A stretch of 64,000 nucleotides of DNA from Ilex aquifolium. Lineage: Eukaryota; Streptophyta; Magnoliopsida; Aquifoliales; Aquifoliaceae. Below, piece by piece: positions 1-64,000 of this stretch (the first letter of the stretch is position 1; every line of letters starts with the position of its first letter). Position numbers and translations under genes: made by a program. The DNA is taken from contig OX637395.1 of the NCBI GenBank assembly GCA_951799425.1, positions 36,914,323-36,978,322 of the forward strand, given 5' to 3'. Under the pieces are notes generated by a model. The model saw only the letters and a list, made by a program, of their open reading frames with translations. It made no database searches and was not told where the DNA came from.

Positions 1-893
1 AGGAAATGCCTATCTAAAAACAATTACTTAAGCCTCTTTCTTAGGGCGTTTACCTTAATTTTTCATTCAAAAAGCTTATACACCCTCGGTCCCTAATATC
101 ATCCACTTTCACTTGGCATACATGCTGGGAAACCTAATTAAATGTATCCACTCTGCCCATTAGGTGAATAACTTTGTAACTGATATAGTCAACAAGGGAC
201 ACTAGATAAAACATCCATGACCTTCTAGCGGACAATCGTTTAAGAATTTCTTAGGGATGGGAGTATATGGAAGTTGACTAAATCATATTTCTAGAAGTTT
301 GCTATCCCTATGAAGTAAATTATATTGCAAGAAAATAATATTTTACACCACTATTTTTTACCACCGATATAGCTATAAAGCAGGAATCAAAGTTGAGTTT
401 AGTTTCGATCACAACATTTTATGTTTCGCTAAAAACTGAAATGAAACAGTGGCCGAAAAATAAAATTCTCAATTTTTCGGAATGTTTTAGATTGCTTTGT
501 GAGGTTATAGTAACATCTCGGTAGGTTTCAGCCAATGTTTCAAAATCAGAATTCCACATTATTTCTCCATTTATATTTTGTTTTCTAGAGATTTTCAACA
601 CATTTCTATTTCCAAGTTGATTGAACCTATGCACCAAACAAAATTTTGATATTTGCTATACATAAAAATCATTTTTTTTTCTTTATACATGTTTTGGGTG
701 ATGGACCTTTTTTAAGTTTCACAAAAGGAGTGAATTTGGTGATGGATGCTAAAGAAAGACTTCTTCACCACCCACCAACACATCTTTAAAGTACAACCAG
801 TTGAAATAGTGTCATTGGTACTTAATTCATCCAATTCACATGCAAGAAGACCCAAAAAAATCCTACGCAGGAAAGAATAAATGATCAACCTAC
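1..893 (-). other. Intron 3 (partial) of the FabZ gene
   Basis: AT-rich sequence between the donor of FabZ exon 3 (GT at 892-893 on the minus strand) and the window edge. The remaining FabZ exons should encode the family's stretch after MVE, but I find nothing like it here on the minus strand, so the next exon probably lies left of position 1. No other feature is supported. Confidence 0.6.
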
Positions 894-1514
894 CTCAACC
901 ATAAGAACACCAGGCATAATTGGCCTCTCTGGAAAATGCCCAGGGAAGAAATTATCGTTTATGGTCACATTCTTAATGGCGACTGCTGAAACGCCTGGAG
1001 TGTATTCAATCACTCTATCCACTAACAGAAATGGGAAGCTACAAACCACAAATTCAAATCACATCATCATTAACAATTAACAATACCCAGAAAGAAAGAA
1101 GATGTTGAATCAAATTCACATACCGGTGGGGCAAAATTTCTCGAATCTGATTGATATCCATCACTGTCGGAAATGCTGGGTACCCTGTAACAACAAATTA
1201 AAAATCACAGAGAGGGAGAGAGTGAGAGAAATAGAGATGGGTAAGGGAGCAAAATGCATACTCAATTCGATGGGGGTCTCTTGGGTTGTGCTTTCATTCG
1301 CAGTGGGAGTGCAGTTGGCGATGAAATTGTTCTGGGTCTTCTTCGATTGTGCAGATAACAGATGAGATCTAGAGGGACCGAGTGGCTGTCGAATGAATGC
1401 CGGAGTTTTTGACCGGTGCAAAGACAGAGAGACATTCTCGGGGGTTCGGTGAGAGGAGGGTGAGTGAGAATTGTGAGTGGAGAATATGGATTGGGAGAGA
1501 GCTGCGGAAGCCAT
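894..1514 (-). CDS. FABZ: Chloroplast 3-hydroxyacyl-[acyl-carrier-protein] dehydratase (FabZ), 5' part
   Basis: FabZ removes water from 3-hydroxyacyl-ACP in plastid type II fatty-acid synthesis, giving trans-2-enoyl-ACP. Three exons are visible on the minus strand: 1514-1262, 1184-1124 and 1038-894, all with GT/AG borders and matching phases. The start at 1514 opens a Ser/Thr-rich, acid-poor N-terminus ([12 protein letters not shown]...), a typical plastid transit peptide of about 75 residues. Exons 2 and 3 then give [25 protein letters not shown] and the diagnostic [20 protein letters not shown], which holds the catalytic His (GHFP) and the conserved Glu near the exon end. About 153 residues are present; plant FabZ is usually about 210-220, so roughly the last 65 lie outside the window. 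The family call is firm; plastid targeting is inferred. Confidence 0.92.
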
Positions 1515-1520
1515 TGTAGA

Positions 1521-1555
1521 GAGATAGAGATAGAGATAGAGATAGAGATAGAGAG
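1521..1555. repeat. GAGATA microsatellite in the FabZ leader
   Basis: About five to six copies of GAGATA (TATCTC on the FabZ strand) lie just upstream of the FabZ start codon. They fall in the probable 5' untranslated leader or core promoter, which on the FabZ strand is otherwise CT-rich (1515-1720). Confidence 0.85.
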
Positions 1556-1762
1556 ATGGAGCTGAGAGAAACAGAAGAGAAGAGAGATGGTCTTCAAGAG
1601 TCGGACCTAACAGCGCCAGCTGGGCATAAGAAGGGTGGGAGAGGGCGAGAGTAACGAGGTTGTGACAGTTGGGAACTACAGAGAGAGAGGGTGAAAGAGG
1701 GGGCGACAGTAACGAGGTTGGGGACAGTGGGCGAGAGTAGGTTAAGAAAAAGGAAGGCAATC

Positions 1763-2086
1763 AGCCAACCGGGGTAGCCCAGTTGGTCTGAGCCTCTAAT
1801 TTTTTAATGGGTGGTCAGGGTTCGAAATCCTCTAGACGCAATAGTGTAATTATTTGGTAAGATAAGATCTCAATTATTTAGATGAATGGTATTCAAGTCT
1901 TTGGTGTGAGTCTTGAGTCTCCGATAAAACGCAAGTTCTGATTTAACTGGTATATGAGTTGAGGGACCAGTTCATACACCGGATTTTATTCTTGGTTCTA
2001 CTCAGAGTTACCAGTCTGAGCGACATAAGTGCGCTTCTACTCGCTGAGGAGAGGCCATAAAATTTCTCCGTATTCGGAAGAAAAAA
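1763..2086 (+). mobile_element. tRNA-derived SINE with target-site duplication
   Basis: The element begins with a tRNA-like head carrying an RNA polymerase III A box (TAGCCCAGTTGG, 1775-1786) and B box (GGTTCGAAATCC, 1819-1830) at normal spacing, and ends in an A-rich tail. It is flanked by a 19-bp direct repeat with one mismatch: AAGAAAAAGGAAGGCAATC at 1744-1762 and AAGAAAAAGGAAAGCAATC at 2087-2105. The head resembles the plant Au-type SINE head, but I cannot confirm the family without a search. It sits about 250 bases upstream of the FabZ start codon, in its probable promoter. Confidence 0.85.
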
Positions 2087-2959
2087 AAGAAAAAGGAAAG
2101 CAATCTAATTTGAATAGTGTTATTTTGGGAATGTGTTAAATTTTACCCAATTAAATTTCCATTTAATTATTCTCATAACATTACTCTAATTATTTATCAA
2201 TGATATTGTAGTTTAAAAAATAACATGGACAACTTTTAAGTCAAATCTTTAATAAACTTTTTCTCTCTCAACCAAATTCACAATCTAGAGATCTCCGAAT
2301 TAAAATTTCTCTTTTAATTTAAATAATATTATTAAGATCTAAAAAATTAACATAATTATGTGACAAGGGAGAGCGTTTTCAACAGAAAAGTTTAATAGTT
2401 ATCGTCACAACAATACTATTAAGTTATATCACTATCAAATCATTATCTCAACAAATTATGTCATTTTTTTAGATTCAATAATATTACTCTTTTTATTTAT
2501 ATAGATGGTAAAAATTAAGTAAAAAATTATTTAATTTTATCATTATTTTTAGCATTTCAAAGTTGTTCTAATTTGAGAAAGGAGCATCAAGTGAGCGCCC
2601 TGAATGAATAAGAAATTGACAGAGAAAAGATAACAAAATGGATTTCAAATCAAACAACCCTTAGGTTTTATGTTTGTCGGGTAAAAGGTTTTGTAATTGA
2701 CTAATTTCATGAAATATTTTTGTAAATCTCAACATATTTTATAGTCATAATATTATAACGTTGAAAATCCGAAAGCATCAACAGAAGGGATGAGCTTGTG
2801 CTTTAAGCTATGTCAATAGACTTTTTGTATGCATGCACATATAAAGAGTCCTAGGTATTTATTCCATTAATGACTATTATGACAATTACAAATATTGTAG
2901 TCGTTATCTATATCTATATTATTTATAAATGTCAACATCTGTGAAAAACTTTTTATTTC

Positions 2960-3280
2960 TTATTTTATTCTTAATTATTATGATAAAGTTTATTATACCC
3001 ACTTATATAGTTCATCTAATTTATGTTTTTTACACTTATTTAACTTTCAACTTATTTTAAACTCTTTTATAAGGACTTCTAAATTCTTTTGAACTCATTT
3101 ATTAGTAGTACAAAGATTTTATATTTTATCCTTAATTATTATGTTAAAGTCTGTTATACTCACCTATATAGTTTCATTTAATTTATGTTTTTTACACCTA
3201 TTTGACTTTCAACTTATTTTGAACTTTTTTATAAAGACTTTTAAGTCCTTTTGAACTTATTTATTAGTAGTACAATTACA
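2960..3280. repeat. Imperfect tandem duplication, about 161-bp unit
   Basis: Two adjacent AT-rich copies with a period near 161 bp. For example, CTTAATTATTATG occurs at 2970 and 3131, and ATTAGTAGTACA at 3101 and about 3263. The copies differ by scattered substitutions, so the duplication is not recent. Confidence 0.75.
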
Positions 3281-3612
3281 TACAATTATTTATATCTATA
3301 TGAAGATGTAAAATCATATATATGTTAAATTATTATACACATGTAGTCACCAGGATGAATTTCACAGTCCAATATATGTTATATTTTATTTTTTGGTATC
3401 TAATAATATAATAATATTATAAGAGATCTAATCAATCTATTTAAAAAATAATAATTAATAATTAGTCATTACCCGTGCCCAAAGATACTATATAATAAAC
3501 AAAAAAAATTTAAACAATTGTCCAAATTCAAAAGGAATGACATAAAAATATTCATATCAATTCTTCTTTTAAAATGACTCGAAATATACCTCTGGAAAAA
3601 AAACCAAATATT

Positions 3613-3925
3613 AACATAACTTATTAAAATTTACAATCTTTAAGTAATAAATAAAATATTGCTCATTTATAAGACTCGCGAATTTATCACATTTACTACC
3701 ACTCAATCTAATAACACAACATAATTATAAACTCAGCCACCATAGTTTCAATCCACCTTATCCCCATGTAATAAATACCTCAAGCAAAAAAAACTATGAT
3801 AACATAATTAAATTCACAATCTTTAAATGATAAATAAAATCAATAAAATCTTACTCATTTATAAAACTAATGAATTTATCACCACTGTCATCATTCAATC
3901 CAAAATGACACAATATAATTATATA
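3613..3925. repeat. Imperfect direct repeat, about 188-bp spacing
   Basis: A segment starting AACATAACTTATTAAAATTT at 3613 recurs in diverged form from about 3801. Both copies carry ACAATCTTTAA, a GATAAATAAAAT-like stretch, CTCATTTATAA and GAATTTATCAC in the same order. No coding potential was seen. Confidence 0.6.
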
Positions 3926-4666
3926 TTTAATCACCAAATGTCCAATCTTCCACATATAAATATATACATAAACATATCCGCACACATTTCTTTTTTGGTT
4001 ACTAACAAACTCTCATAACCAATAAATGCTTTTGTTAGAAATACAATAATTCAAGTTTTTAAAATAAAATAATAATAAATTAATGTTTAATTAAAAAAGG
4101 ATAAAAATCACGGACATTCCCTAAGTTTTTACAATCTTACATGGACACCTTCTGACATTTTATAAATAACATGGAGACCCCCTATGTCTTCCTTACATCA
4201 ATGTTGCTAATGGAAATTGATAATTTCATCTCAAATTTTTTTATTATTTTTACAATTGCCCTTCTCCAAATTCAGTACCAAAAAAATTAAAAATTTAATA
4301 AAATCAAATAAAATTTGATGTAGTACCCAAAAAATTGATTAAATGAATTTCAATATTAATTTGATAACAATAAAAATTAATTTGATATTAATTTAACAAA
4401 GTTGAATATAAATTGGACAAAATTAAATGTCAATTTTTGATAATATAATAATTTACAATCTAAGGTTTATTTCGTGTTGAATATTATTTGGTGTTTATAG
4501 TCAATGTGCTATTTTTTATTTATATTAAGTGTTATTTACAAATTAAGAAGTAAGTGGCAATTAGTTTCAGGGAATAAATAATTGAATAACATGTAGTTTC
4601 ATCTATTTTATGAAGTAAATAATAACAAAAATGACATAGGGGAAACAAAAAAAAAAAAGATAATAG

Positions 4667-4669
<3 letters not shown>

Positions 4670-4699
<30 letters not shown>
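4670..4699. repeat. GA microsatellite
   Basis: Uninterrupted (GA)15 tract in AT-rich intergenic DNA. Confidence 0.9.
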
Positions 4700-4703
<4 letters not shown>

Positions 4704-5080
4704 AAGAGTTATATGAAATATGAGAGTCTTAAAATTATAAAATGAATGAAAGTTTAATTAGGACCATCGGATTAAAACGATTTGAACTACGAAAAGCTCA
4801 AGACAAACAATCTAGTTATTTTATTACATATATTAGATGTACAAATGTCTAAAAGAGTCGAAGAGATACTTAAATAAATGATAAATTAGGTATTCAAAAA
4901 CTTATATAATAAATTAATAATTAAAATTAATAATAATTAAATATAGATTAATTATTTGATACCTAATTTATTATTTAATTTAATTACACATAATTTATAT
5001 TTTTTATAAAAATAATATTATTTAAATGTATTTACGTGTAACGCATGTCAGACATTATTAGTCTAACAAAAAGAGCATAT

Positions 5081-5444
5081 AGAACATCTTTAATCCTCAC
5101 CTTTTTTTAAACACAAATTTAAATTTGAGTAAAAAAACTCTTAATTTTTTTTTTTTCAATATTAGACTCATACCTATATCAAATTAAGGGAGATTCATTT
5201 TTTTTTTAATTCAAATCAAGGGAGACTCAAAATCCATACCCAAAACTTTAATGGTGAGATTTCATCATGTTTTAAAGATCCAATGATCACATTTTACCCT
5301 CTTTTGAGTTTGAATTTGTCCTCATTTAAATTTGAGTTTATCTATGTTGTTTTTCTATTAGAAATGTCTATACCAAATCAAATTTTTTACTTTTTTTTTT
5401 ACTCAAATTTGGGTAAGAATTTGAGTTTTCATTTGAGATGGTCT
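5081..5444. mobile_element. MITE-like inverted-repeat element
   Basis: The left end reads AGAACATCTTTAATCCTCAC. The reverse complement of the right end reads AGACCATCTCAAATGAAAAC. Both are followed inward by a copy of 'CAAATTT...AAATTTGAG'. This resembles the common plant MITE end 'gagcatctccaatg'. I could not settle the exact borders or a target duplication. It ends about 250 bases upstream of the hyccin start codon. Confidence 0.45.
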
Positions 5445-5692
5445 AAAAAGAATGAGAGAGAAAGAGAGACCAAAAAAAAAGTAAGAAATGGGTCTAGAAT
5501 ATAGATCACTTGGGATAATAAAAACTATGAGTGTCTTTTCTGAAATTTTAATAAATCCCAAGGGATATATGTATAATTCTCCCTAACATTTACCAAGTAC
5601 ATCCACTCTTCCGTTCGACTCTTTTTCTCCCCCATCTAAATACCACACCGGAGGAGGAGAGAGACTGACCGGTACACCCACCCACCATTAAA

Positions 5693-6997
5693 ATGGATTT
5701 CCACCTCAACCACCACCTCCCCGGCGGCTCTCCTTCCTCCTCCACCTCCTCCTCCGACCGGAACCCTAACTCCTCTTCCCACCACCACAATAATGGCCAC
5801 AACACCAACAACGACCCAATGCACTCCTGGTGGGAGTCCATCTCCAAAGCCCGCTCTCGCATCCACCTCCTCTCTTCCATCCTCCCCGACTCCACTTCCA
5901 ATTCTCTCTCCTCCGTCGCCGACTCCGACCGCCCTGCCCGCTCTCTCCTCTCCTCCTCCGCGGCCTACTCTGCCGTCTCCTCTCTTCTATCCTCCCCTTC
6001 CTCCGGCTCCGGCGATGATCCCCTCTGCCACTGGCTCTACGACACTTTCCTCTCCTCCGATTCTGATCTCCGCCTCGTCGTCCTCTCCTTCATCCCCCTC
6101 CTCTCCTCTCTCTACCTCTCCCGGATTCACTCCAATTCCATCCCCTCCTCCTCCGCCACCACTGCCACGCCCTCCCTCGCTGGCTTCGAAGCCGTTCTTC
6201 TCGCTCTCTACTCCTCCGAAACCAAATCACGCGCCGGCAAACCTATCCTGATTAACATTCCCGATCTCTCTCAGCCCTCTCTTTACCACACGCCTCGAAA
6301 CAATATCGTTACTAGTAAGTCAAACCCTAACCCTAATTCTTCTTCAGCCAGTCAATCTAATCGGTTACCGTCTATCGGAGTTCTTTGTCCTCCCTTAGAG
6401 CCCCAAAACGCTGTGAAATCAACGAAACGTGCCTGCATTGTTGGCGTCGCATTAGATTGTTATTACAAGCAGATCTCCCAGATGCCGAGTTGGTCCAAGC
6501 TCGATTTCTGTACATTCGTGGCCGATTGGGCCGGTCAGGACTGCCCTTGCAAGTTCGAATTTGACCAAAAAACCGACCTTGTCATCGAAAACAACGGATT
6601 TTCTGAGAATTCTAGGGTTCAGGAAATCAATGATGCTGTGGAAGAGATGAGGAATTTGAGAATTGGTGAAAATTCGGAGAATTCGATCCCAAAAGGGCCT
6701 AGAATTCCGTTGCCATGGGAGCTATTCCAACCGGTGTTGAGAATTATGGGGCACTGTTTGTTGGGTCCCCTGAATTCGGAGGATGTGAAGGACTCTGCTT
6801 CAGTGGCAGTGCGGTGTTTGTATGCAAGGGCTTCGCATGATTTGGTTCCGCAGGCAATTTTGGCAGCAAGGAGTTTGATTCAGCTTGATAATAGAGCACG
6901 TGAGGCAGCAAAAGCTGCAGCAGCAGCCAATGCTGCTTCCAATGCTAATACGCCGAGTAAAGCAAAGAAGCCGGAGATCCTTTTGGTTTCGAAATGA
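5693..6997 (+). CDS. Hyccin-family protein (FAM126-like), putative PI4K-alpha complex subunit
   Basis: A single-exon gene of 434 codons, GC-rich and CT-rich in its first third, with its start at 5693 in good context. The core DDPLCHWLYDTFLSSDSDLR, then about residues 130-200 ending in 'FEAVLLALYSSE...GKPILINIPDLSQPSLYH', lines up by eye with animal hyccin/FAM126 ('EPVCHQLFEF', 'IEALLLGVYNLE', 'FRIPSLSKPSVYH'). In plants, hyccin proteins are reported as scaffold subunits of the plasma-membrane PI4K-alpha-1 complex, with NPG and EFOP partners, that makes PI4P. The first 50 residues are low-complexity Ser/Pro/His. The C-terminus has an Ala-rich helix (AREAAKAAAAANAAS) and a basic tail. No membrane segment is seen. 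The family is known; the role here is inferred. Confidence 0.85.
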   Translation: MDFHLNHHLPGGSPSSSTSSSDRNPNSSSHHHNNGHNTNNDPMHSWWESISKARSRIHLLSSILPDSTSNSLSSVADSDRPARSLLSSSAAYSAVSSLLSSPSSGSGDDPLCHWLYDTFLSSDSDLRLVVLSFIPLLSSLYLSRIHSNSIPSSSATTATPSLAGFEAVLLALYSSETKSRAGKPILINIPDLSQPSLYHTPRNNIVTSKSNPNPNSSSASQSNRLPSIGVLCPPLEPQNAVKSTKRACIVGVALDCYYKQISQMPSWSKLDFCTFVADWAGQDCPCKFEFDQKTDLVIENNGFSENSRVQEINDAVEEMRNLRIGENSENSIPKGPRIPLPWELFQPVLRIMGHCLLGPLNSEDVKDSASVAVRCLYARASHDLVPQAILAARSLIQLDNRAREAAKAAAAANAASNANTPSKAKKPEILLVSK

Positions 6998-8102
6998 AGG
7001 CATAGTATGTACTCTTTTAACTTTATTACGGTTTTCTTGGTGAGATTGTATGTGATTTTCTGTTAGTTAAGAGCTATAAGCGTGAATATGTTTGTGTATT
7101 TATATACTGCGAGATTAATTTGTAAGCTTTCCCAAGATTCAAGTTCTGTATAATTGTTACTTTCTTTGTGTTGATGGATATTGTTGTATGAGGTGGATTG
7201 TATATCGCGCACGCCTATTGTTTCAGCTGATGACACTTGAATGTTAGTTAGCATTTTCAGTGATGTGTTTCACTTATGTTGGAAGTTGGTTACTTGGGTC
7301 TTGTGCGTTTATTCCAAATCCATTTATTGTGTACCATCATTTGTGTTGTATATTATAACTTTATCTCTAGTGACTATTTGTTTAGGCTGTCTTTTGATAA
7401 TCAATCGGTGATCATGAATGATCTACTATTGGATTCGTAGTTGGAGGCTGTGAGTGGTTGTTTTGTCACTTTTTAAGTTGCTAGATATAAGGATAGGACA
7501 GTGCGTCTCTCTTTTCATTCTTGTTGATTAAATTTCCTAGGCCTCTAGAAAGATTGATGTAGAAGCTATTATTTCCTTCAATCCAAATTCGTGGGCCTCT
7601 AGAATGGGAAATTTTCTCGAAATCCAATGATTGTGATTTTTTGATGTCTGGATATGGACTGTAATGTTTGTATCCAACGTAAGGTAATAACTATCAACTT
7701 AATGAGTTTATCCAATTTTCCTACTTTAATGAAACCTGTTATTATAACTGATTAGCATTTTAATAACCATAGATGATTTAAATTTTGTCAGCCCCTTGTT
7801 CTTCCCGGAATTTGCTGAAATTTCTTTCCATGCTACCCTACTACAGCTATCTCAGGTTCTGTATTGCAATGCATGCTAGCTCTTATTCCCTTCATGCTTG
7901 TTTACCTCATGAACCATTAGCACTTTCTACCGAGGGATGAGCTTTTTGGCAGGTACAACTAAGCATCTTGGACATCGGTCAAATAAGCACCATGAACCAA
8001 GTTTACTCGACACTTATTTGGTCAGATCATAAGAATCCTTTTTGATGTTATTGCTGGAAAGTTTCCTTCCAATATGATATTGTAACAGGTCTTCACTAGT
8101 TT

Positions 8103-8262
8103 AGTCCCCAATAATTGAGGGTGCTAGGCAAGACCAAGGTATGTACCAGATATAATTAACCTTACATTTGTTAATATTTGCACAAAGTTGTGCAAATGTT
8201 TGAACCCACAACTTTGCAGTTGTTAACTTGAACGTTTTACCATCGAGGCCGGAGGCCCTTCA
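8103..8262 (-). mobile_element. SINE-like element, inverted
   Basis: On the minus strand a tRNA-like head (CGATGGTAAAACG...) is followed by a B-box-like GGGTTCAAAC (8198-8207). The body ends CCCTCAATTATTGGGGAC. A related minus-strand copy lies at 50790-50945, with a matching head and the same 3' phrase. No target duplication was found. Confidence 0.5.
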
Positions 8263-10077
8263 AAGTTCCTATAGGACATTGTAATGCAATAGAACAAACT
8301 TGACAAAATATGGCAACAAGTTGTATTAAACTCAAACAGCAATTATAAATGTTAATTATCGAAACCTGGCTTTGTAGGGCTTATGTTTTCTTCTAGTATA
8401 AATTATACTACAGAGGTTTCGTCTTGGTCGGTTTAGGACGACCAGCCACAACCGTCAAGTAGTTCTTCGGAGCGATCCCCGTAGCAGTTCTATGGGTTGA
8501 GTTGGAACAGTCTCTGATGCTCGACCACGAACGGCGGCTGGAACTTGAAAATTGCCTTTCTAACTCTCCGTTCACACAGTTCTCAAAGTAGAGGAGGAAG
8601 GGTGGGCAGTTGAGCAAAGACGAGTGGGAGTTACAAGAGACAATGGCTTCATTAGAGCTAAGCATCACAAATGGGAGAGAGGGTCCTTTTGGAAGGAGGT
8701 AGAAAGAAGGGGGGAGGGGTGTCCTAGGGTGGACTACTGAAGAAACGTGGAGGTTTTTCTCTGCTGATAGTAACCTGAAGTAAATGATGGCATCCAATGG
8801 TCAATTGAGTTAAAGTGTTCGGGTGATTATAAATTCCCATCTATAAGGTGGTATGACTAATGGTGGGATGAAGAAAATTGAGTCAAAAGTGAATTTAATA
8901 GTATTTGGTGGAGTATCACAAAAAAAATTGGATTTAGTTAGCAGAGAGTAGTTGGTGATTCCTCATTTAAGTTAGAATAGGTTTAGTTTTGGTGCAAGAA
9001 AGAATATCATGGAAATAGACATAATCTGTGCACTATTTTGAGCCAGCATGCTCGGAGGACTTTTTATTGCAAATCGTATTCTCTTTCATTTTTATTCATT
9101 TGTGAGCATGAATCAGGATTGAATCATTATTTTCCGTTTTTTAGGGTCAAACTTGGGGTAGGGTGACGATATGAACTATTTCTCCTTTTAAAGCACCTGT
9201 GGAAGACATTTATGCTCTATATGTGCGCTGCGATGAATCAGAGTAGAATCCATGTGATACAGAGCTAGCAATAACAGAGTTTTGACATTTATCACATGGT
9301 ACATTATCTTAGAAAAGGGAACTAGTGCCCCAGTCGATAGGGTCATTCCAATTATCTGTAAAGAAATGCATTCAGAGTTTAAGATAGGTTTTTTGTCGAG
9401 CTTTGATTGCTGTTAACTTCTGTTATTCCGAGTTCTCTTGTTATAATTCTTTTTGCTTGTGTCGATGTATATATGCATCTATAGATATGTATATATAAAA
9501 CCGTAATGCGTTGCATAGATTGGTATTGGGATAGTTTTTACACTTAAAATTGTGGGCATATAGAACAAGTACATTCCCCTCTCATCTTATTTGTCATGCC
9601 ATTTCATGAGCTACATTGTCATCAGCTGGACGTCGAGCACTTCTTTGCATAGTTGAGGGACTTTATTCTGTGTGTTGAGAACTGTTCCTCTTTTCTTCTT
9701 TTCTGCATTGCTTTGGAATTGGCTCAACTTAATCTTGTCAAGGTAATCCCCTTGTTTGTATTTGTGGTAAAATTAATGTTTGCACTAGAAGATAAGGATT
9801 AGGAAACAGAAATGTTGAATGATTTTCAGAATGTAAGGTTTTTTTTTTTTTGAGTTTGCAATTTGTTGATGTGTGTTTTAGAGGTGGATGTCTTATGTCT
9901 AAGGATCAACCATTGAGGAAAAGTGCAATAATGATAGAAACATCAATTGAAGTTGCACAAAAATAGAACTTATGTAGAGTAAGTTCACCTCCTAGGTCCC
10001 CAGTCAACTCTACAATGCCTTTCTTTGTTTTGGCTGTTGTAGAAATCAATGTACATACTAAAGCGTTTCCCACAATC

Positions 10078-10360
10078 AAAGCACTTTGAATTTTGTGGGT
10101 TGAGAGGAACCGTAGACTTTTTGAAGGAAAGGAGGAGAGGGATTTGTTATGGGATAATGCGAAGTTTTTGACATCTCTTCTATATGTGGTATTTATGAAT
10201 TCTGAGACATTCCTTTATCGGTTCTTCAACACAATTAGATAACCGTTTGTAGTTGATGAGTCTTTTTTGATGTACTTCAAATTTGTTTATACATTTGTAA
10301 ATCCACCATTTATGTACATTTTGATCTTTCTATGAAACGAAAGTTGTTTTCTGTCAAATA
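10078..10360 (+). mobile_element. LINE 3'-end fragment
   Basis: One frame reads LWVERNRRLFEGKEERDLLW, which matches the 'W.ERN.R.F' signature near the end of plant L1-type LINE reverse-transcriptase proteins. It is followed by a degenerate AT-rich 3' region ending around 'ATGAAACGAAAGTTGTTTTC'. Everything upstream is missing, so this is a 5'-truncated dead copy. Confidence 0.5.
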
Positions 10361-10404
10361 ATTTGGTGGATTGAAGAAAATTTGACACCAAGGGCTTCTA
10401 CTCA

Positions 10405-10423
10405 CCCCCGCGGATCGCGGGGG
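10405..10423. other. GC-rich perfect hairpin
   Basis: CCCCCGCG and CGCGGGGG form a perfect 8-bp stem around a GAT loop, followed immediately by the short palindrome CCTTTAAAGG. It is strikingly GC-rich for this AT-rich region. It is not followed by a CTRR end, so I do not call it a Helitron terminus. Confidence 0.6.
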
Positions 10424-11912
10424 ACCTTTAAAGGGCATCTATGTTCTTCTTTTATATTCGGCTTCTAATGTGATTTTGATATGGTTCAAAAAATGCTGAA
10501 GAGATCCGGATTGAGATAGTAAAGGTCACGATTGCAGGGTCTGAATGATAGTGTGGAGGACAGTGGAATTGAGAATATGTGCTTAAGAAGGATCATGGCC
10601 ATTTTGCTACATAAAGAATTGGGGTTTGTATCGTGGTTAATCGATTTTTCCTCTCTCTCTCACATTGGTTTTCATCTTATATTAACATGAGACAACATAT
10701 TCATATCAAATTTTTTTTATTTTAAATAATAATTTTAATTTGTGACTTTGATTTAAAAGCAGTATGCCCGACATATTATACTTCTTGTTCAATTGATTCT
10801 TTGCATCTCTAAATGATCTTGAAATCGATAATGCAACCATTTTATTTAATGATCAGGAAAAGGATAATTCAGTCAATCTATATATAATTCAGCAAAGGAA
10901 AAATTACACTTAGATCTCATATGTCACTGAATCACCTAGATTTCTTGACATTTAAAATATTATATACAGATCTCCTGAAGTTTGTAAGTGCCTAACATAT
11001 AGACATATGCTATTAATGTTCGTTAGTATATCCGTTAGTAAATTATATCCAGATCCCTAAAATTTGAAACGTGTAATATTTAGACTCTTTAAGTTTAAAA
11101 TATTATACTTTGACCAAAAAAATACTTAAATTAAAGATAGAATATCAAATATTTTAAATTTTAAATCTTATACTAAATAAACTTTTCACTTTGGGTTAAT
11201 TTTTTCATTATGAAATACGAACATCTATAATAATAAGATAGAACCTAATTTGAATCTTTTTTCACTTCAAAATTTAATTTAATTTAAATTCATTTGGGAA
11301 AGCACAAGGATGGCTCAGATTCATTCTAATTTTATCTCAACGGTCTAGATTTTATCTAATTCTTCTAATTGAATCTAATGGCCCACATTTCATCTCACAT
11401 AAAAAAAAATCCCGCCCAAATGAAACCCAATCCCATACGCTGCCCACCCCTACCCTTACACGGCTACTCTCTCTCTCTCTTCTCCAGCAGACTGCTCACC
11501 CCTACCCTCCTCTGCCATGGCTCATGGCTCAGCACAGCAACGATCAAAAAAAATCTACACGCTACCCACCTACACGCTACCCATCCCTACACTCTATGCA
11601 GACCCATTACACCCACACTACTCACCTTTCACTCCTCTGTCATGGCTCGACCAACGTTCTCAGCGGCAGCACAGCGGCGATCAGCGACAGCTCAGGTACA
11701 GCCCAGGATCAGCGACAGCCCAGCGGCGATCAGCGACAGCTCAACCCAGGTACCTCCCTCTCCCCCTCTCTTTCTCTCTCTCCAATCGCTCTCTCTGTCT
11801 CACTCCCATGAGGGTTTCGAAACCCATAATTTGGGTTTGTGGGTTTCAAACCTTGAGGTTAGAATTTCGATTTGGGTTTGTGGAATTTCGATATGGATTT
11901 TTGGAATTTCGA

Positions 11913-12391
11913 AGTAGCAGTGGCTGAAAATGTTTTCATTGTTTCATTGTTGGGTTTGTGGAATTTCTGGAATTTCATTGTTGGGTTTGTGGAATTTCAT
12001 TGTTTCATTCGGTCATGTGGGTTTGTGGAATCTAAGCATGTGGGTTTGTGGAATTTCTTCTCAAGTTTTGGGTTTGTGGATGGTTTCATGGTTTCTCGGT
12101 TTGGTTTCATTGTTTAAGGGTACCAGCATTTCGGTTTGGTTTCATTGTTTAAGTAGCAGTGGCAGTGGCTGAAAATGTTTTCATTGTTTCATTGTTGGGT
12201 TTGTGGATGGTTTGTGGAATTTCTGGAATTTCATTGTTGGGTTTGTGGAATTTCATTGTTTCATTCGGTCATGTGGGTTTGTGGAATCTAAGCATGTGGG
12301 TTTGTGGAATTTCTTCTCAAGTTTTGGGTTTGTGGATGGTTTCATGGTTTCTCGGTTTGGTTTCATTGTTTAAGGGTACAAGCATTTCAGT
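11913..12391. repeat. Tandem duplication, about 239-bp unit, within the Helitron
   Basis: Two near-identical copies, starting AGTAGCAGTGGC at 11913 and 12152, each built from many small repeats of GGGTTTGTGGAATTTC and TTTCATTGTTTCATT. It explains three overlapping long open frames here, whose repeated 'GLWNF' translations are by-products of the repeat. Confidence 0.85.
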
Positions 12392-13315
12392 TTGGTTACA
12401 AGCATTCGGTCATGTGTTTTTAGTGTTGGTTACAACCATTCACATTTCAAGCATTCTTTGATGAACATTTGACTCTTATGTAAGGCCACTTTGTGTTTGC
12501 GACTTTCCCTCTAGCAATTAGTTGTTTTGGGTTTACATGCTTTGAATTTGGTGTTGTCTAAGTGAATTTGTTGTTTTATTTTTGTACTGATTGTTGTGAA
12601 TTTGGTTTTTTTTTTTTTTTTGGGTTTTGTACTGATAGTGTCATTTGGGCTTTAATTAAGTGAAGAATTTTCTCATAAAATGGGTTATTTTTTGTATTTC
12701 TTCGTGTGGTTTTATTTATGTGATTATGATCCTTACACACGCATAGGTGTTACAGATCGTAACTCGAACTAGATCATGTGTTTGAAATGAATTCTTAGAT
12801 GATGTGATTTTTATGGCTTGATATTTTTTTTTTTATAGAAAATGTGAATTTCTTATTTTGTCTAGAGATGAGTTTAAGACCTTGACAATGTTTTGGTTCC
12901 TTTGAAATGGTTCCAGGCTTCACGCTATAAAAGTTGTGATTGACTAATATTGAGTTGCTGTCTAATTTTAGTTCAAAAAGAAAAAAAAACTAATTTGTTG
13001 TTTGATTAGTTGTATTGTTAGAAAAAAAAACTAATTTTAGTGCTTTTCGTAATGACATTTGAATTTTATATTCCATAATGTTGGCTGAGTATATTAGTTT
13101 AATCACTACAATTTTGTGCCAAGTTGTACTCTATAATTACTGTGAAACAATAATATTTTTATGTTATTGAGGTAGTCAATAAATATTTGTGTTTAGGCAA
13201 GACTATGACATGAGGGTGAACATGTAATTGATTTTCATATGATTACGAGGTATATCATTATTTTAGGTAAGTAGATATTTCTAAATTAATGGGGTTTTTT
13301 TATATTATTATTATA

Positions 13316-16300
13316 TCTATACTAATAAGATAGAACCCAATTTGAATATTTTTTCACTTCAAAATTTAATATAATTTTAATTCATTTGGGAAAGCACAAG
13401 AACGGTTCAGATTAAATCTACTTTTAATTCAAAGGTCCAAATTTCATCTCAATTCTTCCACCATAATCCAAAGGCTCAAAATACATCCCATACAAATGCC
13501 AAATCCCGCCCATTTTAACCCCAAAGTCACGCTACCCCAGTCCAGCACACAACCCCAGCTAGGCGTACTCTCTCCTTCTCTCTCACCTCTCACTTTGTAC
13601 CCCCCTCTCTCTCTCTTCTCACTTTATAAGACACCAAGAGAGGCAGACCCGCTAGAGCCAAAACCACCAGCGCCACCCACCGGAGTCACCAGCGCCAACC
13701 GCCAGGTACTTTTTGTTTCCCTCTCGGTCGGTCCTCTATGCTACCACACACACCCAACTCAGTTTTTCTCCTCCCTGTCTCTTCTCTCTCATGTGTCTGT
13801 TAACCCCTTTCTCTTCCCCACTCTCTATCTTTCTCTGAACAATGACCGCCACCATGGAGACCCACCAGCAACCCCGCCAGCAGCCACCATCACTACTCTC
13901 TCACTCTCGACGCTTTCCAAAGCCCTTAGCCCGTACATACACACACCCACCAAAACACACATCAGTGAAGACCTATAAGTTGTTCGATGAAATGCTCCAA
14001 AGGTTTTTGACACACGCTCACATTGCAGACCCTCTGAACCACAGCCATCAAGGTATGTTGACATGGTCCCATGGGTAACCAATGTTTTTCATTTCTGTGT
14101 TTATTTTTCAATTGTCCAGTATTTTTTTTTTTTTTTTACATTTTCTTTATGGATTGGAAAACTATATGCACACTTTTTATTTTACGAATTGGGGAATTGT
14201 CTACGAATTGCCTTTTACTTATATGCACACTTTTTGCTCTTTTCCCTAGCTCTCTCCATGTGGAAGACTATGAGATGCATGAAAGTGGTGAGGAGATTTG
14301 AGGTAAGGTGGGATAGGTCAAAGATTCAAATTCTTCCCTATCTCCTCTCTCTTCATGCCTTTTGTTTTAATGTGTAATCCTTTGACAGTGGTAATTGAAG
14401 TTGAGATAGATGACTTTTTTTTTTTGTGGGTTTGAATTTGCTAGCCTTTATTTGGTTTGGACGAGTTGTTATGCAATAAATGTTGGATTTTGCTGTACTA
14501 TGTTGTAGTTTGCAGGCTTCTTTTATAATATCGAGAAATGTTCACATGTGGTATGTTTGGGTATGGAATGTTGGTGGTTATTTTGGTGTTGGTGGTTATT
14601 TTGGTGATTAGGTATGGAATGCTAATTTTAGGGGAAAATAGAATTAAATTGTGACTATCCATTATGATGATTGTTATATATGACTGTGAGTTCTGTAGAT
14701 TAGACAGTTTGAGATTTTCTTGGGCTCCTATTTTTAGAGGAAACTATGCCAATTTTTTTTTAACAAAATAGTTGGGACTAGATTGATTTTAATTTATTTA
14801 ATTAAAGCAAATAAAAGAAAGACTATTTTATATTGACATGTTTTTTCATATTACAAAGTGCCTTTAGGCACGGGTTGTTACTGTTTAATGCTACAATCTA
14901 TTTACACACATAAAAATTATAACTATCAATGACTTGGAAAAACTAATTAGCTCAAGTTTGAAGTCCACTTGAAATCTCATTGACATCTATGTATCACTAT
15001 ACATAATTATTTTTGGATTGAATTATCTTAGCGATTGAAAAGTAGATTCTTGATTTGTTGTCTTGCGGTGTTGTTTTTATGGGTTTGTGTGTTTGTTGTG
15101 GATTTTGTCATATACATTTGTTTAAGAGGAAACTTTTTTTTTTTTTGTTTAAGATGAAACTTTGATAAAGAAAAGAAATTTAAAGCATGTATGAATTTTT
15201 TAAGACATGTCTATGATTGACGATTATTATATTTTTCTGCGTTTTTTATAGGTACTTGCATGGATTTGAGGCTTTTTATTGAGAGTTGAATTTGAAGGAA
15301 ATTTTGAAAGACAGACAAATAAACTTTCTTTTGTATGCTTAAAATTTATCAGCCCTGTATATCTCTGTTTTTCATGTACAGGCGACATGAATTTCATGTC
15401 TCTGTTTTTTTTTTTTTTTTGTGGGTTTGAATTTGGTAACTTTTATTTGGGTTGGATGAGTTTTTTTTGTGGATTTTGTTAATGTAGAATTGGGGCATGA
15501 TATTGAATTCGATAAATGAATTGGGTCGTGTTTTCTTTAAATTCATGTATTTTTTTAATGATAAGTAGATTTGTACCAATTATTATCTACACAGATTGAT
15601 TTTTTTTGTGTGTTTTTTTTTAAAATTAAACTATGTCCATATTTTTTAAATTGATTGTGGTTGTAACTAACAAAAATTAAAAATAAATTGCTACCTTAAT
15701 ATTTGTATGTTATTGAAAATATTTGTATTACAAGATTAGTGTTTGATTTTGTGTTGCACAATGTTTTCAGTTATGGATTTTCTCTTTTTTTTTTTTTTTA
15801 AAAAAAAAAAGTGGTCGTCTTAATTTGATATTGGACTCAATTATTTGGGTTGCTTAATTTTTACAAACTGATTTTTTGAAAACATATTATTAAACTAACA
15901 ATTAATCATGTAGATAAAATGATGAATTTTAGAGTTATTTGGTGCAATGACAAACAATGTTACCTGATAGCTGCCAAATTGTTTGGAATGAATTTTTTTT
16001 TATATGAAAGTGTTTACTATTTGTTTAATCCATCTCCTACTCCGTTTCACTCTTTGTTTCTCTATCCCTCTCTTTCTCATGCATATACTTACGCGCACAA
16101 CAAAACTCTTGCAATAAGGTGAGTTTGAAGAGGCTATGATTTCTATTGTTTGGGAATTTTCATGAAGTGGATCGATTGGTTTGGAATGGGTTTCTTTGGT
16201 GAATGGTTGGTGGTTTGATTATTTACATAGAGACTATGACAAACTATTGAATTTCTATATACACTACGAATGGTGTAGATAAGGTATCATGAATGATTGG

Positions 16301-17920
16301 TTGGGAATGTTTAATTTCATGAATTTCATCTCAGTTCACACACCACCTTTTTTGTTGTTTGCTTATGTTGCTATTTTGAATTGTTTTAGTTGCATATGAA
16401 TTTTTTTGTTCACTTAAAATTTTGATGCTTAGATTAATGTTGAATTAGTCCATTGACGGTGGTTCACATTGTTTTATGTATTATAGGTTTTTATTTTCCC
16501 CGACTCATGGAAAGGCTGAAAAGACTCAACAGTTCTCTCTGGATAGATGGATTCTTTGAGTTAACTTACCATACATATCGTTTTGGTTTTGGTTTTTGTG
16601 TTCGAAAAAATGTTAAATGTTAATTCTTTGAATTGATTTTGTCCTACTGCTAAGGGTTGTAATTTTGTTATTGACCGATACTTCAAAATATGGAACGTTC
16701 AAATCAAAGGATTCTTATTTATGTGGATTTAGTTCTTTGGTTGGACTTTCATGTATAACATGTGATTCTGACTTTTGTTATTATGATATAAATGTTATTT
16801 TGGTTTGAATTGTGCAGTGACTAAAATTTGATGTTCTCTTTGAGTTAGGTTGAATAATTTATGCTTGAGATTGGTTATGCAATGGTTTGTGTTAGGCAGT
16901 GTTACAATTCATGTTAGTGTAAACAGGTTGAGATTTCTTTGGGTTTCTATTTTCAAAGAAAATTTTATCGATTTTTTTTTTAAAATAGTAGGGGTTATAT
17001 TGATTTCAATTTTCTTAATTAAAGCAAATAAAGGAAAAACTATTTCAATTTGAAGGATTTGTTTAAATTGTAAAAGTGCCTTTAAGCACGGTTTTTATGA
17101 TATAAATTACTAATTTTATTATATAAACTGTGTTGAGATCGATATTGTTCAGGGTTATGTGTTTACGGAAAATTATATCAATTTTAAAAAAAAAAATAAT
17201 GGGTCGATATTAATCTGGTGGAGTTTATAGTCGTAGAGATTGGGTTATATCTCAATCTCTACATGAACTCATAATTTAGTTGGTGAAGCTTATTGTAATG
17301 TGGTTGATAGTTTTGATTTGGCTGGTGGATTGAATTGTTACTATAAGTGTGGTAAATTTTACGATCGGAATGATGTACATGATAAATTGCTTCAAATCTT
17401 AGTTTTCTCTCTAATAATCTCTGTAGGAATAACATCATTTTAATTGTGATTGAGCTTCAATTTCGTTTTTTAATAGTTGAAATACGGACCAGTTAATTGT
17501 AGTGTAAAGTTAATATGTATTTTGTGTGTTCCATATTTACTACGATGAACTAATTACACATGATTATGAGGATATGTTCGGTTTAATATGAATTGATAGT
17601 TGTTTTGGTTATTGGTATAAACTGCTGATTTTGTGGCGTTACGATGTATTATGATGACTGTTATATATGATTGTAAGTTCTGTAGACATGTTCATATTTT
17701 TTTTTTTGCTCTTATTTTTAGAGAAAATTCTACCAAAATTTCTAAAAAATAGTATGGACTAGCTTGATTTCAATTTCTTATATTAAAGCAAATGGAGTAA
17801 AAATTATTTCAAATTGATGGTTTGTTTTAAGTTGCAAAGTATTTTTAGGCAATGTAGTATTTTTCAAATTTTAATTTAATTTTTCATTATACCGTGCCTT
17901 CAGGCACGGGTAATTACTAG
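13316..17920 (+). mobile_element. Non-autonomous Helitron with canonical ends
   Basis: The 5' end is TCTATACTAATAAGATAGAA after a host A (13315). The 3' end has a perfect 7-bp stem hairpin CCGTGCC-TTCA-GGCACGG (17892-17909), eight bases, then CTAG before a host T (17921). These are textbook Helitron ends (A|TC...CTRR|T). Inside, a module of about 190 bp occurs three times (about 14690-14875, 16900-17090, 17670-17855), each ending in a decayed version of the same hairpin (GTGCCTTTAGGCAC at 14858, GTGCCTTTAAGCAC at 17076). No replication protein is encoded. Confidence 0.85.
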
Positions 17921-18142
17921 TATAAAATAAAGTTTAATCAACACATTTGCATGTTCCATTATATCATCCATTGACATAAAATTCAAATAAAATCTCAATT
18001 TTTTGAGAAAAAAATAGTAATCAGTACAAATATATCAAAGAACTCAATTCAATACTTATTTGTATACAATTTATACTGTATATTGGAATAAAAATAAAAA
18101 ATCAAATAAGAGGTCAAATTGTAATGGACACAATATTTTTTG

Positions 18143-19575
18143 GGGAAATTTAGAGGCAGATCCCCCTATATGGACTTATTTAGAGATAAGTCCGTCAAGA
18201 AAACTTATTTGATTTTAAGTCCGTTTTTTGTCAATTTTACTATTGTAACATTTCCCTGTAAGAATGTTATAAACAATGTTTATGGACACAATAACCAGCC
18301 ATATACATCTCCTTCATAATCACCTTCAAATTCAACTACAATCTTTCAAGTCACAATGTTTCCTTATCCAAAAAACAAGAAAACGGCATTTACCAAAAAT
18401 CGTTCATATTCAAATTTCAAACTCATTACATTCCATAAAATACAATTTTAATTTACTATTCCAGTTTACTTTGGACTCCATCGACAAAATATTAATATTG
18501 AATATTAATATTTAAAAAATAACAATAGTAACATACTCAACAAAGACAATAACATGGTCACTAAAAAAATAGTAACATGCTCACAAAAAATAGTAACATG
18601 GTAAAAAGTAATAATAATTAGGGATTTAATTCTGTCAAAGTGGGCATTAACCTTGTAACCAAGATTTAAGAGAACTCATACATTAGTACTAAATTAAAGT
18701 GTTATAAATTTCGATTTTATTGATTTTTTTGTTGCGCAAGACAATCGAGTATTCATTGATTGTGTTACTGTGGAAAAAGTTCATAATACTGTACGTGAAC
18801 CAGAAAATGGAGTTCATAATTTTGATGTTCACAATTGGTGTTGAGTGTCGTAATTCAACTGTCGATTGTGTGTTACTACTCGTCATTTTGTAAATTTTCA
18901 ATTTGTGAATCGTATTTTCACTAAAATCATTCGAAAATTAATGTTACTGTTAAAAAACTATTGTCTTGTATTTTGTAAAATTAGATGTGTTACTGAGCAC
19001 AAAACTTTGATGTTACTGTGAATATTAAAGTGTATGTTACATAATATACGTCTCAAAGTTTGTAAATGTATGTTAAAATTCACTATGGTAACATTAGTGT
19101 ATGTATATTAACACGACTGTACTGGTAATACGACCATATATATTAATATTCGTGTTACTGAACTCTGTTGGCATTGTTCAACCTCTCTATATTATGCATT
19201 ACTGTTGTTAAAAAAATTTTGTGATTTAATTTTGACTTAATAGACCAACAATTTATTTGTACATTAAGCTTCCCATATATAACTATCAGAATATATAACT
19301 TCCATATAAAACTTCTGTTAATTATCATAATATTTAATAAACGGTTTTCATATATAACTCAATCAAGGGTTTCCATATATATTTTAATGATCTAACCTAT
19401 GTGACTCCATAACTGGACAAAACAAACACCGTTAGGAGTAATTTTGAGATTTAAAAAATAAGTTGACTTAAGTACCTACATATAAGTTTAAACATGGACT
19501 TACCCCCAAATAAATTTTCTTGCAGGACTCAAGTCATTATAAGCTCATCTAAAGGGACTCACCCTCAATTTTCAC
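18143..19575 (+). mobile_element. Non-autonomous Mutator-like element, copy A
   Basis: Terminal inverted repeats of about 100 bp begin GGGAAATTTAGAGGC on the left and GTGAAAATTGAGGGTGAG on the reversed right end. The element is flanked by a perfect 9-bp direct repeat TATTTTTTG (18134-18142 and 19576-19584), the Mutator hallmark. The interior is AT-rich, with many 'TGTTACT/AGTAACAT' phrases and no transposase frame. Copy B at 24133-25554 shares both ends and this interior style, in opposite orientation. Confidence 0.85.
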
Positions 19576-19882
19576 TATTTTTTGTCCTTAATTGGGGTAA
19601 TTTGGTCGTTTAATAAATTCCGTTAGTTCTGTAAATAATAAAGGTTCTAAGTATAATATTTTAAACTTGAGAGGTCTAAGTGTTGCATGCTTATAAACTT
19701 CAAGGGATCTGAGTGTAATTTACTAATAGATATACTAACGAAAATTGACTGCGATGATCTAAGTGTTAAGCGCGTACAAAACTCAGAGAATTTGTGTATA
19801 ATATTTTAAATGTCAGGGGATCTAACTGATTAAGTGACATTGGGAAATTTGGGTGTAATTTTCCCAACCTTTTAAGTTCAGC

Positions 19883-20978
19883 CGTCAAAAGATCGAATTT
19901 TATTCCGAACCCGTTTAACCAAATATGAGCCAATATTTGTATCCATTTATTTGAATCCGTTTAAATATTTTAAATCGGATATGAATATGGATATATAAAA
20001 ATTCGATTTGATAAAAATCTGACCTAATTAATATATATATATATATATTGATTATTTATATTTGATCTAAAAAAAATATTATTTGTTAAAATTTTGGTGA
20101 AATACTATTACAGATCGGGTCAAGTAATTAGATCAAATGTCTTAATATAAGAAAATTCAGATATTTACTAATATTTTTATATCAGTCGAGTCAACATATT
20201 TGAATTTGCTAACAGATTTTTTAATGAAATTCGAATGGATTAGAATTCGGCCCGAATCCGATCCGCTGAACTTTCAAGTGCTAGACCAGGTTTTCCTCAT
20301 CAACTTCATTTTTTAATTAGACCCCACTAATTATTCAATATTGTAGTTGCCCCACTTGACGTGATAAACGAATTGCTAAAAAATATATTATTGCCCCCCA
20401 AAAAAAAAAATTTACTTTGTTCCTGTTGTCACTTGCCAGTTGTTTATACATATGCATCTTCTAGTTCTACCAATAAAACCGTTTAAAAATTCATTTTCTT
20501 AACAATTTGTGGCATAGTGCACGGAGTTTTTGTTACTGCAGAATTTAGCAAATGTATGCGCAACGGTTATTTTCGCGAGTCGACTCTCGACTCTAAAATC
20601 ATAATTAAACTCTGCACTTAATTTGCACGTCCTAAACTAATCAAATTAATGCAATTCACAGGTATATCCGGTGAGGATCTCCAAAAACAATGCTTCTGTT
20701 AGTGCCAAAAAGTCAATAAAACAAACACATATGTTCATGGACATGCATTCCAGTGGTCCATTCTGGCTATAATATCAAAGACTTCCTCTTCGCCGAGAAA
20801 TCCTATAGAAACAATCACAATCTCCTTGTTATTTCCTCCAACAAAGAACACATAGCTGTCAATGGATCTTACAAGAATATTACAAAACCATCAAGATAAT
20901 CATCCACAATATTTCTATTTGTACACAGCTTTCCCTGAAAAACTCGAAGAAAAAAAAACCTTTGAACTTGATCCTTCA
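19883..20978. other. Intergenic region upstream of the receptor-like kinase
   Basis: AT-rich, with a short (TA)n tract near 20030-20049 and dispersed 'gaatccgtttaaatatttaaatcggat'-type repeat phrases that recur at about 36230-36560. The last few hundred bases should hold the promoter and leader of the kinase gene. An in-frame ATG at 20862 is discussed there. Confidence 0.5.
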
Positions 20979-23393
20979 ATGGGCTCTTCTCAAACTCTCA
21001 AGTATCTTATGGCTATGGCTCTTTTTCTGTTATGCATATGCGCCATTGCCGTGGAGGAGCCTCCAATAGGTTCCCAAGGAGAAGAGAGAGAGGCCCTTTT
21101 GGCTCTCAAATCTGAATTCAACAATTCTTTTCTTGATGACAATTGGACTAGCCTCATTTGGAATATGAATAACACCCCAAATTGGTATGGCATTCAGTGT
21201 TTAAACGGTCGAGTCACCGGAATTCTGCTGGAAAATATGAGCCTGACTGGAGAAATCAAAGCTGATGCACTTGTCAACCTCACTGAGTTGTCCATATTGA
21301 GCTTTAAGAACAATTCCATTTCAGGGAATTTAATGGACTTCTCAAAGAATCAGAAGCTGAGTGAAATTGATTTATCAGGCAACCAGTTTGATGGATCAAT
21401 ATCAACTTCACTTCTGAGTCTTAATCTCTTGGAGTCATTGCAGCTTCAAGATAACAGATTAACTGGTTCAATCCCAGATTTCCACCTGCCTAACTTGAGG
21501 AAATTCAATGTATCGAATAACAATCTCTCGGGGCCGATACCAAACACTCTCCAATCATTCAACTATAATTCTTCATATGAGGGTAACAAGGATTTGTGTG
21601 GTCCACCCTCTCCCACAGACTGTAGTAGCACCAATAGTGACACATCAAAGGCTAACCATTCAAACGGTTCAACGTCTCGTTTTGCAGCCATTTTGATTGT
21701 TGTAGATGTTGTTGGCCTAATTGTTATTTTTTTCCTTTTCATTGTTTACTGCAAGAAATCCAGGAAGCTCAAGAAACAGATGGAGAGACTGAACTTAGTG
21801 GTAAAAGAAGAGGAAAAAAAAGATGAGACACAGATAGAGATAACAGAAGAGAGAAGCAGAATAATTCAAGGAGATCAAGACAAAGGGAAGCTCACATTCA
21901 TGAATGATCATGAAATGCAATTTGAGCTAGCAGATCTGTTAAAAGCCTCGGCGGACGGATTGGGGAAAGGGAATTTTGGAAACTGTTACAAGGCTATGGT
22001 GAATGATGGACTAGCTGTGGTTGTGAAGAGGCTAAGGGACTTGAAACCATTGAGCAGTGATGAATTTGTGCAGCAACTGATACTAATTGCAGATCTGAAG
22101 CATCCAAACTTGTTGCCTCTTCTTGCTTTCTACTATTCCAAAGATGAGAAATTGTTGATGTACAGGTTTGCATCTAATGGCAACGTTTACAATCGCCTTC
22201 ACGGTAAGTTTATTATCGATTGTTCATGTTCTTGATCATTCTTCAGTTGGTCCCTAAACATTTTATATGAAAAACAACACAATATAGTCTTTGGCTAACA
22301 AAAATATCATGCATAATAAGATCTTGCCTCGAGCGAGTCACATATTGTTTGATTATATTTTAGAAACTTTTTTATACTTTAAGGTTAAAGCGTTAATCTG
22401 AAGAAGTGCTCATAGAACTCCTGTAAATGGCTCAATCAATTATATACCTTCTCTCTTGATTCTTTCGATAGATGTCCAAATTCATATTAGAAATAATAAG
22501 AAAACTAGGAATTAGAATAGTATGAGTAAGACGATTACTTCAAAGTGATTTTGGAACAAATGGATGTATAAAGAAATCGATTTTGATGCTATGTCCATTC
22601 CTTGTATGGAATTTATATCTATACATATAAAGATAATACTGGAGATTCTTTTCCTCTATGTTCTTGGCAACCAAACACACGAGTCTTTATGCAATTATAC
22701 TGGATGTCATGTATAGGAGGAAAAGGGACAAAGGATCGGATTCCATTTCGATGGAGCTCAAGATTATCTGTTGCTCGCGGTGTAGCTCGGGCTCTGGAGT
22801 ATCTGCACCTAAACCCTAAATCCCAAACCATTGTTGTCCCTCATGGGAACTTAAAATCATCCAATGTTCTCCTCGACGAGAACAATATGGTGCTTGTCTC
22901 GGATTATGGTTTCACTTTGCTCGTTGCACCGCCACTGGCTGCTCAACGTATGATTTCATACAAATCACCAGAGTACCAAACTTACAAAAAAGTCTCGAGA
23001 AAGTCAGATGTATGGAGCTATGGATGCCTGCTTTTAGAGCTCTTGACCGGAAGAATTCCGGCTAACTCAGCTCCACAAGGCATCAATGGTGTTGAGTTGT
23101 GCAGTTGGGTTCACAGGGCTGTTAGAGAAGAATGGACGGCTGAGATTTTCGACGTGGAAATATCAGTGCAGAGAGGTGCCAACAATGGGATGGTGAGGCT
23201 ACTACAAATTGCAGTGAAGTGTTGCGATAAGTCACCGGAAAAGAGGCCGGAGATGAGTGAGGTGGTGAGAGAGATTGACAACATAAAGGTGGTGGCCAAC
23301 TCGGAAGACGAAGAAGATTTCTCGATGGATCCATCGTTGACGGATGACTCCATTTCTGCAACTCCATCCTTGGTCATTAGTGGAGAAGAGTGA
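20979..23393 (+). CDS. LRR receptor-like kinase, LRR-III type, probably catalytically inactive
   Basis: Two exons, 20979-22203 and 22717-23393, with a GTAAGT donor, give 633 residues. I chose the start at 20979 because it opens directly into a signal peptide (MGSSQTLKYLMAMALFLLCI); an in-frame ATG at 20862 would put 39 extra residues before it. Order: signal peptide, LRR N-cap, about five LRRs to near residue 205, a short Ser/Asn-rich linker, a transmembrane helix (FAAILIVVDVVGLIVIFFLF, about residues 235-255), a basic and acidic juxtamembrane part, then the kinase fold. The glycine loop (GKGNFG) and the VVVK lysine are present. The HRD motif reads HGN (VPHGNLKSSN), losing the catalytic Asp, and DFG reads DYG, as in many plant LRR-III pseudokinases. 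It should sit in the plasma membrane as a signalling receptor. Its ligand cannot be told. Confidence 0.9.
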
Positions 23394-24123
23394 TGATTTC
23401 GTGTTATCTTGCGACTCATGGCCGGAGTCTCGGGCACTGAACTATTTTTATTTTTTTATTTCTCACTTTGCTGCATTAGTTATGGCATATAAACAATTGT
23501 TTGTTATCATGGCAAGTATAAGATTTTCTATCCCTTGTAGTCTTAGCCCTCTTACCTTGGAATTGGGTGCATGAGACATAATTTCCTTGGTACATTTGGT
23601 GGCTTTATGATAATGTATTGTCACTTTGTCCAATGCTGTCCAAACAGTATCAGCTTGCTACTTGTATTCTTATGTCAAACAGAACTGTTTTTGTAATTTT
23701 CTTCAGAATAAAATGAGAAATGATTAGAAAAAGATGAGGTTTTAGAACACATACTTATAGGGTTTATGGATTCTTAGTGGTGTATTATCTACCAATAAAT
23801 AAGAGAAAGGGCAACTATAATTCCACCCATATTAGAAATAGAATTAGGGTATTATGTATATGTTGTTTGGTTTTTTTATTTTTAATTGTTAGCGATGAGA
23901 TTTAAACTATTAACATCTTTGTATTACGACTGGTTTAGTGTGTATATGTTTTTACATTCAATATCACACATTCAAGATTATAAAAATAAATAAATAAATG
24001 AACGCATTTGCTACGAAATACACAAGATTTTAAATGTTTAAACTTTAATTAGTGTTTTTAAAAAATAGATTAGTAATGAGAACTAGTATTGACGAGCCCA
24101 AATTTGACTGGGCCAAGCCTGAT
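23394..24123. other. 3' flank of the receptor-like kinase gene
   Basis: Probable 3' untranslated region with a candidate polyadenylation signal AATAAA at 23707-23712, then AT-rich sequence. The part from about 24060 ('gagcccaaatttgactgggccaagcc') reads like the retrotransposon sequence found again right of the Mutator-like copy B. Confidence 0.45.
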
Positions 24124-24132
24124 AAAAATAAA

Positions 24133-24387
24133 GTGAAAATTGGAAGTGAGTCCCCCTAGAGGTACTTGTTTGGAGATGAGTCCGGCAAGGAAACTTATAA
24201 GGGGCTAAGTCCATGTTTAAAATTATATGTAATGACTTAAGTCCACTTTTTTTTTTTATCTCAAAAATACCCTTCCTTGAAAGGAAGTTAAATTAATTTC
24301 TTATTTTGGAAATTGTTATCCCTTAATTCAAGGTCAATTAAAATATGCCAATAAAATCTCCATCATAAATTTAAAATTCAAATTCAA

Positions 24388-24458
<71 letters not shown>

Positions 24459-24530
24459 AAATCTTCATCATAAATTTAAAATTCAAATTCAAAGCTCTCT
24501 CGCTTTCTCTCTCTCTCTCTCTCTCTCTCC

Positions 24531-24569
<39 letters not shown>

Positions 24570-24759
24570 CGCTGGGTTGTTATGAGATGATGCAAGTATA
24601 GTGGTGGCGGTGGTGTGGAGTAAAAATGAGCTATCGAAGTGGAACTTGAATGAGCTTTTGTGTGGTGGTGAGCGTTGTTGTGGAGGTGACAACGTGATGG
24701 TTGACGTTGCTCGAGAGGAGACGATGGTGCAATGGTGGTAGTGCTATGGTGAGGAAAGT

Positions 24760-24794
<35 letters not shown>

Positions 24795-25218
24795 AATTAA
24801 TGTTACTATTTTTTTTATTATGTTACTATTCATGTTACTACTTTTGTTGAGTATGTTACTGTTCATGCTCCTATTATTTTGAGCATGTTACTACTATTAT
24901 TTTACTAAATATTAATATTCAATGTTACTATTTGTTTTGTTTTTGAATATTACTATTTTTTGTGTTTGAATGGTACTATTTTTTGCTTTTGAATTTAAGA
25001 GAAATAATTATTGTTAAATATGTTACAATTTTTGTTGAACATGTTAATATTTTGTTAAACATGTTACTGTTGTTATTTTTTAAAAATATTAATATTGAAT
25101 GTTTCAATTTTTTTTTATGTTTAAATGTTACTATTTTTTGTGTTTAAATGTATTATTTTTTGTATTCAAATCATAACTTTTTTTGTATTTGAATGTTACT
25201 ATTTTTTATTTTTAATGT

Positions 25219-25270
<52 letters not shown>

Positions 25271-25554
25271 CTAACCTATATATGGATATAGATAGATAAG
25301 AGAGAGGCAAAATTTTAATGTTAGTCAAACTCTTAACTTATATATGGATATAGATAGATATGAGAGAGAAAATATTTTAATGTTAGTCAAACTCCTAAGA
25401 TTTAAGAGTTTTTAATTTTTAGTTTTATTTCACTTCTAAAGGGAAGGGATAGTATGGTAAAATTGACAAAAAACAGACTTCATAATAAATAAGTTTCTTT
25501 GACGGACTTAAGTCCAAACAAGTCTATATAGGGAGACCGGCCTCCAAATTTCCC
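24133..25554 (-). mobile_element. Non-autonomous Mutator-like element, copy B
   Basis: The left end GTGAAAATTGGAAGTGAGTC and the reversed right end GGGAAATTTGGAGGCCGGTC match the right and left ends of copy A, so B is inverted relative to A. A perfect 9-bp duplication AAAAATAAA flanks it (24124-24132 and 25555-25563). The interior has two CT/TA microsatellite blocks (24384-24570), further TA tracts (24763-24792, 25224-25266) and repeated 'ATGTTACTATT'. A GC-richer unique stretch at about 24570-24760 is absent from copy A. Confidence 0.87.
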
Positions 25555-25563
25555 AAAAATAAA

Positions 25564-26336
25564 TCGAGAAAAGCCCAGATATTAAGAAATCCAAGAAAGA
25601 GCCCAAGTCACCCTAGAGGAGCCCAGAAGGAAGTCAAGTGGACAAAGGAGATCAAAGGGGCGCCAAGCGGGGGTCACCCGAGCACATGGGCGCCGCCCAT
25701 AGGGCACCCCGCACTTGGGCGCCGACTAGGGAGCCCCTTGGGCACCTACCCCTTCGTGCTCCCCTTGCCTTGGTACTCCAGTATGAAGTTCAGCACACCT
25801 CAACTTAACACCTCAACTTAACACCTCAGCTCAAGGTCCAAGCTCAACATCAAACTTTTCTCCGACTGAATAGGAGCACGAGGGAGAGAATGTCGGGATA
25901 CGAAAATCTATTCATACCTTAATTGTGCTTACCAAAGAGGTCTACTCCTACCATGATTGCACTTACCAAAATAGTGGAAAATCTCTTCCTCACGTCACGC
26001 CTCACCGCCTTATCCTAACTATATAATGTAAGCCCTCTCAAGGGTAAAGACACGCCTCCAACGTCTCTAAGACCTCACTACACACCTGCTCTCTCTCTCT
26101 CTCAAAGCTCTGTAACACTCCGGTGACTGATATTTTATCAATAAAGAACACCAGGCCACCGCTGCCATTCCCGAAAGTGGAGTAGGTCATCCGAGACCGA
26201 ACCACTATAAATCCCTGTGTTGATTCTCTGTTTACAGTTTTAATTCCTTGATTGTCATTGATTACTTGTTAACTACTCATTAATTGCATAATTACTCATA
26301 CTTGACTGTTGATTTTGCCAAAGACAATTTTGTACA
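25564..26336 (+). mobile_element. 3' end of an LTR retrotransposon (Gypsy-like) with its 3' LTR
   Basis: A purine tract AGGGAGAGAA (25881-25890) sits immediately before TGTCGGGATACG, the expected junction of polypurine tract and 3' LTR. The LTR runs from 25891 to about 26336 (a right border at CA near 26336-26342 is uncertain). It has a TATA-like 'actatataatg' near 26020 and a possible AATAAA (26140s). Upstream, 25564-25880 is a GC-rich spacer with several GGGCGCC blocks and repeats of ACACCTCAACTTA. The protein-coding part and 5' LTR are absent. Copy B of the Mutator-like family appears to have inserted into the left part. Gypsy assignment is inferred from the LTR style only. Confidence 0.55.
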
Positions 26337-26342
26337 TCATCA

Positions 26343-27275
26343 AATATCAATCACGTGTTTTATAAACTCGTGATTACAATGTAAACATCAAATGTATTTT
26401 TGAATGAAGAATATAAAATAGTATATAACCATCTTACGAGATTTTCACATGAACAAAAAAATTTGGAGAATATTTTCAATACAAACTCTATTCTCACTTT
26501 TAGACCTTTTTTTTAAGGAGGTAACCCTTAGAACATCTTCAACATACGTTCTATTTTTAACTTAACCTGCATTTTAGATGGGATATTAATTCGTGTCGTA
26601 TCGTGTCATCCGCGTATTGTTATTTTTGTGTCGTATAATTGTAATTCGTGTCGTGTTTATGTCAATACCCACAAAAAAAAAATTTATTTAATTTGTTATA
26701 AGTGTTAAACATTATTAATTATTATGAAGTGACAAGGTCTAAACCCACCCTCCCCAGAATAATTTTTATTGAATGTTGTACCAATGGACGTACCAAAGCC
26801 AATCCTTCATGCAGTTCTTGAGCAAAGATCACTCAAGGAAGTCCCATCCCTTGCTAAAAAATCGATCATTGCTTACCTTTCTCAACCACACATTGTCTAA
26901 CCAAATCAAATTTTCTCTCGATACGTTCCTCCGCATTTTTGTTAAGTTATTAATACTTGTACTTTCTCTCTATTCTGTCTAAGTCTGATTGAGAAAGAGT
27001 TACATAAAACAAAAAAATTCAATTCATTTATTATGTTTATTTATTAATTGCGTCAATTTTAAAATCGTGTCATATTAGATTCGCATCATAATTTGTGTTA
27101 ATAGGTCAAATTAACACTCCTAATGACTAATTAAAATACCATTTTAAATTTCACTCTATATAAGAGGTGAAAAATAAAATGAAAAAAATATATCTATTTG
27201 AACAGGAGAAATCCCCCCCCCCCCTCCTCAAAACAACAGAGAGAAACAGAGGGACTGAGTAGCTTTGTAGTGAAG
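26343..27275. other. Intergenic region upstream of the CRM gene
   Basis: AT-rich. From about 26585 to 26670 it carries repeated 'cgtgtcgtatcgtgtc' phrases of a dispersed repeat that also shows at about 43560-44010 and 55200-55390. A C homopolymer (about 27207-27222) and purine-rich leader precede the CRM start codon. No gene is seen. Confidence 0.45.
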
Positions 27276-29888
27276 ATGATGATGCTGAGCAGAACTTCAA
27301 TCAAAAGTGTGACTCGCGGATTTTCCGTCATCGTCTGCAACAATCCCATTCTCAACATCATCGAAAGGTAATTTCTTGTTCTTACATTTTATTGATTCTT
27401 ATTTCTAGGGTTTTATCGACAAATGAAGTTAATAGATATGCCACGCAATGACCCTTCATTTTTTTCCCTTTTTTTTTAGTGGAGGTCTGGTCAGATGTTG
27501 ATGTTAATCCGGATTTCAAACGAATCCCATTTCGTTTTTCCTGAGTTTTGTCACTGTAACACTCAGAATGTCATTCATTAGTTAATATCTTTGATGAATT
27601 CATCGATCAACACTCGATTAATACCCTCCCCAATCTGTGTTAAAGACAGACCAGACTAGAGAATTCATAAGAATAAATCTCCAATACCTTAGCCCGTGGA
27701 AGTTGTCAAGTTTCGAAGTCAGGATGTGTGGATTTACATCTCATCCCCGTCTCCGCTAGGCTACCCTTGGGGTTGGTTGTATGCCTATGTTTTCATTCCC
27801 GACACAATTGATAGGATTTTGCATATTAATGGCAAAATAGTAATGGTCTTTGGGATTTTTTTTGCTTGAGTTGTGCTACTTGGACCTAGTGCGGAGAACT
27901 AATTTGGGGACCTAATTCATTGTAGTCATTCAAATGTTTAGTGTGACCCATTTTCAATCCAACTGCTGTCATATATTAGGTCTCCAAACTAGGTCGCACG
28001 CTAGGTGCAATTAGCATTTTCCTTGTTTTTTTCTTTGCCCTAGTAGTTATTTTATAGGCGGGTCTATATTCATATAGCGTTTTTTATGTTGAAGGTCTGT
28101 CGTGATGGGTGATGTGGTTTATGCAGGGATCCTTATTTTTTGCCTGAAGCCACTTCTTTTGCGCATTTTCTTCATTGTATCACATTTGGAAACCAGAGGA
28201 GCTACAAGTCAGAGGGACCTCTTACACAAGTGTCAAGGAAATCCTCTACAGGGAATGCCTTATTGTTTCAAAGATCGGCCATGTTCAAGCCACTTCATGT
28301 TTTTCTGAAATGTTTGTATGCTAGACATGTGAGCAGTGTGTCGATTGAGCTCAAGACAGATAACGATATTGTCAGGTTTAGTATCGGTAAACAGATGGAT
28401 AGTAATGAGTCTCCAACAAAAGGAAAGAGGACAGCCAAAAAGTTCAAAATGTCTAAAAAGGCCAAACGGAATGAACTCAGGTTATATCGCTTGAAGGCAA
28501 AGAAAAAAATGAGATCTGGCAATCCAGAAGTCAGGATAAGATACAAACTTGAAAAGGTTGGAAATCTCGTAGATTTCTTAACTGTTTATTTATTTAGGTT
28601 TTTGGCATTTAATGATTATTGTATTTTTTTCATTGGGCACTTGGCTATGATTGGGTTCATAATCTGTATAGCAGGTGAATAGATAAATGGCAGCAACTAA
28701 AGCTTTTGTCTTGTGTTTTCCCATATTTTTTCTTCTATGTCTTGTTTGCAAGTACTGGTAATTGGATAAGTTGGTTGTTTGATTTTCCTGTTATATAAGA
28801 ATCACAAGTTGATAAGCTCGTTCATGAGCAATTTGTAATGTGACTATACTGGGGTTTGAGCACCGTATTTACCTTTTGAATGACCCACAGGCTAAATATA
28901 GACAAGATATCTTCCTACTTCACATAATGGTCCAGAGTTTCTCTCCTTTGTGTGTGTGTGTGTGTGCCTATATGTGCGCGTCTGGGTGCGTGTTTGTGCT
29001 TGTTCCAATGGATTGTAGTTGAAGCCACCTAATTATGTTAAGTGCTTGATTTTATTACACTTCTTATAATGCTATTTTGCAGGCGAAACGAAAGGAAGAA
29101 TGGTTGATTGAGAAACTGAGGAAATTTGAGGTACCTAAAGCCCCAGCTGAAGCATATGATCCTGAAATTCTTACTGAAGAAGAGATGTTTTACCTAAAGC
29201 GAACGGGTGAGAAAAAGAAAAATTATGTTCCACTTGGGAGACGAGGAGTATTTGGAGGAGTTGTTCTAAACATGCATCTCCACTGGAAGAAGCATGAGAC
29301 TGTTAAGGTTATTTGCAAGCCTTGCAAGCCTGGACAGGTTCATGAATACGCTGAAGAACTTGCTCGGTTGAGCAAAGGCATCGTTATTGACATAAAACCT
29401 AACAATACTATAATATTCTATCGAGGAAAGAATTATGTTCAGCCCGAAGTTATGTCACCTCCAGATACTTTATCCAAAGCAAAGGTAATTTTTGGTGTTA
29501 TATTTTGCTCATATGTGGAATGCATTTTGTTTAAAAGCAGAGAGAAACATTTGGGGCTGGTTTTTATGTCATCTCGAGCCAAATATTTCATGAGATTGTT
29601 CAATCTCCATCACGATTGATTGTTTTCAAGCTATATCAGACCAGGATGGTTTATTATGTTTTCCACAAAATATATTATGCGTGTGCATCTGTATAAATTT
29701 TTCTTTCCTTCTCTAAATTGCAGGCCTTGGAAAAATATAGGTATGAGCAGTCCCTTGAGCATACAAGTCAGTTTATTGAGAAATTGGAGAAAGAGCTGGA
29801 AGATTATCATGAACACCTTGCTCGGTACAGGAAGGAGAAGGAGAAGGAGAAGGAGAATGCAGCACAGGATTCACTTGTTGATAATTGA
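27276..29888 (+). CDS. CRM-domain RNA-binding protein (similar to Arabidopsis At3g25440 type)
   Basis: Four exons, 27276-27367, 28127-28556, 29083-29484 and 29724-29888, give 362 residues. Three in-frame ATGs open the frame; the first is used. The N-terminus (MMMLSRTSIKSVTRGFS) is basic and lacks acids, like an organelle presequence, so import into chloroplast or mitochondrion is likely. A strongly basic stretch (KGKRTAKKFKMSKKAKRNEL) precedes the CRM domain in exon 3, which starts LTEEEMFYLKRTG and carries the GxxG loop GRRGVFGG, then HLHWKKHETVKV and IIFYRGKNY. CRM proteins of plants bind organellar RNA, mostly for group II intron splicing. The C-terminus is a coiled coil (EQSLEHTSQFIEKLEKELED) with an EKEKEKE run. 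The target RNA is unknown. Confidence 0.9.
27620..27785 (-). mobile_element. SINE-like element in CRM intron 1
   Basis: On the minus strand an A box TAGCCTAGCGG (27753-27763) is followed at normal tRNA spacing by a B-box-like GACTTCGAAAC (27710-27720). It resembles the head of the SINE at 1763 but is diverged. Borders and target duplication were not resolved. Confidence 0.4.
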
Positions 29889-31934
29889 TGGTATCCATCT
29901 ATTATGGCACCTTTCTATTGACCAATTCAGTGATGTCATTTTCTATTCATCAGTGGGTCTTAAATACTTATTATTTGTTTATCATTAGCATCACAGTCCT
30001 GCTGAAGTCAAAACATTTATGATTGCGCATACACTTGTTTCTCTCTCTCTCTCTCACACACCAGTTTTCTGCTGTTTTTAATTCACTCAGCTAAATATAA
30101 CATGGCCCCATTTTCTTTGTTTTAAATTTTATTTTATTTGTATTTTTCAATTAAAGTTTCTCTTGTTAAAGCATGGAGAGGAGAAAGTAGAGAAATTAAA
30201 GATAGAAGCGTTATTAGCAGACACTTTTCAATATTTTTATTTAACTCACTTCCAATAGTGATGTATGTACAGCTGTACATGTAATTTCACCATTGATGCT
30301 GCTGCTCAGTTGAATGACTTGTACTCCTTAACATGCTTTCTGTAGGTGATAAAGCATCCATTGTTTAAGGTGTTGATAAATAAGACAAAGTTGCAAGTAG
30401 AAGCACTACATTTGCTGTTGCTAGTGCATATTATTTCTATTTGTGTGTAGAAAACTCCAGTATGTTATGCACTCTTGCTTCCTGTCTCACCATTAGTCAG
30501 TCCCAAGGTTTGAAAAACGAAAGGGGTTGTGCAAAGTCGCTGATAGCCAATGTAAAATTTTGTCATCAGTGATTTGGACCATTTCTCAATACTAGACAAA
30601 CTTTTTAACTTGCGTGAGAAATATCATAGAATAGCTAAATGAAAAAGCAATCCTCTATCACTGGAAAAGTAGTCATTTAAAATGTTGTTTAAGTTCTTGA
30701 TGGAAAAGTAAACTTGTAATAAGAAAATTTGATTTCAAGGTTCGTGTTCTTTAGATGCTGAAAATTAAGAATTCGCTTTTGAATTTGGCTGCTGCATGGA
30801 GGAAGGGTCTAGTGGAGGTATTAAATTAATCTCTGCTACTTTTTTGCTTAATTCACCAGCAAAAGTATCTTCTACCCTATGTTCTATTTTACAATAGCTA
30901 AAACACCTTTGGGGTCTGGTTCCTCGTTCAAAATATTTCATCGAAACCAAGTTGTTCTTGACTGGACAGTTACATCATAGATATAAAGGCAATTTTCTAT
31001 TTGTAATGATTGTTATGATTCCTTATTTCTGTAGTCTGAACCAAGGATGGAACTGTCAAAAAATATAATTACATCTTATGAAAGAAAGTATGAGTTTCTA
31101 AGTTTCAGAGCACCTTAATGGCATAAGTTGAGAATCATAACATCTCTTTGTGATCAATAAATAATTAAAACATTTGATGATGGCTCATGACTGCAGTGTT
31201 TTTTTTCAAATTTTACCTTTGATTCAGTTAACAAGTCAACAATTCTGCATCTGAATTATCGGCTTTGTTGGCAATAATTATGGAGCTCGACTGCAGGTCA
31301 GTGTTGTGAATCAGACAAGCTTTAAGGTGGAAAACAAAGTGGGGGCAGGCTTTCCACTTGTATGTCTGACCTTTTTGAGTTTTAGTTTTTGTAAGCGAAA
31401 AAACATAAATGCTCAGTACTAGTATATGCGGATTGCTGATATATTTGTGTCGTTGGCAAGGGATTAGACTGGCTTCTCCATCTTATAAAGTAACTTTCCT
31501 TGGCATTTTGTTTGTATGCAGCACTAAAGCCAAACACAGTCCCAATTGGAGGAGTTAAGATGGGGGCAGCAGCTCTTTTCAAATCAATAAAATATATGAG
31601 TTGGATTGCCAATTTCTCCACTTCTTTCAGGTAATTTTTTATGTTTTCTAGTTTTCTATTATTCAGAACATTGCTTCTTAACTCCAGTGAATGAACAGGC
31701 AATTTTACAAAAGTCAACTACGAAAAGCTCGAGGAGATCCTGATGCGGAGAAACTTGCATGAGTTTAAGCTTATTTACCAAACTTATAGCGGTATTCACA
31801 ATCAAGATCTTCATTTCAGGTTGAATACCTTTCAGAAGAACCCATTCTCTGTAAGCATTGTCACTTCAAAGTGTTACCCTTGCCGTGTATGGGTTACATA
31901 GAGGTTGAAGTGTTAAATATAGAGTACAGGCAAC
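29889..31934. other. Region between the CRM gene and the annexin remnant
   Basis: The CRM 3' untranslated region, then sequence of moderate composition with a short CT microsatellite (30040-30055). No complete gene is supported. Near 31700-31830 one frame reads KSQLRKARGDPDAEKLA before stops, possibly another decayed exon belonging with the annexin remnant. Confidence 0.4.
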
Positions 31935-32084
31935 ATGGGCATGAGTGGACCACAAGAGTGTGATGCAGATATAATGAGAAATTCTCTTTATGAAGAGCGT
32001 TCCAATCTCATCACTCTCACTGAGATTGCTTACACACCCACATCCATAGAGCTGCAGCGTATTAGGCAGGCGTATAGCTCCTGA
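31935..32084 (+). pseudogene. Annexin fragment (one repeat, decayed)
   Basis: One open stretch reads MSGPQECDADIMRNSLYEER, then TEIAYTPTSIELQRIRQAYS. It lines up with the second annexin repeat of plant annexins, which have the pattern 'LWMxDPxxRDAxIVRxAL...TEVICSRTPxQ...KQAY'. A stop follows within a few codons, and further in-frame stops break the neighbouring sequence. No complete exon set or start is present. Annexins are calcium-dependent membrane-binding proteins; this copy should be non-functional. The conserved EVICSR-like stretch has become EIAYTP, which also argues for decay. Confidence 0.5.
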
Positions 32085-34558
32085 TACAATGCTGATATTT
32101 AGCAGGAAGTTGAGGTCAAATATTGGACATATTTTGTGCTCTCATTAGATTTTTCTGGATATTTTGAAGTCATTCTGCAACTACGTTCGAAACGTTAGCA
32201 TGATTATGGCCACCCGTCATGCCCAAGACATTTTATGAAGCAATGGAGCGTGGAAACCTGTTGATCAAAGAACTATTGCATTGCTTGTAGGTCAAGGAAA
32301 CACTGGCCAACTCAAACCCCTCGTAGCCTCCTCCAAACAGCTCTATGGCTCTACAGCCATGACGTCTCAAAGACTCTTAAACTATGTCGATGCTCCACAG
32401 ATCTTAATCTGAATTGTTACTAAACTGTATGAATTTGATTTCGGAGATTTAAACAGCCATTGATGGAGGAGGGAATTCGAATTCAGGTTAGTTATCATTC
32501 AATTCTGTCAACATTTTACCAGTGTAATGTAATGCAGTGCAATATACATGAGAAGGAATATCCTGTAGCATGAGCTAATTTAACAAAAGATCTCATCGAA
32601 AATTTACAGTAGCTTGCCAAACAAAGTTCTTAAAAAGAAACAGTTCAAGAACGTTCAATTGTCCGAAATGAATTTCTAGATTCGCGGATTTATCAACATC
32701 AAACTCATTAAAAGAACCAATGTGTTTTCATTATTTTTTTCTGAATTAACAAAATATTCAATGGAAGGTTACATAGCCTACATAAACAAGTTTGGTTCTC
32801 CTCAAGCCCAAGGAAGAGGGATCATTCAACAGGGATGTGCTCGAAAAGATTAGTAAATCTTGAATTTGAATTTTAGCAGTTCTTTGGGATCAGACAAAGA
32901 GGGATTTATTTTTTATGAATACTCTACTTTCGGTGTGAATGACCTGTCTTTGATCGGACTAAAGAATGAATTAGTTGACATGCGCGTAAATTAATTTGAA
33001 CACTCTTGATCGCTGAATCAAAAAAAAAAGTTGATTATCCTCGTTTAGAAAGCTATCACCGCTTTCCGATATGTGCATAGTAAAACGTCATTAATGTGAG
33101 TCGAGTCCATATGCAACGAGGTCATTAGACAAGTCGAATAAAGAAAACAGTATTGAATAGAGCAGGTGAGAATCCCCATAAGAACTAATCCTTTAGATTT
33201 TGCACATTGGAGATTGAGACACAGCCCTAAGATTGTGGGGATGTAGATTGATCATTCTAGATAGACAACAGTACTACGTCAAAAAAATGGACACCATAAA
33301 TAAAGTTGCTATTTTTGAATGATAGCATACATTTTTTAAAAGTTATTATTTCTTAAAGTAATTCATATTGTTCATTCAATCATGAATTACTACAATTATT
33401 ATGGCTGATGACAATATTTGGGTACATGCAATGTGCATGCATTAAAATGAATACCATTCATTTTTTAGGTTTGATAATTCCATCGAGAAAAAAAATTAGT
33501 ACCGTATCACCTATCACTTTTTTAATTTTTTAAATTACATCCGGTTCAAAAAAAAAAGTTATTTATTTTACATTTTGGATAAAATTTATTAATTTTTTGG
33601 ATTCAGTTGTCACTTTTGGAGTAAAATTTATCATATTTTTTAGTAAAACTTAATTTTTAATATGATATTAAAATTTTACTTTTCAGTAGTACCTAGTGTT
33701 TTGGAAGGGAGACAGAGGAAGATATAGAGAGATAACTGTATTCATTTGTCTGTCCTCAAATCAGTAAAACAGTTGCCAAATTTACTCATAGGGGGGTGGG
33801 TTTGTATGAGAGAGAAAGAATGGATTTGACTATGGTACTAAAATTCAAAATTTTGGTATTATATCAAAAATTTTCACATTTATGGTACTTTTTATTATAT
33901 TTTATGGGTAATTTTATCATATTTGTGGTACTAAAAAAAATAGTAAAAATAGTTACAATAATAATAAAAATATCTACAAATATGGTAAAAATATTCACAA
34001 ATATGGTAAATCACCCATAAAAGTGATAAATTTTTTTGTATTTAAGAAAAGTGGTAAAAATATAAATGTGGTAAAAACGTCTATCACAGTGGTAAAAATA
34101 TCTACAAAAATAGTAAATTAACCACAAAAATAATAAATTTTGTAGTTGTAAAATGATCCACAAAAATAATAAAAAATATCATTTGAAATAGTAAATTTTT
34201 GAGATATGATACTAAATTTTTTTTGAATATACCGTAGTCAACTCCCTAATTAATAACCCCTGAAGTCAGCTTTTACCTGACTTACTCCTTCTATGATCCT
34301 ATTTACTTGACTACGATATTGACTACAAAAAAAGTTTTGGGACTGTATTTTTAAAATTTATTATTTTTGTAAGTATTTTTATAATAAATTTTTTGATCAT
34401 TTTTGTGAAAGATTTATTATTTTTATGAAAGATTTATTATTTTTGTAGGTAATTTTATTTTTATTATGATAACTATTTTTTTATTATTATAATAATAAAA
34501 ATATATTAAATAACTATAAAAAAATTTATAAAAATAATAATATCAATACAATATCAAA
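32085..34558. other. Intergenic, mostly AT-rich
   Basis: The first 400 bases may contain more annexin-pseudogene sequence with stops. From about 33480 to 34550 the DNA is very AT-rich. It has repeated phrases 'atggtaaaaatattcacaaat' and 'aaaaataataaat' at 33840-34200, and their reverse complements ('atttattatttttgtgaaag') at 34330-34500, so this part looks like the two arms of an old inverted-repeat element. Confidence 0.5.
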
Positions 34559-35068
34559 TGGTCCGTTTGGTACGAAGGATGGAAAGTGGGAAGGAAGGAA
34601 AAGTGGAAGGAATAAACTTTCCATCCATGAAGGAAAGAAAGTTATTTTCTCTCCTTTTTGTTTGGTAGGAGGGATGGAAAATAGAAGGGATATATTTTCC
34701 ATCGTTGGTATTAGATGAAAAATGAAAGGAAAGGAAAACCATACATACCCAATTTTACAATTCTACCCTTTAAATATATTAAGTCATTTTATTTGTTTGC
34801 TGTTTTGAGAAGTGAGTTTTATTAGAAGGGAACAAAGGGCAAAAAAGTAAAATTATCAGTCAAAGGTCAAATTTTGTTGGCTTCTTCTCATTTTCCGCCC
34901 ATTTTTGGGAGGAAAATAAATTGTGGGCGGGAAGGAAAAGCCTTCCCTCCAATTTTCCTTTCCATCACCCTTTCTTTCCATACCAAACAATGGAAAGTTT
35001 TTCCATCCACCCCATTTTCCTTCCCCCATTTTCCATCCACCCCATTTTCCATCAAAACAAACAGACCA
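34559..35068. mobile_element. MITE with TGGTCYGTTTG ends
   Basis: The left end is TGGTCCGTTTGGTACGAAGG and the reversed right end is TGGTCTGTTTGTTTTGATGG. Both are followed inward by purine-rich 'ggatggaaaatgggaagg' sequence forming arms of more than 40 bp. Such 'GGTCYGTTTGG' ends are common in plant MITEs. No target duplication is clear, so the superfamily is open. Open frames inside (34856-35227) are products of the repeat. Confidence 0.65.
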
Positions 35069-35234
35069 TAGGTGTCCCTCCCGAGAACACAAATGACAAC
35101 TCAGAGAGCAGATGGAGCAGTGTACTGCAAAAAATTTCCTAAGAAAAGTACTCAACACTGCCATGGTTGGGTCCTGGGTGGGTGCAGACCTCAGGCTCAG
35201 AACATGACAGCTGAGAAAAAAAGGCAAGCCCAGA

Positions 35235-35240
<6 letters not shown>

Positions 35241-35277
<37 letters not shown>
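35241..35277. repeat. GA microsatellite
   Basis: Uninterrupted (GA)18 tract between the MITE and the short Helitron. Confidence 0.9.
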
Positions 35278-35281
<4 letters not shown>

Positions 35282-35544
35282 ATTCCAAGAACCCAGAAAA
35301 CACTACATAGCCATGCATATAAACTTGATAAAATAGCACGAAATTAATAAATTTATTCAATTTTAACGAGTTCAAATAATAAACGAATTAATTCGTCAAA
35401 ATTACCTATTATACGAGTCGTGTTAAGATAAAATATATTAACCCGGCCATTTATAGGTTAAATATTAGGCATACTCTCTCTCTCCCTCTCATTTGTGTGG
35501 CTTAATATTTTTGATAGTTCTAGTATGTGAAATATATATATATA

Positions 35545-36124
35545 CTAGTTATTACCTGTACCTGAAGGCACAGAGTAATAAAAAATGGTAAACAATAAAT
35601 ATATTTGTATTTATATCCAAAATCAAATCACAAACATAGAGGAGAGATAAATGAATTTAAGCATTAGTTGTAGTGGAGGTGAGAGGTGGTGGTGGTAGGA
35701 GACGGTGATGGTTGTGGTGGCGGCGGTGATGGTGGTGGTGGGGACAGTAGCGGCGGCGGTGGTGATGGCAGTGGTGGTGGTGACAGCGACGACGTCGACA
35801 GTGGTGGTGGTGACAGTAGCGAGGGCGGTGGTGGTGGTAGAGGTAGTGGTGGTGGAGGTGGTAGTGGTAGAGGTAGTAGTGGAGCGGTTTTAAACACTAA
35901 TTTTTTTTTTTTAAGTACTTATGAGAAATAATTTCTAGAAGTACTTTTAAAAAGTCACTCCAAACACACCCTTAGGGGCCTATTTTTCCTATTAAATTTA
36001 GGATGTTAATATTAGCCGTTAGATTAACTTTAAAGTAAAATTTAAAGCGATCTCAACCGCGAAAAGCAAAAGTCATTTTGTTTATCTTTTGAGATTTGAA
36101 TTGTAAGCTACTTTATTATATAGA
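35545..36124 (-). mobile_element. Short non-autonomous Helitron
   Basis: Read on the minus strand it begins TCTATATAATAAAGTAGC after a host A (36125). It ends with a hairpin (CTGTGCC-TTCA-GGTACAG, one mismatch, 35556-35573), ten bases, then CTAG (35545-35548) before a host T. The 3' end matches the Helitron ending at 17920 (GGTAATTACTAG versus GGTAATAACTAG), so they belong to one family. It carries an imperfect (GGT/GGC)n minisatellite at about 35680-35880, which gives glycine- or proline-rich open frames that are not genes. Confidence 0.8.
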
Positions 36125-36685
36125 TATATGTGTGTGTGTACTTGTTCTCGTGTTAGTGGACGAGCTACACTATTATGTGACATTGTTGATATGATGTAAC
36201 AATTACACATAGCTATGCTAATGGATCAGGTTTGGAATGAATTTTGACTAACCCAAATCCGATCGATAATCCGACGAATTTTTATTTTTATAATCCATAT
36301 TTGAATCTGTTAATAATTTAAAATTTTGATTCGATCTGAATAATTTATTTTAATTAATTTTTTTCAAATAATCACTTAATTTTTTAAATATTTATATAAA
36401 AATATAAAAAATATTTCAGATCGAATATAAGTATACTTAAATTCGAATTTATAAAAAATATAAGACATCATAATCTATAAAAAAAATAAAAAAATATATT
36501 TGACTAATCGATCGAATTCAAATTCAAATTCAATCAATTGAGAGATAATTCGGCTGAATATTTTCTCGTAAATAAATACCATTTTCGCGACCGACGACGT
36601 AAGCGAAAATATCCATTACACCCTACATAGATCGTAATAACCTAAAACCCCAAACCGCCTTCTTCTCTCGCTCTCGCTCTCCCGA
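36125..36685. other. Intergenic and leader of the PHP gene
   Basis: AT-rich with a short TG tract. It holds the same 'aatccgatcgataatccgacgaa' repeat style as 19880-20280, then a CT-rich leader just before the PHP start codon. Confidence 0.5.
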
Positions 36686-39600
36686 ATGATGGGCGATGGA
36701 TTCTTTCTTCCAAGTACGAACAGTGGCGGCAACAAAGATAGTCCAAAGAAAACAATCACCACTAAGAAGAAGAAGAAGCGTGGTGGTACTAAGAAGAAAA
36801 TGACCATTGAGCAAACTTCGGCATACAAATCTGTGAGAGAATGGGTCTTCTTGGGCCAGTCTGTTGCTGTGCTGGATGATGATTTTGTTGTTCAGTGGAG
36901 TCGAGGCAAAGAGAAGTTGGTGTTTGAATTGCATTCTCATTCGACTTGCAGTGATGGGTTCCTTTCTCCTACCAAGCTCGTCGAGAGAGCACATCAAAAT
37001 GGGGTGAGTTTTTTTCTTCTTTAGTTTTGGTGTGATAAATCTTCGTTGAATATAGGCAATGGGGGTTCTTCTGTTTCATTGCTTGTATGTGATGAGTTTT
37101 GAATTTTATGGGTATTAGATTTTTTTTTTTTGCTTGTTGGGTTTCATTCTGATTGTTCAATGCTATTATGTTTTGTGATTATGAAGTTTGAATGAGTATT
37201 TGAGATGGTTTTTCTTTTTATGGGAAGATTGCGATTTTTCTGTTCTGTTCTTGTTTGTTTTTAACTAAGATTTTGTTGCTTGTATGATTGAATGGGTTTC
37301 TGATAATGTCATCCACAAAAATAATAAATTTAGTAATGAAATTTTTGTGTTGGAAAAGTTTATGTTGGTTGGTTACTTGTGGTTTTTAATTTTGCTCACG
37401 TTTACCTGTGTTTTTGGTGGTAATTTATGGCTAAATCTTATGTTCCAAACTTCATTTATTTCTTCAGGTTCACGGTGTCCTGTTTTTATATGTTGCCTGA
37501 TTGTATAGTTGTTAACTTAGCTGTGCAGGTCACCCACCTTTTCCAGACCCTTAGTTAATGCTGTCACATTCAGTAAAAGATCCGCTTGATTCTGTCTTTG
37601 TTTATGCTATCATTTCTCAATTTACTTATTTATTGATCTGCCAGTGTATGCAAGTGAATGGAAAAATATGCACTGCTGATAATGATATCTGCTATTTAGT
37701 GGCCACTCAAAGGCTTGTTGATAGACCTCTTTCCATTTGTATTCCACAACTTTTTTTAGAAATTCCATGAGAAGGGCCGAGTTGGCTGCTAACCCTGGTA
37801 AGAACCTTCTCAAGTAGGAAGCTTTTCCTAAAAATGACTTCCACTCTTTTCTTTCGCTGAGGTTCGCTCTGGCATATCGAGCACTACTTTTGCTTTAGCT
37901 GGGTCTACATTCATGCTCACTTGTGATTTCCGGTTATGTGAAGATGTTTGGGGCTAAAAGTTGAAGTTAAAATAAAAAGGTAATAAAAAGATGAGTATAT
38001 ATTGTACATCACAAAAAGGGAAATAATTAAGAAAGACTTGAACATATAATATGTGAAATAGAAAAAGAATTTCAATGGACATTATGTTTATAGCGCTTTG
38101 ATCTCAGAGAGAGTGAATCCTGGAAATGGTTTCGAGCATCCAGCCAAAATGTTTGTGCTCTACAATCTGACGTAAAGTGATTATGATTTCAGTTTGTGAA
38201 CAGACAAACTTTTTATTGATTATGTGAGCTAAATTAAAATGATTTGGAATGTGAGCTCGTTGCTTTTCTTCTCGATCTCCCCTTGGAAATTCTTTGTGTG
38301 AAGCTTCTTTCATCTTACCAAATTGCAAAACAATGTGAAAATCTGCTGGCCTGATCCGCCTCTTCTATATCATGTAGGCTATGATTTAAATGTTTCATAT
38401 GCTCCTGCAGTTAGGTTGATGAAAAGAAAGATAAATTGTTGGCTGCAGGCCAGTGCTTAAATCTTCTATAAAGCTGGTGTTGGATCAAGTGTGTTTGTGG
38501 TACATTGCCTTGGCAAATCCATGGTTGTGGAGAATTCCGCGAACTTGTGATTAAACATAGTATTTTTTTTTCCCATCAAACGTCCGGGACTCAAATTTGG
38601 CACCAGTTCAGATGAATTGTATTTATACGTTACGAGTTTCTGCTTCCATTTTCCAGCAATGTGGGAGTTAAAGATCATGACTTGATCTTGCTGTGAGATA
38701 TTCTTTTTCTATTTCCTGCCTTGGTTTGTTGTCCATGGTAAAAATACCTCCTTAGCTTGCCATATGTTTTCCCCGGGAAGGAATTGGTTGAAGCTTTGGC
38801 TTTGATTTCTTTCTATGATTATCTCTCTCCTGTCTTCTTCTTTTTGCTTTGATACTTGAGAGGCTTCAGATGGTCTCGGCACTTGCAAATGTTCTATTGC
38901 TTTTAATGGCCGGCAAACATCAGGCCGTCCTGTTGATGCAAGTTGGTCCTTTTAAGCAACTCTCACAGTTTGACCTTTCCTTAAAAGTAATGTATCAATT
39001 GTAGGGAAAACTAAAGAAGACATATTCGTGACGGTTTCAATTTGGCAAACAGCCTTGGTCTCTTAAGTAGCATGTTTTAGATGGAATAAATGGTCAAGAG
39101 CTGAGCTATATGTTTAGTTTTTAGGATTAGATGAATCTATGAACTTTTACATTGTACTTTGTTATTGTTCTCGGAGTGATGGTTGATGGTGAAATCCATC
39201 TGAAGATCTTTATTTTCTTATGAATCATGAAATATCCTTTAGTTTAGTCAGGACATTTTCTCTTGTTACAAGATAATTGCTTCAATATTTAATTGGATGG
39301 AGTGTGATATAATTAGTTGAATTTGTTCAGAACAGGTGAAAGTTCTTTCTCTGACAGATCATGATACTATGTCTGGCATCCCTGAAGCTCTGGAAGCAGC
39401 TCGCAGATTTGGCATCAAAATTATCCCGGGTGTCGAAATCAGTACAATTTTCTCCCCGAGGTTATTCTGATTTCTGGCTTTATGATGCCTAGTACTTTTA
39501 TATTGTGATCCATCACCACCATCGTTATCTTGCAAAGCCGCTCACATCAGGCTATTTACTGGAACACTAGTTAGTCTAGAAAAAAAATTATTTCCCTTCC

Positions 39601-41345
39601 ATGATTTTGACCCTGATATTTGGAAAATCACAACCAGAGAGTCTGGATCAGAAGAACCAGTTCACATCCTCGCATATTACAGCAGCTGCGGGCCAGCAAG
39701 ATGTGAGGAATTAGAGAAGTTCTTGGCTGATATAAGAGATGGGCGTTTCCTCCGTGCAAAGAACATGATTTCAAAATTGAACAAACTCAAATTGCCTCTT
39801 AAGTGGGAGCATGTGGCCAGGATTGCAGGCAAGGATGTTGCTCCTGGGAGACTGCATGTTGCTCGTGCTTTGGTTGAAGCAGGCCACGTGGAGAATCTGA
39901 AACAAGCTTTTGCCCGGTATCTTTATGATGGTGGACCTGCTTATTCAACGTAATAAATCTCAGCTTACTTTTAGCTTCAATTAAAGTTTATGCAATTTTT
40001 TTTCCACCAAGACTCAGAAATTTTTGCTTGTTCTCTGGTTCAGGGGTAGTGAGCCTGCTGCAGAGAAAACAGTGCAATTGATATGTGAAACGGGGGGTGT
40101 GGCAGTGCTGGCACATCCATGGGCATTAAAAAATCCAGTTGCCATCATCAGGAAATTGAAAGAAGCTGGGCTACATGGGATAGAGGTGTACAGAAGTGAT
40201 GGAAAACTGGCAGGTATATAATTTATTGCCTAATATCTCCCTTTTTCTATTGCCTTCTTTTGTTCCCTTTAACTCCCCAGTCTTATGCAGCATAAAATTA
40301 TTTCTTCTTAATCTGACGTCCTAATGGAATTGGATTTATATCGATCACACAAATAATCAGTGTAATTATTGATAGCAGGAAATAAATTTTATAAAAAACA
40401 TTATTGCTTTCAGAAAGCCTCTAATATATAGGATGGAAATTGGAAATGATTTCTAGCACCAGATGAACAATGAGGTCATCAATCTTATCGAAAAAAACAA
40501 TGAGGTCATCAAATACGTTCTAAAAGTTATACATCTTAAGTTGTAAAAAATCAGGTGACAAGTTCAAGGTTCATTATGGTTTTACCATATTCAGTCGATA
40601 TTGCCAGCTTAAATTCTTGGCATGGAACTTTTTACAGCATTATCGTCTGGCTTGAATAGATGCAGATGTTTAATCCAAATAGAAGCAGGTCGCATCAGTG
40701 TACCTAAGTATTAACTGATGTCTTAATGTTTCCTCTTCCTGTCCCGTAAACAAGCCAAAAATTCCATGTCCACAATTAGCATGTTTGTGGAGAATTATGC
40801 ATTATTGGTGCTTTTATTTACATCGCTTGTGATGCATATCATTTTCCTGGAATTGGTTTTATATGAAAGTTGTCATAGCATTATCTAAGAGAATTTGTAT
40901 ACAGTATTTATTTCTCGTGTCACTTGTTTGCTCAACAGTATATAGTGATCTAGCCGATGCTTACGATCTTGTGAAGCTTGGAGGGTCAGATTATCATGGG
41001 AGAGGTGGCAACAGTGAATCTGATATGGGAAGTGTGAGTCTTCCAGTGTTGGCTGTGCATGAATTCCTCAAGGTGGCCCGACCAATATGGTGCAGTGCTA
41101 TCAGGCACATTCTTGAGAACTATGTTAAGGATCCCTCTGATTCAAAGTTGGAGCTTATCTTGAAGTTTGGGAAGACTAGGGTTTCAAAGGGTGTATCACC
41201 CTTAAATAGTGGGAACGAATTGGTTAATCAATGTTTATCTTCATGGTTGACAATTGAAGAAAGACAGAATTCAGAGTTGGAGGCCATTAAGTCGAAGCTT
41301 TTTCAGATTTCAATTGGTCAAGGAGATACCCAAACTCCCAAGTAA
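36686..41345 (+). CDS. PHP-domain metal-dependent phosphoesterase
   Basis: Five exons, 36686-37003, 39336-39460, 39638-39949, 40044-40213 and 40939-41345, give 443 residues; all phases agree. The PHP metal-binding motifs are all present: ELHSHSTCSDG (HxH and Asp), LTDHDT, PGVEIS, LAHPW and GGSDYHGRGG. The motif order and the middle insertion (KWEHVARIAGKDVAPGRLHV) match bacterial YciV/RNase AM, which acts on 3',5'-nucleoside bisphosphates and as a 5'-3' exoribonuclease. A plant role in RNA or nucleotide turnover is therefore likely but inferred. The N-terminus is very Lys-rich (KKTITTKKKKKRGGTKKK), which could be a nuclear or nucleolar signal. Intron 1 is long (2.3 kb); the other introns are short. 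Confidence 0.92.
37004..39335 (+). other. Intron 1 of the PHP gene
   Basis: A 2332-bp intron between a GTGAGT donor and a CAG acceptor. T-rich, with no recognisable element or open frame worth calling. Confidence 0.7.
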
Positions 41346-42280
41346 ATAGTTCCTTCTGAATCAAAATTTTGTCTCGTTGATTTTTGCCATATTTAGGCGA
41401 TGACTCTGCTAAATTTCATCATAATTTATTTTCCGGCTCAATTCTCTGTTATACAGGAATTCGTTGTGAGCGTGCAAGTATGCAACTATAGCTTTCTTTT
41501 TCTCAAGGAAAAAAAAAGGCTTCATATTTACCTTTTTTTCATTCCATTTCTTGGCAAAATGTGAATGACCGATAAGTATGTTATTGTATTGTTTTGAATT
41601 GGAAGTACACAATGAAAATCAAGAGAGAATCATTTTCTGTAGCTAGCAAATTTCATCATGCTTCATTGTGGTAGCTTCCTTAACTTTGTATCATTTGATA
41701 GTTTCCTGGTGATATTCTGAAATCTCACTTTATGACCTATGTGCTACAAAGGCAAAACCCTGAAACAAAACATGAGAACTGAAGAATGTTTAACATTTTA
41801 TTGTTATCCTTTATTTAGGGGAGATTTGCTATTCTCTTCTACAACATTCTCATAAGTTTTTCACTTTCCTCCTTTGAGCTTTTGCTTATGATAGAGGCCA
41901 TGGGTGGCTTTGACGAGGTCTCTTTCATGGCTGGGGAGGGAGAGAGTACATATGTGGAGATTTTTTGAGGTTCGAGAATCTATGGTAGGACATCTAAGAC
42001 TAAGGAATAATTTGAGGTAGGCCACAACTGATATGATAACAGTGGTGCTCTCATCCTACTTGCTGGGAAAGAGAGATTTGGACTGCCCAACCTTTGTACA
42101 AGATAACAAATGGCTAAGCTGTGAGTATGGGTGTTCAAAATTTTGATTACCTGCAAATTTCGATCCTATCGTACCTTACTCGATCTTATTGATTGGCTAC
42201 TAGAAAGAATTGGGTAGGTCAACGAAAGATCTTTTAGTATTCTGCAAAAATCGAGTAGGAATATGAAATATCTATAAATT

Positions 42281-42317
<37 letters not shown>

Positions 42318-42684
42318 TTAATCTCTAAAAATTAAAATCTAGAAATTCTAATATTTTATTGATGTTTATGACTTTTTTGTTGTGTTTTATTATAATTGTT
42401 TATGTATTATCGAATTTATTGTATTTTCTTTAGTGTTATTGGTTTATTGTGTTAGTTAATTGGTTCATGTTATTTAATAAAATTGTTAAAATGATCCAAA
42501 AATTAATAACTAAAAAATATGTGCTCACCAGATTTCCTATCCGATTGTTTTGGATGGAATTCGGGTAGAAATAGTATACTTGATCAGGTAAGATAGGTCA
42601 AAAAAAATTCTTTCGCAAAATATCGTGTAGGAAGATAGAATATCATAATTTATACTCGTAAGGTAGGGTGAACATCCCTAGCTT

Positions 42685-42717
<33 letters not shown>

Positions 42718-44027
42718 AGGGGGGAGGGGGGGAGGTGTGGAGCACCACAACACTACAAGTATAATAAAATTGCAAACATTGGTGAGAAAATAACTATTTT
42801 TGGATTGATTAATACATTCCAGGGTTTAATACTTGTGACTTTCTACTGATACATTAGGTTCAATTTCGACTTAAATGCTTATACCTGTTACTTTATGTGG
42901 TATAAAAAGGCAAGTTTTTCCCCTTATGTTTTTGTTGGGAATGTGGAGCATACATTAGCATTACTGATACACTGCAGTTCATGTAACTATGCAATTGGAC
43001 ACTGGACAGCGTAAGTAGGTGAATTCAAACTTCCCAATTATGATTTCCACAACACTTCTACCCATACTACTAGTCATTTTTATATTTGTCAGCATTAATA
43101 TCATCCACCACCACCACCACCACCCACCCATCACCATGAGGTTGCCACCACCCTTATTATCACCATCCACCACAACCAGTGTCTCCACCACCACTGTAGT
43201 CGTCACATAGGTATGTACACGCATTTGAAAACAGGGTTACACTTGAAAACCATAAAATTCAATTTAATACCTAAAAAAGTCAAATTGTAGCTGTTCATAT
43301 TTTAGCTAAAAATCCACCAATATTTTCAATCATCTATTTTTATCAATATTTTTCAACATTATTTGCCCAATTCATCATGCGATAATTGAGTTGCATCGCT
43401 CGTATTTGAGTTGTGCCTCGTGTTGAGTACTAATCAATCATATTTTTCAATTCATTTAATTTATACAATAGTTGTTAAACATGGTGCATTACAATCGAGT
43501 TATTCTAATTGATAATAATCTAATCTATTTATTATACTTGTTATCAAGTCGCATTATTTTTAAGTTTATATCATGTATGAGTAGGCCGATCAAAATAAGA
43601 CACAAAATTAACCGATACTAATCGACACAGAGTTAAACGGGTTTTGGTGAGGTCTTAGTAGGTAGTAAACAGGTGGACTCACTAGACCGTTTAATAATCA
43701 TGTCATGTTCTGGGTGAGATATGTAATATAATAATAAAGTGATCATTATTCAAAAAAAATTAGTTAAAATAATACATGCAGTTTAATAATTAGATTAGCT
43801 GAAAAAAAGTTTAATATTTTTTTTATAATAATTAAAAAAATTATTAAACGGGTTAAAAGAGTCATGTCGGGTAACCCATTTAATAAACAAATCTTGTTCA
43901 ATTTATAGATTTTCATTTGTTTAATTAAACGAATCGTGTACGGGTTGAATAATTTTTCACACGAATTTAATTAGACCCAACATGAAATATGCTTTAACCC
44001 AACACAGTTAACACCCATTTTTATCAA
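41346..44027. other. Intergenic region downstream of the PHP gene
   Basis: Contains the PHP 3' untranslated region, a TA tract (about 42296-42319), a TG/GA compound microsatellite (about 42685-42716), a CCA-rich stretch (43090-43190) and, from about 43560 to 44010, a dispersed repeat with phrases such as 'ttaaacgggttaaaagagtcatgtcgggtaaccc'. No gene is supported. Confidence 0.5.
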
Positions 44028-45736
44028 TTTTCCATGGTGCTTCCAAAGGCCACCACTTGGCTCCCACAATCCACATATGATAAAATTGACAGGCTCAACA
44101 GGAATTTCCTATGGGGGGATACAGAAGAAAAAAAATGGGTGCACCTCATAAACTGGGACACTGTGTGTAAACCTAAAGAGATAGGAGGCCTAGGACTTTG
44201 AAAGTCAAGAGAAAGCAATCTGGCCACTCTTGCTAAGTTAGGCTGGAAAGTCAAGGAAAACAAAGACACCATGTGGGTGAAAGTTATTAAAGAAAAATAC
44301 ATTAAAAACACCTCACAGGAATGGGAACAAAAATCCAATAGTTCCACAATTTGGAGAGCTATTCTTAAAACAAAACAAATTGTTAAGGAAGGTACTAAAT
44401 GGCTCATTGGAAATGGTCAAAACATATCTTTCTGGACTGATTGGTGGTGTGGAGATACTTCTATTGTAAACAGAATGTAGGTTCCAACCACAGTTGATCC
44501 CAACACCACAGTGGATAACTTCATCGACCACTCAGGTAACTGGAACTTGAATCACCCAGGTATGCTCTTTCCCCCCAATCTTATCTCAGATATTCAGCTC
44601 ACTTGTATCCCCTGTAATAGTGATTTGATGGATACACAATGCTGGGGACTTTCTAATAATGGTTTTTTCTCTGTTTGTACTGCTTATAAATGGATTACCA
44701 AATCCAATGAGGAAAGTAACCTGTCAAACTTGAATTGGGATTGGATTTGGCACATGAAAATTCCACAAAAGCTAAAAAAATTTATCTGGCTTGTTCAAAG
44801 TGACAGAATCTTATCTAATCAACTCAGAGCAACTAGAAACATGACCAATGATGCAACTTGTGAGAGATGTAATGCCACTGCGAGACTACTTTGCATATCC
44901 TAAGAGACTGCTCCAAAGCACAAGCAATCTGGAGTGCTCTCTTAGGATACAACTACACACTGAACCCCCATGTCAATGATCTCCACAATTGGCTCCTTGA
45001 GAACTACATTAAGAAAAGGAAAGAAAAATGGAAAGGTGTTGAATGGCCGGTTGTTTTTTCATCTATTATCTGGCATATTTGGAAGGATAGGAACAAGGAG
45101 TGTTTTGAAAAAATTAAAACTCCCCCTGGTATCACTGCCAAAAATGCATGGCTTTTGGCACAGGAAATTAACTTTGCCTTCCTTGAAAACATTGAGTGCA
45201 AAGATCACTACTCCGAGAATCTAATTAGTTGGTCTTTTCCCCCTGCAGGGTGGATGAAGCTGAATGTAGACGGATGCTCCAAAGGGAATCCCGGTCTTGC
45301 TGCAGCGATTGGAGGCATTGTTAGAAGTGATCAAGGAGTTTGGCAAATTGACTTTTACGGAAGGCTTCCCAACTGCTCTAGCGCTCAAGCTGAACTCTGG
45401 GCAATTTATAAAGGACTTCAGATCACCCAATCCCAGGGCATGATGAATTTTATTGTGGAAACTAATTCACTGGATGACCATAGACTTCTCTCATCAAGAT
45501 TGGATGATTCCCACACGGAGAGAGGGATCATCGCAGAATGCAAGAGGCTGCTCACCCTTCTCAACTGCCCCATCCAACACACTCGAAGAGAAGGAAACTT
45601 CTGCGCTGACCACCTCACAAATTTTGGTGTCAAGCAGAATGATCATTTGGTGATCCTCAACTCCCCACCTAGCTCAATGGGAGAGCTTTTGAGATATGAT
45701 AGTGCTAGTGTCTCCTATGTGAGAGACTTTTGTTAA
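44028..45736 (+). mobile_element. 5'-truncated LINE (L1-type), dead
   Basis: The reading frames give the end of a plant LINE ORF2: reverse-transcriptase C-terminus (FLWGDTEEKKWVHLINW, PKEIGGLGL, LAKLGWKV), the zinc-binding region (CERCNATA then LHILRDCSKAQAIW) and an RNase H domain (LNVDGCSKGNPG, AQAELWAIYKGL, REGNFCADHL). The frame has a stop at 44199-44201, another at 44477-44479 and a shift near 44885, so it cannot make the protein. In the RNase H part the third catalytic Asp is replaced (VETNS instead of the usual VESDS). The endonuclease and most of the reverse transcriptase are missing. It ends about 200 bases before the start codon of the next gene. Confidence 0.88.
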
Positions 45737-45945
45737 TTTTATGAACCTTTCCAATGTACCGAAACAAAAAAGACCATTGAAAATGGGCCACACAATCTAA
45801 CTTGAATGGGCTTCAACCTCAAAAGCTTTATATGGCCCAACTCATAAGCCCAGCCCAGGGAGGCAGGTCAATAGTCATTCCTTCCTCCCTGACCAAATCA
45901 CTGGGGTCTCTCGCCTCGTCTCGTTTCTCTCTCCTCAGGAACGCA

Positions 45946-48900
45946 ATGAGCTTGGCACTGGTGCAAGGCTACTCATCCGCAGATGAAGAAGAAGAAGAAG
46001 AACCCAAAGACCTAAACTCTTCAGACGATGAAGATGACGACGACGACGACGATGGAGACATTTCGAATAACCGTTCCGGCTACAAACCCTTGTTCGACTT
46101 CTCTGCAAACCCTTCCTCTTCTTCGTCTCTCCCGTCTGCTCTCGACATATTCTCTCAGGTAATCTTTATTGATTCTTCACTAGTTCCGGTTTTATTTCTA
46201 TTAATCAATAGGTCATATTGAAATGTTTTGTTTTTTTGAATTTTCGTAATTATCGGAGATTTCAGCACCGCCGGAGTTTCTGAACAATTGTGTCCAAGAA
46301 CCGGTGTCAAAAGATGTTGATGTGAAGCGATGGAGGCACGGTGGCCGGAGAAACCGTCAAGAGAAAAAAGATTTACCTGCCGGTAATGTGATTTAATTTT
46401 TCTTTCTCTGTAGTTTTTTACCTTAGTAGCTGGATAATTTAAGTTTTATAGTCGTACGTCGTTGAAACAATTGATAGGGAAGTTAGGATTTTGAGATTTG
46501 TTCTTTTTTTGATAGATCGTGGGGTTTCCCGATTTACGCTTAACAAAAACCTAAATTATCATTTTATGCTGACACTTAATCAAATTATTGTTTGAATATT
46601 GTTCACTTCAAATAGTACTTATTATTTAAAGAAATACTAGAAAGAATGCATGTGAATCTTGATTTTGGCTCCTCTTCAATTTTAGGTTTCCTTCCAATTC
46701 CTTATAAGAACAACCCTCCACCTTGAATCAGGTGTGCCACTGGGTTGAAGTAGATCCCCTATCACTATACAGTAGATAGATGATGGGGTTGGAAACAGTT
46801 AGAGACAATCTAAAATTGGAGAGGATCAAACTTGTGAATCTCTAGCCAAGTAGAAAACGAAATAAATAAATCGAAATTTCAGACAATTTGGAATGATTCA
46901 TGGGAATGGTCAATTTATGACAGTTTTGAATGTCTTATCATGTAGGAACTTTTTGTTATGTGCATATTTTTAATGTAGTATTAGAGTAGGTGGGTTAGTG
47001 ATGTGGTATTTATTAGATAATTGTGTCATGGGTTAGGGTAGTAATCAAAGTAATTTTATCATGTTGTATTTGAAGGCTATCTATCAATTAAAAAGTGTGT
47101 TGGATATTGTGATTAACTTTTTTTGTGAAGGTTTTGGAGGTCGGGTTCTACTAAAATTGCACTAGTGGAGGTTCTTTTCTCTCCGAAGCGGGATCTCTTT
47201 CTCCACTATTCTATTTTTCTTTTGTTGTATACATCTTCCAAAAGGTGAACATAACAATTGGTATTAGAATTAGACATGGAGGACTAAGTTAGTTGTCTGG
47301 AAGTGAAAGTTCACTCATTAATTGTGGGACAAGAAAGGATAATGAAGGAAATGCGTGAGTTATTTATCGTTTTGAACTCTCACTTTGATCAATTAGTAGC
47401 CAACCAATATCACTCAACTAGTAATGTGGAAAATTGCAGTAGTTATGAGAAATCGAGGAAGTCTTTGACTGTGACCAAATAAAAGCTTCGCAGTGAGGCA
47501 AGCCAAGATATGTATCTTATTTGCTCTCACTAACCAATAGCTTCTTTAGTAGAAGACAAAACACGAAAGACTTTAGGAATCGCAACTGTGGGAATCTATG
47601 GCAAACCAAGCTTCACTGTTCGTAGCAAAGCATGGTTTTGTCAACTACAAGCAGCTGTTGGAGCAAAACATGCAAGAACCACCCACTGTAGAGAACATTC
47701 AAGAACCAGCCATAATAGAGAATGCAACCTATTAGCCACCTCCCCATTCTCATTACAAATCAAAATTTAGGGACAAATTTTTTTTTAAAAGGGAAATGAA
47801 ATGTTATATACATATTTTTAATGTAACATTAGAGTCAGTTAATTAGAAGCTATTTAATAGGTGGGTTAATGATATGGTAGTTATTAGATAATGGTGTCAT
47901 TGATTAGGTTAGTTATCAAAGTAATTTTATCATCTTGTATTTAAAGTCACATCTATCAATTATAGTGTGTTGGAGTTGTCATGGACTTTCTTGTGGAAAT
48001 TTTGGAGTTCGGGTTCTCCTCGAAGTGAATTACCGGAGGTTTGACCCCCTCGAGGGGGGAAAGAACCTCCACTGGTTCAATTTGAATGGAATCTGACCTC
48101 CAAAACCTTCACAAAGAAAGTTAATCACAATATAATCCAACACACTTTTTAATTGATAGACATGCCTTTAAATACAAGATCTACTTTGGCAACTACCCTA
48201 ACCATAACACCATTATTTAATTATTGTCACATCACAAATCCACCTATTAAATAATTTCTAATTAACTAACTCTAATATTACATTAAAAAAATATGCACAT
48301 AACGTTCCATTCCCCTTTAAAAAAAAGTTTGTCTCAAAGTTGCATTTGAGAAGTAAAAAAGTAAGTGTCAACCCACTTCCATATACTCGTAACAATTCAC
48401 GTGATTAATTGTGTTTCTCCACAAAAAATGTAAGCAGATAGTTCTTGGCGAGGAGTTGTTGTTGGTAGGATTGACTGGGAGGAAGTAGACTTCTTTAATT
48501 CCATCTCATGCCTTACTTGCTTAAGGTTTGCTAGCCTAGAAACAATTGCAGCATCTTGATTCTCCAACCTTGAAGCCCTTCCAACAATTAATACAAGCAT
48601 ATCTTTGCTTGATGCCTCATCTATGATTTTTGATTTTACTTCTTGAAGAATTTTTTGAACCCTGTTTAAAATCCTCTTGCAATCGTTGATTTTCTTTGAT
48701 CAATCTCTTGAATGTTTTTTTGAAAATCAACATGCATCTACTTCAAAATCTCCAATTATGTCGCCATTATTATAATCGTCGACTCTGATACCAATTGTTA
48801 GGTGCACACTTTTCGGAAAAATATAAATAAGACGAAAAATATAATTGAGGAAAGGAAACCCATCTCGAAGGGAGTGGAATCGAGGGGAACCTGACCTCCA

Positions 48901-51647
48901 AAACTTCCACAAGAAAGTTCATGACAAATCCAACATACTTTTTAATTTGATAGAAATGCCTTTAAATACAAGATGACAATTACTTTGATAACTAACCTAA
49001 CCCATGACACCATTATCTAGTAACTACCACATCACAAACCCACCTATTAAATAACTTCTAATCAATTAACTCTAATATTACATTAAAAATATGCACATAA
49101 CACTTTTCTTCACCAAGGACTGGTACTGAATTCTGTTGATATTAGATAAAGCGTACCTTCTGTTGAAGTGTACCTTTTGGATGGGCCAAATGGCGGTGAT
49201 GGAGTATGGCGCTGAGACCCTTCTAGTGTCAGTCAAGGTCAATATGGAATGAGGATGTTATGTGTATTTATGAATTATTTATCTCGCTAATTTGGCCATT
49301 GTCCCACTGGTGTAATGTTCTAACTAGTAGCAATGAAAAGTAATGTTCTAACTAGTAGCAATGAAAAGTAATGTTCTAACTAGTAGCAATGAAAAGTAAT
49401 GTTCTAACTAGTAGCAATGAAAAGTAATGTTCTAACTAGTAGCAATGAAAAGTAAGGCAGCAAGGCTGCCATCTGGATGATTTGATGCTTCGCTTCTTTT
49501 CAAAAGGTATCTGTTGTTTGGCGACATTAGAACTCCATTTGAATTTTTCTTTTGAACAGGGAAAAAAAAAGAAAAAAAGAAATTCAAATGGGGTTTTCTA
49601 ATTGGTATGGATTTTAAGGTGTTAAATTATGACAGTTGTTAAATAGGCCTCTTTTTGCTTGGTATATAATTACATTTTTTATTCACTATTTTGGCAATTA
49701 GTTGCTTTTATCGTGATTCTACTTTTGCTGTAAGATCGGCTACCTTGTGCATGCTAATTCACAACGAATGCTTGTGTCTCTTACTACTCATGCTTGTGAT
49801 TTGTAGTGATGTGAAATTTGCATATCAGGATCAGTTAAAAGACTAACGAAAGTTTCATGATTTCAGTTTTTTTTTTGCCTTGGTAAATGTGGTTGTTTAG
49901 TGATCTGTTTGTCTACTTTAATCATTTGATATGCAGGGCTAAAATTACCTCCACCATGTTCTGAATCAGATGCGCATTTGCGAAATTGAACAAGATTCTG
50001 GATTAAAGGGTTGTTTTGTATTCAGTGAATAGTTTTGATGTTGTTGCTTAACTGCTGATGTTTCAAGGAAGTCATATCAGAGAAACTAAATCATCTCTGG
50101 TTTATAAATTTCTTGGCATTTTGCATTACAGATATTGACATGGTCATCCTGAAGTTTCTTTTTATGTCATATACATAGGTGTTATAGTCGAGGCCAAAGC
50201 TCAACTGGTTGGAATTCATGAGAGAGTAAGGAGTGATGTTGACGGCAACCTCTCCCGAACATCAGCTGTTCAACCTAATGGTTCTTTGAGCACACCGGAA
50301 GGAGGCAAGCGCGTGGTAACTGCTGCCAATCCAAATGCAGAAGATGCAGCAGAGCTTCTGAGGTACGTATCTTTTCTTTCTAACAGGTAGCTGAGGCATT
50401 TATTCATTTGAGTTCCCCTTATTATACCTTGAGGTGTTTGAAGGCTAATTTGTGTGTTTTGTTTGGTATATCCATAGAGGTACGGGGCATATGGTCCATG
50501 TTCTGATTACCCTTAATGAAAGATGAAAATTTTTAGTGATTACTGTTTAAGTGCTTTTGATTATGCACAATTAGTCACCCTAAAGGATTAACTTTCGCTT
50601 AAAATGGATTTGGCCTTTTTAGCTGGATAAGCTTTACTTTTTACTGAGAATGTTATGTGGAAGCCATCGTCTTAACTTATCAAAAAGTTGTAGAGGGAAG
50701 TTGCAAAAACAATTTTAAATCAACAATTTACTCTTACATGTTATGTGAAGTTTGAAGGGCTTGAACTAATAAAATGGTAAGTGAAGAGTATGGTCCCCAT
50801 TATTTGAGAGTGCTGTGAAGGACAGACGGGTATAGAGCCAACTCTTATACATGATTCGTACGATTGGCTGCTCTCATTTTTGAACCTACAACTTCACGAT
50901 TGTTAGCCCAACACTTTTTACCACTGCATCAGTCAATGATCCCTGCTTGTACTACTGATTTTGCACTAATTTATTAGTTTTATCTGGCAGTATGAAGTTT
51001 TGATGGTCAATTATTTTATTTATGAGAAGTAGTAGCATAGGTCGCTTACAAAATTTTCTAGGCCCATATTTTACATATATAGGTTTCTCAGTTTGCACAA
51101 GAGTGAAACAAGTGGTTTATTATTTTAAAGAAGAGTTAAGACTTCGTCTTTTTGGTGATATATGGGTATGACTCTGCACTTACACAATGTTATTTAGCAA
51201 TAAATTTGAGATCATAACATATTGTGGGACCCATAAACTTTATGCTCTCTGACCAGGCAATATAATTATATTTGTCGTGTTTGCAACCTTGTAGCTTCCA
51301 ACCATACTCCCTCTCCCTCATGTTTTCATCTGTGTGAATATGTAAAATGAAAATTCTTGTTGTGCATTGACATGTAAATGTGCATACTGTATGTTGCTAA
51401 GAATGGACGAGTTTCTTTTTGTAGGATGTGCCTACAGTGCGGAATCCCCAAAACATACTCTAATGCACGGGGAATAGTATGCCCTGTATGTGGTGATCGC
51501 CCTCCTGCAGACACAGACAAAGAGTCACTGAAGAAGAAGGGATCCACCATTAAAGATAAGGAGAAGAGTAAAAGAATGAAGGGTCAGTCATCTCATGCTT
51601 CGTGGAAAAGTGAGACAGAGATGCAGCTTCGACAGCAGTTTGATTAG
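45946..51647 (+). CDS. Acidic protein with C-terminal zinc ribbon, function unknown
   Basis: Four exons, 45946-46158, 46259-46382, 50179-50362 and 51425-51647, give 247 residues. I chose the start MSLALVQGYSSADEEEEEEP at 45946; an in-frame ATG at 45802 would add 48 residues of unconvincing sequence. The N-terminus is strongly acidic (Glu run, then SSDDEDDDDDDDGD). A basic patch follows (KRWRHGGRRNRQEKKD). The C-terminus carries two Cys pairs (CLQCG and CPVCG, 13 residues apart), a likely zinc ribbon, then a Lys-rich tail. The acidic-basic-zinc layout suggests a nuclear protein, but I do not recognise the family. Intron 2 is 3.8 kb and hosts the composite LTR element and a minisatellite. The exon 2 acceptor (GGAG at 46258) is weak but is the one that keeps the frame. 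Confidence 0.75.
46954..48051 (+). mobile_element. Left half: miniature LTR retrotransposon, plus orientation
   Basis: The 303-bp 5' LTR runs TGTTATG...CATAACA (46954-47256) and is followed by a decayed primer-binding site TTGGTATTAGAAT. The internal part is 545 bp with stops in every frame. A polypurine tract (AAAAGGGAAATGAAA, 47787-47801) precedes the 3' LTR, which starts TGTTATATACATA at 47802 and stops after about 250 bp at the central palindrome. Confidence 0.75.
48052..49102 (-). mobile_element. Right half: miniature LTR retrotransposon, minus orientation
   Basis: Read on the minus strand: a 307-bp 5' LTR (49102 to 48796), the primer-binding site TGGTATCAGAGTC (48793-48781) typical of plant initiator tRNA-Met priming, about 460 bp of internal sequence, a polypurine tract AAAGGGGAATGGAA (48318-48305), and a 3' LTR from 48304 (CGTTATGTGCATA) truncated at the central palindrome. 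Its LTRs match those of the left half, but its internal sequence is clearly different. Confidence 0.78.
49313..49452. repeat. Minisatellite, 28 bp x 5
   Basis: Five perfect head-to-tail copies of a 28-bp unit starting TAATGTTCTAACTAGTAGCA and ending ATGAAAAG, inside intron 2 of the zinc-ribbon gene. There are no spacers, so it is not a CRISPR array. Confidence 0.97.
50790..50945 (-). mobile_element. SINE-like element in intron 3 of the zinc-ribbon gene
   Basis: On the minus strand the head TGATGCAGTGGTAAAAAGTG leads to a B-box-like AGGTTCAAAA (50877-50886). The body ends 'CTCTCAAATAATGGGGACCA', matching the copy at 8103-8262. No target duplication was found. Confidence 0.5.
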
Positions 51648-51808
51648 CAGAATGTAAGTATGCTTTTACCGATTACCTGGGCTTGTGGTGTAATGTAGCA
51701 TTTTAATTAACAAATTAGGAGTTAATGGAGTTCAATAGTCTGTCTATTCAATCAGACACAAAAGTGCATTAGGGAACGCAAAATATGTATTATGCAAAAT
51801 CTGCAAGT

Positions 51809-52046
51809 GGAACTGGTGTGTGGAGGAAACTGCTCCAAGATTTCTTTTAGATTCCGTTCAATCTGATGTATCCTGTTTATTAATTAATGCAATGGCTGAG
51901 AGACCATCCTTTTTTCGCGTCCCCCCCCCCCCGGGGAACTGGTGTGTGGAGGAAACTGCGCCAGGATTTCTTTTAGATTCCGTTCAATTTGATGTATCCT
52001 GTTTATTAATTAATGCAATGGCTGAGAGACCATCCTTTTTTCGCGT
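51809..52046. repeat. 112-bp direct duplication around a C homopolymer
   Basis: Copies 51809-51920 and 51935-52046 start GGAACTGGTGTGTGGAGG and end TTTTTTCGCGT, with about three differences. They are separated by CCCCCCCCCCCCGG. They lie just downstream of the zinc-ribbon stop codon, probably in its 3' untranslated region. Confidence 0.9.
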
Positions 52047-52528
52047 ATATCTGATGATTTAAACATCAAGCTATTAGCTGTTGTGGTACCTTGTTCCTGC
52101 ATACATGAGCACAAACACACAAGCATATATGTACCTATACACATTTTTTTCTGCTGTACAATTGACTTCTCTATCAATATCATCAGTTTTACTTCATTTT
52201 TCCAATTTCTTAAAAGATATATATGAGAAAGGGTGCTGCTGTGGACCTCTACCTCTTTATAATAACTGGAGGGATGGCATGCTAATTGCTATGCCCACAA
52301 CACCCAATTTATTCTTGCTCACAGAAAGTTCAGTGGGTAGTCGGGACAGCCATTGTGAAATATATGCACTGCTGATTTGTGGGAACTGAGACTCTGCCAC
52401 CTAGATGATTTGGTGCTTGCTTCATTAACAAATATACTTGAATCTAGATGGTCTTATAAAGTGGAGTAACTTCTTTTTGAAGGTTTATGCAGATTAAGAA
52501 GACTATGGACTTTAGACATAGTCCGGTG

Positions 52529-52724
52529 TTTTTTTTTTTTTTTTTTTTGTTATAGGGTGTTCAGGCTTGGTACAACTATTTCCGGATACTGGTCACCTAG
52601 CTCGAATGGATTTTGAACGTATCCCCTGAGGAATAAGGGTGGCCCAAAGGGGGGTATGGAAAATGTTGAACCTGATATTTTTGTATTATCAAAGGGCAGA
52701 CTCAGTCACTGAACCACTCCTAAG
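52529..52724 (-). mobile_element. SINE-like element with A tail, inverted
   Basis: A run of 20 T (52529-52548) would be the A tail on the minus strand. At the other end lies a tRNA-like head, GGAGTGGTTCAGTGACTGAG (52701-52720), with a B-box-like AGGTTCAACATT (about 52662-52673). It is different from the other SINE-like copies here. Target duplication was not found. Confidence 0.45.
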
Positions 52725-52726
52725 GG

Positions 52727-53274
52727 TCTGTTTGTTTAGCAAGATAATGCTAAAAAATGCAAGAGAAAATTTTAAAATTCTATGTGTGTTTGTTTAGTAT
52801 GAAATAAAAAATAAATTTTTTTCAAGCCTAGATTTTCTCACATTTAACTAATTTTTTTTCTTGCAAAAATCAGAAAGTTGTGGTCAATAATCTAATTTCT
52901 CATTTTTTCGTTATTTTTCTTAAAATATTCAATTCATTATTAATTTTAAAAATTTTTGTACAAATTAGATTAATCATATAATTTGGTTTAGAGATTAGGG
53001 TTCAAGTCGATCTTTGTTCCTGAATTAGGTTAGTAGCTAATTTTTTTAAAATTTGAATAATAAAAAATATTTTTTTTCGTTAGACCGAGTTAAAATAATT
53101 AAGGATAATTTAAACAATTAAAAAAAATTCTTATAACTTTTTTTTTTTTCCAAATAATTGAATGAAATTGTTTTAAAATTTGTTTAGAAGTTTTTCATGT
53201 TAACTAAATACATGCACGCAAATATATTTTCTTTCACTTCACTTTCCATCATCTTTTTTTGCTAACCAATGGAC
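52727..53274. mobile_element. Possible MITE with GTCYRTTKGTTAGCAA-like ends
   Basis: The left sequence GTCTGTTTGTTTAGCAAGAT and the reverse complement of the right sequence, GTCCATTGGTTAGCAAAAAA, are similar over about 20 bases. The interior is AT-rich and non-coding. No target duplication is clear. Weak call. Confidence 0.3.
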
Positions 53275-53644
53275 AAGCGGTGGAAAGTTGGAAACTACCA
53301 AGCTGGAGTAGGATAAGAGCAGAGGGAATTTTTGGTGGAGCGATGAAATACGTAGATATCGAAAAGAACACCAACGGCGAAATCACTCTGAGCCTAAGGG
53401 TTCGGGCATAATCCAGTTGCTGTGTGCATCAGTGTACTCAAATATGATTTATTATGGCAGATATGGTTTTAATATGACAAAGGGAATTTGATTGTGGAAC
53501 TTGGAGAGAGAGAGCATTTTGTATGAAGTGGTGGTAGAAGTGAAATCAATCAAATCCTAGGAATGTGAAAACATAAATAGCCATGCGAAACCTGCAAAGT
53601 CTCACAAACTAAACTCTTCAAATTTGGTTAATAAATTTGTTTTA

Positions 53645-53770
53645 CAGATGACACGTGGCGTGGAGATCAAACAAAGATTGTTGTGTGTGTCAGACAGAAT
53701 TCGTGGACGGGGCGGGAGGTGTCGAGATGCGATCTGTTTCTGAGCTCTGATTGGTCCACGTGTGTGTCCA
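53645..53770. promoter_or_regulatory. ACGT-core cluster (ABRE/G-box-like)
   Basis: ACACGTGGC (53651-53659) and CACGTG (53757-53762, within GTCCACGTGTG) are preferred bZIP/bHLH sites, with an ATTGG (inverted CCAAT) next to the second. The stretch is GC-richer than its surroundings and looks like a core promoter, but no gene start follows on either strand within about 2 kb. It could be the relic of a lost gene. Confidence 0.3.
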
Positions 53771-54156
53771 ACTTCGCGCGTATTATTCACGCGTTAGTCA
53801 ACTTTTGTGGTGCATGCACCTCATGGTAGTGTTTGGTGACACACTTTGTTTTGTTGTGTTACGTGTATGATGGTTTACTTTGCTTAAGCACGCACTTATT
53901 CTTCTAATTGTTTATTGCTAATAATAATTATAGGGAGAGAGACAGAAAGAACTTTCTCATATTCAACTCGAGTTCACAATTTTTTTGAAACACAACTTAT
54001 TTTTTAGATCGTTGGCTAATGTTTATGTTTATGTTGATGATAATGGATTTAAGTCTAGATTTTCTCTAGAGTTCAAAACTCTTTTGGCTCACATAAGGCT
54101 ACCCAAGCGTCTCATTTAGATAACATTCACTAGGCTTAAGTTGGACCGCAGTCTAA

Positions 54157-54711
54157 TGTCATAAAAGCCCGAAACAAACCAACTCAGGATAAGTGACAGC
54201 TCGACAAGCCCACTAGAGGTACCAGATCGGAGAACGAGAGCACGACACCAAGCCAGTTGGCAAAAACTACAAAACGACACGTGGATAGGAGACAAGGAGA
54301 TAACATCTGACAATCCTGGTGGAGGAAAACCCGTCGATAATGGAGATGGCTTACATATTCTAATCGGTGCATAGCGGGTGCAGAAAAACGTCAGGGATGA
54401 CAACTCCCATAACAAGGCAAACACAGAGGGGACCACAGAATCAGCCAAAAGTGAATCGCCATGAAATCCTAACAACTGGATGTATAAATAGCTAATGATG
54501 CCACACAGAGAGATATAGAGAAATACCACCTAGCAGTAATCTAGGCAATATTATGTATAAAAAACTTCCAGCCACATACCTTGTAACAATAATTTTCTTC
54601 CCCAAGTAATACAATTCCCAATGAGCAAAAGTCTCTCTTACAGTGGATGTTACCTTAGTCATTCGATTAGGGTGAACCACTCATATTGTTGCTTTCGTGT
54701 TACATTTAACA
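54157..54711 (+). mobile_element. Possible solo LTR
   Basis: The segment TGTCATAAAAGCCCG...TTTAACA has TG/CA ends, a TATA-like TGTATAAATAG (about 54479), a transcript-like stretch with 'AGTAATACAATTCCC', and an end 'GTTGCTTTCGTGTTACATTT' typical of plant LTRs. No 5-bp duplication matches at these borders, so the ends are provisional. Long minus-strand frames here are not genes. Confidence 0.35.
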
Positions 54712-56228
54712 CGTAGCACACTTTTTATTATATACACACGTTCACACACTCTCTGGACCACATCCCAGACTATTATGTAGTCAGGTCCAGTCGATTTCGA
54801 ACACCGTCAACCGTAACTTAACTTTTTTCATACTATGAACTTAAAATCACGCGATACATTATTCGAACTCGACTTGAATATTGAATGAACTTAAATTTAA
54901 AAAATATATATATATGATCATATTTGGGTGGTAGATTTCCAGCTCACCCAGAACTACCATCTAGTTTCAATGAACCATTATGATACTGTAGTAAGAAACT
55001 TGAATCCCAAGTACAAGATATACAGTTAGGCAATCTTGAGGCATTCGTGTTGACTCCAACCATGTATTATAGCCTCATAAAATTAGCAAAAAAGTCATCA
55101 AAATACACCACCAAACAGAACACAATTGCCTGAAATTGCACTCGTGACTGCATTTTCACATTGCATTTTGATGTTGTAAAAAGATAAACAACGTACACGT
55201 AACACTTACCTAATAATCGAATAGTATTATGTCGTATTTGAATCGTATTATTTTGTGTTTCTAATGATAAGTTATGATTAACTATCCGCTTGTTTAACTA
55301 ATTGTGTGAGATAATCTAACACAGACCCGTCTATTTGTTAATCGTGTTATGTTTTGATTCATATGTATTAACCCATGAATTATCCATAGGCATTTCATAA
55401 GCTGAAAATTCACTTGGTTGGAATGTTTATAAAAGCAAGTAAAAAAATCTTCTATGTCAGAAACTATAAATACTAATAAAAAAATATCAAAAAAAAAATT
55501 TCATACTATACAAACAAACAAGTTTGACGTGTCAAAATCGAGTTACTAGTATTTCACAGTAACTCGGCCTTTTTTACGATCTAGGGTGGTGAGTCGTGTT
55601 CTTTTTAAATTTATATATGCCAAGAATTCATAAGCCTTAATGCGCTAGCTAATTTCGTAATATAGGGATGTGAATTTCTTAGCATAAAGACATATAACGA
55701 TACAAACACAATCCTAACCATTGATTTGTATTGGTTTATTTTATAAACCAATACAACAATTCTTTGATGCATCAAGATGGATATTTGTTCTCGATGATTA
55801 GGTTAGCTTCTTGAGACCCAATAATCAATGCACAAGGTTCTCACTATTTTTAGGATAGAAAAAAAAAAAAAATAGATCGCCACTCCACGCTCTCAATGGC
55901 TTTATGTTTTCTTTACCTGTATAATGAATCATTGATATTGATCACGCATTTTTTAAAATCGTTGTTACAACTTAAAAACTTGCTACATGTAATCACATAC
56001 AAACCCCACACGCTGCGTAAAATAATCCAAAAGAATATGACTAAGATTACCTATTTCCAATATCAAGCTCACTAAATGTAAAGATTGTCTTTGTGATGCT
56101 CGTTACAGTCTGCTACACTAATCATAGCCGTTATATGTGGGAAAAAAAATTTATATGTAACAATATCGGATTACCACCGATACCATTCCATAATGGCTAT
56201 TACAATCTGTAACGAGCGATTTTCAAAA
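54712..56228. other. Intergenic region downstream of SAUR
   Basis: AT-rich. About 55200-55390 carries the 'cgtgttatg/atcgtatt' dispersed repeat type. About 56095-56215 contains two inverted phrases ('tgctcgttacagtctgctac' and 'tggctattacaatctgtaacgagcg'). No gene is seen. Confidence 0.5.
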
Positions 56229-56453
56229 CTATGACATTACCCTTTTGAAGGCGGTTTCGTCGCAAGGCAGGATAATGCCTTTCTGGCTAGGATAGCCATA
56301 CTCTTCTGCAGCCCTCTCTAACAATTGCTGGAAAGAGGGATTCCTCAAATAAGATGTTGGAACAAAATATCTCCTCAATTCTTCTCCTACATAGACCACA
56401 AAATGGCCCTTTGGAGCTCTTTTCCACCCTTCCATTGCTTGTATTTTAGCCAT
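56229..56453 (-). CDS. SAUR-type auxin-responsive protein, short
   Basis: A single-exon gene of 74 residues. The SAUR core is clear: APKGHFVVYVGEELRRYFVP, YLRNPSFQQLLERAAEEYGY and GIILPCDETAFKRVMS. SAUR proteins are small, short-lived products of auxin-induced genes; many inhibit PP2C.D phosphatases and thereby activate plasma-membrane H+-ATPases to promote cell expansion. SAURs are usually 85-110 residues. Here the N-terminal extension is only about 12 residues and the protein stops directly after the core, without the usual C-terminal tail. A TATA box lies upstream (listed separately). No neighbouring SAUR copies are seen, although SAURs often occur in clusters. Probably functional, since the frame is clean. 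Confidence 0.9.
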   Translation of the reverse strand: MAKIQAMEGWKRAPKGHFVVYVGEELRRYFVPTSYLRNPSFQQLLERAAEEYGYPSQKGIILPCDETAFKRVMS

Positions 56454-56542
56454 TTTTTCTAAACTTTTTGAGACACAGTTAGAAAGATGTAGTATAGAAA
56501 TATATGAGACTGAAGCATATGTGCCTTGAAGGGTTTCATGAT

Positions 56543-56552
56543 CTATATATAG
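56543..56552 (-). promoter_or_regulatory. TATA box of the SAUR gene
   Basis: CTATATATAG, about 90 bases upstream of the SAUR start codon on the minus strand, at a distance that fits a short leader. Confidence 0.6.
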
Positions 56553-56649
56553 AAGATGGAAAGTATATATTTTGCTAACAGGAATGATACAGTAGCTAAC
56601 TGAAAATAGCTAGAACACCTAAGCTTATTGACTTCTGTGCATGTGCATG

Positions 56650-56680
56650 GTGTGTGTGTGTGAGAGAGAGAGAGAGAGAA
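56650..56680. repeat. TG/AG compound microsatellite in the SAUR promoter
   Basis: (TG)n followed by (AG)n, about 200 bases upstream of the SAUR start codon. Confidence 0.85.
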
Positions 56681-56689
56681 GTTGGATTG

Positions 56690-59600
56690 CACATGGCATG
56701 GTGTGTGTTTGTTTTTTAGACTTGACTTTCTATCCCACTCATGGGTGCATGAATTTAGAATGAGAATCACATGTTGAAATTAGGAAAAGAAGGACACATT
56801 CAATTAACCATTCAATTTACTAATAGGGTTAATAGCTTTTTTTATTATTAAATTATGTATTTTTTGTTAATTTAGTTCTTATTGTATTAATTTTGTCAAT
56901 TTTGTCTCTATTGTATTCAATTCGTGTCATTTTAGTCATTACATAGACGGACCATTAAATTTTTGATAAAATGATCACGTGTTAGACATGTGATACCGTC
57001 TAAAAAAATGACACGTGATCACTGCAGTAAAAAAAATTGATGGATTGTCTAATTAGGATTTAAAGTGATACGGATTGAATACTAGGAAAAGAAGGACTCA
57101 TTCAATTAACCAAACCCCACCCTTCCTTAGGGTGGTGTTTTCTCCTTTTGGGGTTTTGACTCTTACATAAAGTTCTTACTGTGATAATTCAAAAGGCGGA
57201 GAAAATTTCTTACTAATGAATCGATAATCAAAATCATTCCATTCGGGATCCTTTACTCTATCAAATTATCAGATTTCTAAATTCTCATAAGGAGAGGTTA
57301 GGTTGGGAAACGCTATAAAAACAAGTTTCGTTAACGAAGAATAATCTTAACCATATTTCTTTTGAATTTATCATTACAAGTTAAATTCTATTGTGTGTAA
57401 TTAACTCCCAAGTCCCCCGTTATCGTGCTAATCAAGACTCTCTTGCAAGAGCCAAACTTAGAAACTCAGTGAGCCAACAATTATTAGTTATATCCACTTT
57501 TTATCAGATGTGTGTCATTTGAAACGCTTAGTGAACAACAAATTCTTTTAACGTCAACCTAACAATGTCCTACCAATCATGTATATCGGACAACCAACGC
57601 TCTTCTACGAGTGCAAGACTCGAAATGCCGACAAGTGAACAATTTATTATTTCATTCAATTTTTTAGACGTGCTTTGTTTTGACTCAATCGTTTTGGTGC
57701 CAACCTTGAAATGACCTAACTTGCGTTATTAGTGCATTCTGTATGAGTGGAAGATACACCCTTTCGTGGGTTACCTTCTTTATGTGCAAAAACAGTGGAA
57801 TTTTGGTTGCTTGTACGAGTACAATTTCTCTAGTTCCCACAAGCAATGTTTGCAGTTAGGAAGCTATAAGTTCATGGCCTGTTTACTCTAAGATGTCTTT
57901 AATTGTAAATAGATGAACGGTTAACCTCACCATCAACGACCAAAAATTCGTTTCAGCCAATTGTTTTGATCACCTAGGAACGGAAATATTTCGACGTGTT
58001 TCAAAAACGGTTCGACCCATTTCAAAAATAGAATGTAAAAGATAAAAAAAATTAAGAATTATTTTTTCAAAATATTAGTCGAAATATGTCAAAGTATTTT
58101 GAAATATTTTGAAGCATTCCAAAACATTTGTGCAAATCTATTGAAATATTACAAAATACTTCGAAACATTATGAAACACTTCGAAATAGTAGAATTTCGA
58201 TTCTATCACTGATTTGTTTCGGTCTCCTTAAAAATGGAAACGTTTCGGAATATTTCGATCGTTTCGAAACGAATTTTTGATCCAAGCTCACCATAAAGAT
58301 ATTGTGCACTTTTTTTGATCATAGCTTAATGGGTTTAAACCGTCTCTTAAAGATTATCGCGTAAATTTAACATGTCGGCACTAGTTCGGTATATCATGTG
58401 GCCTGTTTCCCTTAACAAAACAGCCAAATATCAAAACCCAAAAAGATATACAACACCCATTGTTCATGCAATTATTCTCTATTATTTGTTGGTTTATTTT
58501 TGTGCAGAAGCATAAAAATCAAGTCATGCTACTCGAGTTCAGATCGGATTCGACTCAAGCTCGGCTCATTTTGTACAATTTGTTTGACTTGTTTAAAAAA
58601 ATGAACCTAAAAAGCTCGACTCATTTATCACCTCAAACCGTTGGAACTTCTAGCTGTGTAAAATGTAATGCTTGTAGTGGATAGATATTATTCGGAACAT
58701 GGAATAAAAAAGGTCATACTCAATACATAAAACTATCATCTATATCAATATCTAGAAGATTAACGATAGATGATAGACAATTTTAACCCTGGTTTGGAGA
58801 GGTTGATTCTGAACTCGAACCCGCAATGTTTCACTTGGAACATAGGAACATGCAACAAAAAGAAAAACCAGAGAACTAAAGACAACAGTTTACCCTAATC
58901 AACAGAACAAAATTTTTTTCTTTTGCAGAGTAATTTTTCATGATGTTTTGTGTTTTCGTTTCTTCGATTTGACAAAAGTATTTCCTCATACAACACAGCT
59001 AGAGCAGATGTGGCCAAACCCTTGTCAAATTCAAAGGTAACAACTTCTCTATATTAACCAAATTTGTATGATCGACCGGTAAGCAAGATCTAGGAAGTTC
59101 TAAACTTCCTGAAACCATTATGTATCATCTGAAATTAAAATGATACAAGGTTTAATGTTGTTCAGAAGATGGTAATCTAAAGCCTTTGATCTAACTTTGG
59201 GAAAACTATTTGTAATAATACTTCATAAAGTGAGAATTTATCTCATGTATGCCACAAGTTTTAGTAAGTCACAAGCCAAAACACCACCAGAAAGTGACTA
59301 TGCATCTCATGCTAACACTTGCAAAGAATCTAAACAATTGGGAAAGCATCCAAACATAGCATTTATACAGAAACTGGAAATAAATCCGCGTTATTCAATA
59401 TAAACTGTACACTCTCATTCAGACGAACTTTCACATAATAAAGAGATAACAATATCCAACAGATACAACGACGACAAGAAAATAATATATAACATTTCGG
59501 AAATATATGCAACTGGAAGCAGAATTCCTTTGTCCTCTACACTCAAAGCTGAAGCAAGCCCAAGTGGTCAAAACTTGTAGAAACCAAAATTGAGAACAGA

Positions 59601-59707
59601 CACGGCCATAAGCTTATGTGTATGATAAAGATCCGGTAATAGAAAACAAAATGCCAGCAAATGGGGAACAACAACAGCACATCTTACCAACAAGAGAGGA
59701 ATGTACA
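56690..59707. other. Intergenic region between SAUR and Pumilio
   Basis: No gene is supported. About 56820-57080 reads like a plant transposon remnant ('tttagtcattacatagacgg', with an inverted pair around ACACGTGATCAC). About 57940-58280 is full of 'tttcgaaatatttcg/gaaacgtttcg' phrases in both orientations, a dispersed repeat style. About 58530-58620 has 'gactcaagctcggctca' repeat phrases. The part from about 58900 may belong to the Pumilio 3' flank. Confidence 0.45.
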
Positions 59708-62700
59708 TCACTTCTTCAAAAGCTTATGGGAGAAAATCCTCTTGGAATATGGACTGTTGCGCGCCATTGCCTTGTGGGACTCGATCGCATCAACCAGTGA
59801 ATTGTGAAGAGGACCCTGATTTCAAAAGTTAGATCAGAACATTAAGATGGAGATATATGTGCCAGGACTTTCATTAGCATCCTGTTGGGTACCAGTAAAT
59901 AGATCTACGAGGTAAAAGTACAAAAAGAAAATAATTTCATGGATCATTTTGTTGGTTTCACCACGTTACCTGAGACAACAAAGTTTTCCTTACTAAACAG
60001 TTAACACTAGCAAAGCCAAATAAAACTTGATGATCCAGAACAACCTGTATTTTGATTTTTGGAATGACGTTGAATAAATTAGATTCATTTTAAGTGGTTT
60101 TATGCATACATCTAAGGAAAATATCATCTTTTATTTTTGAGCTTCACATCACCAACCCCTAAAAACCCATTTAGGTGTAGAAATGGGGCTTCAGCTAAAA
60201 CCCTAGCAATTCTTTCTTCAGGAAAAAATAAACTTGCAACATAAGATTTCATAAGAAAGGAAAAAGAAAAAGAAATTGCTCAAACCCAAATGGTATTAAT
60301 GTGCTGTTGATTTCCTAACCTCGGAAACTCGTAGAGCTGTTTGAACAACATAGTTTGCATGTGGGTCTTGAAGCAACTGCTCAAAGTGAGCTGCAGAAAG
60401 TAATTCGTGGATGATCTTTGACCGGACTTCATCCTCAAATACTATGAGACATTTTTCAATAACATGGCTGCTGAATTTTTGTAACGAGAGATGCACATAG
60501 TTCCCCTCAAACTGAGAAATCAACTTAGATGTAGCAGATGGAATCTTTAGCTCCAAGATAAACTGAACAACATAATTTCTGCACGCAGAATATATCCCCC
60601 TCATCAGAGAAGAAATTTTAAAAAGGAAAGGATAAATTTCTTAGTGGTTGGGAAAATGACTAATATGGAAACGATGATCCAAAAACTGCACAGGTTTTGG
60701 ATGGAAGTATAATTCAAATAAAATGAAAGAAATAGTCTTATGAAGTTTAAATAAAAGAGTCTAAGAAGCCTTCAGAATTAAAACGGATCTCCCGTTCATC
60801 ATTCTTCTTCCAACAAACAAGCCTACTGGATGACCGTCAGCCACACCAATGATGCTCACCAATATATTCTTGTGTTACCACTATTCCTAAAGGAGGTCAG
60901 ACAGAGTGGCCTTACAACATACAAACAGGTTGGGGGTGGGGGTGGGACAGGGACGACATAAAGTGCATACGGCACAAAAAAAGGAAAAAGAAAAACATTC
61001 ATCTTGGTGTCAATTCCTCTTTGAAATTCAGATAAGAAAAGGACAACATAGAATTGAAAACAAAAGTAAACAAATAAATCCTCCCCCCCCCCCCCCCCCC
61101 AAAAAAAAAAAAACCAGGGGCCCCAAATCCACAAAAATAGAGCAACAAAGCTTTCAAAGTTGAAAACTAAAAGCCCCAACCCTCCATAAGGATGAGCAGT
61201 CGAAGCAACTACAAATGTAGTTCAAAAACACCTGGTTCCACAAAATGTTAGTGTGTATGACTATTAACTGATGATTTCTAATGAAAATAAGTTATTTCAT
61301 TTAATTACCCGAATGCATCTTCAGAAAGTAGAAGTCCATTTGCGGAAATTTCGGCAACCAAGTTTTTTCGATATTCTCCAGTTGAATGACTGATGCATCG
61401 TTGCAACACGCAACACCCATGTTGATGAGTTGCAATGTCAACGCAGTACTTTGCAGCAGCAACAAAAATGAACTGCCAAGTCAAGGAAATAGTATAAGAT
61501 ATATTAAATATATCAAGTAAAATATGCAAGAAAAATGAAGCAACAATTCACAAGAAGCGGCTGATAATAACACATGATGGGCATGAACTTCAGCAGAAAT
61601 TCTTATTGCGCCTGAAATGATTTTGCGCTTGAAATAACTTGGGCTGATGAAGATTTTATTGGTGAACCTCATGAAAGTGGCCTTGTCTTAGAAGAAGTAT
61701 TGAATTTCATTACGCTTTTTCCCTATTGTTTACGAGGACATTTCTAGCATGAGGACTTAAGCATAGATAGAAAGGTAAGCACTCCCACTATACACTAATT
61801 GAGGCTCAGTCATCACCTTAAACTACACATTACTGATGAAACTGAAGAGAATGATAAAAAATAAAAAGATTGTGTGATTTATAGTTGCTGCACATTACAA
61901 GATTGATCAGTTATCCCCCTTTAAAGAGAAAAATTGTTGATTCCCTACAACTTTCCAAAAACAAAAGAAATACCCAAAGAAAAGAAGAAGAAAATGGCAA
62001 AGGAATTTTCTTGGTCGACATCAAACAGGCATCTCTGGGACAGACCGTCACCCATAACATTTGAGGCTCATACTGCAAGTGCATACAAGTTAAGGTGCTC
62101 TCAATACCAAGGTAAAACTCCAAATTAGAATTTCAAGCTTAAATTATGTACTATTATCCGTTGATAAAACAGTATGTGAAAAAGAACATTGCAATTACCC
62201 AACTTTACAAAAAGCTACCTTAAGAAAAATCAATTTTGAGAAATAAAGCAAGAAGAAATAGAGTAGAATATGCATAGCATGATATGCACATCCTTACATT
62301 TTTTTTTTTGGGTGGGGGGGGGGGGGGGGATTCGCACACAACTATGCATTTATTTTCTGCTAAACGACTTAATAGAAAAATATGTTCAATCCATTTCCTG
62401 AATCTACCCATCGAATATCCCTTCTAATTTTCCGTTTTACTCTCAAGTTGAGGACTGTACTCCAAATTATGCATTATATTTATAAGCACACCAGATTTAT
62501 CCAAAAGTTAGCAATTTAGTTTATAGCTTTGATATCATGAAATATATTCTCGAAGATTTGCATAGCTGAACTAGCAAAAGAAAATGTTCTGAAATGTGCA
62601 TGGGCAGAATAGTATGGAGTTTCCAAAGGAGTAACGTATCAAGAATCATGAAAATTTTTGGGAGGCAAAAGTGGCAAGTAGTTCTTCCTTAATGCCTTAG

Positions 62701-64000
62701 TTTCTGCGGATGTAGAATTGTTTTCTACATGCTCTAGGAAACTACTTCAGTTTGTGATGTTCAACTTAGTGCTCAAGAGATGTTCTGTCAATGCAGTACC
62801 AGAAACCCTGCCCGGATTCAATAAGGTGAAACTGTTTTGTTGATTTGTACATATCACTTGTAACATTCCTCAATGCGGTTACATTAGAACTGCCATAAAA
62901 GTTTGCAGAAAGCTAAGTAACTCTGACAAATCAGTCATATTCTTTTGATAATGAGGTCAAGTACATGAACTTAATTGAGACTCCACATTGCTACATGGAA
63001 AGCAAGAACCAAGCAAGAAGGAATGAACACAAATCACCTTAAATACTTCACATCACAATGTTTAAATGGACAAACTTTCTACTTTGAAGTAAGGATGAAA
63101 ACTCATCAGTTTGGCTGCAGTAAATAATCAGTCATCTTTATTTGGTCTTTAACCATTTACAGAAATTCATTTGACAATTGCAACTCCTCAGTCATTCAAA
63201 AAAACTTTGGCCAATGATCAACTCAATCTCCACCATGAATTTTTTTCATTTCATCCACCAAGCAAATGTTTAAGAACTGAGAGAAGTTACTATACTCTTC
63301 TATTTGTAACAGATGAAGTGCCACAAACACTGTGTAGCAATACTTTTCCTTGACTACCCCCTAAAACTGCAAGATGTTATTGTCTCCATTTCCAACTTGA
63401 AGAAACTCAAAATATATAAAATGTGGATTATTAACCGCCGGAAGAAAAAGGAATCGAATGCCTGTGTAAAATTTTAACAAAAGAGAGACAAAACATAATT
63501 CGCATTCTATGAAGGAATGACGGAATAATTTAAAAGGATACAAGATGAAGGAAAAGACCACTGTAAAACCTATATGTTCCTTCACACATGATGGTTGGTG
63601 ATGATTACATATTTTCGCTAAATCTAATGATTAACTTAGCAGATAAGAAGCAAATTATGCAGCACAAAAACAACACGGTATTGATATAGTAGAAAACTGC
63701 AGTAACATATTTCAAAATGTAAAAAAATCTTATCATGCTTAAGAAACTTCAATATAGACGGCTGTAGCAGAATCTTGGATCTGTCATGAATATTAAAATG
63801 CTCAAGGAAAATACGAGAAGTCGGTACCTTATTATCTTCGTCACTAAGGCATTGCAAGCATCTCTGTACCACATGATTACCATTCAGGTCCTTGATGAGA
63901 GCAATAAAGCCTGGTTCAAGGGCTGATATAACTAGTGAAATTTGCTGCCTCGTTTTGAGAGTTTCTATCAACTTCTGCACCACTCGAGTGCTGACACAGT
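59708..64000 (-). CDS. Pumilio/PUF RNA-binding protein, C-terminal half (APUM type)
   Basis: Four exons on the minus strand: 64000-63828 (partial), 61472-61309, 60578-60320 and 59815-59708, giving 233 residues to the stop. The PUF repeat helices are clear: STRVVQKL (repeat 3), NGNHVVQRCL (4), HGCCVLQRCI (5), FGNYVVQFIL (6), FSSHVIEKCL (7) and HANYVVQTAL (8), then the C-cap ending SPYSKRIFSHKLLKK. PUF proteins bind UGUA-type elements in mRNA 3' untranslated regions and lower translation or stability. The base-contact residues of repeats 4, 6 and 8 (N..Q with H or Y) and of repeat 7 (S..E) fit the conserved UGU part. The closest plant group by eye is the APUM7-12 type. Repeats 1-2 and the N-terminus lie beyond the right edge. 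Confidence 0.93.
61473..63827 (-). other. Long Pumilio intron
   Basis: A 2355-bp intron between the repeat 4 and repeat 5 exons. It holds a G homopolymer run (about 62309-62329) and otherwise nothing recognised. The next intron (60579-61308) has a C/A homopolymer block (about 61083-61112). Confidence 0.65.

Follow-up and report, generated by a model that had tools for sequence, protein, structure and literature searches.

Inverted, tail-to-tail LTR retrotransposons within a single target duplication: a possible trace of like ends of two cDNAs integrating together

Complex LTR elements formed by template switching were described by Sabot and Schulman in 2007 from Triticeae, rice and maize, and switching between co-packaged RNAs was proposed as the origin of these direct complexes (PMC1950507). 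Integration from two donor DNAs in vitro is mentioned in passages of PMC2857682, and assays for it are described in part of PMC11054761. For HIV, passages of PMC5041404 report that when one functional end is lost, host enzymes join that end, with rearrangements, and PMC5651808 that second-strand transfer can be intermolecular. The fused elements of PMC1950507 are direct-orientation units, from which the inverted, like-ended units considered here differ.

The locus lies in a 64-kb stretch of the 800-Mb assembly of Ilex aquifolium (C5:36914323-36978322), which we call the window. A sequence-only reading had placed in it two miniature LTR retrotransposons fused tail to tail, and this order was confirmed at 46954-49102. 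In each half the outer LTR is followed inward by a 2-base spacer and a PBS-like TGGTAT(T/C)AGA, and a purine-rich tract adjoins the inner LTR. On the plus strand, the complete LTR1 (46954-47256, 303 bp, TGTTATG...CATAACA) is followed by internal region A (47257-47801), with its PBS-like TGGTATTAGA at 47259-47268 and its purine-rich tract directly 5' of 47802, and by LTR2 (47802-48053), of which only the U3 and R part is present and which ends after TCGA (48050-48053). On the minus strand, LTR3 (48050-48303, first base C, not T) likewise consists of U3 and R only and ends after TCGA; it is joined to internal region B (48304-48795), with a PBS-like TGGTATCAGAG at 48793-48783 and a purine-rich tract adjoining 48304, and to the complete LTR4 (48796-49102, 307 bp). 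As claimed, both outer ends are U3 starts, both inner LTRs are cut at the join, and CTTTT repeats directly at 46949-46953 and 49103-49107. Two random 5-mers from the window agree by chance with P of about 0.0018, and CTTTT has a frequency of 0.0027 in the window and 0.0041 in the flanks.

Inverted matches within the unit are far above chance (E down to 1e-109). The internal parts had been said to differ; this holds for their middles, while their PBS and PPT ends are alike, the last 45 bp being 80% identical. Because regions A and B differ in the middle, a simple foldback of a single element was rejected. The unit shows the traits of an integrase-type LTR retrotransposon, namely an LTR pair, a PBS, a PPT and a short target duplication. 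A search of the rest of the 64-kb window for the missing 3' LTR pieces gave no convincing remnant: the best LTR or internal match is 46 bp long at 74% (E 0.001), and nhmmer gave none. Structured RNAs of Rfam, such as a hammerhead, were also considered and dropped, with no match in the unit up to E 5 and none in the window at gathering score. Among the surroundings, a perfect minisatellite of a 28-bp unit repeated five times occupies 49312-49455, 0.2 kb to the right of the composite, and frames elsewhere in the window correspond to Hyccin (5669-6997), an LRR and protein kinase protein (20856-23393), a CRM domain (29050-29619) and an RNase H-like RVT_3 domain (44873-45736).

At the centre of the unit, the join CCCCCTCGAGGGGG (48045-48058) contains the TCGA common to both LTRs, a self-complementary motif that therefore matches in either orientation. 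Family LTRs in the fetched loci run through this site, most commonly as CCCCCCTCGAAGCGGG (11/35 pattern matches), and TCGA is present in 30/35, counts that lean toward such sequences because the pattern demanded C-runs and CTC(G/A)A. Since the family LTRs read through the motif, each inner LTR looks native up to TCGA; in the outer LTR1 and LTR4 the motif has decayed. RNA folds at the motif are no better than those of shuffled sequence (z from -1.32 to 0.50), and a special fold at this place was rejected on these values. The join is a single copy in the assembly: a 181-bp query across it returned 49 matches (best 40 of 47 candidates scored), and only the window copy crosses it, forward and as its own inverted image, the other listed matches stopping on one side. 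The suggestion that the composite might itself be a mobile form is therefore not supported, at least among these matches. The left flank (394 bp) was found once and led to no empty site in the same assembly.

The two halves belong to a family of small LTR elements, mostly in direct orientation. Four LTR queries, with 83, 213, 302 and 352 candidates, yielded at least 80 clusters, including the window, on at least 20 contigs; as about 40 candidates were scored per query, these family counts are lower bounds. Typical relatives have direct LTRs of about 360-384 bp and, between them, up to 0.8 kb of internal sequence. The two ends of an LTR form a nearly symmetric inverted repeat (in four LTRs, 11-14 of 16 bases agree), and the LTR termini TGTTATGTGCAC and TGTTACGTGCAC are near-identical. 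TRIM LTRs measure about 100-250 bp, and an assignment to TRIMs was set aside on the lengths of LTR1 (303), LTR4 (307) and the relatives (358 and 384 bp). The 223-aa frame of one relative, L049, has no Pfam match.

Internal regions of type B occur elsewhere at six or more places, at full or nearly full length and with 76-81% identity. Direct-orientation LTR sequence, complete or broken, lies on both sides of them at C12 (L013), C2, C11, C8 and C14, and only the 3' LTR is present at C19; the pieces fetched at these six places contain no inverted LTR. In the B-type relatives L013, L082 and L086 the 3' LTRs are broken off or interrupted by unrelated sequence. Among the 40 matches listed for internal region A, relatives cover mainly its first ~150 bp; one match is longer (positions 142-473, 74%), and another covers 96 bp (80%). 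B-type elements also stand alone elsewhere. The two halves thus represent two subtypes of one family. At C8:9654675-9657377 (L053/L063) the family also includes a direct tandem array with three LTRs and two internal regions, similar to the published direct complexes.

Mixed orientation recurs within this family. Fetched loci with at least two LTR stretches gave 47 rows, of which 12 were judged duplicates by their coordinates, leaving 35 distinct elements, 33 direct and two mixed (L035 and L049). DIRS-type elements normally carry inverted LTRs and are not known to make a target duplication, and such an identity was ruled out by the 5-bp duplication together with the direct orientation of 33/35 multi-LTR relatives. 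A further case, L087, lies outside the 35-element set and came up as opposite-strand neighbours in an LTR query. Both strands were seen in three of at least 80 clusters, and L035, whose inverted piece is short, is the fourth mixed case besides the window, L049 and L087; pieces as short as that of L035 are visible only where the surrounding DNA was fetched, so that four of 80 is a lower bound. The three relatives were selected by orientation, before their duplications were inspected. L035 (C17) is flanked by an exact CTAAC and L049 (C1) by an exact ACATG, both with U5/U5 outer ends, and L087 (C3) reads AAATC, the first 77 bp of U3(+), a complete LTR(-) and AAATC, with U3/U3 outer ends. By the same scan, limited to TGTT and AACA/AATA borders and to the best pair of these, exact duplications were found in 7/33 direct elements. 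That all four mixed clusters combine an exact 5-bp duplication with like outer ends (the window and L087 having U3/U3, L035 and L049 having U5/U5) favours one integration per composite.

The inner joins of these relatives vary. In L035 the internal region ends within the PBS at GCTCTGA and the U5 starts at CCCCTCGAAG, the same LTR motif as at the window join. L087 is joined at AAGTGGATTGTTACG with the inner end ATTGTTACG, and L049 at a PBS, with CATAACATT followed by TGGTATCAGAG. The inner ends of L087 and L049 would fit a U5 end and a U3 end, respectively, still carrying two extra bases as on unprocessed cDNA, a resemblance that in both cases is suggestive only. Between the inverted and the truncated LTR of L049, positions 1319-1376 hold a PBS-like stretch and then two copies of ATGTTATGTAG; this third fragment or filler cannot be fully explained. 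The centres of both units were found once: only L035 spans both sides of its join by more than 8 bases among 61 matches listed, and only L049 spans its query among 40 matches listed, one ordinary copy matching positions 17-60 of the L049 query because the LTR ends are near-symmetric.

Relationships among the four LTRs of the window add a complication. Trees built on the U3-R pieces, to which L013 contributes 157 bp, do not pair the LTRs by half and put LTR1 with LTR3 and LTR2 with LTR4. This crossed tree beats the by-half tree by 10.8 log units without outgroups (AU p of the by-half tree 0.063) and by 16 log units with eight further LTR sequences (AU p 0.023). U3 alone does not discriminate between the pairings, its differences being mostly private to one LTR, and it is the R part that groups 1 with 3 and 2 with 4. 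A complex of the Sabot-Schulman type calls for outer LTRs that resemble each other most. By plain identity LTR1 and LTR4 are the top of the six pairs (89.3% over 230 columns), by a small margin, while the trees pair them otherwise. The four LTRs and L013 have two deletions in common relative to seven other aligned family LTRs. Placing the B-type copy L013 with LTRs 2 and 4 or with LTRs 1 and 3 differs by 0.2 log units, and an assignment of LTR type to internal region was given up on this account. Judged by K2P distances of 0.14-0.25 among the LTRs of the window, the elements are old.

Our preferred reading is that the unit arose in one integration whose inserted ends were the U3 ends of two different cDNAs of this small non-autonomous LTR family; we give it a probability of roughly 0.43. 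Related elements A and B would have shared a particle, in which integrase paired their U3 ends, one from each cDNA, and not the two ends of one cDNA. Both U3 ends would have been joined across one 5-bp stagger, leaving the single CTTTT duplication that is observed, and the free distal ends would have been trimmed and sealed, presumably by host end joining, at the overlapping TCGA. L035, L049 and L087 would then be accidents of the same kind, with U3/U3 or U5/U5 ends. The single integration of a U3-to-U3 ended DNA from two different elements, as envisaged by the sequence-only reading, gains support from the lack of a leftover LTR piece in the window and from the exact duplications of the three relatives. 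Points in favour of two-molecule integration are that the exact duplication encloses the whole unit and the missing LTR pieces are absent from the window, that both outer ends are complete and both inner LTRs cut, that the U3 fragment of L087 is nearest to its own LTR (72/77 identical positions, compared with 69-70/77 for six other LTRs), and that two donor DNAs can be integrated in vitro. We put it first because it explains why the ends are alike and the duplications exact, why trimming can occur on either side, and why the inner ends of L087 and L049 are complete. Three observations speak against it: the crossed LTR pairing, the short extra fragment of L049, and the position of the window and L035 joins in one shared LTR motif, a feature not expected from end joining. 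As a plain fusion of two intact cDNAs predicts that LTR1 equals LTR2 and LTR3 equals LTR4, the crossed pairing must involve an extra step, either intermolecular strand transfer among the cDNAs of a particle, prior to integration, or a subsequent inversion of the centre. The broader proposition that integrase repeatedly inserts like ends (U3 with U3 or U5 with U5) of two co-packaged cDNAs at one target, with the middle sealed by host end joining, is tentative and somewhat short of even odds.

Not far behind is a same-sense template switch during reverse transcription, which we regard as rather doubtful. Here the plus strand of A, paused in R at TCGA, would anneal to the same self-complementary site of the plus strand of B and copy it back to its 5' end, the U3 start, giving a linear DNA with U3 at both ends for a single integration; in L035 the same would have happened, in mirror image, on minus strands. 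The exactness of the outer ends, the join at TCGA and the presence of only one duplication would thus all come from one step, and it suits this account that the joins of the window and of L035 share an LTR motif. The switch also fits particles with two cDNAs, in which intermolecular second-strand transfer would also account for the crossed LTR pairing. However, inner LTR ends as complete as those of L087 and L049 demand jumps to the very end of a strand, and that the strand pauses or an RNA ends at TCGA is conjecture; folds there are no better than shuffled. The single TCGA microhomology is compatible with both the template switch and two-molecule integration, and that one or the other of these two accounts is correct seems to us quite probable.

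A post-integration history, in which a copy entered an older element, or landed next to it, in inverted orientation and deletions followed, is unlikely. In its nested version, a deletion between the near-identical LTR termini would have removed the far end, and a second one at TCGA would have taken both U5 parts, leaving the duplication of the older element. The near-symmetric LTR ends provide short direct repeats for such deletions, the elements are old, the palindromic core is identical in both orientations, and each case taken alone could have arisen in this manner. Nevertheless, two insertions and two exact deletions would have to give the same clean outcome at all four loci, and no half-way nested state was seen among the 35 distinct multi-LTR elements. 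Nesting further predicts a pairing of the LTRs by half, against which the trees speak, and LTR4 directly abuts CTTTT, with neither a far-side host remainder nor a second duplication; had there been two target sites, the chance of finding CTTTT at both would be about 0.002-0.004. Local inversion between two insertions, or the flipping of a single LTR at its terminal inverted repeats, is very improbable. A centre flip would yield the 1-3 and 2-4 pairing, and a single flipped LTR would account for the inverted one of L049, whose duplication would be preserved. But neither form produces four LTRs arranged tail to tail, with the inner two cut and one duplication shared, inversion fails for the 77-bp U3 fragment fused to a complete inverted LTR in L087, and it is needed at most as a later step.

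If the two-molecule reading is true, like-ended inverted units would record which cDNA ends were brought together at integration and would show that a particle contained more than one cDNA, a question difficult to address in plants. With their exact duplications, such units would then form a recognisable class of genomic scar, and their recurrence within one family raises their interest. They would also supply long inverted repeats, and thereby possibly hairpin RNA and silencing, and annotation that assumes direct LTRs would miss or split them. In a literature search mostly outside subscription journals, we recognised no account of inverted-LTR units that carry target duplications among integrase-type elements, which is weak evidence of novelty.

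Among known systems, DIRS-type elements (passages of PMC5633606) similarly have inverted LTRs around an internal region; however, they are tyrosine-recombinase elements, whereas the relatives of the window unit have direct LTRs and the inverted units have 5-bp duplications. The family resembles small non-autonomous elements of the TRIM/Cassandra type as portrayed in passages of PMC7215508, being short, equipped with a PBS and a PPT and coding for little or nothing, and a direct multi-LTR array, as in TRIM-like elements, is also present (L053); unlike in these elements, the LTRs here measure 303-384 bp, and the Cassandra passages make no mention of inverted tail-to-tail units. The proposed event is similar to the concerted integration by retroviral integrases in parts of PMC2857682 and PMC11054761, where ends of two DNAs enter one staggered target, although that is a test-tube reaction and here the event would be read from genomic scars of an LTR retrotransposon. 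Closest are the complexes of Sabot and Schulman (PMC1950507), which also consist of two fused elements with one 5-bp duplication around the whole and are also explained by co-packaged templates and one integration. Those complexes have a direct orientation and three LTRs, the middle one shared, whereas in the window unit the halves are inverted, four LTRs are present with the inner two cut, and both outer ends are U3.
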